Source: Diaporthe sp. PMI_573
Taxonomy: Eukaryota > Ascomycota > Sordariomycetes > Diaporthales > Diaporthaceae
Assembly (NCBI GenBank): GCA_021399435.1
Contig: JAJTUP010000004.1
Coordinates: 1,798,001-1,862,000 of the forward strand
DNA: 64,000 nt
Direction of reading: 5' to 3'
Under the pieces are notes generated by a model. It had not been told where the DNA came from, searched no databases, and worked only from the letters and a program-made list of their open reading frames with translations. The position numbers were made by a program, and so were the translations under genes. Positions 1 to 64,000 of the stretch are shown piece by piece. How positions within the stretch are numbered: position 1 is the stretch's first letter; each line of letters opens with the position of its first letter.

Positions 1-2
1 AG

Positions 3-65
3 GCTCTTGACATAATTGGCGAGGCCCTGAAGGAGCTCCCTAACGCACAGAAGGCCGAGCATTAA
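3..65 (+). CDS. 3' end of a gene entering from the left, possibly a class-III aminotransferase
   Basis: Twenty sense codons followed by TAA at 63-65 read ALDIIGEALKELPNAQKAEH. This resembles the closing helix of class-III (PLP-dependent) aminotransferases, which often end with an ALDIL..AL.EL pattern. Only the tail is in the window, so no catalytic residue can be checked and the identity is a guess from a short amphipathic helix. The frame is open from the window edge to the stop. It could equally be the end of another helical enzyme. Confidence 0.4.
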   Translation, partial: ALDIIGEALKELPNAQKAEH

Positions 66-1474
66 GTGGAGACAGCTGGAATCCGGGGGATGCGATGGAG
101 CCCTTGGTCTGTGTTTTACTGGACCCCGGGCTCAGTTGGCCAGACGACAAACGTCATCCAGCCAACGCAACAAGACATCAATCCCTACGGGCACCGCTTA
201 CCGCCCCACCAGCTGATGGGAAGGACTCAAAAGAGGAGGGAAAATCACTTGGCGAAAAGAACGTCTTTCTCAGCGGTGGGGGTCAGGAGGCGGTTAGGGT
301 GTGCGTCAGCTCCTGCGGCTCTGCCTGGGGTTCCTCCACCGGAACCCCTGGCAGCTCAACAGGCAGCAGGCGGGCCCCCTTGAGCTTGATGACGCGGGCC
401 AGATCAGGCTCGTGGTTGTTATAGGCAACTGAAATTGGGAGGCTGGTGCGTGGTATTCCAGGACGGCTTGGAAACGGGCAAGAGCGTACCATGGGCCAGG
501 CCTCAATTTCAGTGGTGATAGCCCCTAGGCAGCACAGATAGATTTCGCAAGAATTCTAGATGATATCACCGAAGCAAACAGTTCAGTAGACCGTTTCGTC
601 GTGACAGAATAAGTCTCAACAATTAGGGATCTCACCCACTCAGATGCTGTATACAACCTGAGAAGGGATTTGGCCCCGGTGGACGCGAAACTCCGCGACC
701 TCGGATTCTGATGGAATTGAGCTGGGGCCTAGCCGGATGAAAAGCCCACTCATATGAACATGGACTTGCTCTGCAAACCAGAGGGCAAATTGTCTTATTG
801 CCCCTGCGCCCAATAATCTGTTGTCACAAGTCCCAATCAGAAACTCGATCAGGACTTGGCCAATTACTGCTGCCGGATAATGGCCCATATAGAAATGTGT
901 GATGGCTAATGCTCGAATGCGGTTTCGCACACATTTCAAGGACAATATGGTTGTGCCTCGTCAGTCGAAGCTATATTCAACCACATATCCACGCAGACCG
1001 TAAAATATACCGCAGAAGGTGTCCGTGTACATCCTGCGGAAACGTCTTTTGCTTGAAGTTTGAAATGAACTGGAAACAGCCTCGTAGGATCAATTGTCTC
1101 CAGCACATCATGCGCCCCCCCCCCCCCGGAGGGGTCTCTATGTTAGGACTGCTGTTGCTACTCATGGACTCTTCGGATTTCACTTTTCCAAGTGGCAGAG
1201 AGCCCTGTGAGATCGCTTCTATGACCAGTCACTAGATCATGACAACCCAAAGAATATTGGGAATGCCCGCTCCTGAGAGCCGCTTTACAAGCCATGGAAA
1301 TCTGTCACTCACCCTCGTCCTTCGTTGTGACAATGCCACTGTCTTGAGCATGGAAGCGGTAAAATGTGTTGACCTTATCACTCGTACGCCAGCTGGCTGA
1401 GTAGCCTCCCTCCGTCAATCATCTCGAGCCCACAGAGATCAATTATTTGGCAGTGATTCATTGCCTCGTCCACA

Positions 1475-1482
1475 TATATAAA
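1475..1482 (+). promoter_or_regulatory. TATA box-like element upstream of a mini ORF
   Basis: TATATAAA lies 259 bp before the ATG at 1741. It is a consensus-quality TATA element, but with no transcript evidence it may be chance in AT-rich sequence. Confidence 0.3.
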
Positions 1483-1740
1483 TCGCCAATGCCTCAGGGC
1501 AAATGCCGGTTCCTGCCCATCAGCATCAATTAACATCAAGAGCGTTCGCAAAATCAGAAGTAATCCTCAAGGTCCGTTACACAATACACAAGGCAGAGCC
1601 AGCTCGAACAACACAAGGTCGAAAAATCGTCAAAAGCACACCCCACAACCACGACAGAAACGTGACATCATCCAGCATAACCATCGAAACACCATTCCAC
1701 ACGGTCCGTCCTGAAAGAATCACTCGTAAACTCATCAACA

Positions 1741-1833
1741 ATGTCTAACCAGCCAACCTGCCCGAATTGTGGCGGGCCTCACGAGACGAACATCTGTCCC
1801 GCGCCTCCGCCATTGAACCCGCTGCCCAATTGA
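1741..1833 (+). CDS. 30-residue ORF with a zinc-knuckle-like Cys/His cluster
   Basis: The ORF runs from ATG at 1741 to TGA at 1831-1833. It encodes a 30-residue peptide with C7, C10, H14 and C19, a C-x2-C-x3-H-x4-C arrangement one residue shorter than the classical CCHC knuckle (C-x2-C-x4-H-x4-C), followed by a proline-rich tail. A TATA-like box lies upstream, and the roughly 240 bases between contain no better start. It could be a genuine small protein, a first exon whose continuation I could not find, or the remnant of a larger CCHC gene such as a retroelement gag. The codon pattern is consistent with coding but too short to prove it. Confidence 0.25.
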   Translation: MSNQPTCPNCGGPHETNICPAPPPLNPLPN

Positions 1834-2223
1834 CAGCACGTAATGGACCTGGAGTAAGATCTGCTCCTTCCCCCGAGAACCTTGTTTGGGAGCATTTTGA
1901 GGCATACTTGGGAATATGTCGTAGTCAATTCTTTGCTGGAGATCACTAGGCTACACTTCTACCATCAGGGCTTGGTGCGACGAAGGAATGGGGGTCCTTG
2001 GCCAGTCAGCTTTCAAAGGGGGTGCCTCAAGACCAAGGGTTAGGTTTTGAGATTCTTGATAGCAGGAATCAAGATCTCTTTGAGTAGTTTGCCAGGAGAT
2101 AAGGCTATTATGTGATGCCGTGGGAACGCTCGCTGTCCTTGTCGATGGTTCTCCCAATTATCCAAGGCCAAGTTTAAGAGAATGATCGCGAAGGACCTCA
2201 TCGAGCCCTCAAAATACCCTATA

Positions 2224-2452
2224 CATTATCACAGTAACACAGCCGCATCGTCAAACAAGTCCAAATGTCATCATCGAGCCCCTGTGGCTTCCTCACCTTC
2301 TTAACGGTTACACATAGGAGGCTATCCCACAGGAAGTTATCCCACAGGAGGTTTCCCAAGGGCGATTGTCCTATAGCAGTTTACTCCATAGGAGGGTGGT
2401 TCACCATAGAGATGCTCTGGCCGCGTAGCGGACTCCCGAGCAAAGCTCGTGG
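2224..2452 (+). repeat. Degenerate repeat, copy 1, with ~15-bp internal tandem units
   Basis: This stretch is recognisably homologous, in reverse orientation, to 26026-26334. Shared landmarks in order are ACAGTAACACAGC, GAGCCCCT.CGGCTT/GTGGCTT, a run of degenerate units like GGTTATCCCACAGGA, and a GC-rich end containing GGCCGCGTAGCGGAC and CGAGCAAAGC. The end carries short palindromes (CCGCGTAGCGG). No ORF spans it. It is probably a non-autonomous mobile element or the relic of one. I see no target-site duplication and cannot assign a class. Confidence 0.6.
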
Positions 2453-5400
2453 ATATCCATTCCTCAATGGATATTTCACTCAAGGGAGCTTAGTTTCAGG
2501 CCAGAGACAGGCATGCTTCTCAGAACGCCTGGTCATGCTAGGCACCTCCACGACCTGATCTTCTTGTCTTCTCAAGGGCTCGTTGAGGACGTACGTTTGA
2601 GTCATAGATTATTGACACACCTGCTTGGCCCTCTATAGTCATCGGCGAAATTCCCAAAATATGAAGTTCGAGGGTGATCCTCTATATCTGCAGCTCATCT
2701 AAGCATTCCAAACACTCAGACCAACATCCGAGTCTCAGGTTATTTAAAGGGTTGATTTTCTGATTAGTAACATTGAAGTATTCCGATCTGAAGCGGCCTT
2801 TCTGTGAGAAGCACCTGTCTTACAAGTCCAGAAACGAGTATGAAATTACTATCAATGATCCATACATTCTCCTCTTACATGGGCAGATGTCTGACAGATG
2901 TCTGCGCGTAACCACTCTTGCCGTAATAATCTGGTTCCGTGGCACACCATCTCGTAGGGGTCCAGATAGAGTTAGAAGGATTCCGATAAGCAACGACCCA
3001 CCAGAGCATAATGAGTAAGCGCACCATCGCCGTCCTTGTCCCCCATGGATGCAACACGTTCAACCGTAACCAACATCCGCGGTGAACAATAACAGACGGC
3101 ATACCCGTTTGAGCACTTTCCCGGGGTGCCGCATTCACAAGCCAGGCAGCAGGCGGGCCCAAGCTCCACTCTGGAAGTGGAATAACTCCCCTCGTCAAGC
3201 GTTGTTAGACCCGATTTCCGAGGACCCTTTGGATATCAATGGGCAAACATGGTAGTGGTGTGTGAACGACTCGTCACATTAGTCTAGCTGCATATCACAG
3301 GCACTGCATGTACACACATACACAGATGCGGCAGGCGGCAGGCGGCAGGCCGCGGTTCGGCCTATTATCGTTGATAACAAGCTGGCTGGGCTGGCTGGGC
3401 TGGTTGGGAGCCTGAACCTTTGCGGACCCTCCTCGCCCATCCCCCGGCGTTTGACGTTGCTGCAATGCATTTTGTGCATGCAGATACTTGCTTGTCGCTG
3501 TGCCATTCGGGCCAGTAACGGGGTCCGGGGAACGGTAGCTCGCTTCACTAACAATGAATACGTCGTGGGGGAGGGTGTGCGTACATGCGCTTCTGTGGTG
3601 CGCTTGTACGTGAATGTGTGGTATGGTAGCGGTGCCGTGGGATGGCTCGCATTAGGACAGTGAGACGGCCTCCACCCACCACTGACCAGCGGTAGCGCGT
3701 AGCAAGAGCCCCAACACATGAGGCCATTTCCTGGTTTATACCACGTTGGCTTCCAGGTCCTGCAGGTGAGGTGGCATCTGGTTGGGCGGGCTTGTTGCCG
3801 TGAGTCTTGTCAGGCAGCTTGACAGTTCGCCAAGCTGGCCGGTACCTGTGTGGTCCGTCGCCGAAGTATGTGAGGTCGACGGCTTGCACGCCCAAGGTGA
3901 CTGCACGGAGGGGCCGTGGAGGGTGCGACGTCGAGCAATGGAAAACGAACACATATCCAGGGTGCAATAGGGTGCAATAATTATATGCGACATGGGCAAA
4001 TAGCGAACGTCACACTTTTGCCAGCGGCAGTGGTTTCTCGTACTGGCGGAGCTCTTTCGCCTGATGTTCAGGACCCACCAATGTCAACACGTCGATCATC
4101 TCAGCACTCCGGCCTGGTCTTCAGGAGGCGAGAACTTCAGAGCACAACATAGTTCGGGCAATGACTCGCAAATTGTGCAAGCTGGTCGGTCTTGTAGGTT
4201 GCTGATGTGAAAATCTTGATACGCTGGCCGCATCCAAATCTGACTCGAAGACGGAACAAAACTTGGTTAGTCTTGCGGAAATGTTCTCGAAGGTTAGGTA
4301 GACTGGGAGAGCCGGGCCTCCCGCCTCGTTCGCGTTCCTGGGGGTATACGCGCTTGACTGAGATCTTTGAAGGCAGCTGTTTCGAATACGCCTTGCGGAC
4401 TTGGGCATTCAATTAAATACAATGAGACAGAGAGTCACTGTATATTCGGTGCAGCATGCTGGCTGGCACGGGGGACTCCGGCCGTTGGACCGGTCAGATT
4501 CTGGCCGTTTTGGCATCAAGGATGGGGTTGGACCAGATGCTGGTTGACTGCGGATCGGTGCAGAAGACCAGCAGGAACTACAAAGGCAACTGAGACATTG
4601 AAACATCCACTCCTGCAGGACCCCAGGGGCACACCCGTGCCGGTGAGGCGAGGTGGGCCTCGACTTGGAAGAAGTAGAGACAGTTGTCTTAGGAACCCAG
4701 GGCAGGCCAGACCAATGGCGCGAGAGAGCAGACCCGGGGTCCCATCATGTGGTTGGGCCCACAGTAGGTATGACGACAGGAAGCAACAGCACTTGAGGCC
4801 AAGCTGGTTGGTGATGCTGGATGCTGACCGCACTCGCTAGTGCACAAGGCTCTGCTGATGTGGTGTGAAAGCGCAGATTCTCCATCGGTGTGCTTGCTTC
4901 CTGGGCGGTCCGCCCGGAGAGTCATGAAAGAGACGGTTGTTATCATTGATGATTAGAGCTACTGGGAAGATGCGCGGCGCCTACAATGCCGGATCGCCGC
5001 AGTGGTGGTGTACTATGCAATACAAAGCGAAGTGTGCTCTGTGTCATCGAAAGGGATCTGCAGATGTGGGTTGTCAGGTTGTACTGCAGCCTGCCTAGTC
5101 TGCTACTAACAAGCATGTTGACATTGAATAACCGATCCACGCACTAGGCATCCGCTGAAGCAATGCCTGCTTGATAGGCACCTCTGTGGACAACGACGAG
5201 ACGGGGTTTGCTGCTGGCTGCTGGCCGCTGGCTGCTGGCCGCACGCTACATGCTGCATGAGAGAGGCGCAAGACTATGAACAGCACAGGCCGACAACAGG
5301 GACGGTAGTCTCGTTACTAGGCGATCCTGGGGCCAGCCAGCGTTGCGGTGAAGACAGCTTTGCTTCGTATACGGCGGCTCCCGGTCTGGCACAGCTGAGT

Positions 5401-7640
5401 TGAACCGGTGCGCCCGATAGTAGAAAACCGGGGTTTGAGATGAGACGGGTAGTGGAAGCCGGACACAACAGGTGCGATCTCGCTAATCCAGCTGCTGCCA
5501 GAGACTGCGGTGGTTCATGTCACAGGACGCAGAGCAAGGCGCCCCGGCCTGGTAGAAGGACAGCCAGGGTGCACAGCAACGCTGTGTCCCACGGTGCCAC
5601 GGTCCAGTGGCATATGACAATGCCATCGGAGGATTCATGGGCGAGGACATCAAGGTGAGTTGGGTCGCATGGGGACGAGCCAAGGGGGGAGGAGCTCCGT
5701 TATCGCTGCAACGGTGTTGCGCCTGTTGTTTTTGCTGGGCAGCAAGGGTCCTGGGCACCTGTGTGGGGCGGTCGTTTGCCTGGTTGTCCCCAGAATCACC
5801 CAAGGAGTGACGGAATCAGCCCAGTCGCCCTCGGACACACAAGCTCAAGCTCCAGTGTGGTGAGCATCGGTCGTGGGCCGAGAGCACAATTAATACTGTT
5901 AGACCACGGCATGGAATCGACGGGAATGGAGTACAGAGTACCTTGGAAGGATGCCATCGACGTGCTGTGTCGACTGGTGAGGAACTGGACGGTTGCCGAC
6001 TGAGGGAGGAGAGGCCATGTCGAACAGTGTCAAGGTTTGAGGACATTAACAGATGGTCTGTGAGTCTGTGAGAAACGCTTGAGTCGAAACCGGGCTGAGA
6101 GGGCTGATGGTACTGGCTGTTGTTGATGAACAAGCTCAAAGAGCTGGCCGGCAATGGCACTGTGTGTTGCTGTTGTTACAGTGGTTGCAGGACGCGCCAG
6201 CTTATCGTGACAACAAGGGTGGGGGAGCTGGCTTATCTGCCCCAGCTGCCCAGCCTAGCCAGCCCAGCCGATGACTCCCCCGGTCGTGGGCCCCTGCAAC
6301 CTGGAGGCTCCTCTCCCCGATCTGGCCGTCTGAGCTGGTTGATTTGTCTGACTGTTCTGACTTTCTGGAGGAAGTATCCGTATCCTCTGATCAGGCCAAG
6401 TCTGGCCTGGTCGCCTGAGGCCAGGCGGCTTAGCGCCCGTCTCATGTTTGATCAGCCAACAGGACCACATGTTGTCTTGTTATCTCCATCTGCCAGACTG
6501 CCAATGGTACGTACTTTTGAACATCACGCAGTGCGTATTGTTAAGAAGGGGAGGCACGGGAAGCAGAGGTGCAGCGTAGACCCCCCTCCCCCCTGTCCAC
6601 CCCCATGCCCCTTTGCGCCTCCCCCGGCAGTGCCATCCAGGGAGTCACACCTGCGCAGGTGGGTGCAAGGATGGCATTGGCCACCGTTTCTCATCATTCG
6701 CATCACGAGGGTTCCGGGTCACCTTCACCTGCGTCGCTCACCCGCCGCAAGAGCCCAGCGCAGTCTGTTTTTTCTCTCCGAGCGGCCTTGGGGCGGGCTG
6801 AGGCATCAGGGCATCTAGGCCTCTTCAGGTGTTGTGCCGTTTAACTAATTCCTGGTTGATAATGCCTTGCTTGATTAGACTGTCATGCCCTCACCCGAGG
6901 CTGGCTGGGCATTGTTGTGCCGTGCGCTGCGCGCGTAGATGTATGACTCCTCATGGCAGGCCTTTCCAGTCCAACACAGCACACCCAGCACAGTACCTAG
7001 ACCTCATTGCATCTGTACTACCTACCTTGAACCTACTACATTCATGCTCGAACTTGCTTCCCAACAGTCCTCATCCACTCCTCCCCCATCAACCAGTCAG
7101 TCAGCCAGCCAGCCAGCTAGCGGCTCAATCAGTTGATCAATCGAGCCTCTCCCATCTGACTCCAGCTTGCTTCTTCCCCTCAACGCACGACGCTTCTTCC
7201 TCCCATCAACTCACCATCCATTGTGCCCTTCACTGCTGGCCGCCCAGCCTGTCATCTGTTTCGCATCATTCCTCCAAGGCACTCACCCTTCTCTGAGTCA
7301 TTCTATTGTATTCGGAGATTTGCCTAGCACCGAGCCTCGATTTCCCAATTGATTTGCAGGTAGGACGTGCCATCTCTGCGCCATGTCGCGACATCCTGAC
7401 GTCTTCTCCAGCAGCACCGTTCCGTTCATTACCGTGCACACAGTCGCTAATTGTAGACCCCCCTCCCACCTCCGCAGGCCTACAGATAAGTCACAGGACG
7501 CTGTCACAGCTTCGATCGCATTCCCTTTGTCGAGGGCCCCCGTTTTCGACTGTCAACTCCCGCCACTTGCTCCCCACGTTCTCGTCTCGACTGGCCGTGT
7601 CTCGAGGACACAAAAAGACAGTCCGCGTGCCTTGGCAATC

Positions 7641-7676
7641 GCCCTCGCCCTCGCCCTCGCCCTCGCCCTCGCCCTC
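7641..7676. repeat. GCCCTC hexanucleotide microsatellite (6 units)
   Basis: Six perfect tandem copies of GCCCTC lie in the pyrimidine-rich region about 630 bp before the ATG1 start codon. Unit-number changes here could alter the promoter or leader length, but nothing in the sequence shows a function. Confidence 0.9.
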
Positions 7677-8304
7677 ACCGTATCGTCGCGCCTACATATC
7701 ACCAGCCTGGGCCAGCCTACCCAGCCTGCCTTATCCGGCAAGGCCCTGACGCTTCAGCCCAAGGGCTCCCAGGCCCCCCTGTCTGTTAGTCTGCACCTCT
7801 CAACTCCACATCCCTAGGACATAGGGAGGTACTCCGTACCTGCACGCACGTCCTACCCTGCCCTGCCCTGGCCTGCGCCAACAGACAGCTCCACATCTAC
7901 CCCCAGTGCGTGCCCACCCCCATCGCCTCTCCGTCGGAGGCATGCATTGCATCGCATCGAATCGGATCCTTGCCTGCCGCCGTCACTCTGCCCATCGACC
8001 TCGCGGGCAGCATCATCCAAACGCTCTGCTTGCCTGGCCCTGCCTCGCCTTGCCTCGCCCTTCCGTTCTCTTTTCTTCGCGTCCTTTTTTCTTCTTTCTA
8101 ATCCATCCTTTTTCTTGAACTAACGCCCGCCTTGGGCATTCTTCCCAGACAGGAACCATCCCATCCTGCCCATACCTACACCACCAACCCACCCTCCATG
8201 TGTACATGACGACAACCACAGCTACCCTCGACTCCCTACCCCTTTAGGCCCACGGGCTATCCAACACAGCTATTCTTCCTGTCTCGCCAAACCCCCAGGA
8301 AGAC

Positions 8305-11300
8305 ATGGCTTCCCAACCCTCCGCTTCTGGGCGCTCGCGGCCCCAACCTGATGCCATGAGCCAGTGGACTGTCGGTTCCAAGATCGGGAAGGGCAGCTTT
8401 GCCTCTGTCTACGTTGGTACCCACAAGGTCAGCGCATAGCCCAGTCTATGGTGTTTCGCGTTTCCGTGTGCCCGTCATAGGCGACGGCGCTTCTTGTTTT
8501 GATGGCAGCTCGGTCCTGCAGTTACTGTTCTTGTTCTTCGCGCGACCACCGTCGCCACCGACACTGTCGGATGAGTCGAGACTGACTTGTGTTGCCCTCT
8601 TAGAGCTCCGGCGCAGCTGTCGCTATCAAATCCGTCGAACTGGGGAAGCTCAAAGGCAAGGTGAAGGATAACCTCTACTCCGAGATCAAGATTCTCGAGA
8701 AACTGCGTCATCCTCATATCGTTGCCCTCCACGAATGCGTCGAGACGCCGACCCACATCAACCTGATGATGGAATACTGCCTCCTCGGCGATCTGTCGCT
8801 CTTCATCAAGAAAAGAGACATGCTCTCGACGAATCCGGCTACCCACGATATGGCGCGAAAATACCCGAACACACCCAACGCTGGTCTGAATGAGGTCATT
8901 ATTCGTCACTTTCTCAAGCAGCTGGCGAGTGCGCTCGAGTTCCTGAGGAGGCTGGACCTGGTGCACAGGGACGTGAAACCTCAGAACCTGCTCCTGCTCC
9001 CGTCCGTTGATTTCCGAGAGAGCAACAGGGAAGCGCCACAGATTCTCAGTGCGAGCCAGAACAGCCTCATTCCTGCAGTTGGGCTGCGGTCTCTGCCCAT
9101 GTTGAAGCTCGCCGACTTCGGATTCGCCCGCGTGCTACCCTCCACATCTCTCGCCGAAACGCTTTGCGGCTCACCGCTCTACATGGCTCCTGAGATCTTG
9201 CGTTACGAACGCTACGATGCCACGGCTGATCTATGGTCTGTTGGAACGGTTCTGTACGAGATGGCGGCGGGCCGGCCACCCTTCCGTGCAAGCAACCACG
9301 TCGAGCTATTACGCAAGATAGAGGCTTCAAACGACTCGATCAAGTTTCCAAGGGAAAGTAACCTTTCATCTGATATGAAGCTTCTGATTCGCGCTCTCCT
9401 CAAGAAAAGTCCTGGTGAGCGTATCACCTTCGAAAACTTCTTCTCACATCCTGTCGTCGTAAGTCAAATACCCGGGCTTGTCGAGGATGACATCCCGAAG
9501 CCAGTCGAGCCGAAGAGGCCACAGGATGCCAGATCTGCCGTCAGGTCCGATGAGCCCGTTGCGTCTCCACGGCGGCTCTCAATACGACGTTATGGCACAG
9601 ATCAGGACCAAGGGAGGGCCGAAGCCGTCTCGTCTCCCATCGAAAAGCCGTACAGACGTTCGCCGCTTGGCACGCCCACCGAAGTTGAAGACAAATTCGG
9701 TCCTGCCTCTCCTCGACTCGGCTACTCGCCACGACAAGAGACTGGAGAGGGTCTCGGCATACGACGACCCCAACCCGTACCGTCATCTTCCGCTCCAACA
9801 AGGTCGGCCGTCTACGAAGCGCGTCGGCGCGCTCTATCTAACGCATCGGCTACAAAACTCGCCCGTGATGCCCCGCCAGCAGGAGCCGCGAGAGAACTTC
9901 CCCGAAGTCGCGGGAAGGGTCCCTCGGATGAGCAGGAGAAGGCTCGGCAAGAAATTGCGTTCGAGCGTGATTATGTGCTCGTGGACAAAAATCAAGTCGC
10001 AGTCAATGCCCTGGCCGATGAACTGGCGGCTAATGGACGCATGGTGCATGCCCAGGGGTCGTCACCCAAAGCGGGACAGATGGTGCGGCGTACGACGACG
10101 CAGGGTGCCCCAGACTCCACGACTGGTGCCGTGGCACCGTCGCCATCTCGAGCAATGCAGATCGCCCAGGGAAGACAGCGGCCGAATGCCCATGAGCGGC
10201 AGTCTTCTCTTAGTGCGAGCCCCGGCTCTACTACGTCTTTCATATCCAAGGCCATACAAGACGCCAGTCTGCGACTCCTCGGTATCAAATACCCACCAGG
10301 TCTTGGGAAAGGTGCCTCTCCGCCTCAGCTATATAGTGCATTCCCTGCCTACCCTACGCCGTCGGCTCCCGTAGGCTTGATCGGCGATGGGAAGCAAAGC
10401 ACACCTTATGATGAGGACTCCAGAGTCGCCCAGTGCATCGAGGACTATGCCACACGGAGTGATGTTGTGTACGGCTTTGCTGAGGTGAAATACAAACAGC
10501 TTGTGCCACTTACACCGTCGACTAACCATGGCCTTGGTGGCTTGCCGGCAGACCAGGCCTCTCCCGATGATGATGAGGGGCTCACTGTCGATGCTGTAGT
10601 GATACTCTCGGAAGAAGCCCTGGTGCTGTACGTCAAGGCTCTATCTCTCCTTGCCAAGTCCATGGACATCGCCAGCCTGTGGTGGTCGAGGAGGACTCGA
10701 GCGGAATCATCAACCGGGCAAGCATCCGCGCGAGAGCCGAGCAGTATCCAAGTCGTCATTACGAGGATCAATTCGGCTGTGCAGTGGGTGCGATCGCGGT
10801 TCAATGAAGTCCTGGAAAAGGCTGAGATCGTGCGGTTGAAACTCATCGATGCGCAAAGATCATTACCAGAGGACAACCCTGCCCACCCCAGTAATCATCC
10901 AGTGGATCCCGCATCAACGAGTGGTTCTACAGTCGACGGGGTGGTGATCACGCCTGGTATAAGCGCCGAAAAACTCATGTACGACCGTGCCGTCGAGATG
11001 AGCCGCAAGGCAGCGATTGACGAGATTTCAAATGAAGACCTTGCCGGTTGCGAGATATCCTACGTCACAGCGGTACGTATGCTAGAGGCCGTGATAGATA
11101 ACGACGAAGATCTTCCTAAGAGGCGGGTCTCCGGACCTACCAAGGAGGAGCGTGCGTCGACGGAGGAGCCTGCCTCAGACATCAATATGGATGACCAGCA
11201 AGCCGTCCAGAAATGTAAGTCTCTCTGTCGAGCCCCACGGCTACGCACCCACTGACAAGGATACAGTGATCACCATGATCACAGGTCGGCTTGGTTCTGT

Positions 11301-11424
11301 GCGTAAGAAGATGCGGATGATTGCGAGTGCAACAAAGCTCCAGCAGCAGCAGCAGCAGCAAGATCTCGTCCGACGCCGTAGTGGTGATGTGACACCTAGA
11401 AGCGTGCCTTCCCACACCTCATAA
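8305..11424 (+). CDS. ATG1: Serine/threonine protein kinase Atg1 (ULK1 family), autophagy initiation
   Basis: Three exons, 8305-8427, 8604-11214 and 11267-11424, give a 963-residue protein; both introns are GT...AG and keep frame. The N-terminal kinase domain (about residues 20-330) has the glycine loop IGKGSFASV (27-35), the VAIK lysine (K50), HRD with catalytic D164, DFG at 212-214 and APE near 236-238. A long serine/proline-rich linker follows. A helical C-terminal region from about residue 560 corresponds to the Atg13-binding MIT-like part of Atg1, and the last exon has a short poly-Gln run. Length and layout match filamentous-fungal Atg1, the kinase that starts autophagosome formation with Atg13 and Atg17 under starvation. 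The start was chosen because it gives a short N-terminus directly before the kinase domain. Confidence 0.95.
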
Positions 11425-12273
11425 GACATACAGCTACAGGACTCACGACTGACGAAAATGCATGGACGCATACTTTGAGATTCTTTCCCTGGTCTGTCAT
11501 CGGCCGGCCGCATTGCCATTTGGTCTTGGAGTTCGATGGTTGAACCCGCGACTGGCCTCATCACTTGGCCCATTTTCTTTCGGAATTGCCTTCCCGGTTG
11601 GTGCCACGCAATATTCCGCGCTTCAAGTTTATGTTTGATTGTAATCATTTTGTCTTATTCCGGAAGGGGTCTTCCCTTTGTCAGTGTCAGCACAGTGTCC
11701 TTAAGGAGTCCTCGGCGTGGGTGGGTTAGGTTGGGCATCTGAACTTTTCAAGTAGTAGAGAGGCTTGTACCCGGTATTCTTTCCTGGTCACAAGACCATA
11801 TTTTCGTTGCAAAGTTATTTTCGAGATTGGAATAGGGGCACAGGGTTGCGTTGCAAGGGTCTTTTTTGCGGGATGGGGATGGACAAGGGAATCAAGGGGA
11901 TACGGAACCGTTGGATTCACCGTCGGACAGCAGACCAGAGATTGAGATCGATCGGGTGCCAGCCTGGTAACGCAACTGAAGGGTTTGGCCTTGGCCCGTC
12001 TTTGAGGCATAGTGCCCCCGAGGTGTGTGTTGAATTAGACTGTCTGCCCATTGGGTTACCAGATTTGGCTGGAGTGATGGGAAGGGACTCTCGACGCCGC
12101 TCCTGAATAGTATTATTCACCCAAGCGATTGGGCCAGGTATGCTCGAGAAGCTCGGCATATAAGCATCAAATACACCGTCACTGAGACATCCATCATGAG
12201 AACGGGTTCCACGTGGCTTGTGGAGACTTTCTGATTTGATTTCCGAGGGAGTCGCAGGTCGAGGCCCTGTAAA
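11425..12273. other. Intergenic region between convergent genes
   Basis: About 850 bp separate the stop codons of ATG1 and the isocitrate-lyase-family gene. Short ORFs exist but none is convincing. It presumably holds both 3' UTRs. Confidence 0.6.
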
Positions 12274-13278
12274 TCATACACCCTTTGAGAATGCCTGACC
12301 CCCCATCGCCTTGTCGAAATCCGAGTACTTGGTCAGGCCACAAACTTCAAAACATTGCCTGACACCACCCACAAGCTCGCCCTTCTCGTTCCTCCTCTCC
12401 TTATTCATCCCCAGCTCCTTAAGCTCATTCGCAGCCTCCCGGTACGCCAGCAGCGCGGCAGTCATCGAGAAACAAGGCCATATCACAATTCTGTACCCCA
12501 TCCCCCTCGCCTCCTCGCTGTCAACCAGGGGCGTCACACCGCCCACAACCATATTCAAGAAACAAGGCGTCGGCTTCATGACCTCGACGCACTCGGCCAT
12601 CTGCTCCTTGCTGGTCATCCCTTCCAGGAAGACAACGTCCGCCCCGGCCTCGACAGCCGCCTTCAGCCGCGCAATCGCCGCCTCGAACCCAAGCGACTGC
12701 AGCGCATCCGTGCGCGCGATGATGACGATGTCATCGCCGAGGGCTTCCCGCGCCGCCGCCGCCGCCCGGATGCGCGCCAAGTACTCGGGCACACCCGCCA
12801 GCTCCTTACCCAGGAGGTGGCCGCACCGCTTGGCCGCGACCTGGTCCTCGATGTGCAGGGCTGCAACGCCCGCGGAGGCATACTTCTCGACCGTCCGCGC
12901 GACCATCAGCGGCCCGCCGAACCCCGTGTCCGCGTCTGCGATCAGGGGGACGTCGCGGTCCAGGCTGGCTATCATGCCTGCGTTGCGGGCCATGTCGTCT
13001 ACGGTTGTTAGGCCTAGGTCTGGCATGCCTAGGACGGACATTGCTGTGCCTGCGCCGGTCTGATTGATTGTCAGTCAGTTGGTCTGCCTTATCTATCGGG
13101 CGGGACTTTTGAGACCCCGGATGGGATACGAAGGGGGGGGGCTCACCATGTAGAGGTTCCGGAAGCCCTCATCGAGGCATACTCGCGCCGACAGCCCATC
13201 TTGCACTCCTGGGCAGACGATGATGCTGTCTTTGTCTGCGAGCTGTGCTCGCAGCTTGGTGGCTGCGCTGTTAACCAT
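12274..13278 (-). CDS. Isocitrate lyase / PEP mutase superfamily enzyme (oxaloacetate hydrolase-like)
   Basis: Two exons on the minus strand, 13147-13278 and 12274-13059, are joined by an 87-bp GTGAGC...CAG intron that contains a poly-C/poly-G tract. The product is 305 residues. It shows the superfamily's metal-binding DADTGFGG motif (D86, D88), HIEDQ near residue 115, and the flexible-loop signature KRCGH with C123, the catalytic cysteine of isocitrate and methylisocitrate lyases. At about 300 residues it is the short form, like methylisocitrate lyase, oxaloacetate hydrolase and carboxyphosphonoenolpyruvate mutase, rather than the roughly 540-residue glyoxylate-cycle enzyme. These enzymes form or break C-C bonds next to a 2-oxo acid with Mg2+. 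I cannot tell from sequence which substrate is used. The ATG lies just before a stable N-terminal helix, as in relatives. Confidence 0.88.
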
Positions 13279-15249
13279 TTTTTTTTAAGGCTCGGCGTAG
13301 TTCTTGAATGCCGATACGTTGTGGTTTGAGAGTAACGAGCTGGATTTGCTCAACACATGAACTCTTTGTGACTTGCTGCTTTTATTGCAAGAAAACGTCT
13401 GCAAAACTGTGGCAAACACAGACCTCTGTAAAGATATCCAATGAAGTCTTGTACGTAATTCTGAGGTCAGGATCAACCGCAGACCTATCGACGTCGATGG
13501 ACAGAGATGAGGCTAGATTCATTCACGATCTTTAGCACGTTGGAGGGAGGAGAAGCTTTATTTATATTGCGTGCAGCAGACGCTCCCATTCTGACAGGAA
13601 GGCGTCACGGTCACGGCAAGTTCCTTCACAATGTAAGACAGGCGGCCATTGGGACCAGGACGGCCTCAAAGGGGACGACGCGCGAGTGCCGAGGTGGGCA
13701 CGTTTTCCACCCCAAGATCGCCCCGTTGACACTATTGCAAGGATGGCCCCTTTCGAGAAACGTCCACTGTCAAGCCTCTCCCGAGCCGCGATCGGGTGTC
13801 TCGGGACTCCACGCGGCCGCCAGCCCCGCAAGACAAGACCCACTGCCGTCGCCGAGCCCGGGTGGTCTGCTCCTATGCCCGTCTTATTGCCGTACTCTCG
13901 TGGGCCTCTTAAGCCTGGTGTGCAGACCTGAAGATGATGGTGCGCGAGTGTCTGCCTTGGTTGAAGTTATCTCATTGGATGTGTGGGCTCGTGACTCTCC
14001 GTATCCGGACTTCTGTGGAATTCCCACTAGCTGTTGACGGCATTGTTCCTTTCGACCGCCATGCGGAAAGTTTGTCATGTGTTTCTAGGCACGGCCAGGA
14101 CATGTTTGGCGACCATGAGGAACTTCTCTCCTGCCTGACAATCAGGTTCTGCGCTACACTTGGCAGTCTGACACTTGCTGGGTTTCTTTGGACATGCCAG
14201 GTAGATCTGTGCAAGGTACGAGAAAAATATGGGTTTGGATGGTGAACCGTGTATGTTGATAAATAAGACAAGGTAAGGTGTTCAGCGAGCTCAGGTGGAC
14301 TTCATAATTTTGGTCCTCGAATACTGTGATAATATCGGCTGTTGCATTCCCATTAATCCAGTCCTTTACAAGGATATCAACTTCCCCCCAGGATCGGACC
14401 AACCTCAAGTGCTATCCCCCTGATCTTTTACCCAGAGTACCATTGGCTCACCATAATACCTACGTATGTACATATATATCTAACAAGCGACTCAATATTC
14501 AGCCTGAGGCTGCCAAACTCATAGTCCACCTGCCGATTCCCGCCGATGCCGTCCTGGGTAGATAGTTTCGACAATTCGTAAGGTGAGGAGCCCTTGGAGG
14601 TCCAGCGGAGAGCCTTTTGGCCACTGAAGATCTTTTCAGGAGCTGGGAGACATTCATCTTTCCGTGATTAATTTCAGACATTACACATGGTCAGTCACTG
14701 TATTCATACATTGGTTAATTCGGGTCACAAGCTCTGGCTCAGGTTATGAAAGACATATTAGTGTTGACGAGGAACCTGAGTAATTCTGCTCCAAAGACGA
14801 TCTGGGATCATATTGTGTATGAAACCGAGATCTAGGTAGGGTGGCCTTCTTTCCCAGTAAATGGAGAGCGACAACCAATCTTTCTGGTCACTAGATTTCC
14901 GACAGCATATCCTCGAAAATATGGATGATCTTGCCTTCAAAGTGACCAGGGGAGCTTTCTAGAGCCGTGCTCGGCCTTTTCGCCGTTCCGGCCCAAACTG
15001 CTATGCATGCGCAAGAGAGACCCTGATTCTGAGTAATGAAAGCTTTCAACCGTCACATAAAATTGGGAATGTTATGGTGATAGTGTATGTCAGAAGCAAT
15101 ATCCAGGCCTGTGACCTGGACTGGCTGACGGGTAGGTTGGGGGCTGGAGAAGACTCCACATGTTCCACCTCCAACTACTGGGATTGCCTATAGAGCTCCT
15201 CCCTAGTAGGTTAAGCCACGGTGAGAGGGGGAGCAAAATAGTACAAAAG
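13279..15249. other. Intergenic, no gene recognised
   Basis: Two kilobases lie between the lyase start and the tRNA. The first few hundred bases presumably include the lyase promoter. ORFs such as the 176-codon frame at 13507-14037 have no recognisable motif, overlap equally long frames on the other strand and lack a plausible start context. Confidence 0.5.
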
Positions 15250-15364
15250 TGTTTTCGCCCGGGTTCGAACCGGAGACCTTACGCGACATTTGTATGCACC
15301 AACCATTTCTGATTGATCCATGTTTCTGTGAGGCGTACGTGATAACCAACTACACCACGAAAAC
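15250..15364 (-). tRNA. tRNA-Val(CAC) with a 41-nt intron
   Basis: Read on the minus strand, the acceptor arms GTTTTCG (15358-15364) and CGAAAAC (15251-15257) pair perfectly, with discriminator A at 15250. The D arm pairs GTG with CAC around AGTTGG. The anticodon stem TACGC/GCGTA closes a 7-nt loop CTCACAC once a 41-nt intron (15286-15326) is removed one base 3' of the anticodon CAC (15328-15330), the standard position for nuclear tRNA introns. The T arm is TCCGG-TTCGAAC-CCGGG, with the B box GGTTCGAACC. A T4 tract follows directly (15245-15248) and would stop RNA polymerase III. CAC reads the valine codon GUG. Confidence 0.92.
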
Positions 15365-16335
15365 TTGTTGAAGAGCGAATGAATCCTTTGCTCATAGTGC
15401 TGGAAATCTGTCCATACTCTCAAAATTGCCATGGCAGTCAATTGCTTCAGCTAAGTATAATGAGAGAGATGTATTGAATCTTGTTCTAATAGCTATATAA
15501 TTCTACTGCTATATCTACCAGCTATGCTAAGACAAATGCTGTTTAATGAGGAACATTGATAAAGAAGTATAAGAATGTGTTGGATGAGGCCCACGGTACA
15601 GTTGAAGGCGAGGTCTGTATTAACAACCATCCAAAAGATGCTGCAAAAACAATCTATGCCCTGAAAAGGAGCTGAAGCCGCAAATATCTTTGCCAAATAC
15701 ATATGAGCAGTGTAACGGCACGGGTCTTATATACTGCTTAGAATGCCAAATGTTGATTTGGAATTCTGGTCTTTTGGCCAAGCGGTCTATTGTGCAAGCA
15801 GTCAATAGAAATCGTCTCAAGCAGCTCAACGCAGTTCTTTTTCCTGCTGCTGCTATTGCTCCTTCCGCTATCGGATAATGATGTCCTGAAGCTCGGCAGT
15901 TCCCTGGACGAGTTCAAGGCACTCCTCATCGTGACCCCAGCCATTGAATAATAACAGTAGAATTGGTCCTGCACGGCTGTCTTCTACCGATTTGTGAGGC
16001 GATATAAAAAACACGAAAGAAGGTTTGTATATTCAAATGGAAAGCACGGAGTACACGCCTGTAGGAGGTCACCTCCCATTGAATCGTGTAAATAGCACCG
16101 ACATCCTGCAAGAGCAACCGTGACTGCTATAACTTCTGACTCCCTATAGTTAGGCAGGTGTCACTGACCGTGTGCGTCACGTCTGGGCACCCCGGTGTTG
16201 ACCGTTGTCGTCCAGTGTCCCCTCCTTGCTCAACACGTTCATCACCTACCTCACCCTTTGCCATTAAGTACCATATCGCTGATTCCGAGCGGCTATTCTT
16301 CATCCTACTCCTCCGTCACAATTGTGGTTACCACC
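15365..16335. other. AT-rich intergenic stretch upstream of the P-loop kinase gene
   Basis: Only short ORFs occur on both strands, none with a motif I recognise. The last 150 bases are pyrimidine-rich and are probably the promoter and leader of the gene at 16336. Confidence 0.5.
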
Positions 16336-17626
16336 ATGAACGCAGGCGCCGGTGCCCTACTCTTTGCGGCTGTCTTAGCCCAGCGGGCCAGGGATCCGAA
16401 CACCTACGTCCTCAAGGAAAAAGACAACCAGAAGATCTTCGACCAAGTCATTGTCCAAGAGGAACTGGCACATCTCAAGGATTTCGGTCATCTGAAGGAC
16501 GGAGTCCAGCCAATTGTCGTCTTTGTCGTGGGACAGACAGGATCCGGAAAGACTCGTCTCGCCGCTGATTTGTTGGGTGTGCTGCAAGGACGTCAACCAG
16601 CACACCTCATCGCGGACGTCTATAAGGCCTATCGTGAGTTACCTGGACACCTCCCTGTCACATCCGGCCACCCAATTGGATACCAGTGATGTCAAATCGC
16701 TCAACGGAAAAGTAGATCCCAAATACACCACCCTCATCAAGGAATATCCCAATATAGCATCCCCTGCCACGAGCATAGATGCCCGCAAATGGTTCGACCT
16801 AGCAAGCAAATGGGCCATCCAGCGGAAGGTCGACGTTCTCCTCGAGTCTGCATGCCGCTATCCTGAGGACGTCGCATCTCTGATCTCCGCGTTCCACGCC
16901 GCAGGCTACCGGGTACTTGTTGCCCTAATGGCCGTCCCAGAATGCCTGAGCCTCCTGGGCACCATGGTGCGATACTACGAGAGGCTTCCCGAGGCCAAGT
17001 CTGCTAAAGTCCCCCTGAGAGTAACGCCTCGGGAGGTTCATGATGAGACCTATGCAAGTGTTTTCCGCCCCTCAGGACACGATGTAAATAGCTGACGATT
17101 GCTCTTGCAGGATGGAATACTGGCCGCAGCTGATTTCATCGACAACTCTACCGCCGTCACAAACGTCGTGGTTGTGCGCCGAAACAACCTCGTCGCCTAC
17201 CAGAACTTCCGCGGGCCCGACGGGCTCTGGATCCGCCCCGCGACGGCTCTCACGTCGCTTGACCTAGAACGGACCCGGCCGCTTCCTGCCTTGGAACATG
17301 GGAGCTTTCTCGCTGACTGCCAATATGTCGAGGAGCAGAAGAGCGAGAAGAAGAAGGCAAAGAAGCAGAAGGCCAAGGGCGGGGTGGCAGATGCGACTCT
17401 CGACGACGTAGAAACCTCGCTGGCTGGTCTGATGTCCATGGGTGGCCGTTTGAGCACCTCGTTGCCTGCCTGGAAGCTCCCTGCCATGAAGCCTCTTGAC
17501 GTCGAGGAGTGGGTGTTTGGGAAGTGGGACGTCAATAAGGCCACATTCGAGGGTCCAGAAGAGAGCACAGAGGCCGTGCTGCCCCGGAACAGCATCCTGC
17601 AGGAGATTGCGAGAGTCGAGCACTGA
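16336..17626 (+). CDS. Zeta-toxin-fold P-loop kinase family protein
   Basis: Three exons, 16336-16633, 16716-17053 and 17111-17626, give 383 residues. The Walker A motif GQTGSGKT is at 66-73. It is followed by a zeta-family core: a conserved YKAYHPKY stretch at the first splice junction, an arginine-containing TSIDARKW helix, and a long helical segment. A lysine-rich stretch lies in the last third. Bacterial zeta enzymes phosphorylate UDP-N-acetylglucosamine; fungal chromosomal relatives are widespread, of unknown substrate, and there is no antitoxin-like gene next door. The first intron's acceptor was placed at TAG (16713-16715) because it restores the expected HPKY. The second intron starts with GC, not GT (see findings). 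A cellular nucleotide or sugar kinase role is as likely as a toxin role. Confidence 0.8.
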
Positions 17627-20600
17627 ATTTGTGGCAACTATGCGCCTAGTATGAATGCATCCTCAAATTAGGATTAGACCGATCATCCTATAGGTAGCCG
17701 AAATGCAGCCCGATAGAGACTGCTTCTTACATCTGACTGTGTCATTGGGATCTGCAAGTCAAGCCATAAGCCATCGGCCATGTTGAAATACCGGTAGGAC
17801 AAGGGACTGGGTTGTGGAATGTGGAGTCAAGAGCCTCAAGCCATGCAGTGTTTGCCCGAGTCACAGCAGATTTCATCTGCAAGAACCCAGCTTCGAACGA
17901 CTTCGCTTTCGGATCCGGTCTATGCGGACGGGTGCCTTGAAGTCTCGTATATGAATCTCGTATATGTAAGGCGACATCCCGCAAAACGATGTGCGTGTTC
18001 GGCTGATGAGTGCCTACTCCCTGGTATCCAGCAAGCCACCTTGTTCTCCCCGTCAAGTGACACAATGTTCGGTTGAGTCCCACAAAACCGTTGTTTGCTC
18101 GACGAGTTGGTGTTTCCATGAATGAAGTGTAACGGACACATGAGGATGAACTAGACTGCTCACGACCTGGTCTTCTCTCCGAGATAACGGGAAACTCTTC
18201 TCTCCATCCTGTTTCGTGACCTTTTTGAATTAGAACAGAATCCCGGAATGTAAAATGCAGGGTTTGAACTAATACGTCCTCCTCGTATACTATTTGAATC
18301 GACGGATTCTCCTGGGGTTTGTCCTAGGGATAAATGCTCGTCAAGTTGTGTTGTTCCTTGATCGTGCTTTGCAAAATTTCAGGTTCAATTCTTGTATTCC
18401 ATGCTAGACTTGATGGAGCTGGAATTACTTGATACACCATGCATCAAATTGACTTACAACTTCATGCATGTCTATGATTGATTACCTTATCCACATTTAG
18501 CCTGAACTCTTCTACCACCTTGCTGGAAACCCACTTAATCCGAGACTCAGCCTCAATACAGATCTAACTTAGATTGACATTGCAGATCGGGTTCCTACTG
18601 AACATAGATTCGAGATTTATACAGGGAGGAAGTTGATGCTACAACCAGGCACAGAACAGGTTTATCTCCATGGACCATGACAACTCCCACACAGTGTCTC
18701 AAGCCCTCAAGCTGCTGGAAACAATAAATGCATATTCATCGGCGTTGTCTCGGGGGTTGCTATCCTGATGCAGACTAGGATGTGAGGCAGCTCTGATCGA
18801 GTAATCGAGAGACAGAGCAGTCCCTACGTGGCCAAGACGAGGAGATGATGACCGCAGCTGCCACCATTTCCAATAGAGATATTGCACTTCTGACCTCCAC
18901 TGCGATCAGCGTCAGCCCCCCGCTGTGGGAATCGTCTGTGGCGGATACTCATGGTTCAAGGATATTGAATGCCAACCCACAATCCGGCATATCCAACCGG
19001 TCCCTGGAAAAAAATTGTTGGTCATCTATCTCATGACCTGGCAGCCAGCCAACAGACTGGCAGCGCTATGACGCCTGAATCAAGGTCACGCCCCCCATCT
19101 GGCCTGCGGTCGATGTGGCTGCTGCGGTGTGCGGGTTCCTGGTGTTGGTCCAGGTGTTGGTGTAGGATTTGAACCATTGGCGGTTCGGCGTAGCCACGGC
19201 CGGGGCGGGAGGTTTTAGTCACAATAATTAATCTCAGCGAGTGGCTGGAGAGGAGACACGGCTCGGAGGTCGGTGTGCTTCTCCTGTAGGAGTACCGTGC
19301 CTATCCGTGGGCCCGAGTTATTGTCGTGGGTGGCAGAACAAATGTGACCAGAATTGGATGTGTTCGAGTCAAAGTCGGAATGGAGCGATGTCTCTCTCGA
19401 GTGCTACCCAACCGACAAAAGAGGACGTCACGAGGGATGATCCACCCCGTCATGATTGGCTTGAAGTGATCGGCGGTCGATATGTCAGCGCCTTATTGGC
19501 AGCCTTGAGGGAAGATGGGAGAGGGGGGAGGTTGACAGGTTGGGGTAGGGCGCTGACATGGCGAGAGTCAAGGGGCGCACAACAGCATGGGACGGGTTTG
19601 GAGGAGGGCACGAGGGTAAGTTTCCAGAACCTGAAGTAGTGTATGCAACGGCCTGAGTAGGGGAGGTGTTCGACGGCAGGACGAGCAGTCTCAGACAGAG
19701 TCACGGTCAAGCATATTGCAGGCCGGGATGCAGCAAAGGCCCCACATGTCGGCCCACGTTAGCCGGAAGAGAGTATTACCCTTTGCTGCAGATGGATGTC
19801 TCCCGGCCGTGACTGGCCCGAGCCAGGCCGAAGAGTGTGAGTTCGACTGCATAAGCTTAAATGGAGTCTGGGTTCATCCTAAGTGCGTGTTTAAGTGTGT
19901 GTATCCCGAGTGATCGACGTGTTGATGTGCAAGCTGGGGTCACCCCGTCTCCCGGGTCAGCGGTCAAGGACCAAGATTCATTTATCTCTGCAGAACAATC
20001 TGGAAGCGAGAACATGTGTCTTGTGCTGTATGCGACGTTGGACCGGGACTGCTGCAAAGCATGCACCAGCAAAAAGCAGGCGGCGGGCGAACCGGGAATA
20101 CCAGGGACACGGCATGCCATGCCATGTAGTACAGTACACCGCAGCAGCACCCAACACCAACCCACAGCAGTATGTGGCGTACTGTTAGCAGCACGGGACG
20201 GCAGGGGCCCCACTGCGGGTGCTCAGACTATTAGCCCTTTTCCAAGACAACGGCCCAAATACCGGCAAGGCAGAGCGCCGTTCGGAGATTTCGCAGCTCG
20301 CCAATCTTGGCGTAGGTCATCCGGATGCAACGCCGGAAACAACAGCAGACAACAACAACACACAACGCCAACGACATGGCACGAATACCCTACCCTGGAT
20401 GCCACTGGGGACGGAGACAGGCCAAGCAGAGCACATTGTGCAGTCAGCTGGGCGGCCCCCACGGCATCTCAGCGTCGCATCGGGCACCTCTGACGCATCG
20501 CGCACAAGATGCGAGGAAGACCAAGGTTGCCACGGCAGGCCTGCCTCGCGAGCACAAGCACGACGCATGGCACGGCCTCTGATTCGACCTGCCGAAAAGC

Positions 20601-21779
20601 GATCCGACAAGTCATGGCCCGCCATGTGCATCCCGCACCCACTCATCGGGAGAGGCGCCCTTGTGCGTCCTGTCACCACGCCGGACCTCGTCTAGTCGCC
20701 GGACTGGACAGGATGCTTGCTTCTGCGGACATGGGACATGCAATCCCCGTCATCGCCCATACCCCAGCCTAACCGAGGGAGAGAGATGCCCAGGCCCAGT
20801 GCCGGATGTATGCCTTGGGGGAATCCTGCGCTGTCAGCTCTGCAGTTTGAGCTATGTTAGGCAGTCAGATTCTCCAAGTCCACAACGTGAGGCCGTGAGC
20901 ATCAAGTATACCAGCGGCCGCTTGGCCTTGAACGACAGCCCGAGTTTCTCTGGCGAGCCATGACCGCAGCAGAGAGCTGGGTGTTGGTTTTTCCTTTTTG
21001 GTCTTCAGCAGTGCGGCATACAAAGCACATCATCGCTCAGATCCGACTCAGCCCTGCGAATCCTACTCTAGCGAGGTCCTGAGTTGCGGAGAGACACACG
21101 GGACTAGCAGATCTCTGCCATGCGACTATGCGAGGCGAGTAGCTCTGCAGTCTCTGCGGACCCGTGCCGAGTAACGAAGGAACATACTCTCGCACCTGAG
21201 AGCAAGCCCGGCTTCCTTGGGTGCCGGCCCACCGCCACAGACCCCTTCCCCTTCGTCCACTCCTGCGAGGCACGCTACAGTCTTTTATTTTTTCCCTCAC
21301 AAGGTCATGGCCGCCTCATTGGCCGCATTGCCCTTGTCGTCGACGGCAGTCGCACCGGGCCACGCGCACATCCGGCCAAGTACGCTTGGGAGGGGGACGT
21401 TGGTCCAGTGGACTGGGGCGATGCCATCACTACCACCTCCTGCAGGCTGACTGACAAGAGTCGGATCGGCAGTGGAGGGCTGGCTGGCTTTCTGCCTTTC
21501 CCAAGCCTGCCGTCATTGAAGAAGTAACCACATGCCTCACGAGACCAAGCCCGGCTGCGAGAATGGGTGACGGCGCTGTGCTACAAAAGGCGCCGTGTCG
21601 TCCGCATCTGGCATTTCTCGAGGTTGTCTAGACCTTCGAGGCATACCTGGGAACTCCGGATGAATAGGCTCGATTCTCATATCACACAAACATAGTTTGT
21701 GCTCCCCATCTCATAGGATCTTCACTTATTCCATTACTTTTGTTGCACTTCTGCTTCGGCAGCCATTACTCCGCTTGCT
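17627..21779. other. 4.2-kb region without a recognised gene
   Basis: The first half (about 17.7-18.9 kb) is AT-rich; the second half (about 19.8-21.5 kb) is GC-rich. Many overlapping ORFs of 60-210 codons exist in the GC-rich part, but they occur in several frames at once and have no motif, the usual sign of chance frames in GC-rich DNA. The last 200 bases are the likely promoter and leader of the GH43 gene. Confidence 0.5.
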
Positions 21780-22955
21780 ATGCAGTCCTTCCGTGGCCTC
21801 GCAGCCTTGGGCCTCCTGGCCTCACTGCTGCAACATGTCACTGCTTCTCCCATCCTGCCCGAGGGCAGGTTCCACAACAAGAGGGCCATAACCGCAGCCT
21901 TTGATGGGCGGGTTTTTGACTTCCCCGACCCTTCGTTGGAACAAGTGAGTTTCGCTACTTATGCAAGCGCATCAAATATATATATATATATGTCTAACAC
22001 TGCTATAAAGGCGTGGCCATCAGATGGCGGAAAGTGGTATGCATTCGCAACCAATGGTAATGGTTTCAACATCCAAGTCGCTGTGGCCGACTCGCCAGAT
22101 GGCCCATGGTCTGTCATCAACCATGACGCTCTACCAAACAGTGGCTCTTGGACCACAGGCGCCAACAACTGGGCGCCTGACGTCAAGCGGATGCCTCCAG
22201 AGGGAGACCACAAGTACATCATGACCTATTCGGGCGCACTAAAGGGCAATGAGCCCTTCCACTGTGTTGGTATTGCTACGTCGAGCAAGATCGAGGGGCC
22301 CTACACGCCACAGAGTGGCCCTGCGATTTGCCCCGACATCGCAAGCACCGGTGGGGCCATCGACTCTTCGTCGTTCTACGACCAAGTGAACAACAAGCGT
22401 TACATCGTCTACAAGGAGTAAGTTTCAAAAACAAGGCTGAACATTTATCCCGTGACAAGACAAGCAGCAGCGGCTGACAACTTTTGCAGGGACGGAAACA
22501 GTGTTGGCAATGGCGGCGACTGCAACAACGGGGTCGCACCGCTGCATGGGACGCCCATCATGCTGCAGGAGATGAACGTCAACGACTGGATCACAAAGGT
22601 CGGGAGCCCCGTGCAGATCCTGGACCGGGTCGACGAGGACGGACCCTTGGTCGAGGCGCCGCAGATTATCGGCACCCCGGACGGGCCCTACGTCTTGTTC
22701 TACAGCAGCCACTGCTTCACGGACCCAAAGTACGACGTCAAATATGCGACCTCTAACAACATCGCCGGCCCTTACACGCGGAGGGGCCAGCTGCTTGCGT
22801 CCGGCGCCTACGGGCTCCAGTCCCCGGGCGGGGCCACGGCCACGCCGCAGGGAGATGCCCTGCTCTTCCATGCCAACTGTCCGAACTCCAACCTGAGATG
22901 CCTGCACACCATTGATATGAGCATCTCTGGTGGCACTGTTACCTTGCATGGTTGA
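21780..22955 (+). CDS. Secreted glycoside hydrolase family 43 (arabinanase / beta-xylosidase type)
   Basis: Three exons, 21780-21944, 22011-22417 and 22490-22955, give 345 residues. A signal peptide is evident: a short start, the hydrophobic stretch LAALGLLASLLQHVTA and a likely cut before SPIL, with a possible KR pro-site at about residue 36. The five-blade propeller family is shown by DFPDPS early (the catalytic base Asp position), NNWAPDV mid-domain (the pKa-modulating Asp position) and VEAPQI (the catalytic acid Glu position). The product would act outside the cell on arabinose- or xylose-containing plant polysaccharides; the exact substrate cannot be read from sequence. The first intron is 66 bp, in frame and stop-free (see findings). 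Nothing links it to its neighbours. Confidence 0.9.
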
Positions 22956-24465
22956 CGATACCACGACAGCCTTCTTGCTTCTGGAAAGTGGGATGCTTTC
23001 TTTGTTTAAATTTTCCAAGAGTCGATGACGATTTATTGCTATGGCGAAGCACGTTGGAACACGGTCGCTGGCATCAGCCTGACTTGTTATCTGCTTTTCA
23101 AGATACCCCGGACTCTCGCTTGTGTGATAACCAAGTATCTGTGTATATATTTGTGTGAATTTGGATTTAAATTTGATGAGTTACGTTGCTCGCTCATGAC
23201 GTGAATTGTTGATGTGATATGGGAGCGTGCTGGCTAGGCACGACTTGTGGCACTGCAGGGAGAATGAGGTTGAAGAACAACACTAAAGAGTTCGACACTA
23301 AACTTAACCCGTATCGGCTGTGACAACACATTCTCTTTCGCTACAGTCTTGAGCAATGGTTCTTGTGGGTCAACTAAGAGAAACCGTCCTCGCGGAGTGT
23401 TAGGCCATGGACGACATTGCCTGGGCAAGGGGTGGATCCTGGGCACCTGGGCAAGGCGCGCCTAGCCACGGTTGAAAGTCATACTATCAATAAACTACGT
23501 AGTCATCCAAGAAAGTGGTATAATGCACTTTCTCTGCTGTCAATTTCGCGTCTGGGTGTTTCCTGGAGCCGGTCTCATGTCGTTGAACAGGCGCTCATTC
23601 GGCCCGGCCTCGCAGCTCCACACGCGTCCGTCGCCTTTGAGAGTGAGAAGAAATCTGAGATGATGCTATTGCCCCAGAAGCACTGAGTATATTGCGTTGT
23701 TGCTTCAGACATTTGTGTTTCCGTGCATGCCCCTTATATTCGGCACACTTGCTCGTCTCTCTGCCTTTCCGCTCCAACGCTAGAGCAGCACGATTGATCG
23801 GGACTTTTAGCAACCCCATGACGAGACCATCTTTAGGACTGTAATTTCCTTGCAAACTTGGAAGTTTGTGAGAATTTAATCCCAGAGTGCCGTGGGAAAT
23901 GCTCATTTGAATTCTACACGCGCTTCGCCAGAGGCTGTTTCGTGCGTCGGAGGCGGATCGTCCACTTGCGGGAGCCGCAGGGACTTCAAGGCTACCGTGG
24001 ACCCCAACATGCATCCTCGACACAAAATAGTGATCATAGCACATATGTGCTTGAGAATTGGTCCGTCATGGATTTCTAATCTCATTTCCCCGTGGTCTTG
24101 ATCTCATTCCTACAAGTTGCTGTGTTCCCTCCGATGTGCATCTACTTGATCGGTGAGAAGGGTGGGATGTTGGTGGGCCTCAGGCAGGAGAACCAACTGG
24201 GCAGGTGGTACAGCGTTGCTAATTCGACGTCCGACTGGTCGAGGCTATCCGAGCAGCATCAAGTACTGGCGAGTCGGAAGGTTGGGGTTCATCTGTGGGA
24301 GGCCCTCTTTTACATCTTTCGGCTGTGGGAAGACTGCGGAAAGAGACTTGTAGCAGTATATAAATCAGCTTCTCCAACGCTTCTCTTCTGCTCCAGACTT
24401 CCAACACGAAAATTTCCAGTAGAACACATTTCAAAACATAGCAAAGCTTGTACACCCCTCCAATC
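22956..24465. other. Intergenic between GH43 and the deaminase-domain gene
   Basis: No ORF here has a recognisable domain. The region ends in a TATA-containing promoter for the gene at 24466. Confidence 0.5.
24357..24364 (+). promoter_or_regulatory. TATA box of the deaminase-domain gene
   Basis: TATATAAA lies 102 bp before the ATG at 24466, a typical spacing for a fungal TATA box plus a short leader. The stretch between is C/T- and A-rich, as fungal leaders are. Confidence 0.5.
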
Positions 24466-25976
24466 ATGGCTAGAACTCCACGTTTCGACCCCTACGAGAG
24501 ACTCCTTTACCGCTTCTTCGAAGCCGTATATCTTCTGTCTCTTCTGGGTAATATCCGTGGCCCTCATCTTGCCACTGTCTTCAATCCCTTGAGCCTGATT
24601 TCCATACGCAGGCGATTTCTCAAAAACCTCGCATTCCTGTGCGATGGCCTCAAAGGAGGCGACAGCACTACCTCGATCGCAGTTCAGGATCGCCCTGAAT
24701 GCTACGTCTTTTGGGTTTCATCGAATCAAGGACCTTCCGACACCACTCTTGACTTCTTGCGTTCTGTGTTGGAGGACGTCAAGGCTGTTGTCAGGTCCTC
24801 CCGGGATGAGCGAGAAGGCGCGGAGAACGACTTGATCGGCAGATGTGTTGAGTTTTCGGCCAAGAGGATGCGGAATCAGGCGCATAGTCTGGTGAACCAT
24901 GCCCGGAGGTGCAGAGAGCATCTCCTGGCAGAACCTACAGATAACCTTGGTGCGTATCTGTCCTCAGCTGGCGGTATTACCTCCAAGTCACTTACGAGAA
25001 TACAGGTGCCTCGCTGGCTGGGTGGCTGCTTCAGCTCAAGAAGGTTAAGTTCCACGAACAAGGTTTACACCGACTCTGTCTGCAGGCATACCGGGTCCGA
25101 AACGACCCGGAAATGGTTTTGATGGAGAAGTTCGGCCAAAGACTCCACAACACAACTTGTGCCGAAGGCATCACGAAGGCGTTCACTCGAGTCCGACACA
25201 TCGTTGGGCGGTTGGCAGCTCATATACGGGCGGTGAAACAGCTGCTTGACGATGTTGTTCACTTGGATGAACTTCTCGAGGCATATGAGGTATCTGCCGT
25301 TCCAGTTCCGACCTCAGCACCGCAACTACCAGCCGACAGCCAGACCAACCTCCGGGGCATCATGACAAGGATCTTCAAGGACGGCACCAAAGACCCTCGC
25401 TTCGACCGCACGCTCGGCTACCTATCCCACATGGACCAGCAAGCGAACCTTGAGGACAAGCTGTCTGACCTCCACAGCCCAGAGCACAAACCGCACACCG
25501 TGCACGCTGAAGTCCAGATGTTGCACCACTTCCACGACAACGGGCTGGCGTTTGCCGAGGCCGACCGCTACATCGCCACCAGCAAGCCCGCCTGCATGTG
25601 CTGCAGGCTCTACTTTCGCCATCACCCGGCAATGTGCGTGGAACCCGACACCCACCAGAGGGTGTGGCCGAGCTGGGGGCTGCCCCTCCTACCTCTGGGC
25701 AAGGCTGAGCCGGGCTGGGCCGAACAGCGCGACGTCCTCAATAGTGTCGGCCGCGATATTCGGAAGGAGGTTCTCATGGTTATCGAGCAGCGCCAGGCTA
25801 TCTTGTTTGCTCATCCCGACTCCCTGACTGGTGACACTCACTCATTGGAAGCTGGGTTTTCTGACTCGGAGGACAACCGGTCTGAGGTTTCCGAGACCGA
25901 GGATGGATGCTGGGATGATGATGATACCGAGGATCTTGGGTTTGATTGTGGGTTTGATGGCGGTGTCGCACTCTGA
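24466..25976 (+). CDS. OTT_1508-type predicted zinc deaminase domain protein
   Basis: Two exons, 24466-24949 and 25006-25976, are joined by a 56-bp intron and give 484 residues. The C-terminal half carries a deaminase-superfamily signature: HAE with H328 and the catalytic glutamate E330, then about 30 residues later PACMCC with C358 and C361 as C-x2-C. Together these would bind one zinc and activate water. The context (VHAEVQML ... SKPACMCCRLYF) fits the OTT_1508-like deaminase family, known from bacteria and widely expanded in fungi. That family was predicted from comparative genomics to act on nucleic acids or nucleotides, or as effectors. The N-terminal 300 residues are helical and unassigned; the tail is acidic. 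No signal peptide is seen. Substrate unknown. Confidence 0.75.
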
Positions 25977-25984
25977 AGTATTGG

Positions 25985-26017
25985 AGGATCTCTGTTCTCG
26001 ATTATTAGTCTTCGGCT
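25985..26017 (+). repeat. Left member of an imperfect 33-bp direct repeat
   Basis: It pairs with 26344-26376 at about 28 of 33 identical positions (core GTTCTC.ATTAT.AGTCTTC.GCT). The two members bracket the 0.3-kb degenerate repeat copy. This could be an old duplication around an insertion or part of the repeat itself. Confidence 0.55.
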
Positions 26018-26025
26018 TAGTATGT

Positions 26026-26334
26026 CACGGGCTTTGCTCGCGTGTCCGCTACGCGGCCACATCATGAATAACGAACTGCCTAGGCATTCCTTACTACTTA
26101 ACCTCCTGTAAGATTCACCCCCTATAGGAGAACTTCGTATAAAATATCCTACTCTGGAATCACCTATTATAGAATAATCTCCTACAGGAAGACCTCCTGT
26201 GGGATAACCTCCTTTAGGATAACCACTTGTGGGATAAGCCCTTATGAGGTTCCGGTTAGAAGGTAAGCAAGCCGTAGGGGCTCCACAATGACGTTTGTAA
26301 ATTTTTGGGCATGCCGCTGTGTTACTGTAATATT
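26026..26334 (-). repeat. Degenerate repeat, copy 2 (inverted relative to copy 1)
   Basis: This is the inverted homologue of 2224-2452. It contains about ten degenerate 15-16 bp units such as GGTTATCCCACAGGA (minus strand) and ends with the GC-rich hairpin-prone block GGCCGCGTAGCGGAC. It is longer than copy 1 because of extra tandem units. No ORF. Probably a non-autonomous mobile element or its remnant. Confidence 0.6.
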
Positions 26335-26343
26335 GTATTGTGA

Positions 26344-26376
26344 AGGATCGCCGTTCTCAATTATGAGTCTTCAGCT
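26344..26376 (+). repeat. Right member of an imperfect 33-bp direct repeat
   Basis: Partner of 25985-26017 on the other side of the degenerate repeat copy; differences are mostly transitions. Confidence 0.55.
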
Positions 26377-26583
26377 GTGTGGTTTCCACATGGACGGTTG
26401 GTCCAGGCGCATATACTGGTGCACCCTGCACACGTGTGTGGAGCAGCAGCTGAGAAATTACTGCGCGGAAGCTCTCAATGTTTCCAACAAGTTGTTATTA
26501 TTCAATCTGAACTGTCACAAATAATGATGGCCTCCACGGCTACTGCCGATTTGCTGTCCTCCAGGGCAAGCGTCAACGAGACC

Positions 26584-27482
26584 CTACACATGGGCTTTCA
26601 CACCATGCGCCTTTTTTCGATGCCGTGAAGTGTTGTCACCTCGCGTGAGGTTCTTCCCACAATCTGGGCACGGGAAAGGCAGCCGAGACTCCCGAGGCTT
26701 GTGAGTCTCGACGTGTTTCCTCATGTCCCTTTGCTCAGCCACTTTCATTGGACACCCAGTATATGGACATACTACCGGTTTCACATGTTGCCGAAGGTGT
26801 TTACTAGGTATTGTCAGTATCATGTGCTCGACTTGATGTGTCCTGGGTCAACGTACTACCTGTCCCGATCCGAGGGCAACCCAGCGTAGCATTTCTTCTT
26901 GTCTTCTGGGTGCCACTCTGTCCAAGGACAGTAGAAGATTCCGTCAAGAGCATATTCATATGTTCCCCACTCCGGCATAGGCAGCTCGTCAAACTCTCGT
27001 TCCGTGGAGCTGCCAGCGGCAGTGTAGACCCTGGACCTGTCCTCATCGGTGCCAGGCGGTTGGTATCCAGATAAGTCGGGCGACAACGACGGTCTCCTAG
27101 TCACCAGGATGTGCTCTTGGGCAGGCTGAAGCAAGGCTGGCTCGTGGTGATGGGCAGGCTGCTCACTCTAAAGAGCTTCCATCGCGACCTGCGATCCATC
27201 GGCTGAGCCGACTCCTGCAACACCCTGGCCGGACACAACCTGGGTTGGGATGCTCATTCCCGCCCCGACGGAAAAGTCCAGTTGCTGGTCGATGTATCCG
27301 GAGTCGGAGAAGTCAAAACCCGAAACTCCATTGTTCCAGAAGTCAGGTGATTCCTCATGATCCATCTGCTCATATACGCCAAAGAGGCCAGGATATGCAT
27401 CATCCTCGTAGATTCCGAGGGCAGGGGAATCAGTAAACAGTCCCCAAGATTCCGTCAGGCTATCAGCCACTTCCCCGTCCAT
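26584..27482 (-). CDS. C2H2 zinc-finger protein, with an in-frame TAG (possibly a pseudogene)
   Basis: Minus strand. Exon A is 26860-27482 and exon B is 26584-26803, joined by a 56-bp intron with donor GTAGTA, branch site TACTGACA and acceptor CTAG. The frame starts at ATG 27480-27482 and encodes an acidic, aromatic-rich N-terminus resembling an activation region. The C-terminus has two clear C2H2 fingers (C-x4-C-x12-H-x3-H, then C-x2-C-x12-H-x4-H) and possibly a degenerate one before them. One in-frame TAG at 27168-27170 interrupts codon 105; the frame on both sides looks coding. Either a CAG-to-TAG change broke the gene, or a 72-nt phase-0 intron ending in CTTTAG (27168-27239) removes the stop. 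Likely a nuclear transcription factor; target unknown. Confidence 0.65.
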
Positions 27483-28973
27483 GGTGCAATTTCTGGTCCT
27501 GTACTCAAAGGGTCAGTCATCAGTCACATGTGGTTTGTGAAGAATGACTCACAGAATCTGTCTCTCAATTTTTGTTTCCTTGCCACCAAGTTCATTAAAA
27601 TCAGAAGATGAGACGCGGATATCGCATCGTTATATACACAAGAGGAAGCAGATGATTCCTATGGAACCTCGTCCTAGACCTGGCGACAACAGGCTTGATC
27701 CGCGTCGCCAGTGACTTGATCCAGACTGTTGTGTGCCCAAGGGCGAGATAGATCTGTGGTCGTTCCCAACAAAAGCCAAGAAACGGCTTGATGAACGAAT
27801 GATGGCACACCTGCAAGAGACCCACCACTCTTTGTGCCGTGCCAGCGAGGCATCAAAAGCATTGTGCAGGAAATATTGCAGTGATCCGCGTGCAGCGGTC
27901 GTTCTGTGCCTATCGGCTCCCCAGACCATGGGCAAGAAATGGACACCGACACTTCGTACGCAGGGCGATTAGTGCGCATGCAGTAGCATGGCGGTCTCGG
28001 GAGGATACAACCACTGGTGGGTTACAGTTTCCCTTCGCATCTGCATCTGACAGATGCCCATCCCGGACCAAGATCTGGGCGCAAGCGACCTCGAGAATGT
28101 CTTCTTGCAGGAGACCAATGGCACCGTCGGTTTGGGCTAGGATCACTCCTCGGCATATTTCAGGCGGCATGCTCGAATGAAACCAGTGAGAGATCACATG
28201 AAGTCTCAGGTGGAAATCTCTTGGCCCGCTCAATCAAGCGGCGTATTGCTCGGTTGTCACCACACCTGATGTCCACCCACTTCTCAACCTTGTCAACCCT
28301 GACCCCGATCATCTTGTGACGACAGGTTCCGGGTTTTACCACAGCTGGCGTGATGCCCTGACTATGTAGGACTAGCGTACTTGTCACTCTTGCTCAGGCT
28401 CAGCTCAGTGCACAGAGTGCACAACGGACAATGGAAGTGGTTACCCCAAAACGGTGTGCATCTGTTGACTCGGACGGGTGCTGCCGATAACTCACCAAAT
28501 TCCACACGTGAACTGCCAACCGAATGCCTTCACTTGCAGGCCTTTCTTCAACATAGTGTTCTGGGCATATACCTCTTGCATGGAATCCGCACTCAGAGTC
28601 AAGATCCAGTCAAGGATCCCCGCTATGTTGGTCAAGGTGCGAGTATGTCAATCAATGCCTCAGGTGCTGTTGGCATCCGACTTCGAGGAGAACAGCACCG
28701 TACCTCAGCCAAGTCATGCAAATGCGGTCTTAAGACTGTGAAGCGAGCATTGCATGTCCACAAGCGGCTTTCGAAGACTGACGTTACCGGAATAGAGATA
28801 ACAGTGCTGTCTCTGTTCCCGTATCCTGTTCCGCAGCTTGGCGAAGAGGCACTGCGTTGCTTCCTGACAATCTCTCACACAGGGGAACAACAGAATGAAA
28901 GGGCTTTCGTATTGCGCTTCCTGGTCTCCTTCAGAGGTAGCAGTCTTCATTCAGACTGTGAAGGAACACGAAC
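27483..28973. other. No recognised gene; several uncharacterised frames
   Basis: Moderate ORFs lie on both strands, including a 198-codon plus-strand frame (28381-28977) and minus-strand frames at 27910-28233 and 28160-28387. None shows a domain I recognise, and they do not join by plausible introns. They may be decayed coding sequence of the surrounding accessory island. Confidence 0.35.
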
Positions 28974-31361
28974 ATGATGTCTGCGTACATGGGGCAAAAG
29001 GCACGACTTGCGTCCAGTTCAACTTCCTGGTGTCACAACTGCAGCCGCCTAGCAGCAAAACTCTCAGACCTGCCAAGGAATGTCTTTCTGCGGTCCCTCG
29101 CAGCCGTTCTACATTTTGCCCGAGTACATGCTCTTGAGCATTACCGTTCAACAATGACCTCAGAATTTGTACGTGTTCCAACTTTCAAGTGGTCCGATAT
29201 CGTCCAGATATGGCATCATGCTTCCGCTCAGTTGATAGCTGACGGCATACCTTGCAACTTGGTCTTTTTTGGCGGGGCGGTGCGAATCGTGGCAATGTTG
29301 ACCAGACATGGAAGCAAGATCGTGGATCCATCTCACTCCGATCCCTTGCGGCCGTGGACGTATGGGCGATCAAGCCAAGACTCTCAAGATGGTTCTCAGA
29401 CAGGAATAAGGGCCAACTCTCTTGATCCCTTGGACAGCTCAGACTTGTTGGGCAACGAGAATCAGGAAACCCAGGGCTTGCATGAGGTTTCTATTCATCA
29501 GTATGAGTGGCCGTCGGAAGCAAGCCGATACAAGACCGTTGCTGCCAGCCGTGACTTATTGGCTCTCACAGCTCTGAATGAGGAGAAGCACACTCCCTCC
29601 ATCATCAAGGTCGGTGCCACCCACATATCACCTTGCGGAATGGCCCAGTATCGGACGTCAACACTCCGCATTTTGACAAGACTGATGCGTGACCACCACG
29701 AGAGTCAGTACGATGGTCTTGGTGGGTCCAACTCCGGGGACTCTTCGATTTGGACAGGTCTCTTCATCGAGTTGAGCGAATCATGGCGTGCTACAAGCTC
29801 AGCCGATTTAAAGCACCGTTTCAGCTGGGTATTGGAACTTCTCAGGACATGGAGCTTGCCTGCCCAGGCTGAGCTTGCCTCTCAGATCCTGTAGAAGAGG
29901 CTCCCTGGAAGTGTTTTCCTTCAGCAAACGCATCCGTACAACTACAAGATCCGATGCTCAACTCGCAAGTTCCTGAACCCAGATCTGTCCCCCGAGTGGA
30001 CAAAGGCATTCTTCTTAGCAAATAATGCCTTGGCAGATGTAGAAAGGGACATACAAGAGCAGATGGACGGACATACCATTAAAGGATTCTGTTCTCTGTA
30101 CGGGGTCTCGATCACACAGCTATGGGAACAAGCAATGGCTGAGAAAGGTCACTTTTACCCAGGCCTGGCACTTGTGCGTCCCTCTGCTTCATCGTTCATT
30201 TCTCGGCAGGCCAGCGAAGCTTCTGCAGCTCAAGAAGCCCAATATCATGTTCAGGCTGCGACGGGGGAGGCTGACCACCACCGTCCATCGTCTCCTCCCC
30301 CATACCCAACCCTACAGGGACACTCTGGTACCAGGAGGGCTACACGTTGGGAAGACTCCGAGATTCATCACTTGAAATAGTTGATGGAGCTCTCAATCCC
30401 GCTGAAGACAATACTAGCCAAGTTTCACGTTCGGTTCGGTGATTACCGCACTTCTCAATCTCTTCAGACTCAAATGAAGCTGCTTCGCAGAGCCGCGCGG
30501 GCGCGCGGAGATCGAGACGCCCCGCCGTCGACAACTGCGGCGCCGCAAAAGCCGTCAGGGCCGCCTGAGGCTCCGGAGCAGGTCGTATTTCCCCTGCGAC
30601 CAGCCGAGCCGGAGCCGGATCCGCCTGAGGTGTCTAGGCAGCGGCACACTTCTTCACGCAGGCAGAGTGCAGCATTCACGTACCTGAAGGACGAAGGCGA
30701 TGCCGAGCGGGAACATCTCAGGTCATTGCTGAACTCTTGCAATAGCTGGCACCAAGCCAGCAGTGCAATGAAGACAAGGTTTGGCGACAAGGGATCAACG
30801 CAAGTCTTCCAGACCATTGCGACACTGGAGAGTATGGACACCTCAGGACTTTCCTCTCGCAATCGAATCCCATGGACCGCTGAGGAGCACACCTTTCTGC
30901 AGTCTCTTGTCCCGAAATGTGCGACGTGGAAGGAGGTTTACGATGGGTTAGAAGCCGAGTATCCAAAAGGCCGAAGTATGGCAACAGTCCGTCATTGCAT
31001 TACGAAGCAAAATATCGATATATCGCAGCTGAGCAGTCCAAAACCGTGGACTCTGGAAGAGGACAATGTCCTGAGAGAGTTTTTTGATTCTGGAGTTCCT
31101 CGACCTCAGTTTCCCACTCGTTTCCAGGAGAAGTTCAGCTCTGGGCGCACCCATGGCGCGATCATAGAGAGAACTCAACTACTGGGACTGCTGAAGAAGG
31201 AGAATTGGTCTGAGGCCGAGTTGCAGAATGTTCGAGGCTATGGCAACCTTGACCTCCAGGACTTTTGCGCTCAATTCCGGCAAAAGTTTGGACTTGATCG
31301 GACGTTCAAGGCACTCAAAAGACAGCGACTTTTGCAGAGATCAGCTCAACCGGACGATTAA
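28974..31361 (+). pseudogene. SANT/Myb-repeat protein gene with two in-frame TAG codons
   Basis: One continuous reading frame of 796 codons runs from ATG 28974 to TAA 31359-31361, interrupted only by TAG at 29892-29894 and TAG at 30378-30380. The first 306 codons are unassigned; a later ATG at 29155 is also possible. The last 330 codons hold SANT/Myb-like repeats with the W...E...L pattern: WTAEEHTFLQSL, WTLEEDNVLREF and WSEAELQNVRGY. An earlier repeat starts RWEDSEIHHLK and continues after the second TAG as LMELSIPLKTI, so that stop falls inside a conserved helix where relatives have an ordinary residue. Both stops could be CAG-to-TAG transitions of the kind RIP produces. For the first TAG, a 66-nt phase-0 intron (29829-29894, GTATTG...CTGTAG) could remove it. 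For the second I found no frame-preserving intron that keeps the repeat. Presumed DNA-binding protein, probably broken. Confidence 0.65.
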
Positions 31362-32000
31362 GTTCTCGGAGCTTAGCATCATTCCCACTCACAGGATCTA
31401 CTCAATCCTTCCCACGCTACGCATTTGGAACATCAACACATCGACAAGCAACGTGCGATCGCAGGAACCAAGCGAGACGAGATCCCGTCAGAAGTTGGAG
31501 GAGCGGTCAAGGGCAGCAGAAAAAATTGCTCGTTGAAGGCACAGGACCTGGTTCTTCAGCGGCGGTCAGACAACATCGTGGAAAGCAAAGAGAGCAGCCG
31601 AGCAGGGCGCAACGTGACGGAGCATAGTGTGCAGGGTGTCTTCGGATCGTGACGATCCCTTTCTCAATTGAAGAATGGAGTTGGTTGTTCTCTAAGTGTA
31701 GTCCTGATACCATGTCGCATCAATCATGTGAGCTCCATCAACCGCAGAACCAGGCACAGCAAAGCCCAGAGCGCAGGAACCGATTCGTCCGCGATAGAAT
31801 GAGTATTCACGCACAGGACGCATCGCAACTATCGCGGGCAAAAGGGGCACGGAAGGACCGTACGGACGAGCAGTAGGCACTAAGGCGGTCGTCAACGTAA
31901 ATACCCACACTCTTCTTGGAGTCATGAAATGGCTTGGGTACCGAACACTCCTTGCGCACGATCCAAGCCAAGGCTCGGGTGCTTCCTCCATCTGGCGCAA
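31362..32000. other. Intergenic, 3' sides of two convergent genes
   Basis: Only short frames without motifs. Confidence 0.5.
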
Positions 32001-34722
32001 TCAGGCGCGCTGGATCATGGCCTCACGGTCGGGACCGGTGCCAATGTACTTGATCTGCGGGACGTTAGCAACTGCGGGCTTGGACAGTATGAGCGCCCAC
32101 GTACCTTGACTCCCACAAACTTCTCGATGTACTGCTAGAGGTCAGCACCATTGTCCGCTATACGAGCCCAATTCGAGTGCTTACCTCCACGTAATCGCGA
32201 GCCTTCTTGGGCAGATCGTCGTAGGTCTTCGCGTTGGTAGTCGGCGTCTGCCACCCTGGCATCTCATGGTAAACCACCTCAGCTCGTTCCAAGATCTTAA
32301 GATCCGCAGGGTAAGAGTCCAATTCCTGTCCAGGCGGTCAGCGTCACTATCATCTATTATGATCTCGTTGGCATCACTAACCTGTCCGTCGACCTTATAA
32401 GCGATCGCGATCTTGATCGTTTCGAAAGTGTCCAAGACGTCGAGCTATAAACTGTTAGAATATTTTCAAATATGTAGGAAGCATACCAGGCCGACCTTTG
32501 TCAGATTAAGGCTGGTGTAGTAGTTGATTGAGTTGCTGTACTTGACAACAACAAGGTCTGTATGTACTTGTTAGTTGCGCTCCCAGTTCCGTCAATCCCT
32601 GAGGTTTTGAAGTTGTGCGTACCGAGCCTGAGAGCAGTTAGTAAGTTGATCAGCAGCTAAACGCTAAAGTGATTAAAGCTCACCATCCACATCGACGTCT
32701 GCGGCCGGTCGACGTCCCCTATGTCTTGTCAGCGGTGAAAGCTCGAATCCTCTGGGGTGCATGTAGCCTCACCCATTCGCGTCCAATCTCCTGAAGTTTG
32801 GTGCCAATCCTGAGGTTTTCAATTAGTCTAGAGTGGCTTCGGGAACGTAATAAAGACGCACTCTTCCGTATCTTCGGTCTTGAAGGCACCCCAACCGACA
32901 CGGGTGGTGTCTGTTGCCAGTCAGCAGTGAATGACAGCCTTAAAGCAATTAACATACAAGCCTTGACCACTCCAACCGTCTCTGCAATGTTCTTCGGGTT
33001 CAGGGTGAGTCCACCAATGATGCCAGCAAGCGTGGTACTTGACGAAGTAACGAACTGTTATTGATTATAAGCACTGGTGCAAAAACGAAGAACAAAGTTA
33101 ACGCAGACTTACTGGGTACGAGCCATAATCAACATCTAGCATCAGTGCCTATTGAAGTAAGCACTGTTTGTTTTAACGTTTGGGACGAGAACATTACGTT
33201 TGCGCCTTCGACCACAATCTTCGTGTCGCTCTGCTGTGCGGATGTCATGAAGGACACGCCGTCCACGACGTATTTCCTCATCATCTCCCTATACTCCTCA
33301 AAACGAGCAAGCTCGGCTTCGATGTCGTACTTGAACAGTTCTCCAAAGCGCTTTTGATAACCATCAGCTAAGCGCTTCACCTTCTTCTCGAAAACTTCAG
33401 GATAGAAGATGTCGGTTAATTTGATGCCAGTTCGCTGGGAAAGTTAGCGCACACGTGCGACCCCTCGTCAAGCCAACTTCTTACCGCTCTGCTTGTTTGG
33501 TAGCATGGACCAATGCCTTTGGTGGACGTTAGACCCCGTTGCTTTAATAGAATCGCTAGCCCTGCTGTTCATATATGGGAGTGCTTGTAAAGGGGCAAAA
33601 GCAGCAGAAAGGAACAGCCCAGCATGAAGTTCTGAGGGTACAGTACCGCGTTTTGTTGTTCCAATAGCTGCGTCTGAGGTTTTCATTAGCTGCTGTTTCT
33701 TAAAGAGAGCATCGGAACCATGGGACGAACCTCCAAGCTCCTCCTCCTCGAGACCATCCACTGCCATGTGCATGTCCAAGAGGACATTGACCCTGTCAGA
33801 AACAAGGATTCGGTCGTGTACCGCGGTCAGGCCCTCTGAGCTATGTTAGACATACTGATGCCCAAAAGACTGGGATATCCTGCAACATACTCTCTTCAAG
33901 CTCCTTGAGCTCGCTGAAGAAGGTTGGGCTAGAGGGACCGAGTCAGTCTTATTGACCTGTTCAGTTGAGGGGTGCGAGCCAGGCGAGACATCAATAAGAT
34001 GCCTGTCTGGCGATCGATCGGGTCATAGTCGGAGGATTTTGTGATGACGCACATGTGAAAGACCACACCGGAGCCGATGAAGTTCATGCACCGCGGATTC
34101 ATGAGGCCGGAGGGCAAGAGGTGAAAGCTAATACAAGTCAGTAGCCAACCACAGCTTCGACGCCGGCCCGTTCTTTACCTGTAGGAGACTCCATCCACCC
34201 TTTGACTCATTAGCAAATAACAAGTATATCAATTGATCGATTGAAAGCGTTTGACGAACTTGATCATGTGACCTGAAACCGTCCTACCGGTCAGCGCTGG
34301 CCCCCGATTGAGACCGCTTTAGAGATTCGCCTCGCGGCAGATAGACTGACCTGCATTAGATCCACCCTTGAGGGTAGTTAGCAGGTATTCCACCGGGAGA
34401 TAGTCGATTGCGAAGGGATCGTGGAAGCCGTTCGCGGAATTGGTGCCTTCGTTGAACTTACGGCAGCTCGGCAACAGAGTTGCGCCTCCCGGGACTGGAT
34501 ATCAACCAGCTTTCCCTTCTGAACACACAGTATCGTTAATGTCCGGATGTCGGGCCGTATTGGGTTCGGATCGAGGACTCACGCCTTCGTCGCCTATGAG
34601 GTTATCGTTAGTATCGTGAGAGCCAACCGATATCGGCCGGGCGCAGAGGAAGGACGCATTCCAGGCAAGGGAGGCAAGGCAAACTTACCCCATTGGGCCC
34701 CGAGAATGACATTGATAGTCAT
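32001..34722 (-). CDS. Adenylosuccinate synthetase, split into 23 exons
   Basis: The family signatures run in order on the minus strand: ILGAQWGDEGKGKLVD (GTP and catalytic Asp loop), [106 protein letters not shown] and [11 protein letters not shown]. The product is 423 residues, the usual length, with no internal stop. It joins IMP and aspartate using GTP, the first step from IMP to AMP. Exons (gene order): 34689-34722, 34583-34593, 34462-34518, 34351-34366, 34260-34272, 34179-34199, 34053-34127, 33891-33928, 33731-33835, 33647-33673, 33485-33516, 33198-33434, 33113-33148, 32958-33054, 32862-32910, 32773-32809, 32684-32718, 32623-32627, 32496-32557, 32382-32444, 32185-32325, 32105-32131, 32001-32054. 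Every junction restores family sequence. I cannot tell whether this is the genome's only copy. Confidence 0.92.
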
Positions 34723-36505
34723 TTTTTGCGAGATCGAGACTGGTTGTCGTGGGTGCCGTTGTTGTGGTTGAGAGAATAAAAAGACGATGCGCGACAAGAT
34801 TTTCATGAACGCGGCTGCGATTTCAGACTTATCTGGAGTGAAGGGCAGGTGGTGGGGCTAGCGGGGATGGTCCCTGCAGGGTGCCCGTGCAGGTCCCCTT
34901 ATCGATAAGGCCCACTGCCCTACACCTTTGCCCGAAGGTCTGCAGAGAGCTTCTGATTTCCTTCTTTCTTCCTTAGGCAGACCTACTCTTAAAATCCACA
35001 TAATTTGGTGCAAACTTCGAGCCATTGTGCCCTGGAGCCCAAGTGACGTCTCATCTGCAGGCCTGTTGGCCCGGTGGACGGTCCACGTGCGGGGTAGGTG
35101 GACAAAGCTGGACCCTACCCCGCACCCCCCCCGTAGCAGCCCCCCGGTAACCCCTACCAACCCCCTAACCCCTTCTAGCCTATTCTAACCTCCCCTTAGA
35201 ATAAATAAAAAAAGAATAAAAAAAGAAGGGGAAGAGGAAGAAAGGTAAAGGAGGGAAGGGAAAGGAAAGAAAGGGAGATTTTTTTTTTTTTTAGTTATCA
35301 ACTGAAATATATATTAAGCTTAACTATACATGTTTGTATTGATAATTAATAAAGATAACTGACTCTGCCTAATTTTTTATTGTATGCTAGTATGCTTTAG
35401 TGGTCTTCTTAATGACCCGGGTACTGTACTTGTCTAGACGAGTTTTAATATGTTTGTTGTAGAGGACTGAAAGGTCTTCCGACCTGTGCTGCTAGATTAG
35501 CAGGTGCTTCTCTAGTAAAGCATAGTCAAGTTTCGGCGATAATCCAGCAGAGCCAGCCAGTCTAGTGGTGGTAATGGAAGTATTTAATATGGTTGGAGAG
35601 GGATATTTAATAAGTCACTTCCTTTGTCGGGAGCATGAAAATTCTTAAGAGGTCGGCAGATGAGATCAAGTTGCCTGGTCTGAGAGGAGGTTGCAAGGAA
35701 AGGTCCAGATGTCGGCCACTTGGAGGAGCACGCTCGATCATTTATAACTGAGCTGATGCGCCCGAGACGCGTCAGACGAGCGAGGTCCTATGCATAGCGT
35801 TCGCAATGCTACCAACATCGCGCGCCGGCGGACTACTTCTCATTGGATAGTGGACGTATGCAATCTCACACATCGAAAAGGCCATTCGCGCGAAGCTGCG
35901 GCCGCGTGCAAGACTGTTGGTGTCATACCGATTGATGAGGCGGATGAGGTTGTGCTTGTAACATGACAGGGTCGAGAATTAACAATAAACATGTGGAGAA
36001 TAGGATTTGGGGTTAACAGGGGTCAGGGATCAATCTGCAAAACGACCGCGGTCAACAGAGACCCAGTCCTAGGCCCAGCCCAATGCAACCGCACAGTAGG
36101 GTGTGTTCATACCGTCTGTGCCACAGACACAAACGGCCATGAACTGGTGCACATCGTTCCGTTCCATGTCATCCTAGATACCATGAAATCAGCATCATCA
36201 GGAAACTGCGGTCTATCTTTGGGTATTCTTTAGATGTGTGAGAGGGTAATTAGTAGTTGGGTTGGTGACGACCAGCGAATCCTGCCTGTTGCATGTATTC
36301 ACTGAGAGTCGGGGCCATGAGACAAATAAGTGCTTGAAGCAGCCCAGGGGGTGGTAGTAACAGACTGCCCGGGTGGCTAGGAGCATCCCCGGTCTGTGCT
36401 AAGCAGGCTGGTACGCGTAAATTGAGCAACCTCTTATCCAGCCGCGCTCAAAGGTTCGAGCGGACCGACTTCGACTTGCGACTCGCGATCCAGTCCAGTT
36501 TCAAA
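34723..36505. other. Intergenic with hairpin, purine tract, T-run and AT-rich sequence
   Basis: From left to right this holds the synthetase promoter with the palindrome CTTATCGATAAG (34898-34909), a GC-rich hairpin (35087-35125), a C-rich stretch, an A/G-rich stretch (about 35200-35278), a run of 14 T (35279-35292), AT-rich DNA to about 35600, and the SWC5 promoter. No gene was recognised. The mixture looks like decayed mobile-element sequence. Confidence 0.5.
35087..35125. repeat. GC-rich inverted repeat (12-bp arms, 15-nt loop)
   Basis: GTGCGGGGTAGG at 35087-35098 pairs perfectly with CCTACCCCGCAC at 35114-35125. A second palindrome, GTGGAC-G-GTCCAC, abuts it at 35074-35086. The position upstream of a purine tract and a T-run suggests a mobile-element end, but no partner copy is in the window. 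Confidence 0.6.
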
Positions 36506-37589
36506 ATGTCGCATGAACCTACGATTGACGATGAGGACTACGCCTCGTCCGAGGATTCAGACTTCGCACCGGAGGAAGCACAGGAGCGCGGCGACGACGC
36601 CTCCTCTGACGACGAAGACGAACTCGCCAGGGATGCTACCGCCCCAGTGCCTGTGAAACGGAAGAGGCAAACGCAAGCTGGTGATGGCGATGACGCAGCG
36701 GACGCGGGCTTCGAAAACTCGGGCGACGAGGCAATTATCGGGAGGGGCAAGAAAAAGCAGAAGAGCCGTCTGGCGCAACGCGACGAAGATGAGGGCGGGG
36801 AAGGCGGCTTGATCAAGACGCGGAGCATGCGCGCTGTAGAGTGAGTGACTGCCAATGTTCACCCGTTTGTACATCAGCCGCCAAACTAAGGACTAATCCA
36901 ATGGTCCTTGCAGGAAAGCAGAGCGCAAGACCCAAGCAGCGAGTGGGCCAGTGACTGTCAACGTCGACGCACTATGGGCTTCGATGACAGCGGATCCAGT
37001 CATACCTACGAAACAACAGCTCCAAGCGGACCCAAAAGGCGAGAATGGTGGTGCCCCAGCAGCCCCAGGGGATTTAAATACACAGGCGGCAACCGGCAAG
37101 GACAGCGATCCCAGCGAGATGATCAAGATAAAGCGAACGTACAACTTCGCCGGCAAGGTTCACACCGAAGAGAAGCTCGTGCAGCGCGACTCGGCCGAAG
37201 CAAGGCTATACCTCGCCTCGCAGGGCGAGAATGGCGCCGCCGCCGCCGCCGAGGAAGCCGACGAGCCAGACAAGCGGATGCCGCGCAAGGCGTTCCGCTC
37301 GGCCTTCGAGCCCGTGGCCGTGGAGCCGGGCCAGCGGTCGGACCTGAACCTGGGGATGGCGTCCCGGCTGCAGGCAAGGCAGGACAAGGACAAGGCCAGG
37401 AAGCTCAACACGGTCGAGAAGTCGCGCATGGACTGGGCCGGGTTCGTGGACAAGGAGGGCATCAAGGACGAGCTTGCGCTCGCGGGCAGGGCGAAGGGGG
37501 CGTTCGCGGACAGGCAGGACTTCCTCGCGCGGAGCGAGGCGAGGAGGGACGAGGAGGCTAGGCGGGTCAGGATTGCGTCGAAGGTTTGA
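36506..37589 (+). CDS. SWC5: SWR1 chromatin-remodelling complex subunit Swc5 (BCNT/CFDP1 family)
   Basis: Two exons, 36506-36840 and 36914-37589, give 336 residues. The N-terminal third is strongly acidic (EDYASSEDSDFAPEE) with lysine-rich patches, as in Swc5 histone-binding tails. The C-terminus carries the BCNT-C domain, recognisable by TYNFAGKVHTEEKL and WAGFVDKEGIKDEL. The SWR1 complex exchanges histone H2A-H2B for H2A.Z-H2B, and Swc5 is needed for that step. The gene is convergent with the GST kappa-like gene, 183 bp apart. The start was chosen as the first ATG before the acidic region. Confidence 0.9.
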
Positions 37590-37772
37590 GAGTTCCGAGG
37601 TCTTGGTATTACTTGCCCTGGACGATGTGTTTTTGCAGCAATGGTCCGGGGATGGGAATGTTTTGTCAGGGATTATGAGCGGCGAAGGACATCATAAAAT
37701 GCTAGAGATACCCCAATTTGCAAATAGAAGAATCGTTTGGTTATTGCTACATGGCCTATCCGACCGTCCTTG

Positions 37773-38837
37773 CTACAGCTTGGATCTGGCCCCTGGTGGC
37801 AACAGAGCGATGTCCTGGTAAGGCAGACCGAGGTACTTGTATATGTGATGGAACCTATTTTCCATGCATCAGTCACGCGGGACGCCCAACGGGGAACGAC
37901 GACATGATCGACAGACCAAGACATACCTGTCGCTTCCAAAGAACGGCTCAGCCTCCCCTTTGTCGTTCCTCACCCACAGCCAAGGCGCGCCGAATGCCCC
38001 CTTGTCGAGGGCGGACTTAGTAGCCTTGGTGAGCGCGTCCTTGACCTCTTGCGACTTGGCCGCGGCCAGTATCTGCTCGCATTCCTCGGGCGAGAAGGCG
38101 TCGAACTCGGAGAGGACCTTGGCTAAGACGTCCGCCTTGGTGAGGTTAAGGTTAGGGGGTGTCCAGAATTTCTTCAACAGGTGTGCCCACGTGGCGTGGT
38201 ACACCTCGCGAGGATAGTTGGCTTTGATGTAGTGGAGAGCTCGCAATGGCTATGTGTCTGGTTAGACGATACGGTGTGTCCTTTGTGACCAGGGGCCGTC
38301 ACTCTGGGGCTCACGAGAATGGTGTGGCTCTGTGACATGAGATCGTCGGGGAACTGCATCTCTGGTATCCCTGCGCCGACCGCTGCTCTCCTCCCCTCGT
38401 AGAATCCATACTTCGCCTTTGCCTGGTTAAGCCAGGGCGGGTTGTTGCCTTCACGAAGAACTTGAGTTAGCTCCGGGGGATATATATAATATGCATATGT
38501 CTTAGACTGCCGCAGAGTAGTGAGCTGTTGTTGTCTTTCATACCCGAGTTGGCCATAATGCCACCGAGCAAAATGGGGTGGAATCTAGACGAGACGTGTG
38601 ATGAGTTACGCTCCTATACGGCCAGGTATCGATCGACTTACTCTACTTGGACGCCATGAGCCTCGAGAGTCTTCAAGTTCTCCACCAGGTAAACAAAGCC
38701 GATGTAGCTGTAAAAGGACGCTGAGAGATGACATGGGGTTAGTAACAAAGCGTGCGCAGGGTTCAGTGCATCTTGTAGTGGCTCCGAAGCACTTGGCTCT
38801 TACCGATGTCGATATAGCAATCTATCTGGCCTCCCAT
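37773..38837 (-). CDS. Kappa-class glutathione S-transferase / DsbA-fold oxidoreductase
   Basis: Six exons on the minus strand, 38804-38837, 38642-38720, 38544-38584, 38315-38448, 37927-38249 and 37773-37854, give 230 residues. The product begins MGGQIDCYIDIASFYSYIGF, which aligns with the MGG.ID.Y.DI.SPYSY start of GST kappa and 2-hydroxychromene-2-carboxylate isomerase enzymes. It continues with FHPILLGGIMANSGNNPPW and ends with GAFGAPWLWV...EPFFGSDRFHHIYKYLG, the cis-proline and dimer region of this family. The usual SPYS catalytic serine context is SFYS here, with the proline replaced. It probably conjugates or reduces small molecules with glutathione in mitochondria or peroxisomes. It shares a 392-bp divergent promoter with the SDR gene. 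Confidence 0.88.
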
Positions 38838-39229
38838 ATTGCTCGAGATGTATTTCGGATTTGTCGTGCCTGTCCAATATCCAAATTTAGGCTTCAGTTG
38901 CGTGATCGATCTTTGGTAAGCGCAGAGAGTATGTACCCATGCGGGAGTAGCCCAAGCATTCCAGGATCTTGTGCCTCGGCTGTTTGATGGCACGGGTGGG
39001 TGCCCCCCCCCAGGCTCCCCCAAACACAATCCACCCCACGGCTTCTCCAGATGATCAGTAATCCACACCAGACCGAGGGTCTTGTAAACTATCAGTAAAG
39101 TATATCATTCATATGATTCTGAATACCGAGCCGTCTTATTCAACGTAGACTATGAGGTTTCAATCTTGTTCAAGGGCGAGATAAGTCGGTCTCCTAAGCT
39201 GACCTGCATCCATCCATAACATCGTCACC
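38838..39229. other. Shared divergent promoter of the GST kappa-like and SDR genes
   Basis: The 392-bp region between two start codons facing apart must carry both promoters. A C9 run lies near 39004. No further motif is evident. Confidence 0.5.
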
Positions 39230-40328
39230 ATGTCCAAGACGAAGCCTGTAGCTCTTGTGATTGGGGCGTCGAGGGGAATTGGGAGGCAGATTGCCATTGA
39301 TTTGGCAAAACATGGATACTCTGGTAAGCACCGGGAGCTCGATGAGACATGGATATTATAACAGATGCTGATAAGTTCTCTCAACCGCAGTCGTTGTAGC
39401 CGCCAAGTCCACATCTGACGCCTATTCTACCAAGACGGCCTTTCCCCCAAATCCCAACTCCCCGCAGTCTACCATCAGCACAGTAGAGCGCGAAATCAAG
39501 GAAGCCGGCGGCGAGGCGACTGCCTTTGCGGTGGATGTCCGGGACTTCGCCAGCATACAGGACCTGGTCGACAAGACCGTCAAGGTCTGTGCCTGAACCC
39601 CCCCCCCCAACAACTGCTCCAGAGATCAAAGTAGCTGACCAGGAGGACCTCAGAGATATGGCCGCCTCGACGTGCTCGTATACAACCCCGGGGCAATATG
39701 GTGGGCCTCGGTAGAAGACAGCCCCATGAAGCGCTTCCAGCTGATGCAGCGCGTCAACCCGGAGGGCCTCTACGGCGCGGTGCAGGCCTCGCTGCCACAC
39801 CTGAAGAAGAGCACCGTAGGGGGCCGGATCGTCATCGTGAGCCCGCCGATCTACAGCCGCTTCTTCAGGGGCAAGACGGCATACGCCATGGGCAAGGTGG
39901 GCATGAGCGTGCTGACCAAGGGCCTGGCGATGGACTTTGAGAGGCAGGGCTTGGTGAGGGACGGCGAGGGCGGCATGGCTGTCACGAGTATCTGGCCCGC
40001 CGTTTCTATCGAGTCTGCTGCTACGGCGCAGTTCACGAGCAACAATGCCGACGAGGAGAAGGACCTGCGCAGGCCGACTATCTTTTCTGATGCCGTGTTG
40101 GCCATCCTCGGGGCGCCGGCGCCGGTTGTGAATGGGCAGCTCGTGCTTGACGAGGACTTCCTCAGGGCGCATGCGGGCGTGACTGACTTCTCCAAGTATG
40201 CAGTCGTCCCGGGGAGCAGTCCAAGGAGGATCATGCCGGAAGAGTTGCCGGATTTGACAGTCAAGGAGCAGGATGATGAGGGGAAGAGGGTCAACAGTGC
40301 CAAGGCAAGAAGGGATTCAAAGTTGTGA
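39230..40328 (+). CDS. Short-chain dehydrogenase/reductase, HSDL2-like
   Basis: Three exons, 39230-39323, 39391-39584 and 39654-40328, give 320 residues. The Rossmann cofactor motif is GASRGIG (12-18). A VDVRD adenine-ring motif is present, the usual NNAG is replaced by YNPGA, and the active site has Ser in VSPP and Tyr/Lys in YAMGK. Together with AAK near the second strand and PMKRFQLMQRVNPEG, this resembles hydroxysteroid dehydrogenase-like 2 (SDR13C) proteins, but without their SCP2 sterol-carrier tail. It probably uses NADP(H) to oxidise or reduce a fatty-acyl, steroid-like or ketone substrate; which one is unknown. Intron 2 contains a run of nine C. The gene is convergent with NOP4, with 112 bp between stops. 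Confidence 0.9.
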
Positions 40329-40440
40329 TGTCAGACAGAACATGGTCATTTCTGTAAAAATGAAGATTTGACTTTTTGGTGGTATCTCGAGCAAAGTTCC
40401 AACGTGAAATGTCCATGTTTCACAGATCAAAAGGATGGAG

Positions 40441-42687
40441 CTAGCCCTTACGGCCCTGCTTCTTGGTCTTGCGAGCCATCCTCTTCCGCCCGATGATTCT
40501 TTGTCTCTGCGCCAGTTTCTCGCTGGCATCCTTCTTCGTGGACGCGTCGCGCTCATCTTCACCGCCTTCAGCATCAACCGACGCCTTGCCTGCTTTGCCC
40601 GCCTTGCCCTTGACGTCCTTGCGTCCTTGCTTCTTGTCCTGCTTCCCCTTGTCCTGTACCTCGGCCCGCTTGGTCCTTGCCCTCACCTCATTTGCCTTCC
40701 TCCGGCTCACCACCTGCGCATTTTCGATCGCAAATTCCACAATCAGCCGCACTGTCCTGCCTGCCTCGTTCTTGAGCGCGTGACCGTTGAGCCACCGGAG
40801 ACCCATGAGCGCCCACCTGTGGCTGGAGTATTCGATGAATCCGTAGCCTCTGCTCAGGCCTGCACCGGTGGTCTCGTCCACCTTCTTGCCGTCCCTGGTC
40901 TCATAGACGACTTTTGCCTGCTTGACGACGCCCACACCCTTCTCCTTGCGACGGTGTTCGGCCTCCCGGTCCTCGGCTCCTCCTCGTGCAAGCTCCTCCT
41001 TGGAAAGTGGCGTGCGTTTGCCTGCCTTGAGGTCGGCAGAGAAGCCGACAATGGCTTGGCGGGCGAGTTGCTTCAATTCCTTGGAGGACATGTTCCTGGG
41101 CAGGTTGCGAATTGCCAGTCGCGTCATGCTCAGATGCAAGCTGGGGTTGCCTTGCACTTGCTTCTTCCGCTGCTGTAAGCTCTGCTCACGGAGCTTGACC
41201 TCTGTCGGGGAGAGCAGCTTGTAAAGAGGAGAGCCGCTGGGGATAGTGCCTTCGGAGAGAAGGTATAGGCGCCGTTTGTCCTTGTCCTGTCCCTTCCGGG
41301 CCGCAGGACCTGCCTCCGTGAGCCGTGCAGACTCTTCTTTGCTCACTGCATGAGCCACAGATAGAACACGACCATCGAGAGTGTAGCGTCCGTCTGTGTC
41401 CACAGTCTCATCTTGGAGGACCGAGTGTCTAGAAGTCTTGACAGCAGGTTGTTGCCGTGGAACGTTCCTTAAGCAAGCTTTGAAGTCGTCTTCCTTGACG
41501 AAACAAACAAAGCCGGTGCCAGCGGGTCGCTCGGTTGCTCTGTCTTTCACGATCCTGGCGTACCTGATGGGACCGAATTGCATGAAGTGCTCCTTCAAGG
41601 ATTCATCTGTGGCCGTAAAAGGAAGATTGCGGATGAAGACTGTTATGGAGTTGTCCGTGAGGCGCCTGGGCTTCTCCTCTTCCGGTTCTTCCGCATTGCT
41701 TGAGAGATCCTCGTCCTCGTCGGCCTCCTCCTCTTCGTCGTCATCGCCCTCGAGTTCTGCTCCACTTTCCTCCTCGTCGTCATCCTCGTCGTCGTCCTTG
41801 TCCTCGTCCTCCGAATCGAACTCATCCATCTTCTTCATGAACATGGCAAGGTCGCGATCCTCCTCGTTCAAGTCCTTCATCTCCTCGTCCTCATCGTCGT
41901 CTCCGTCGGCCTTGTCCTTCTTGGACTTCTTGGACTTGGGTTTGGATTCATCCTTTTCCTCATCTTCCTGCTCCTGACCCTGTTGTTGTTGCCACTCGTC
42001 TTTCGAAACCGCCCAGTCCACGGCAATGGTTCTCCCATCGACATCCTTGCCGTTCATCTCCTCCATTGCGCGCTCCGCATGCTTCTTTGAGCGGAAGGTG
42101 ACAAAGCCGAAACCCTTGAGCTTTCCCTTGTTGTTCGGCAGGTCGGCGAACCTGATCTTGCCATATTTGGCGAAGGTCTTGGTGAGCTGTTCCGAGCTCT
42201 TGATGCTCCAGGGCAAGTTTCGGATGATGAGCTTCGGAGCCTTCCTGGCCTCGGCCATTTCTTCCTCCCGCTTCTTCTTCTCCTCTGCGATGTGAGATTT
42301 GGCAGCGCTATCACCACCTGCACGGTGTCGCGGCTCGGCAACCTCCAGTTTCATGCGGCGGCCACCAAGCAGCTCGTTGTTGAGCTTCTGCTTGGCTTCG
42401 ACAGCATCGTCGGCGTCGGTAAACGTGACAAATCCATAACCACGGGATTCCTTGGTTTTCGGATCGATAACGACGGTGGCGTGCTTAACAGGATAGTGTT
42501 GCGAAAAGAAGTCGGTCAGGGCCTCGGCCGTTGCTGAGGCCGGAAGAGACCTCACGAAGAGGGACCTCCGCTCCTCGACACGGCTCTTCTTGGACGGCGG
42601 GCCATCCTGGGTTTTCGTCGCGGTACCCTGCTGTTCGAGATCTGCCTCTGCCTCCCTGCGCCTCTTCTGGCCCGATGATTTCGCCAT
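40441..42687 (-). CDS. NOP4: Nucleolar RNA-binding protein Nop4 (RBM28 family), four RRMs
   Basis: A single uninterrupted exon encodes 748 residues. It has four RNA-recognition motifs: RRM1 about 41-118 (SLFVRSLP, GYGFVTF), RRM2 about 150-228 (KLIIRNLPW, GFGFVTF), RRM3 about 345-450 with a long insertion (TVFIRNLPF, GTGFVCF) and RRM4 about 530-660 (RLAIRNLP, GYGFIEY). A highly acidic Asp/Glu stretch separates RRM2 and RRM3, and the C-terminus is Lys/Arg-rich with nuclear-localisation potential. Nop4 is needed for 27S pre-rRNA processing and 60S subunit assembly in yeast. It shares a 416-bp divergent promoter with the condensin gene; the promoter has paired CGATAAGC/GCTTATCG boxes. Confidence 0.95.
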   Translation of the reverse strand: MAKSSGQKRRREAEADLEQQGTATKTQDGPPSKKSRVEERRSLFVRSLPASATAEALTDFFSQHYPVKHATVVIDPKTKESRGYGFVTFTDADDAVEAKQKLNNELLGGRRMKLEVAEPRHRAGGDSAAKSHIAEEKKKREEEMAEARKAPKLIIRNLPWSIKSSEQLTKTFAKYGKIRFADLPNNKGKLKGFGFVTFRSKKHAERAMEEMNGKDVDGRTIAVDWAVSKDEWQQQQGQEQEDEEKDESKPKSKKSKKDKADGDDDEDEEMKDLNEEDRDLAMFMKKMDEFDSEDEDKDDDEDDDEEESGAELEGDDDEEEEADEDEDLSSNAEEPEEEKPRRLTDNSITVFIRNLPFTATDESLKEHFMQFGPIRYARIVKDRATERPAGTGFVCFVKEDDFKACLRNVPRQQPAVKTSRHSVLQDETVDTDGRYTLDGRVLSVAHAVSKEESARLTEAGPAARKGQDKDKRRLYLLSEGTIPSGSPLYKLLSPTEVKLREQSLQQRKKQVQGNPSLHLSMTRLAIRNLPRNMSSKELKQLARQAIVGFSADLKAGKRTPLSKEELARGGAEDREAEHRRKEKGVGVVKQAKVVYETRDGKKVDETTGAGLSRGYGFIEYSSHRWALMGLRWLNGHALKNEAGRTVRLIVEFAIENAQVVSRRKANEVRARTKRAEVQDKGKQDKKQGRKDVKGKAGKAGKASVDAEGGEDERDASTKKDASEKLAQRQRIIGRKRMARKTKKQGRKG

Positions 42688-43103
42688 TTTTGTGTTGCCC
42701 GGGCCTTTTGGGTATATTTTATGTCGAAGCTGCGGGAGGGGAGGAAAAACCTTGGGCGAGATGGGGGTAGGCCCAGAAACTTTTCCCGATAAGCAACCGC
42801 GCTAGCTTATCGGAGTTGAGACTTGCCGGGGTAACCCACGCCCGCATTCTTCGTGTTGACACAACAAGAGCGAGCAGAACTTCGACCGCGACTTTGAGCC
42901 GGAAAGACCGTGGAGAAGAGAAGGGTGTGTCGAATCCTTTCCAGGCCGCCCTGTTTGCATGCGCCTCCTCGTCCGACCAACTCAAATGTGCTTTCGTCCA
43001 GTACTTAGTTATTTACCAATCTAGCGACCCTCCGATCCGCAGCACCCTGAATGCCCACTCCACTTCTGCATAGCTTCACTTCATCGATTTGAGTCCACCA
43101 GCC
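42688..43103. promoter_or_regulatory. Divergent promoter of NOP4 and YCG1 with inverted GATAAG boxes
   Basis: The region contains CGATAAGC (42787-42794) and GCTTATCG (42804-42811), an 8-bp inverted pair with a 9-bp spacer, about 100 bp before the NOP4 start. GATA-type factors or a ribosome-biogenesis regulator could bind there; this is inferred from motif shape only. Confidence 0.45.
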
Positions 43104-46100
43104 ATGCCCCCTCGTACATCAACACGGTCGGCACGCGCCTCGACGAGGAGCTCGGCCGCCAACTCGACCGCACGCGCATCGCGTGCCTCATCCGCCGCCG
43201 CCGTCGACGTCCCCGAGGAATCCCCAGACAATGAACTCCGAACGCAGGTAGCCGCCGTCTTTCGCGAGGCTCAGAGGAATACCGCGACACACAGGAAGTC
43301 GGCCGTTACGTTGCGTAAGCTGCAGGAGGCATGCTGCTACGAACCAACCAGCGCCAAGAAGGCCACGGCGGGCGACTTCGACGAAGGTGACTTCAACACG
43401 GAGCTTATTCGGTGTGTTCTGCGCGTCATGCCCGTCAGGAAGAGCGAGGCCGTGGGTGAGAGGACAATCCGGTTCGTCGGCGTGTTTATGCGACACTCCA
43501 TCGACAAGGACAATGAACTCGCAGGGGACGTCGACGAGGATGCAAGCACAATGCCCGAGACTCCGAGCACGAGGCTTACCTCCAGGCTCATGGACGCCAT
43601 TCTACCATTGATGATGGCCAAGGACAAGTTTGTCAGATACCGGTCCACCCAGCTCATCGCCCACATTGTGAACTCTCTCGACGCCATCGATGACGACCTC
43701 TTCCAGAAGCTGAGGTATGGCTTACTGAAGAGGATCCGCGACAAGGAGGCCATGATCCGCGCCCAGGCGGTCCTCGGTCTCGGCCGGTTAGCAGGAAACC
43801 AGATCGAGGCAGAGGCCAATTCCGACAGCGATGGGGACGAGGCAAGCGGCTTGCTGGAGAAACTCCTTGAAGTACTTCAAAATGACCCAAGTGCAGATGT
43901 CCGGAGGTCGCTGCTTGTCAACCTACCGATATTGCCCAATACGTTGCCTTTCTTGCTGGAGAGGGCGCGAGACCAGGACGCCATGACCCGTCGGGCTGTA
44001 TACTCCCGTCTCCTGCCCGCCCTTGGGGACTTCAGACATCTGTCACTTTCCATGCGAGAAAAGCTCCTGCGCTGGGGTCTCCGAGACCGAGACGAGACAG
44101 TCCGTAAGGCGGCTGGTAAACTCTTCCGTGAGCGGTGGATCGAGGACTGCGCAGGCGCACCGCCATTGAACGACGACGGACAGCCTACTGAGCTGCCTGC
44201 GCCCAGCTTCGACGGACTGCTCGAGCTTCTTGAACGTATCGACGTAGTCAACTCCGGGGTCGAGAACGGGGTCGGCCTGGAGGCTATGAGAGGTTTCTGG
44301 GAGGGACGGCCAGATTACCGGGAGGCTGTCACATTTGATGACAACTTCTGGGATACACTTTCCGCCGAATCTGTATTCATGGCCCGAAGTTTTAACGAAT
44401 TCTGCAGGAACGAGGGGAATGGCAAATACGAAGATTTAATCGAAGAAAAGCTGCCTGAGGTCACTAAGCTGGGATTCTACCTCGAACGATATGTCAAGGT
44501 CCTCACCGATGCATTGAAGAGGATAGAGCAACGAGAAGAGCCCGAAGACGAGGAGGACGAGGAGGACACTGTGGAGCAAGAGTTCATCGTGGAACAACTC
44601 CTTCACATCGCACTGACTCTCGACTATTCCGACGAAGTTGGCCGCAGGAAGATGTTCTCATTGCTCAGGCAAACACTATCCATCCCTGAACTCCCCGACG
44701 AGGTTACGAAACTCACCGTCAACGTCCTTCGTGATATTTGTGCACCCGACAATGCGGGTGAGCGGGAGTTTTGCAGCGTTGTTCTCGAAGCCGTGGCAGA
44801 CGTGCATGATACGATCTTGGACGAACCAAACGATGACGAGAGCTTCCACTCTGCCCAATCCGAGGTTGATGAAGATGAAGAATCTGCTAAGAGCGGAAAG
44901 CACGACAAGGACGGCGATTTGACAGAGGAGGAAGCTCATGCCAAGGCAGTCAAGGAAATTGTCATCAACATGAAGTGTCTTCATATTGTGCAGTGCATGC
45001 TGACCAACGTCAACGGTAGCCTGCAGGAGAACGACCACTTGGTGTCTATGCTGAACAACTTGGTTGTTCCAGCCGTCCGCAGTCATGAAGCACCTGTGCG
45101 AGAGCGTGGCCTGTTATGCCTGGGTCTCTGCTCCTTGCTTGACAGGTCTCTCGCTGAGGAGAACCTGACGCTTTTCATGCACTTCTTCAGCAAGGGCCAC
45201 ACCGCCCTACAGATCACAGCCGTGCATATTCTCACAGACATTCTCAATGTCCATGGGTCTCAGCTTCTGTCGAGCAACCCGAATCTCCTCAAAGTTTATG
45301 TCAAGGCTCTGAGATCAGGCGCCAAATCGCCAGAGGTGCAGGCTGTCGCTACCATTGCAGCATCGAAGCTTCTTCTTGGTCGCGTCGTCACGGACATCGA
45401 TGCCTCCGCTGAGCTGCTCAAGACACTTGTTATTGCCTACTTCGAGCCAGCGAGCTCGCAAAACCAAAGCGTCCGACAGGCTCTCAACTACTTCCTGCCA
45501 GTCTTCTGTTACTCGCGCTCTGACAACCAGGATCTCATGCGATTAGTAGCACTCGATGCCTTGCATGCGCTGTATAACGTCAGGGAGGGCTTAGAGGACG
45601 ATGATGCCGACGTCGACGACGAGATGGTGAGCTTATCGACAATTGGAGCTTGCTTGGTGGATTGGACGGACCCAAGGAAATGTTACTCTCCTGATGTGGG
45701 AGCCGACGCGGAAAAGAAGACGAACGTCAACGGTGACGTCCATCTTGAGTTCGCGAGGAACGTGCTGGAGAGACTGGACTCCAACTGCAGCAGTAAGTGC
45801 CCCAAGAACATCAGACACATCCACATATTGTTTCCACATGACCGCTGACACCATCGCAATCACAGAGGACGAGAAGAAAGTGGTCGCCGCTCTCCTCGGC
45901 AAACTGTACATCTCGCCCGCCTCCACAGAGGAAAAGCTGCGCGAGCTTTACGCCGAGGTCTCTGACGCCGTGGGGACAAACCTCATCTCAGACACCACAG
46001 GCCGCAACGCCCTGTACAAGATCCACGTCAGCCTCGGCAAGATCGTCAACAATCTCGACCAGCAAAAGGAGGCGGGCTTCCGGAGATCCACCGCCAGCCG

Positions 46101-46326
46101 TAGCGTGTCACTGGCGCCTGAGCCGGCGGCCGAGGACCGGACGATGGTTGGGCAAGAACCGCGGATCAAGGAGGAGGAGGAAGAGGAAGACAACGAGTCG
46201 AGGCTTGAGGCCGACGATAGCAACGACACGGTCAAGCCAAAGTCCGAGGACGCCACTGAGGCTGGGGACGGAGACTCGTTGGTGAGCGAGCTGCTAGACG
46301 ACGACGGCGATACTATCATGGGCTGA
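43104..46326 (+). CDS. YCG1: Condensin complex subunit 3 (Ycg1 / CAP-G)
   Basis: Two exons, 43104-45792 and 45866-46326, are joined by a 73-bp intron and give 1049 residues. The protein is almost entirely HEAT-type helical repeats, with the CAP-G hallmarks RFVGVFMRHS and LMMAKDKFVRYRSTQLIAHI, and a Cnd3-type C-terminal half (HIVQCMLTNVNGSLQENDHL). Acidic and serine-rich linkers interrupt the repeats near 585-620, and the C-terminal tail is acidic. Condensin uses SMC2/SMC4 ATPases to compact mitotic chromosomes; Ycg1 grips DNA with the kleisin Brn1. The ATG at 43104 is the first in frame after the promoter. Confidence 0.93.
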
Positions 46327-46634
46327 AGTAGTCTGGGCGAGCTTGTGTTACGGTCCTTATGAATTTCCTTCTTTGGGTGTGTATACCTGCCTACGGGTGT
46401 TTGGATCAGGGATTGGTCTCAGCTGTACTTGGGTTCGTGGTGGAGGTCGGATTCTTTACTGTGTTGATGAGAAACGCAAGTTGAATTTATGAACACATCA
46501 AACATCTTCCACGGTCTCCGCAGGTAAAGGTAGCTAAGGGTCAGGTATCTATATGGATCTGAACTTGGATCTCCAGTCCCTGACTCCTGTTCTCTATATC
46601 GTGGTTTCGAATTCGGCTTTCATGCTGCAGGAGA
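46327..46634. other. Intergenic between convergent YCG1 and LAS21
   Basis: The 308 bp between two stop codons probably hold both 3' UTRs. Nothing else was seen. Confidence 0.6.
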
Positions 46635-49235
46635 TTACTGCCTTGAGCCCAACCAGTACAAGAGACCGCCCAGCCCAATATTTACAATCAAATGCTGTCC
46701 CAGGCTCCATGCCATGCAATAAAGGTATTTGGGCGAGAACACTGTCCAGATGAACAAATGCGTCCTCAGCGCGGTACACGCCGCCATTACGGAGCCCACG
46801 CTCGCAGCCGCGAATACAGTCAACAGCGTCACATGGCGCCTATACACCCCGCTCTCGACACCGGCTTTCCTCTTCCGCACCAGCAGCACGTTGGTAGCGG
46901 AAACCCAATACAGAGGGCCGGCCCAGTTGCTGATGAACGTGAGCAGGCCGACGGTGAACACGTCAAAGTCCCGGACGCCGTTGTATGCACTGGACAGGTC
47001 GACGCTGGAGATGGCGTTTGTACCGCCGAGGGCGAAGAAGGACATGTACTGGAGCAGGAGGGAGGTGGTCGACAGCTCGGCGAGGGAGAGGTCCTGCGCC
47101 GCGAGGAACTTGTACTGGACGTCGAAGAGGAGGAACAGGGGGACGTTGGTCGCGCGGGACTGCGTCATGGCGAGCAGCGTGTAGAGGTGGTGCAGGGTTT
47201 CGACGGCGGAGGAGCGCTTCGAGACCTTCCACCCCATGGTGACGAAGAACGCCACGCACGCGGCGCCGAGCCCCAGCCCGACGAAGACTGCCTGCGCGCG
47301 GGAGACGAGCGAGATGCCTTCTGTGACGCCCACGAGGGACCGGGCGAAGCCGGTCACGAGCTCGGGCGCGTCCTCGTTGGTGAAGGCGAGCTTGAAGGTG
47401 AAGCCGGCGAGGACGACGGTTGTGCTCCCGAAGACGGCGAGGGAGGTGGGCAGGCCGTCGAAGCCTTGGAGAAGCGCGCGGTGGATCCACAGGTAGGTGA
47501 TGCTGATAAGAGCCCAGAGCCGCACTGGCTCGGTGATGATGAATGATTTGACAATGTCAGGCTCTCCGGCGAACTTCTGGCCTGTCTGGTTCCAGGCTCT
47601 GATGATCCGGGTTATCGTGGCGGCGGTGGCTACTGCCGCTGCCTGCCCTACTGCGGACTTTGAGGTTCCATGGAAGCCTTTGCTGCTGATGAATGCGAGC
47701 CAAGCTGTCGTCGCGTAGTACCAGAAGTGATGCTCCTCTTCCACGTAACTACTGGCGAACATCATTACGCCGTATGCAGTGGTGATGACCGTCAACGGCA
47801 GAGCTCTTACTGAGAGCTTGCCAGCGTTTAAGTACGCCGCATATGCAGCCAGCAGCGTAGCTGAAATGGCAGCTGCTTGGCCAAGGGTGAGTCTCGCCAT
47901 ATCGTAATTACTGGCCATACTGCTCAAGAGGCCTTGAGAATCTCTCAACCACTCCGACATGGTAGAGATCCAAACATCATCTACATCACCCGTGCTTTTC
48001 ATGGCTTGAGCAGACTCGACGACTTGGCGCCATCCACAAGCCAGCTTTTGAACTTCGGTGTCCGGCTGCAGGCAAGTGTCACCAACACTCTTTGCCTCGA
48101 ATGGCTCTCCTCCGAAAGTGGTCGTGATGATGGCCAGGATCTGCTCAGCATTACGCATGAGGATCTGGATCTGATCGTCCTTATTGGGCCAGAACGGTAG
48201 AAAGTCCACAATGAATGCGCCGAGATTGTTCTTTGGCACCGGGAACCCGAGCAAGGCCCCAAGTGTGGGAGCTAGATCAGATTGCTCCACAACGGAGTAA
48301 TATTGGAAGTCCTCTTGGACATCCAGGGGCACCTCAAAGGTGGTCCCCAGTGCCTTCATCTTTGGGGAGATGAAGACCAATGCCGGAGAGGTCTCGCCAG
48401 GGGCTGAGCCCCCATGATTTCCAGCATCATTCATACCATGGTCTCCGAGTAGCACGAGAAGTGTTGACTGGAGATTGGGCTGCGATTCGATGGCGGTGTA
48501 GATCTGTTCCACGATACCATCCATCTCGACCTGTTTTGGAAGCATGTTCGAGCTGCGCGGTCCCCCCTTGTGGCCTATATGGTCCAATCCGAGGTAATGC
48601 AACACCATGGTATTCCACTCGTCATTCTGGAGCTCACCCGCGACGTGTCTTGTGACGTTGTTGTCTACCTCGGTGAAATCAGCGACGAAGAAGCTCGACG
48701 TGCCGTCCGCACGGTCAAAGACGTTGGGAAACAGCTTCAGCCAGGTGTCGTCCCCGTACATGACCAGCTTCCCGGTGTCTTTTGCCTTCATCTGCGCGAG
48801 CCATGTATCCTGGGAAGCCAGGGACGACGATTCGTCCCCCTCATTGATGTTCAGTATGACGTCCAGGAAGGAGGGGATCGAGCCTGTCGTGATGGCCTTG
48901 ATACGCGGCATCGTGACCGTGGGCGACGTCGCGTGTGCAGTGAAGGGCATGGCGCAGCCATCACGTATCAGGGACTGAGTATATCGAAAGCCCGAGTTGG
49001 GGGAGTAGACAAAGTCACTGCGCAAGGCGTCTACAACCATGAAGACGACCCGGTCGAATGGCGCAGCTGGTGGCGGCCCATGCTCGGAGTTGTCGTAGGC
49101 TGCAAGACCTGGAAGCAATGGCTTGTAAGGGAAGAATCCCGTCGCAAAGACAAGAATCGCAACTGGGATCAGGAGGTTCGCTGCGACGAGCAGGATTGTC
49201 GAGAGAGCCGTCGAGCCATTTCGAGGGCCCTGCAT
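46635..49235 (-). CDS. LAS21: GPI ethanolamine phosphate transferase 2 (Las21/Gpi7)
   Basis: A single-exon frame encodes 866 residues from ATG 49233-49235. It opens with an N-terminal membrane anchor (ILLVAANLLIPVAILVFATG). The lumenal alkaline-phosphatase-like domain has VVDALRSDFV (metal Asp), TSPTVTMPR with the nucleophile threonine, a DHIGH histidine cluster and GDHGM. About ten or more hydrophobic segments follow in the C-terminal half. This layout is that of the PIG-G/Gpi7 enzymes, which add ethanolamine phosphate to the second mannose of the GPI anchor in the endoplasmic reticulum. The open frame extends 45 codons further upstream without an ATG, so the chosen start is the first methionine. 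Confidence 0.93.
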   Translation of the reverse strand: MQGPRNGSTALSTILLVAANLLIPVAILVFATGFFPYKPLLPGLAAYDNSEHGPPPAAPFDRVVFMVVDALRSDFVYSPNSGFRYTQSLIRDGCAMPFTAHATSPTVTMPRIKAITTGSIPSFLDVILNINEGDESSSLASQDTWLAQMKAKDTGKLVMYGDDTWLKLFPNVFDRADGTSSFFVADFTEVDNNVTRHVAGELQNDEWNTMVLHYLGLDHIGHKGGPRSSNMLPKQVEMDGIVEQIYTAIESQPNLQSTLLVLLGDHGMNDAGNHGGSAPGETSPALVFISPKMKALGTTFEVPLDVQEDFQYYSVVEQSDLAPTLGALLGFPVPKNNLGAFIVDFLPFWPNKDDQIQILMRNAEQILAIITTTFGGEPFEAKSVGDTCLQPDTEVQKLACGWRQVVESAQAMKSTGDVDDVWISTMSEWLRDSQGLLSSMASNYDMARLTLGQAAAISATLLAAYAAYLNAGKLSVRALPLTVITTAYGVMMFASSYVEEEHHFWYYATTAWLAFISSKGFHGTSKSAVGQAAAVATAATITRIIRAWNQTGQKFAGEPDIVKSFIITEPVRLWALISITYLWIHRALLQGFDGLPTSLAVFGSTTVVLAGFTFKLAFTNEDAPELVTGFARSLVGVTEGISLVSRAQAVFVGLGLGAACVAFFVTMGWKVSKRSSAVETLHHLYTLLAMTQSRATNVPLFLLFDVQYKFLAAQDLSLAELSTTSLLLQYMSFFALGGTNAISSVDLSSAYNGVRDFDVFTVGLLTFISNWAGPLYWVSATNVLLVRKRKAGVESGVYRRHVTLLTVFAAASVGSVMAACTALRTHLFIWTVFSPKYLYCMAWSLGQHLIVNIGLGGLLYWLGSRQ

Positions 49236-49963
49236 GTCAGGCGGGAACCGGGACAGATCAGCGCGAGGGAGGAACAGAAGCCGAAGGTGTTGTTGGAAAG
49301 AAGTGACGCTAAACAGGTTCGGAAAGACACTCCATTGCAGTCGCGAGGGGTACGAGTGATATGTGCTCAAAGTTGTCTATTGACTGGTTCATATTGTTAT
49401 GGCGAGCTTTGATTCTGTGCAGCTAGGCGAGGCCAGCTGGTCAGTGGACAGTTTGGTAGAATTGGCGATCCTTCATCAGCCTTGCATACGAACTTGCTGC
49501 CCCCAATCCCGCCTGCACCCCTGTCAGTGTGGGGATGGCCAAGCCCCTAGCGGGCGCTATCCGAACGACCCTAGCTCTCCAAACCGCCCGCCGTCTTTTT
49601 GACTGGCAAAATATTCACAGGATCCCGAGCGGTAGGTACCCGAATCTTGAAGAGAAAGTGCTTGGTATGATTCCCATACCACCTTTAAAATTGTCCCACT
49701 GGCTTGTCAGGCTATGCCACAGCTGGCGACTCCATAGCTGTCAGAAGACCTGGGAGTCTTGTAGTCGACCTCTTCAACCCACGTGCCACGGCTTGGAAAC
49801 CGTTGCACTTCCACTGGGAGAAGTGCGGTAGACTCGGCGGTCCTCCACCATACCATCCGACCTCACCGACAATCACGTAGAAGTCTGGCTTTGGCTTTGC
49901 GGAGACCTAATTACTGAAGTGCGGGGGGCTTGTGCGCCTTGGTATCAATGTCGTCCATTGCCC
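49236..49963. other. Intergenic upstream of LAS21
   Basis: This 728-bp stretch presumably holds the LAS21 promoter and the 3' UTR of the DUF2423 gene. No gene was seen. Confidence 0.5.
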
Positions 49964-50457
49964 TCACCTCTTCTTGTTCTTCCGCTCCCCGAATTTGGGA
50001 AAGACAATGTTGGATTTTCGTCCTCGTCTCTTCACGATCTTGCCCTTCGCTTTTGAACTCGTGGGCTTTGACGTCTGGTCGACTTCCATGGCTGCTGGTA
50101 CAGAAGATAAAGTTAGTTCAATCACTCTGGCGGGCAGGTCATATACGACTGATCCAACTCACTGTCATCTTGCTTTGCCTCGCCAGCAGCCTTCGTCTCC
50201 TCTGTTTCAGCTGTCGTAGAAAGGGGGTCAGCCTCGCGCCATATCTCCCAGAGCGTTACTCGGCGTGTGGAACCCTCCATACCCTGCTCAGTCGCATCCT
50301 TCATTTCCTTCTCGGGCAAAGGCTTGGGCTGCGATGCGATCTCGAGAAGCCGCGCCGACAGGCGCTGTTGCCTTGCGGCCTCTACTGGGCCAAAAACATT
50401 CTTCTTGAGCCGTTGGTTGTTGGCTTTTGTGACGCTCGATCGTTGGGATTTGGCCAT
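49964..50457 (-). CDS. DUF2423 (LLP-like) small basic nucleolar protein
   Basis: Two exons on the minus strand, 50163-50457 and 49964-50094, give 141 residues. The N-terminus (MAKSQRSSVTKANNQRLKKN, then VFGPVEAAR) is the conserved DUF2423 block also found in yeast YBL028C. The C-terminus is a Lys/Arg tract ending RKSNIVFPKFGERKNKKR. The family is nucleolar and thought to accompany pre-60S ribosome assembly. It lies 453 bp head-to-head with PLI1, and its upstream region carries the near-palindrome GATAAGCCGCTTTATC. Confidence 0.88.
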
Positions 50458-50910
50458 TTTCGCTTCGTTACAGGCGTAGTTGGGGGGAGGGGTTGTTTGC
50501 TCCGTGGGCGCTCTTCGCGGGGGGCGTTTGTATTATGCAGGCTCTCAAATTCGGGCCCAAAAGGCCGGGAAATTTCTCGAGGCTGATTTCGGAGCTTGAT
50601 AAGCCGCTTTATCTTTTTGGCTGCCTTGACCGCCTTCCAAGCTCGGACAGACGACGACGTCCAGGAGCGTGAAGTCCAGAGGCGTTATCACCCTACAGCG
50701 CCTGGGTCGAGGCTTGGCCTGAGAGTTTCCATGCTAGATGCTCCCATATTCACTCTGTACTCTTCTGTGTCCCTTGCCTTCCAGCTTGGTGATGGCCGTC
50801 GGCGGTCCATCTCCATTATTGTAGCGCTGCTTGTAGCGCTTTAATCTGCGCTCTGGTGATCGCTCGCTCTTTCCTTTTGTGCAGTGCGCGAACGCTCTCC
50901 CAAGACCACC
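50458..50910. promoter_or_regulatory. Divergent promoter of the DUF2423 gene and PLI1
   Basis: The 453-bp region between two start codons facing apart contains GATAAGCCGCTTTATC (50598-50613), a near-palindrome resembling the paired GATAAG boxes before NOP4. The rest shows no clear motif. Confidence 0.4.
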
Positions 50911-52945
50911 ATGGATTCGAATACTTCGCTGCCTCCGCCTGAGCAATACCGTAGTCTGGTAAAGCGTCTCCAGAGCAGCAACTACCTCTTGAACAAACAA
51001 CTACAGCACATCTGTCTCGTGAACGGGTTACGAACATCAGGGGTCAAGGCCGAGCTGCAGCGGCGCATCCTCGACGGTAAGCTCCCCCCTCCCCTCCCTG
51101 TCCGTTCACGCTCTCCCAAAAAACCAAGTGTTTGCCATTCCTGGCTGGGTGTCACCTACCAACCTGGGCATCGCATCGTTTCGCAACGAGGCAACGTGGA
51201 GAGATGGGTAGTCAGTCGTCCAGACTCGAAGCTGACTCGGCCCCTCGTGCAGCACTCGACAGGGCCTACGCGCAAGCCGACCCACGGGCATACCGCGACA
51301 TCGAGGCAAGCATACTTCGCGAGAAAAACGGCGGTCTCCCTGCACCGCATGACGCCCTTCCTTCGCCCCTGCCTGTTCCCAACAGCGCGCAAAGCCTGTC
51401 TCCAAACATGAACTACGGCTACCAGAATGGCTACCCTGCCTACGGAGGCGTCAACGGTCAGCGGTCGCATCAGATGCCCCCACAGGGTATGTTCAACTCA
51501 TCTGGGCCTTCTGTGCTTCGTCCTGATCGCGTGCTGAGCGTCCAAGGATTTCATTTCCGCCCGAGCCCTTTCTACCAGGTCGTGGGCAGGATAGGACAAG
51601 TTCAAACCTGCGAAGGTAAGCCCCAAGCTCTTCCACGCATGCTTCGCAGCTGATGGCCGGCGCAGTCATGCAAAATCACAGGAACTGCACCAATATCCAG
51701 ATCAAGGCCCAAGACAACCCACTTCTTGCCCGATGTGTCACTGAAAAAGATACGAGAGTGATGGTATTTTGTGCTGGAGACAACCAAGGCGCACAAGACA
51801 TCGCATTCCCGCACCAGTCTGAGCTCAAGGTGAACGGTGGAGATGTCAAAGCCAACTTGCGAGGCCTCAAGAACAAGCCAGGCTCCACGAGGCCCGTTGA
51901 TATAACGGATCTTCTTCGGCTGAAGATCCCCAACTACGCCAACAATATCGAGTTTACCTATGCGTTGACGCAGAAGGCAGGTGACAAGGCCTCTCAGAGT
52001 AACGTTCAAGTCAGGCGAACCCGTCTTCGCCCTGCTTTGACGTCTTCAAGTCAAGGTCGTGGTGGTATTTACTAACTCATTGTTTGTCAACTTTTAGAGA
52101 TTCTATCTTGTGGTCAATATCTGCAAGACAACTCCTGTTGACAGTCTCGTACGGACCATAGCTGGCAGAAGGATCTCAAAAGCCTCCGTCTTGCACGAAC
52201 GTGAGCGCAGCGTGATTTCCCGGTATTCTTTCACTGGGTCTCGGACTGACGCCACTTTACAGTTACGAGGAAAGCGCATGACGCCGAGATCGAGATGTCT
52301 TCCCAGGTCCTCTCGTTGAAGTGTCCCCTGTCGTACATGAGACTTGTCACGCCCTGCCGCGCGACGACATGCACCCATGTACAGTGTTTTGATGCTACCT
52401 CATACCTTCAGTTGCAGCAGCAGGGCCCGCAATGGTTGTGTCCCGTTTGCAGCAAGAGTGCACCTTATGAGAGGCTCGCAATTGACGAGTAAGTTTGTGT
52501 GTCTGAGTATTGCATCAAGACACAACTAACTTTGCTCAGGTATGTGCGAGACATCTTGGACAGGACTTCTCAGAACGTGGAACAGGTCGACATCGAGCCC
52601 AATGGTCAATGGAAGGCCCATGGCAGCGTTGAGGAGGAGTTGGAGCCGGAGCCACAACATGAAGCTCTTGCCATCGACGACGACGACTTGGTCATCTCGG
52701 AGATCAGTTACGTCGGCAACCGCGGAACAAATACACCGAACACCCTGGCTCCAACCACCAGCACTCCGACACCAGTCACTGCTGCCTCTCGCGAAGGCTC
52801 TTCTATGCCGAGATCGGGAGGCAACAAACGTGGCCATGCAGAAGTTATCGACTTGACCCTGTCAGAAGACGATGAGCCTCCGGAGCCGCCACGGAAGAAG
52901 GTGCAGTATGGTGCCGGCTCTGCCTATTCGTCGTATCTAGGATAG
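50911..52945 (+). CDS. PLI1: SUMO E3 ligase of the PIAS/Siz family (Pli1-like)
   Basis: Six exons, 50911-51076, 51253-51615, 51666-52009, 52098-52200, 52263-52488 and 52540-52945, give 535 residues. An N-terminal SAP domain (about 10-50: LLNKQLQHICLVNGLRTSG) binds DNA. A PINIT domain follows a proline-rich linker (about 200-330: FYQVVGRIG ... LKIPNYANNIEFTYAL). The MIZ/SP-RING has zinc ligands in LKCPLS, CRATTCTHVQCFD and WLCPVC. The acidic tail has SUMO-interacting-type patches (DDDDLVISEI, VIDLTLSEDD). It would transfer SUMO from Ubc9 to nuclear substrates. The end of exon 3 is uncertain: 52009 gives a GT donor, while 51976 would need a GC donor but give a tighter family match. Confidence 0.88.
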
Positions 52946-55185
52946 GGGTAATACCGCGCAGGAAAGACAGTCCTGCAGTCCGTGTCCAAACAGGACCGGC
53001 GTATCTGATTGAAATTCGTGACCCATTGCTACTTCGCCATGGGCTTATTCTATCGGAGGGGAAAGGAACATCTCACTTTGGCATTGCATGGCGTTGGTGG
53101 ACAGGATGAAAATACCAAATATCATGTGGCTGAAATGAGCTTGATTGGACAGGCCGAGAGCGGCACTATGGAGTTTAGACGCACCAGAAACACGGTAGTC
53201 AAAGGGGACATTTGCGTGTAACAAGAACGAGTCGTGGCAGTAAACATTTTGCTTTTAAATCGAATTCAGAGGCACTCATGATGCCGGCTTCTACGAGATG
53301 ATGAGCCGCTACTTAGTTTCTCTGCGGGTCTGGAATGAAAGGCGTGGCCTATCTCTGCAGGTATGCTCTCGTACTTCGGAGATGCACGACCAGGGTTATT
53401 TCGGCGGAAGCAGCGGGAGCCATGTCACCGTTCTCGCGAGACCCGCAAACAGCCAAGGACCCGCAGAGGGAGGATGGGGCGTGGGGAACGGACAACGGCG
53501 AACCGCAGCGCAGCGCAGCGACCCCAGCATGGAAGCCGCAGCGAATCTGCAAGGGCAAGATTGATGCGATGCAAGCGAAGTCGATCACAGGTGGACAAGT
53601 CCGCGACGACAAAGCAGACTGCCGTCGTAGTCAATTTTGACGTGTGCTATTAATTTTTCTTCTTTTTCTTCCTTCCGCCATTGGACACCAAGCCAAGAGT
53701 AAGACTGTAATCATGCATATATTAAGTCTACATGGCGTTCAATACTCGCATGTAGTACAGTAAAAAGGGCTGGCTGGGCCTGGCAGTTTCTTAACGCGCG
53801 GCAGTCGGAATTGGTTTAACCCCTTGGAGAAGGAATACCAGGGGTAGGAAACACGGGAGTCACAATTCCATCTACCACAGTACCTGCTCCTTAGGTTTGC
53901 CACTTATCAAGAAGCGCCCCGTCACACGACAAGTCCCCGGGAAGGGCCTGGAGTATGTCAGAGTCGTGAGGCGGTCACGGGTTGGAGAGCAACTCCAGAC
54001 AATCTTGTGGCACAGTGGAGAGCACCTAAGCAGCCAGGATGTAACCCGAGTGTAGCAGCCAGAGGGCCCAGCACGGATTCGGCCATTGGGAAACGCAACA
54101 CGGAGCCTGTTTCTTTCATCTCTTGTCAGGCCATGGTTACGCCACCGACGGGAGCACCCACAATGCTTATCGTTATTTATGAGGATGAGTTCCAGGGCTG
54201 GATGTCTAGTGCCTGTTTAGGTTGCGAAATGGACGGGATCGGATGGGCAGCTAGACGTGGATCCCGCGGCTGGCGTGGAGTGATTGACAGGCCCGGACGA
54301 GAGGATTTCAAAGTCTCCGAAACGTCTCATGAATGCGACAGAGGTGCAAAGAAACACAGAGAGAGAGAGGGGGGGAGGGAGGATATGCGGGAGAAAGCGG
54401 GAACAAAACCATAACTCTAAATGTTGCCTCTACGGTCCGTCGGTCAATGAATGAGCTTCAATGGGCGAGAGAGGCGACGGCAGCACCGCACGGCTGCACG
54501 GCGCACGACGCAACCTCGCAAATGCAGTTTCCGAATCTGTCAGGCTGTTTGGTCGTCACCTGTCCGGATTCCCTCTGGCCGCAAGATTGGACGGCTGGCG
54601 CCTAGTGCTCCCCCCCCCCCCGGGGAGGGTGATGAAACTGGCCAGATGAGGACAAACCTTCACAGTAGCTGGGCCCACGGCACGCAAGGCACTGCCTATG
54701 GTTTGATGGAGCTCTTCCCGTCCATTCGACCTGCAGCTCAAGGCCGTCAGGGTGGCCCCGCTGAGAAGAAAGTGGAAAGTGGGGTGGGGTGCAGCTGGAG
54801 ACGGCCTAACATGACTGTAGCAATTTTGAGATTAGACGAGGTCGGCTCCTGGGCGGGCCCTGGCGGGGATGACTGATGACCAGAAAGCCAGACAAGCCAG
54901 ACCAGACGAGGACCCAGAGAGCGAGGTACCACCGCACGTACTAGCAGCACAGTACGTGCGCTCTGACCATGCAGGATTGTCGCGCGCCCCCAAACATGCT
55001 GTGGAGGACGGATGGATGACCGTGTGTGAATGGATGGCTGGGGCAAGGCGTGGATACGACCTCGTCTCGTAGAATTCATTGCGTGCAATTTGCACAACTC
55101 GATCTCGGTCGGGTCTATCGGAGATGCTCATTGCCCAGAAAGAAGCTGGCCCTCTTGGGACCCCGCGAGCCTGCCTATCCAGGTA

Positions 55186-55229
55186 CAGTGTGCAGTGTGC
55201 AGTGTGCAGTGTGCAGTGTGCAGTGCAGC
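55186..55229. repeat. Tandem 7-bp repeat (GTGCAGT)
   Basis: About six consecutive copies of GTGCAGT, nearly perfect, lie in the non-coding region upstream of the G-beta gene. Confidence 0.85.
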
Positions 55230-56169
55230 TAAGGTACACCAGACAGGGTGCGGTAGGAGAGAGGTACCCTAGGTAGCCTGCCTAGGGACTTCGCTGCGTT
55301 GCTCTCCCAGGGCAACCAGCAACCACCACGGCAATATGCTCGTGGTCCAGATCTGCTCGCATGTCTGTGTCTGCCTGCGTAAATTGCTCAGGCAGGCCCG
55401 TTCGGTTGTGAGCCAATTGACCAGAGGTTCGGTCATCAGCCACGGGGTACTTGGTCGGTCACTCTGTCTAATAAGACCACAGGTTGGTGGGAACCGTTAC
55501 TTAACCTGACTTGACAGTAGCACGAGTAGTAGTGCTTGGCTGCCGCACCCGGGAGGGTCGAAAAGCTTCCCATGCCAGGTCTTCGCCAGCTCCCTGTCCG
55601 TGTGTGCGTGTGAGTGAGTGAGCAAGTGAGTGGGGGGGAGGGAACTGGGAACGTATGTGTGTGTGGAAGTGTGTGCGCGACGGCCGACCAGGCCCAATTC
55701 CGTTGGTCGCAGCGAACGCACCATCCCCCCCAGTCTTTGCAAGAGGGAACCTCGCTCCTCCCCCAGCTTCCGCAAATCAAGGGCAGCTTTGTAATTTGGC
55801 TTCAACACCCCTGTCCGCCCCTTCCCGCCCTGAAAATCCAATCACCCTTCCTCACATCCCACAGCCCTGCTCCTTACCCGTTGCCGTTGCCTGTCTGCCG
55901 TGGCTCGTCCGACTGATCTGCTCCTCTCACTGCCCCAAGGTTCACTTGTCGTCTCGTCTTCCGTCAGCTTCGCTCTACGGCTTACCAAAATCAATTCACT
56001 GGCCCTGCTCCGGTTCTGGTCGGGTCTGTCCTGTTCTGTCCTTGTAATCCATTCCTCTGGGTTCTATCCCGGTGAAAGTCGTGCCTCTTGGAAGTCTTGG
56101 CTCTCCCTGCTCTCACTCCTCTCTCCCCTCCCCTCTGACAGCCACCCCGGGGCCTTCAGTCTTGCCTAC

Positions 56170-56170
<1 letters not shown>

Positions 56171-56218
<48 letters not shown>

Positions 56219-56219
56219 C
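56171..56219. repeat. TGTC tetranucleotide microsatellite
   Basis: About twelve TGTC units, with one TGTT variant, lie in the pyrimidine-rich stretch about 680 bp before the G-beta ATG. Confidence 0.9.
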
Positions 56220-56898
56220 TTCATTGCCTCCGTTTCCCAATCACCAACCTCTCATCTCGTTCATCCTTGGGACGACCAGCCATCGCTCTTCTACACGCCA
56301 TCCGCCGCAGCAGTTTGCCAGCGTCGCCTGGGTTCGACGGGATTGTACGAGCCAACCAGCGACTGGAGCCACGAGAGAGGAGTCCCATTTCGGTCGACTT
56401 TCCAAGTTCTCGGATCGTCGCCGGGGTAGAATTGCGTTGCAAATTGGGACCGTCTCTGAGGCCTCTCCACACCCACCCAGCCCCGGCTACCCTATCACCC
56501 AGCCGTCGCAACCAGCAATAATACCTCCTCCTAAGGGGCCCGTCTAGCCCAATCTGACTGGTCCGTCCTGCCCAGCTGCCGTCTGGTAGCGGTCTAACCC
56601 CTGGAATCGCCCGGTAGCTTTTGGTTGCTGCTGCTGCTCCTCACTGCTGCTACTGCCTGCTGCTGCTCTGCTCTACATTTTCTCCCACAACATCCCAGCC
56701 CATTCAATCGGCCACTTCTCCATCTCCATCCTGATTAACCAAGCCCAAAGCCAACAACCCTCGATTGATTCCCCCGACCGCTCTCTCGGCCTTCCATTGC
56801 CTCGCCTCCAAGGGCATCTCACATCGCCTTCAAAATCCATCACATCGATCGATTCATTGGCCGCCACTCATTCCCGCGGCTGAGCGAGCGACGGAAAG

Positions 56899-58266
56899 AT
56901 GGACTCGCAACGACCGAACGATGTGTCGCCCGAGGCGATGCAGGCGCGGATCCAACAAGCGCGTCGCGAGGCAGAGACACTCAAGGACCGCATCAAGAGG
57001 AAGAAGGATGAGCTCGCCGACACCACCCGTAAGATTCCTTTCTATCTCGCCGTATCTCGCAATTGATAAGGGGCAAACGCAATTGCCTCCCCAATGCCCA
57101 GCCATTGCTGACACAGTCCCCGACAGTCCGCCAGGTTGCGCAGCAGGCCCACGAGGCGATCCCCAAGAACCAGTTGATGAAGACGAAAAGGACACTTAAG
57201 GGACACTTGGCTAAGATCTATGCCATGCACTGGTCGACGGACCGAAGACATCTGGTCTCGGCTTCACAGGACGGCAAACTGATTATCTGGGATGCATACA
57301 CAACTAACAAGGTCCACGCCATTCCTCTAAGGTCTTCATGGGTCATGACATGTGCCTACGCACCCAGCGGTAACTACGTCGCTTGCGGTGGCCTCGACAA
57401 CATCTGCTCCATCTACAACCTAAACCAAAATCGAGACGGCCCGACGCGTGTGGCACGCGAACTATCCGGCCACGCTGGTTACCTATCCTGCTGCCGCTTC
57501 ATTAATGACCGGAGCATACTGACCTCTTCCGGCGACATGACCTGCATGAAATGGGACATTGAAACTGGAACGAAGCAAATCGAATTCGCCGACCACCTTG
57601 GCGATGTCATGAGCATCAGCCTCAACCCAACGAACCAGAACACATTCATCTCGGGCGCGTGCGACGCTTTCGCTAAGCTCTGGGATATCCGGGCTGGCAA
57701 GGCTGTGCAGACTTTTGCAGGTCACGAGTCCGACATCAACGCCATCCAATTCTTCCCAGACGGACACTCCTTCGTCACCGGCTCGGACGACGCAACCTGC
57801 CGCCTTTTCGACATCCGCGCAGACAGGGAACTCAACGTCTACGGCGTAAGTGCAGCTATTGGCGAAACGATTGGGGAAACAGAGTCACTGACCTCGTGAA
57901 ACAACAGTCCGAGTCCATTCTGTGTGGCATCACCTCTGTCGCCACGTCCGTTTCTGGCCGTCTCTTGTTTGCAGGCTACGACGATTTTGAGTGCAAGGTA
58001 CGTACGAGTCCACCGCAGACGTGTTCGAGTCCGGGCTAACAATCTGGCAGGTGTGGGATGTTACTCGAGGCGAGAAGGTCGGCTCTCTCGTCGGCCACGA
58101 GAACCGCGTCAGCTGCCTGGGCGTCAGCAACGATGGCATAAGTTTGTGCACAGGTTCCTGGGACTCATTGGTAAGCCTTCCTGTTGATGTCAACGCCGTT
58201 GGCATCAGGAGCCAGCAGCTGTGGATCACGCTAACATACAAGCAGCTCAAAATCTGGGCTTACTAG
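56899..58266 (+). CDS. Heterotrimeric G-protein beta subunit
   Basis: Five exons, 56899-57028, 57127-57845, 57908-57997, 58051-58170 and 58246-58266, give 359 residues, exactly the usual fungal length. The N-terminal coiled-coil helix ([19 protein letters not shown]) binds G-gamma. Seven WD40 blades follow, with dipeptides or near-forms visible in LIIWD, CSIYN, CMKWD, AKLWD, CRLFD, CKVWD and LKIWAY. The last exon is only 21 nt and completes blade seven. It works with G-alpha and G-gamma in nutrient and pheromone signalling, conidiation and, in plant pathogens, virulence. The symbol differs between species (gnb-1, cpgb-1, mgb1), so none is given. Confidence 0.96.
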
Positions 58267-61200
58267 AACCTGCCAATCCGATGACCACACGACTGTCGTC
58301 TGGGCACAAACCTATTCACGCCGCTTCGCGTTCTCGCTTGCTTTTATATGGCTCTTAATTCACATGTGTACGCATTTTAATTCGAGCGCGATGCCGGCGC
58401 ATTACAGGACGAAGTCACGAACTTTCCCGAAAACATACATCCCGAGCCGAGAAGCCCGGATTGCAGATGCTGATACTGGTGCCTACTGTCATCTGGCTTT
58501 CTCGACGCCGCGGGCTGAAGACCGGGCTTTTAATGAGGCCCTCGTCTCTATCACGCGCTTCTCCTATTTTACGACGGCCCCACTCGATTGGCGACTTTCC
58601 TTTCTACCAACCTTCAAACCGCACTCCGAAATACCCAGCGCCATTTTCACCAACAACGACCCTGCCTTTTCGCGGAGGACCGCAGGGGTGCGAAGGAAAT
58701 CTTAGTGCTTCCCGGATATACAACTAGAGGTATCCACGTCGATTCGAGCCGAGCCTGCCGAACCGTACATTCGAGTGCGCTTGTGGTTACAAGGAGCTAG
58801 GCTAGCCAGAGTCTTTGCTCGGATTCCCGCACCAAAAGTTGCAGCCAGCAATGAACGCCGTGAGGGCCGACCCGTTATTTTCCTTTTTATCTGTGGGGAT
58901 GGGAGCTCGGGGGGACAGCCCGTGCTCGAAGGGTGGTGGATGGCTGTCTTGAAGCTGGTAGTGGGAGTTGGGCTAATTTCTCACTACCTCTGTCGATATT
59001 ACAAAAACTCTGGTTGGGACGCAGAGGAACGGTGTCAAAGTGATATGTTTCCCTTTTTTATGTGTCTTATAGGATGCGCGCGCGTTCTTGGAAAGAACGG
59101 AACAGCGGAGGAGACTGGGTTGGGGGGATGTCTCCTTTTCCAGGGTTTATTATGACCCTGTCGGTCTCGGACCGGTTCCTTGCTTCTTTCTCTCCTTCAA
59201 CATCTTTCGGCGGTAGACACGAACCGAAAGCGAGTAAGGATCTGATAATACCACGAGGCTGCGGAGGATCTCGAGGCTGGGGGAAGGGGCCGGCGCGGGC
59301 GCAGAGAAGAGAGAAGAGGGCTTTAGCTGGGTGGTGATAACGATGGGGTGCCACTTGAGATACCTCAACCATAGCCTGTTCAAATGTTTTGTGTACTATA
59401 CTCGGCTACCACTTGGTCTTCCCCGTCTCGTGCGCAAGCATCTGATTGCTTTTCATTGCGTTCGAACTCACGATGCCTTCTCACGAGACAAGCAACTAAG
59501 TAGTTTTCAGACCGCCCCGGGTCTGGACAGCCTCATCCAAGAGCCGCGTCTTCAAGCTGTGTCGCGGACGACCAGGAGCATCCTCCCTGGCGTGCTCCCT
59601 AACACCCATCAAGCAACCTCTAAGCTCGGTCTGTCCGCAAAGTGCTCAAACTGCGCATCTCTGATGTTTTGTTCCATGCCAGTGACCGCAGTCCTCGACC
59701 TTTTTTTGTGACGGGGGTCGCAACCCGGCTCGTACTCATGCTTGTGGGCGGCGAAGTCCTGGTGCGATGCTGAATCCATGGAGGGCCGGGGGTTAAATCC
59801 CTGTCTGTAAAATTGACAGAGGACTGGTTCCCCTGTTTCTCCGCCCAGATAGATATATTTATCCTTTTGTGATAGACGATTCGCATGCCGATAGTTTGCG
59901 AGGCTACTGGGGGTTAGTCACACCAAGCAACAGCAGGCGTCACTAGCAAAGCGAGGATGGCCATGGCGTACTGCCCACGACGTGTCAAATTGGTCGGCCG
60001 CGAAAGAGACCCGGCTGGGGGTGGGGGAGGGGGGGGGACACGAATCTTGTCCGTCGAGGAGCGCCGCAGGAAAAGATTGGGAGATCTTAATTTGACGACT
60101 GTCACTGCTGGTGACAACCCAAGTCCGCCAGGATAGAGTAACTCGCTAATCTCTCCATTTCTGAACATACGAACCGAGGCCACCTCCCGCTCAGCCCTTC
60201 AGGCCGGTTCGGCACGCCCGCGTCACGACGGACGCGCCGTCAAGAGTGTGGCTGCTGCTGCTGCCCTACGCGGTTCCTCCCGGGGCGGAAAGCGAGTGAG
60301 AGAGCGAGGAAACACAATCACCCCAGGAGCCTTGTGAGAAGAGGGGGGGCCGCGCTGGTTCGGGAACATTACACAAACGTCGCACAGAAATGGCCCCCAG
60401 CTTCATTTTGCGTGGCGCGGGGTGGATTGCGGAGAAAGGAGGGCTGGGTGTGCCGCGCGCGTGTTGTCGTCTGTGTAACAACCAGCCATTCAACCAGATA
60501 GGCCGGTGTCACCGGGCCGAAGAGTCCCAGACCGAAGAGGAAAGGGCTGTGTGAAGCTCGTCACCGCTTCTGTGACGGCGTGGGGATGTGAGGACGGTGT
60601 AGACGTCGAGACATGGTTGGGATCAGGAGCTGGTGGGAGTTAATGGGCCTGATCCCCGTTGATGCCCATAACTGTTGTGCTTTTTTCGTGACGTCTGGCC
60701 GTGTGGCGTGCGTGACTTGGTGTCAACCTGACCGGGCCTTGCTCGGATAAGTCACGCTGGATGTCTTCGAGGTGATTCCTCACTTCTCACTGTCGTCCCA
60801 CACCTTGGCACAAATTCCGCACAGGTGGTACTGTGAGAGCATGGCACCGCTGCCTTCGTGAAATTCCACAGTTCCAAGGAGGGTTTGTCCTCAACGCCTT
60901 ACTTATTTCAGAAGTCATACCACAATATGGTATCCACTGGATGGCATCACAGGAGAAACTCTGATATCCCTTAGGAGATAATCGAAGCGGTTGGGACTCA
61001 CCTGCAGGTCTCATATCGTCAGTTGAGATTTCACAGATCACAAAAGCATGTGCACTTGCACTGGTTGGCCGCCACACCTGGGATCCAGTCTAGGGATAAC
61101 ATTGAGTATGTGTATCCTTCGTTTTTCAACGCCGAATCAGTAGCACTTCCATGGATCAAAAACAAGACCCTCCTCGCGCCGCTAGCTGCAAAGAAAAGCA

Positions 61201-64000
61201 TTCTGCGACTTTTGCTAGTGCCCAGATCCGAGTCCACCTACCAAGTAATTGCGCGGCCTGCAGCAGGTTGTCCCGGTTGAGATGGAGCAGCGAAGGTGCC
61301 AGATGTGACGAGGCCGATCTGCCCGCAACCAAGGCCTGGGACGCTCTTTTTAAGGGCTCGACGCAACATACTAGTGTTGCGAGTGGCTTGCGGCGTCCGT
61401 GGGCGGTGATGATCGTCCTCGGCCAAATTTCACACGACGTCCTTGACCGCCCGCTTCATGGGAATTCCCACAGTAACCGGCCGTGGGAAGACACACCAAT
61501 TTCCCATCACAATGATCACCAGACCGGGCACAGGATCGTTCGAGGACGGACAGGCCAGCCATGGTCACTCCTGCATCGGCGTCACCTCTGATACCTTAGC
61601 TCAGGGTTATGCAAGAAGCTGCTGAAACAGCAAGGCAGGACCAAGCTTTGATGAAACAATGCCGGCCCTTCGCAGAGATATGTTTCGACTAGCACCGCTT
61701 GGTGTGTTGTCTGACGTCGCGGTCTTTTTGCTACTTGGGTGCGTGCGTGCGGAATCAACTTGAGTTGGCAGCTGCACGTCCGCGTTGACAGACGTCGTGG
61801 CTTCGGAGAGCCGCATCCTGATGGGGTCGTCATGCTAGTGCGCTGCCGGAAGAAAGCGCCCCAGGCAGTCCTTATTTTCCGAACTTTATTAGGCAGAAAT
61901 GTCAATCAGACGGGCCATGTCTCTCTCTCTGCTCGGCAGGGAAAGGGACCGAAGAAGGACGAAGCGTGAAATATGACGAGGAGGGTCCGTTCATCCTGTA
62001 TGCAGCGTGCCTAATTCAGAAGGGCCCGAAGCCCCGGCTGAGGATCAACAAGCATGAAGTATGGCATGACATGGTATGACATGGATTCACATGCCCCGTA
62101 TGTTGCCGTATACTTCGAGAAGGCCGCGTCTGGCGACAGGCGTCGCGTGAGCGGGACTCACCCAGCAGAGACAGCACCCGTGCATTGAGTCTCATCTCAC
62201 ACACCCCGATATGTTCGACGTGGGGCACGCCGATGTCAAGATCTCGCCCCAATGGGTCCCGCCCGTCAATCGCCGAGGCCGAAGCACCCTTGACTGGATG
62301 ACTCGGTTCCGGAAGGGTTTCTGAGAGAGACATTGTGAATATGACCGGTGGACCGCTATCTATAGGTTCGCCAAGGCTGTGCGGCCCACCGAAGGACACA
62401 ACCAGTCAATCAAACAGCCAGCGAACCAGTCAAAGCAGTCAACCGAGGCAGGTTTCCGAAGGACCGAAGGAGGAGACACAGGCAGACAGGTTTGCCGCGT
62501 TCAGGCCTCTGATGGCAGGGTGCTAGCGCAGGCCTTGTGTGCGCGCAGTGGCCTCTCGCCAGAGCTTCTTCCTCAGCCCGAGTCCGTGAACATGTTTTTG
62601 TTCACGTCCCGGGCAGAAACCTTGACATTGGGCCAAGAGGGAGGGGTTTGGCCGGGATCTTGGCCCAACTCTGACGACCCGAGTCACCAGGCCACGAGGG
62701 CCACGAGAGCCACGAGACACCGCCATCAGGCCGCAGACCGCAGACCGCCGACAAGCACCGTCAGGCAGGCAGACAGCATCGCGGGGAAAGGAGTGCAGGA
62801 AGGCTGGAAATGAGTCGACGCGTCGGCGGTGCTGAAAGCAGATGTTAAGCCCAGTCAGGTCGGTCATGCGCCGGCTGGGCTGGCTGGATGGGGCCCGGTC
62901 CGTTCTTCTATTTTTGTTGAAATGAACATAAGGCGGTCCATTTTTGAAAAATTTACCCATGTTTCCCACGCAGGAGTCAGCAGGAGGCGGGCGATCGGTC
63001 CACAGATGCTCGGACCGGGGTAGATCCCTGGGGCATTGTGTTCTTTTTGGTCTCTGGTCTCTGGGGCCCAGGCAACGGGTCTCTGGCATCCATGTCGAGC
63101 CACGCGGGCCTTGGAGGGAGGTGGTGTGAGCCGGTGCGTCTGAGATGGTTGCCCGCCGAGCATCGACAACAACGTGTTTTCGACATCAACTGACCAGAAT
63201 GGCGGAGAGGCGGGCTGGCGCGTTGGGCAAATTCAAAGGTAAAAATGGACTCAAGCATGTGTTTCTTACAGTAGTGTCCTGCAGCCCACAATGGCAAAGA
63301 GTGACCCAGACCGTCGGGGTCAGGATGACTGTGCATCTCGATTCCCATCCGCATCCTTCAGCCTCACAGGATTCCTGCCGGCAATCCATGGCTCCATCTG
63401 CGAAGCGACCGCTACTGCTGCTGCTCACCTCACCTCACACCGTCTTCTCGCACCAGCCAGGCTAGTAAATCTATTGTTGTTTTTCTCTGTCCGAGGCAGC
63501 ATACAACTCAGCAGTACTGTGTATGACGGCCTGACATGACATGCTTGCTGATGTCCGACTAAGTATTTGCGTCCGCTTCTATTACCATTTCCATTTTCCC
63601 ACACCCCCGCATAAACCCCGTGATGACGGCTGATTTGCCCACCCGAGTAATCTCATGTCAAGAAACCCGGCGAGACACAGCAGCACAGCACGACAGTCGC
63701 GGCCGACGCAAGCTCACGCCCGCAAAAGACAGATACCACGCGCATGGCAGTGCGTACCACGTAGCCCCGGCAGTGGACAGCACAACACGACATTCCCCAG
63801 GGGCGTAGGTGGATCCTGAAACGCACGAACGAAGCCAGGGGGGGGTGGGAAAGGCATCTTTTAGGTTTAGCGCTCCGCCGCTTCTCGAAGCCCTCTATTC
63901 TCCGCACTGCAGTTCCTTGTCGGCTCCCTTGCCTCTCTGCCTTCCCTGCTGCATTGCCTGCCTTGTCCTCCCCTGGCTTGCATTGCAGCAAACCAAAACA
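58267..64000. other. 5.7-kb region to the window end, no gene recognised
   Basis: Only short overlapping ORFs on both strands, none with a domain or convincing intron structure. Homopolymer G runs occur near 60020-60038. The last few hundred bases become pyrimidine-rich, which may mark the leader of a gene beyond the right edge. Confidence 0.5.

Follow-up and report, generated by a model that had tools for sequence, protein, structure and literature searches.

Adenylosuccinate synthetase (ADSS) catalyses the formation of adenylosuccinate, an AMP precursor, from IMP, aspartate and GTP. In Magnaporthe, strains without MoADE12 are adenine auxotrophs (excerpt of PMC9330342). Introns are sparse in Pezizomycotina, whose orthologues have a mean of 0.47 per kb; the highest density given for a named fungus is 4.5 (excerpt of PMC8476143). 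A transferred gene unusually full of introns has been described, an alpha-amylase found in Basidiomycetes (excerpt of PMC3584928), and a microexon missed by gene prediction is known from another filamentous ascomycete gene, Xlr2 of Trichoderma virens (excerpt of PMC11121469). Extra copies of housekeeping enzymes are also found among the resistance-gene candidates of fungal biosynthetic clusters, including an ADSS homologue in Hypoxylon clusters (excerpt of PMC12616698).

The gene described here lies in a 64,000-nt stretch of Diaporthe sp. PMI_573 DNA (the window; contig JAJTUP010000004.1, positions 1,798,001 to 1,862,000). It belongs to the same family as the canonical fungal ADSS (ADE12; MoADE12 MGG_17000) over its whole length and has the same motifs, but falls in a separate paralogue lineage. 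We consider it probable that an intact ADSS of this second, intron-dense lineage has moved between filamentous ascomycetes as intron-bearing genomic DNA, and that the resident gene was replaced.

The gene occupies 32001..34722 of the window on the minus strand (start codon at 34722-34720, stop codon at 32003-32001) and encodes a complete ADSS of 423 residues, open once 22 introns of 47-130 nt have been spliced out. Joining of exons by eye and by script gave 23 exons and 22 GT-AG introns with zero internal stops, or 17.3 introns per kb of coding sequence (22 per 1.272 kb). The raw window DNA was also submitted to a spliced-alignment script with one foreign ADSS protein per run, for four proteins. 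With the V. dahliae protein (P0006), 22/22 introns were recovered, the 5-nt exon included; with the F. solani, F. poae and Pyricularia proteins, 21 introns were found each time, 20 of them identical to those of our reading, a single intron taking the place of the two that flank the 13-nt exon 5. Joining and the V. dahliae alignment agree, and they bear out an earlier note on this DNA, which had proposed a full-length ADSS of 23 exons with 22 introns of 47-130 nt, or about 17 introns per kb; the sizes it gave for exons 2, 4, 5 and 18 and the coordinates it gave for exons 2 and 18 are likewise confirmed.

These four microexons of 11, 16, 13 and 5 nt, none a multiple of three, are all required for the frame and the motifs. 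Exon 2 (34583..34593, 11 nt), inside the P-loop motif WGDEGKGK, was placed by joining and spliced alignment, and exon 4 (34351..34366, 16 nt) by joining and the alignment with the V. dahliae protein. Exon 5 (34260..34272, 13 nt), with the His of NAGH, was found with the V. dahliae protein and skipped with the three more distant ones. Exon 18 (32623..32627, 5 nt, GCTCG), at the W-L-D of the conserved CGWLDLV, was retained in addition to joining by 4/4 spliced alignments; its bases link TGT-GGA-TG to AC-CTT, restoring CGWLDLV, and when they are omitted a TGA appears in frame. Exon 9 (33731..33835, 105 nt) was supported by joining and spliced alignment, as was exon 22, whose acceptor has two AGs 3 bases apart: the distal AG gives 27 nt (32105..32131) and a protein of 423 residues, the proximal one 32105-32134 and 424 residues. 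The distal AG yields the usual residue count, one extra residue at codon 397 being found in some relatives' records. Joining gave exon 10 (33647..33673, 27 nt) and exon 13 (33113..33148, 36 nt); a comparison of indels showed the former to be absent from several relatives' public protein records and the latter from some Fusarium and Metarhizium records. The other exons come from exon joining: exons 1 (34689..34722, 34 nt), 3 (34462..34518, 57 nt), 6 (34179..34199, 21 nt), 7 (34053..34127, 75 nt), 8 (33891..33928, 38 nt), 11 (33485..33516, 32 nt), 12 (33198..33434, 237 nt, the longest), 14 (32958..33054, 97 nt), 15 (32862..32910, 49 nt), 16 (32773..32809, 37 nt), 17 (32684..32718, 35 nt), 19 (32496..32557, 62 nt), 20 (32382..32444, 63 nt), 21 (32185..32325, 141 nt) and 23 (32001..32054, 54 nt, stop included).

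A public record of 462 aa, P0009, is very probably that of the same gene; it starts 28 codons upstream, omits the Leu that the 5-nt exon supplies, and runs into the last intron. This discrepancy could be taken to mean that our reading is a chance chain of splice sites or that the gene is a pseudogene, an explanation to which we give practically no credence in view of the 423 open codons, the recovery of 22/22 introns with a foreign protein, the intact motifs and the cDNA-sized contigs found in kin. Seven records of the same clade with complete 423-aa frames (P0001, P0003, P0004, P0005, P0011, P0018 and P0019) are on contigs of 1.4-1.8 kb, which, being shorter than the 2.7-kb gene, resemble spliced cDNA of close relatives. 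Three more complete clade records are on longer contigs (P0010, 2.9 kb; P0034, 3.9 kb; P0017, 51 kb), and for these contig size alone cannot settle whether cDNA is involved. A CTNAY site lies 7-18 nt from the 3' AG in 21/22 introns. The gene would be transcribed and constitutively spliced, and intron definition offers the simplest account of its splicing, as Romfo et al. reportedly argued in 2000 for S. pombe: with introns this short and a branch site near the AG, even a 5-nt exon could be defined from both sides.

The spliced product matches Pfam Adenylsucc_synt (PF00709) over its full length (residues 5-420) with 564.6 bits, against a cut-off of 27. The family motifs WGDEGKGK, NAGH, GTTxRGIGP, TGRxRRCGWLDL and LTKLD follow in order from residues 11, 38, 127, 298 and 327. 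As they are intact, the enzyme should make adenylosuccinate.

It is probably also the strain's working ADSS, since the one further ADSS locus detected carries three breaks. A profile search of the whole genome with PF00709 gave seven matches, with two loci among the best candidates scored, the window gene and C1:2467958-2469096; a search for a second ADE12, suggested in the earlier note, thus turned up one, in a broken state. Where the window gene has 22 introns, the C1 copy has one plausible intron, along with a frameshift at NAGH, a gap of ~37 codons and a second frameshift before the C-terminus. The gap is not present in Coniella, Gnomoniopsis or a probable Diaporthe relative (P0125). In a spliced alignment of a Coniella protein to this locus, a single 64-nt intron was plausible and three others, placed at the broken ends, were not; the public record of the locus (P0122) is 346 aa long. 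Judging from its N-terminal letters, P0135 seems to have the same first frameshift, so that this C1 frameshift is probably no sequencing error. The window copy would thus have replaced the resident ADSS; a third copy might conceivably lie outside the assembly.

To place the gene among other ADSS, protein searches were run in which the 8000 candidates sharing most words were scored and the best 120 taken. A first tree of 107 rows (106 of 230 fetched proteins and the window protein, with P0009 left out) split Verticillium because of unmasked annotation errors; the split was gone after odd stretches had been masked. In the second, masked tree of 75 rows (54 from the clade and 21 chosen others, 20 rows being partly masked), the window gene falls inside a 54-row ADSS clade with a support of 100/100, next to a sister group. 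The clade consists of two subclades with orders mixed in each, and its members come from Diaporthales, Glomerellales (Verticillium), Hypocreales, Xylariales, Coniochaetales, Phialemonium, Thyridium, Thozetella and the Dothideomycete Venturia (order labels of the tree rows are those that we take to be accepted). In AU tests under LG+G4, without mixture, gathering the 26 Hypocreales rows into one group was rejected (174 log units, p 1.3e-11), as was one group of the 4 Xylariales rows (114 log units, p 7.1e-8). For Hypocreales and Xylariales the gene tree is therefore in conflict with accepted groups, as expected of a horizontally transferred gene. Placing Venturia and one more row outside the rest was not rejected (21 log units, p 0.244), which makes transfer between classes less certain than transfer between orders.

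Identities point the same way. The median between orders is 0.884 in the clade (635 pairs, 45 rows, those without an order label left out), a value biased upward by the picking of rows for their similarity to the window protein, against 0.697 for other ADSS (784 pairs, 46 rows; maximum 0.929). The best-120 list does extend beyond the clade into the sister group. The window protein is 0.975 identical to that of Xylariaceae AK1471 (61 positions of that record masked), 0.955 to Phialemonium, 0.95 to Verticillium and 0.946 to Drechmeria; within its own genus the corresponding figures are 0.979 for Diaporthe ampelina (with 82 masked positions in its record) and 96% for D. vaccinii. The Diaporthe copy would have been acquired horizontally from another Pezizomycotina fungus. 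The earlier note had thought of acquisition from an intron-rich lineage, and the first part of that idea is supported by the near-identity across orders, the conflict with taxonomy and the shared intron sequence presented below. The intron-rich donor is not: among the best 120 matches, Sordariomycete ADSS with 75-79% identity come closest of the named proteins that lie outside the clade, and the best match to a solved basidiomycete structure, that of Cryptococcus ADSS, reaches 519.8 bits as compared with 752 or more for all best-120 matches. A donor of that kind, a basidiomycete for instance, is suggested by a density of 17.3 introns per kb, far above the Pezizomycotina mean of 0.47, but this density exceeds even the highest species value named, 4.5 per kb (both in the excerpt of PMC8476143), and the protein groups beside the ADSS of Fusarium, Xylaria and Trichoderma, which makes such a source very improbable.

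Whether other members of the clade have the same junctions was assessed through the errors of public protein records, a retained intron appearing as an insert and a missed exon as a gap; the clade was defined for this count, and for the loop count given below, as records whose identity to the window protein is 80% or more. Such errors are frequent: 63/109 clade records have internal indels of at least 3 residues relative to the 423-aa reading, as opposed to 17/121 records of other ADSS, and public records of this clade are thus often wrong. In the clade, 96/126 indels are at most 2 codons from a window junction, and 22.5% of positions are that near. For other ADSS the figure is 14/19, with 8 at junctions 1 and 2, which means that some N-terminal junctions may predate the lineage or that gaps favour these places. 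When indels were reduced to distinct genus-level events and Diaporthe was left out, 51/83 were at most one codon from a window junction; shifted sets of junctions gave a mean of 8.1 near-junction events, and 0/2000 reached 51. For 17/22 junctions, a mark is found in a genus other than Diaporthe. In Fusarium, Metarhizium, Trichoderma and Dactylonectria there may be a further intron, as inserts of 4-7 residues occur at codons 62-64, where the window gene is without a junction.

The inserts themselves resemble the introns of the Diaporthe gene. Those of 6-40 residues near junctions were compared with the 22 translated window introns, and 25/34 distinct inserts had their best match in the cognate intron or that of an adjacent junction (2.0 expected); the other 9/34 were without a best match to their own intron. 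The strongest cases are those of Drechmeria coniospora, whose protein record has inserts matching the translations of intron 9 (33674..33730, 57 nt; score 69 vs 18 for the next) and intron 10 (33517..33646, 130 nt; 124 vs 20), the latter being matched in Fusarium and Trichoderma records as well. A Trichoderma viride insert scores 65 vs 19 (intron 20), and the single Venturia insert wins narrowly, 22 vs 21. Intron 18 (32558..32622, 65 nt), immediately after the 5-nt exon, is read through in several relatives' protein records. In a shuffle test that included near-identical Fusarium records, 22/48 inserts scored above all 200 shuffles, whereas p exceeded 0.05 for 15/48; of the latter, 8 had been set against intron 17, though most of these 8 match intron 18 in the best-intron test. 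Ordinary fungal introns are not known to be alignable from one order to another. Such likeness of non-coding sequence between Diaporthe and a Hypocrealean fungus would be hard to obtain under vertical descent; homology of the introns is therefore probable, as is their movement with the gene as genomic DNA. Scars placed at junctions and matches between introns together suggest a common ancestry of the introns, which probably came with the gene by horizontal transfer.

These comparisons bear on two other explanations. The burst of intron gain envisaged in the earlier note as private to this genome is contradicted by the scars at 17/22 junctions and the homologous intron sequence in other genera. 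A recent burst of this sort in PMI_573 would account for the one plausible intron of the genome's other ADSS, but the introns of the window gene are not alike and its coding stretch has no match elsewhere in the genome among the matches listed, and we see very little chance of it. As grounds for rejecting its reading, the same note had named many close Sordariomycete orthologues sharing all 22 introns in a syntenic position; half of this was found, as the introns look shared. The second explanation is an ancient paralogue, born of an early Pezizomycotina duplication and inherited vertically, with very strong conservation of protein and introns, many losses and no transfer. The broad distribution of the lineage and the failure to reject Venturia outside the rest would fit such a history, as would the presence of the window lineage together with another ADSS in six named species (Phialemonium atrogriseum, Sarocladium strictum, Fusarium decemcellulare, Dactylonectria macrodidyma, Trichoderma barbatum and T. 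austrokoningii). It would, however, have to accommodate cross-order identities of up to 0.976, equal to the level within Diaporthe, intron translations that have scarcely changed between Diaporthe and Drechmeria, and the finding that neither of the two orders tested forms one group; we judge it unlikely.

Intron gain would have taken place on the lineage's stem, prior to its spread. None of 16 picked sister-group proteins (including those of F. graminearum and Xylaria) has internal indels of at least 3 residues, which suggests few introns in the sister group. An intron-poor sister group would put the gain on the stem branch of the clade (0.22 changes per site), and an intron burst on that older stem is possible on such grounds. 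The 22 introns are unlike one another (the best pair scores 21, the mean of shuffle maxima being 20.95). An origin of the burst in introners was considered and set aside, the introns being neither mutually alike nor, among the matches listed, repeated in the genome; old introners could have diverged beyond detection.

The surroundings of the gene were examined for a vehicle. A dispersed repeat lies just upstream of the ADSS gene (34837..35053; at least 25 matches elsewhere in the genome, 71-92% alike), and within 31370-37000 only this stretch and 36116-36303, plus neighbouring bases, are dispersed repeats among the matches listed. Repeats bracketing the gene amount to short, chance-like pairs. 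The gene was rejected as Starship cargo: 53 matches to the DUF3435 captain were listed in the genome, none on the window's contig, and no vehicle was seen. For the adjacent frame 30381-31361, scoring of 2835 candidates gave seven database matches at E <= 0.001, all without a name. Scans of the window for tRNA and Rfam families gave no matches, and a scan of viral contigs for the relatives' DNA found none. Our literature searches found no paper joining microexons with adenylosuccinate enzymes in fungi, none joining adenylosuccinate synthetase with Starship, and none joining it with horizontal gene transfer and Pezizomycotina; in what was retrieved for Verticillium and adenylosuccinate synthetase, neither term stood in any title or abstract.

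What might favour the spread of such a gene is a separate matter, compatible with transfer. Inhibitors of ADSS act at different sites, those of the hydantocidin type at the IMP site and hadacidin at the aspartate site. The loop after GTTxRGIGP, which by E. coli numbering we take to adjoin the IMP site, has Ser in 107/107 clade records and, in other ADSS, Lys in 111/120, Ala in 7 and Met in 2. This difference could lower sensitivity to natural ADSS inhibitors, and the ADSS homologues of Hypoxylon biosynthetic clusters (excerpt of PMC12616698), together with the binding of phosphohydantocidin at the IMP site (excerpt of PMC3202864), make tolerance a testable idea. The Ser change may be neutral, and the surroundings of the locus count against the proposal: the nearest ketoacyl-synthase among the matches listed on the window's contig is ~616 kb from the window (123/180 candidates scored), and no condensation domain is among the matches listed for that contig (79/86 candidates scored). 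Spread through tolerance is therefore doubtful in our opinion. On the same matches, with neither type of core synthase nearby, a polyketide or peptide synthetase cluster having this ADSS as its self-resistance gene was rejected.

A more ambitious picture is that of a travelling ADSS that gained its ~17 introns per kb in one stem episode, moves between orders and perhaps classes, displaces residents and is possibly tolerant to poisons; as a whole we can put it forward only tentatively. The excess of 17.3 introns per kb over a mean of 0.47 (excerpt of PMC8476143) appears common across orders. If true, this would be a case in several species of bulk intron gain and retention, a test of splicing by intron definition down to 5 nt, and an instance in which fungi have exchanged a core enzyme of purine synthesis while the resident copy decayed.

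The known systems differ from this one in several respects. In the alpha-amylase case, acquisition was followed by massive intron gain, whereas the ADSS introns appear to have come along with the gene; there the donor was bacterial, and here it would be another ascomycete (excerpt of PMC3584928 for the alpha-amylase). Unlike the resistance-gene candidates of fungal clusters (excerpt of PMC12616698), the window ADSS has no polyketide or peptide synthetase near it among the matches listed. As for Xlr2, its microexon measures 20 nt and those of the ADSS gene 5, 11, 13 and 16 nt; the 5-nt exon is thus far shorter than that of Xlr2, the only functional filamentous-fungus microexon that we found in print, as given in the excerpt of PMC11121469.

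The Diaporthe genome carries a second adenylosuccinate synthetase (ADSS) gene, located on another contig (G000 contig C1, positions 2467958-2469096; on the minus strand at about 3880-5105 of L008, the locus covering it). This copy has one plausible intron and several lesions, namely a frameshift that hits the NAGH motif, a gap of about 37 codons and a further frameshift close to the C-terminus. ADSS of this type is also found in Coniella, Gnomoniopsis, Hypoxylon and Daldinia and, unexpectedly, in Trichoderma evansii.

Short dispersed repeats lie near the ADSS gene of the window, one family at 34837-35053, ending ~115 bases upstream of the start codon, and a second at 36116-36303. A diverged dispersed repeat occupies 26018-26354 and also 2221-2390, and has about 40 genome-wide matches among those listed (39 of 128 candidates scored). 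The reading frame adjoining the ADSS gene (30381-31361) has only 7 database matches (2835 candidates), one of which contains a Myb-like domain, and two overlapping frames matching the Zeta_toxin domain (PF06414) at 16195-17095 are probably a single gene split by an intron or a frameshift.

Inserts of 4-7 residues recur at codons 62-64 (423-residue reading) in ADSS records from Fusarium, Metarhizium, Trichoderma and Dactylonectria, and possibly represent one additional intron in that subclade; the window gene has none at this position. A separate ADSS group unites Sarocladium strictum, Fusarium decemcellulare and Nemania diffusa (protein records P0184, P0207 and P0211) at very short distances. 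Because these sequences are so close, exchange of ADSS between orders may be broader than the intron-dense lineage to which the window gene belongs.
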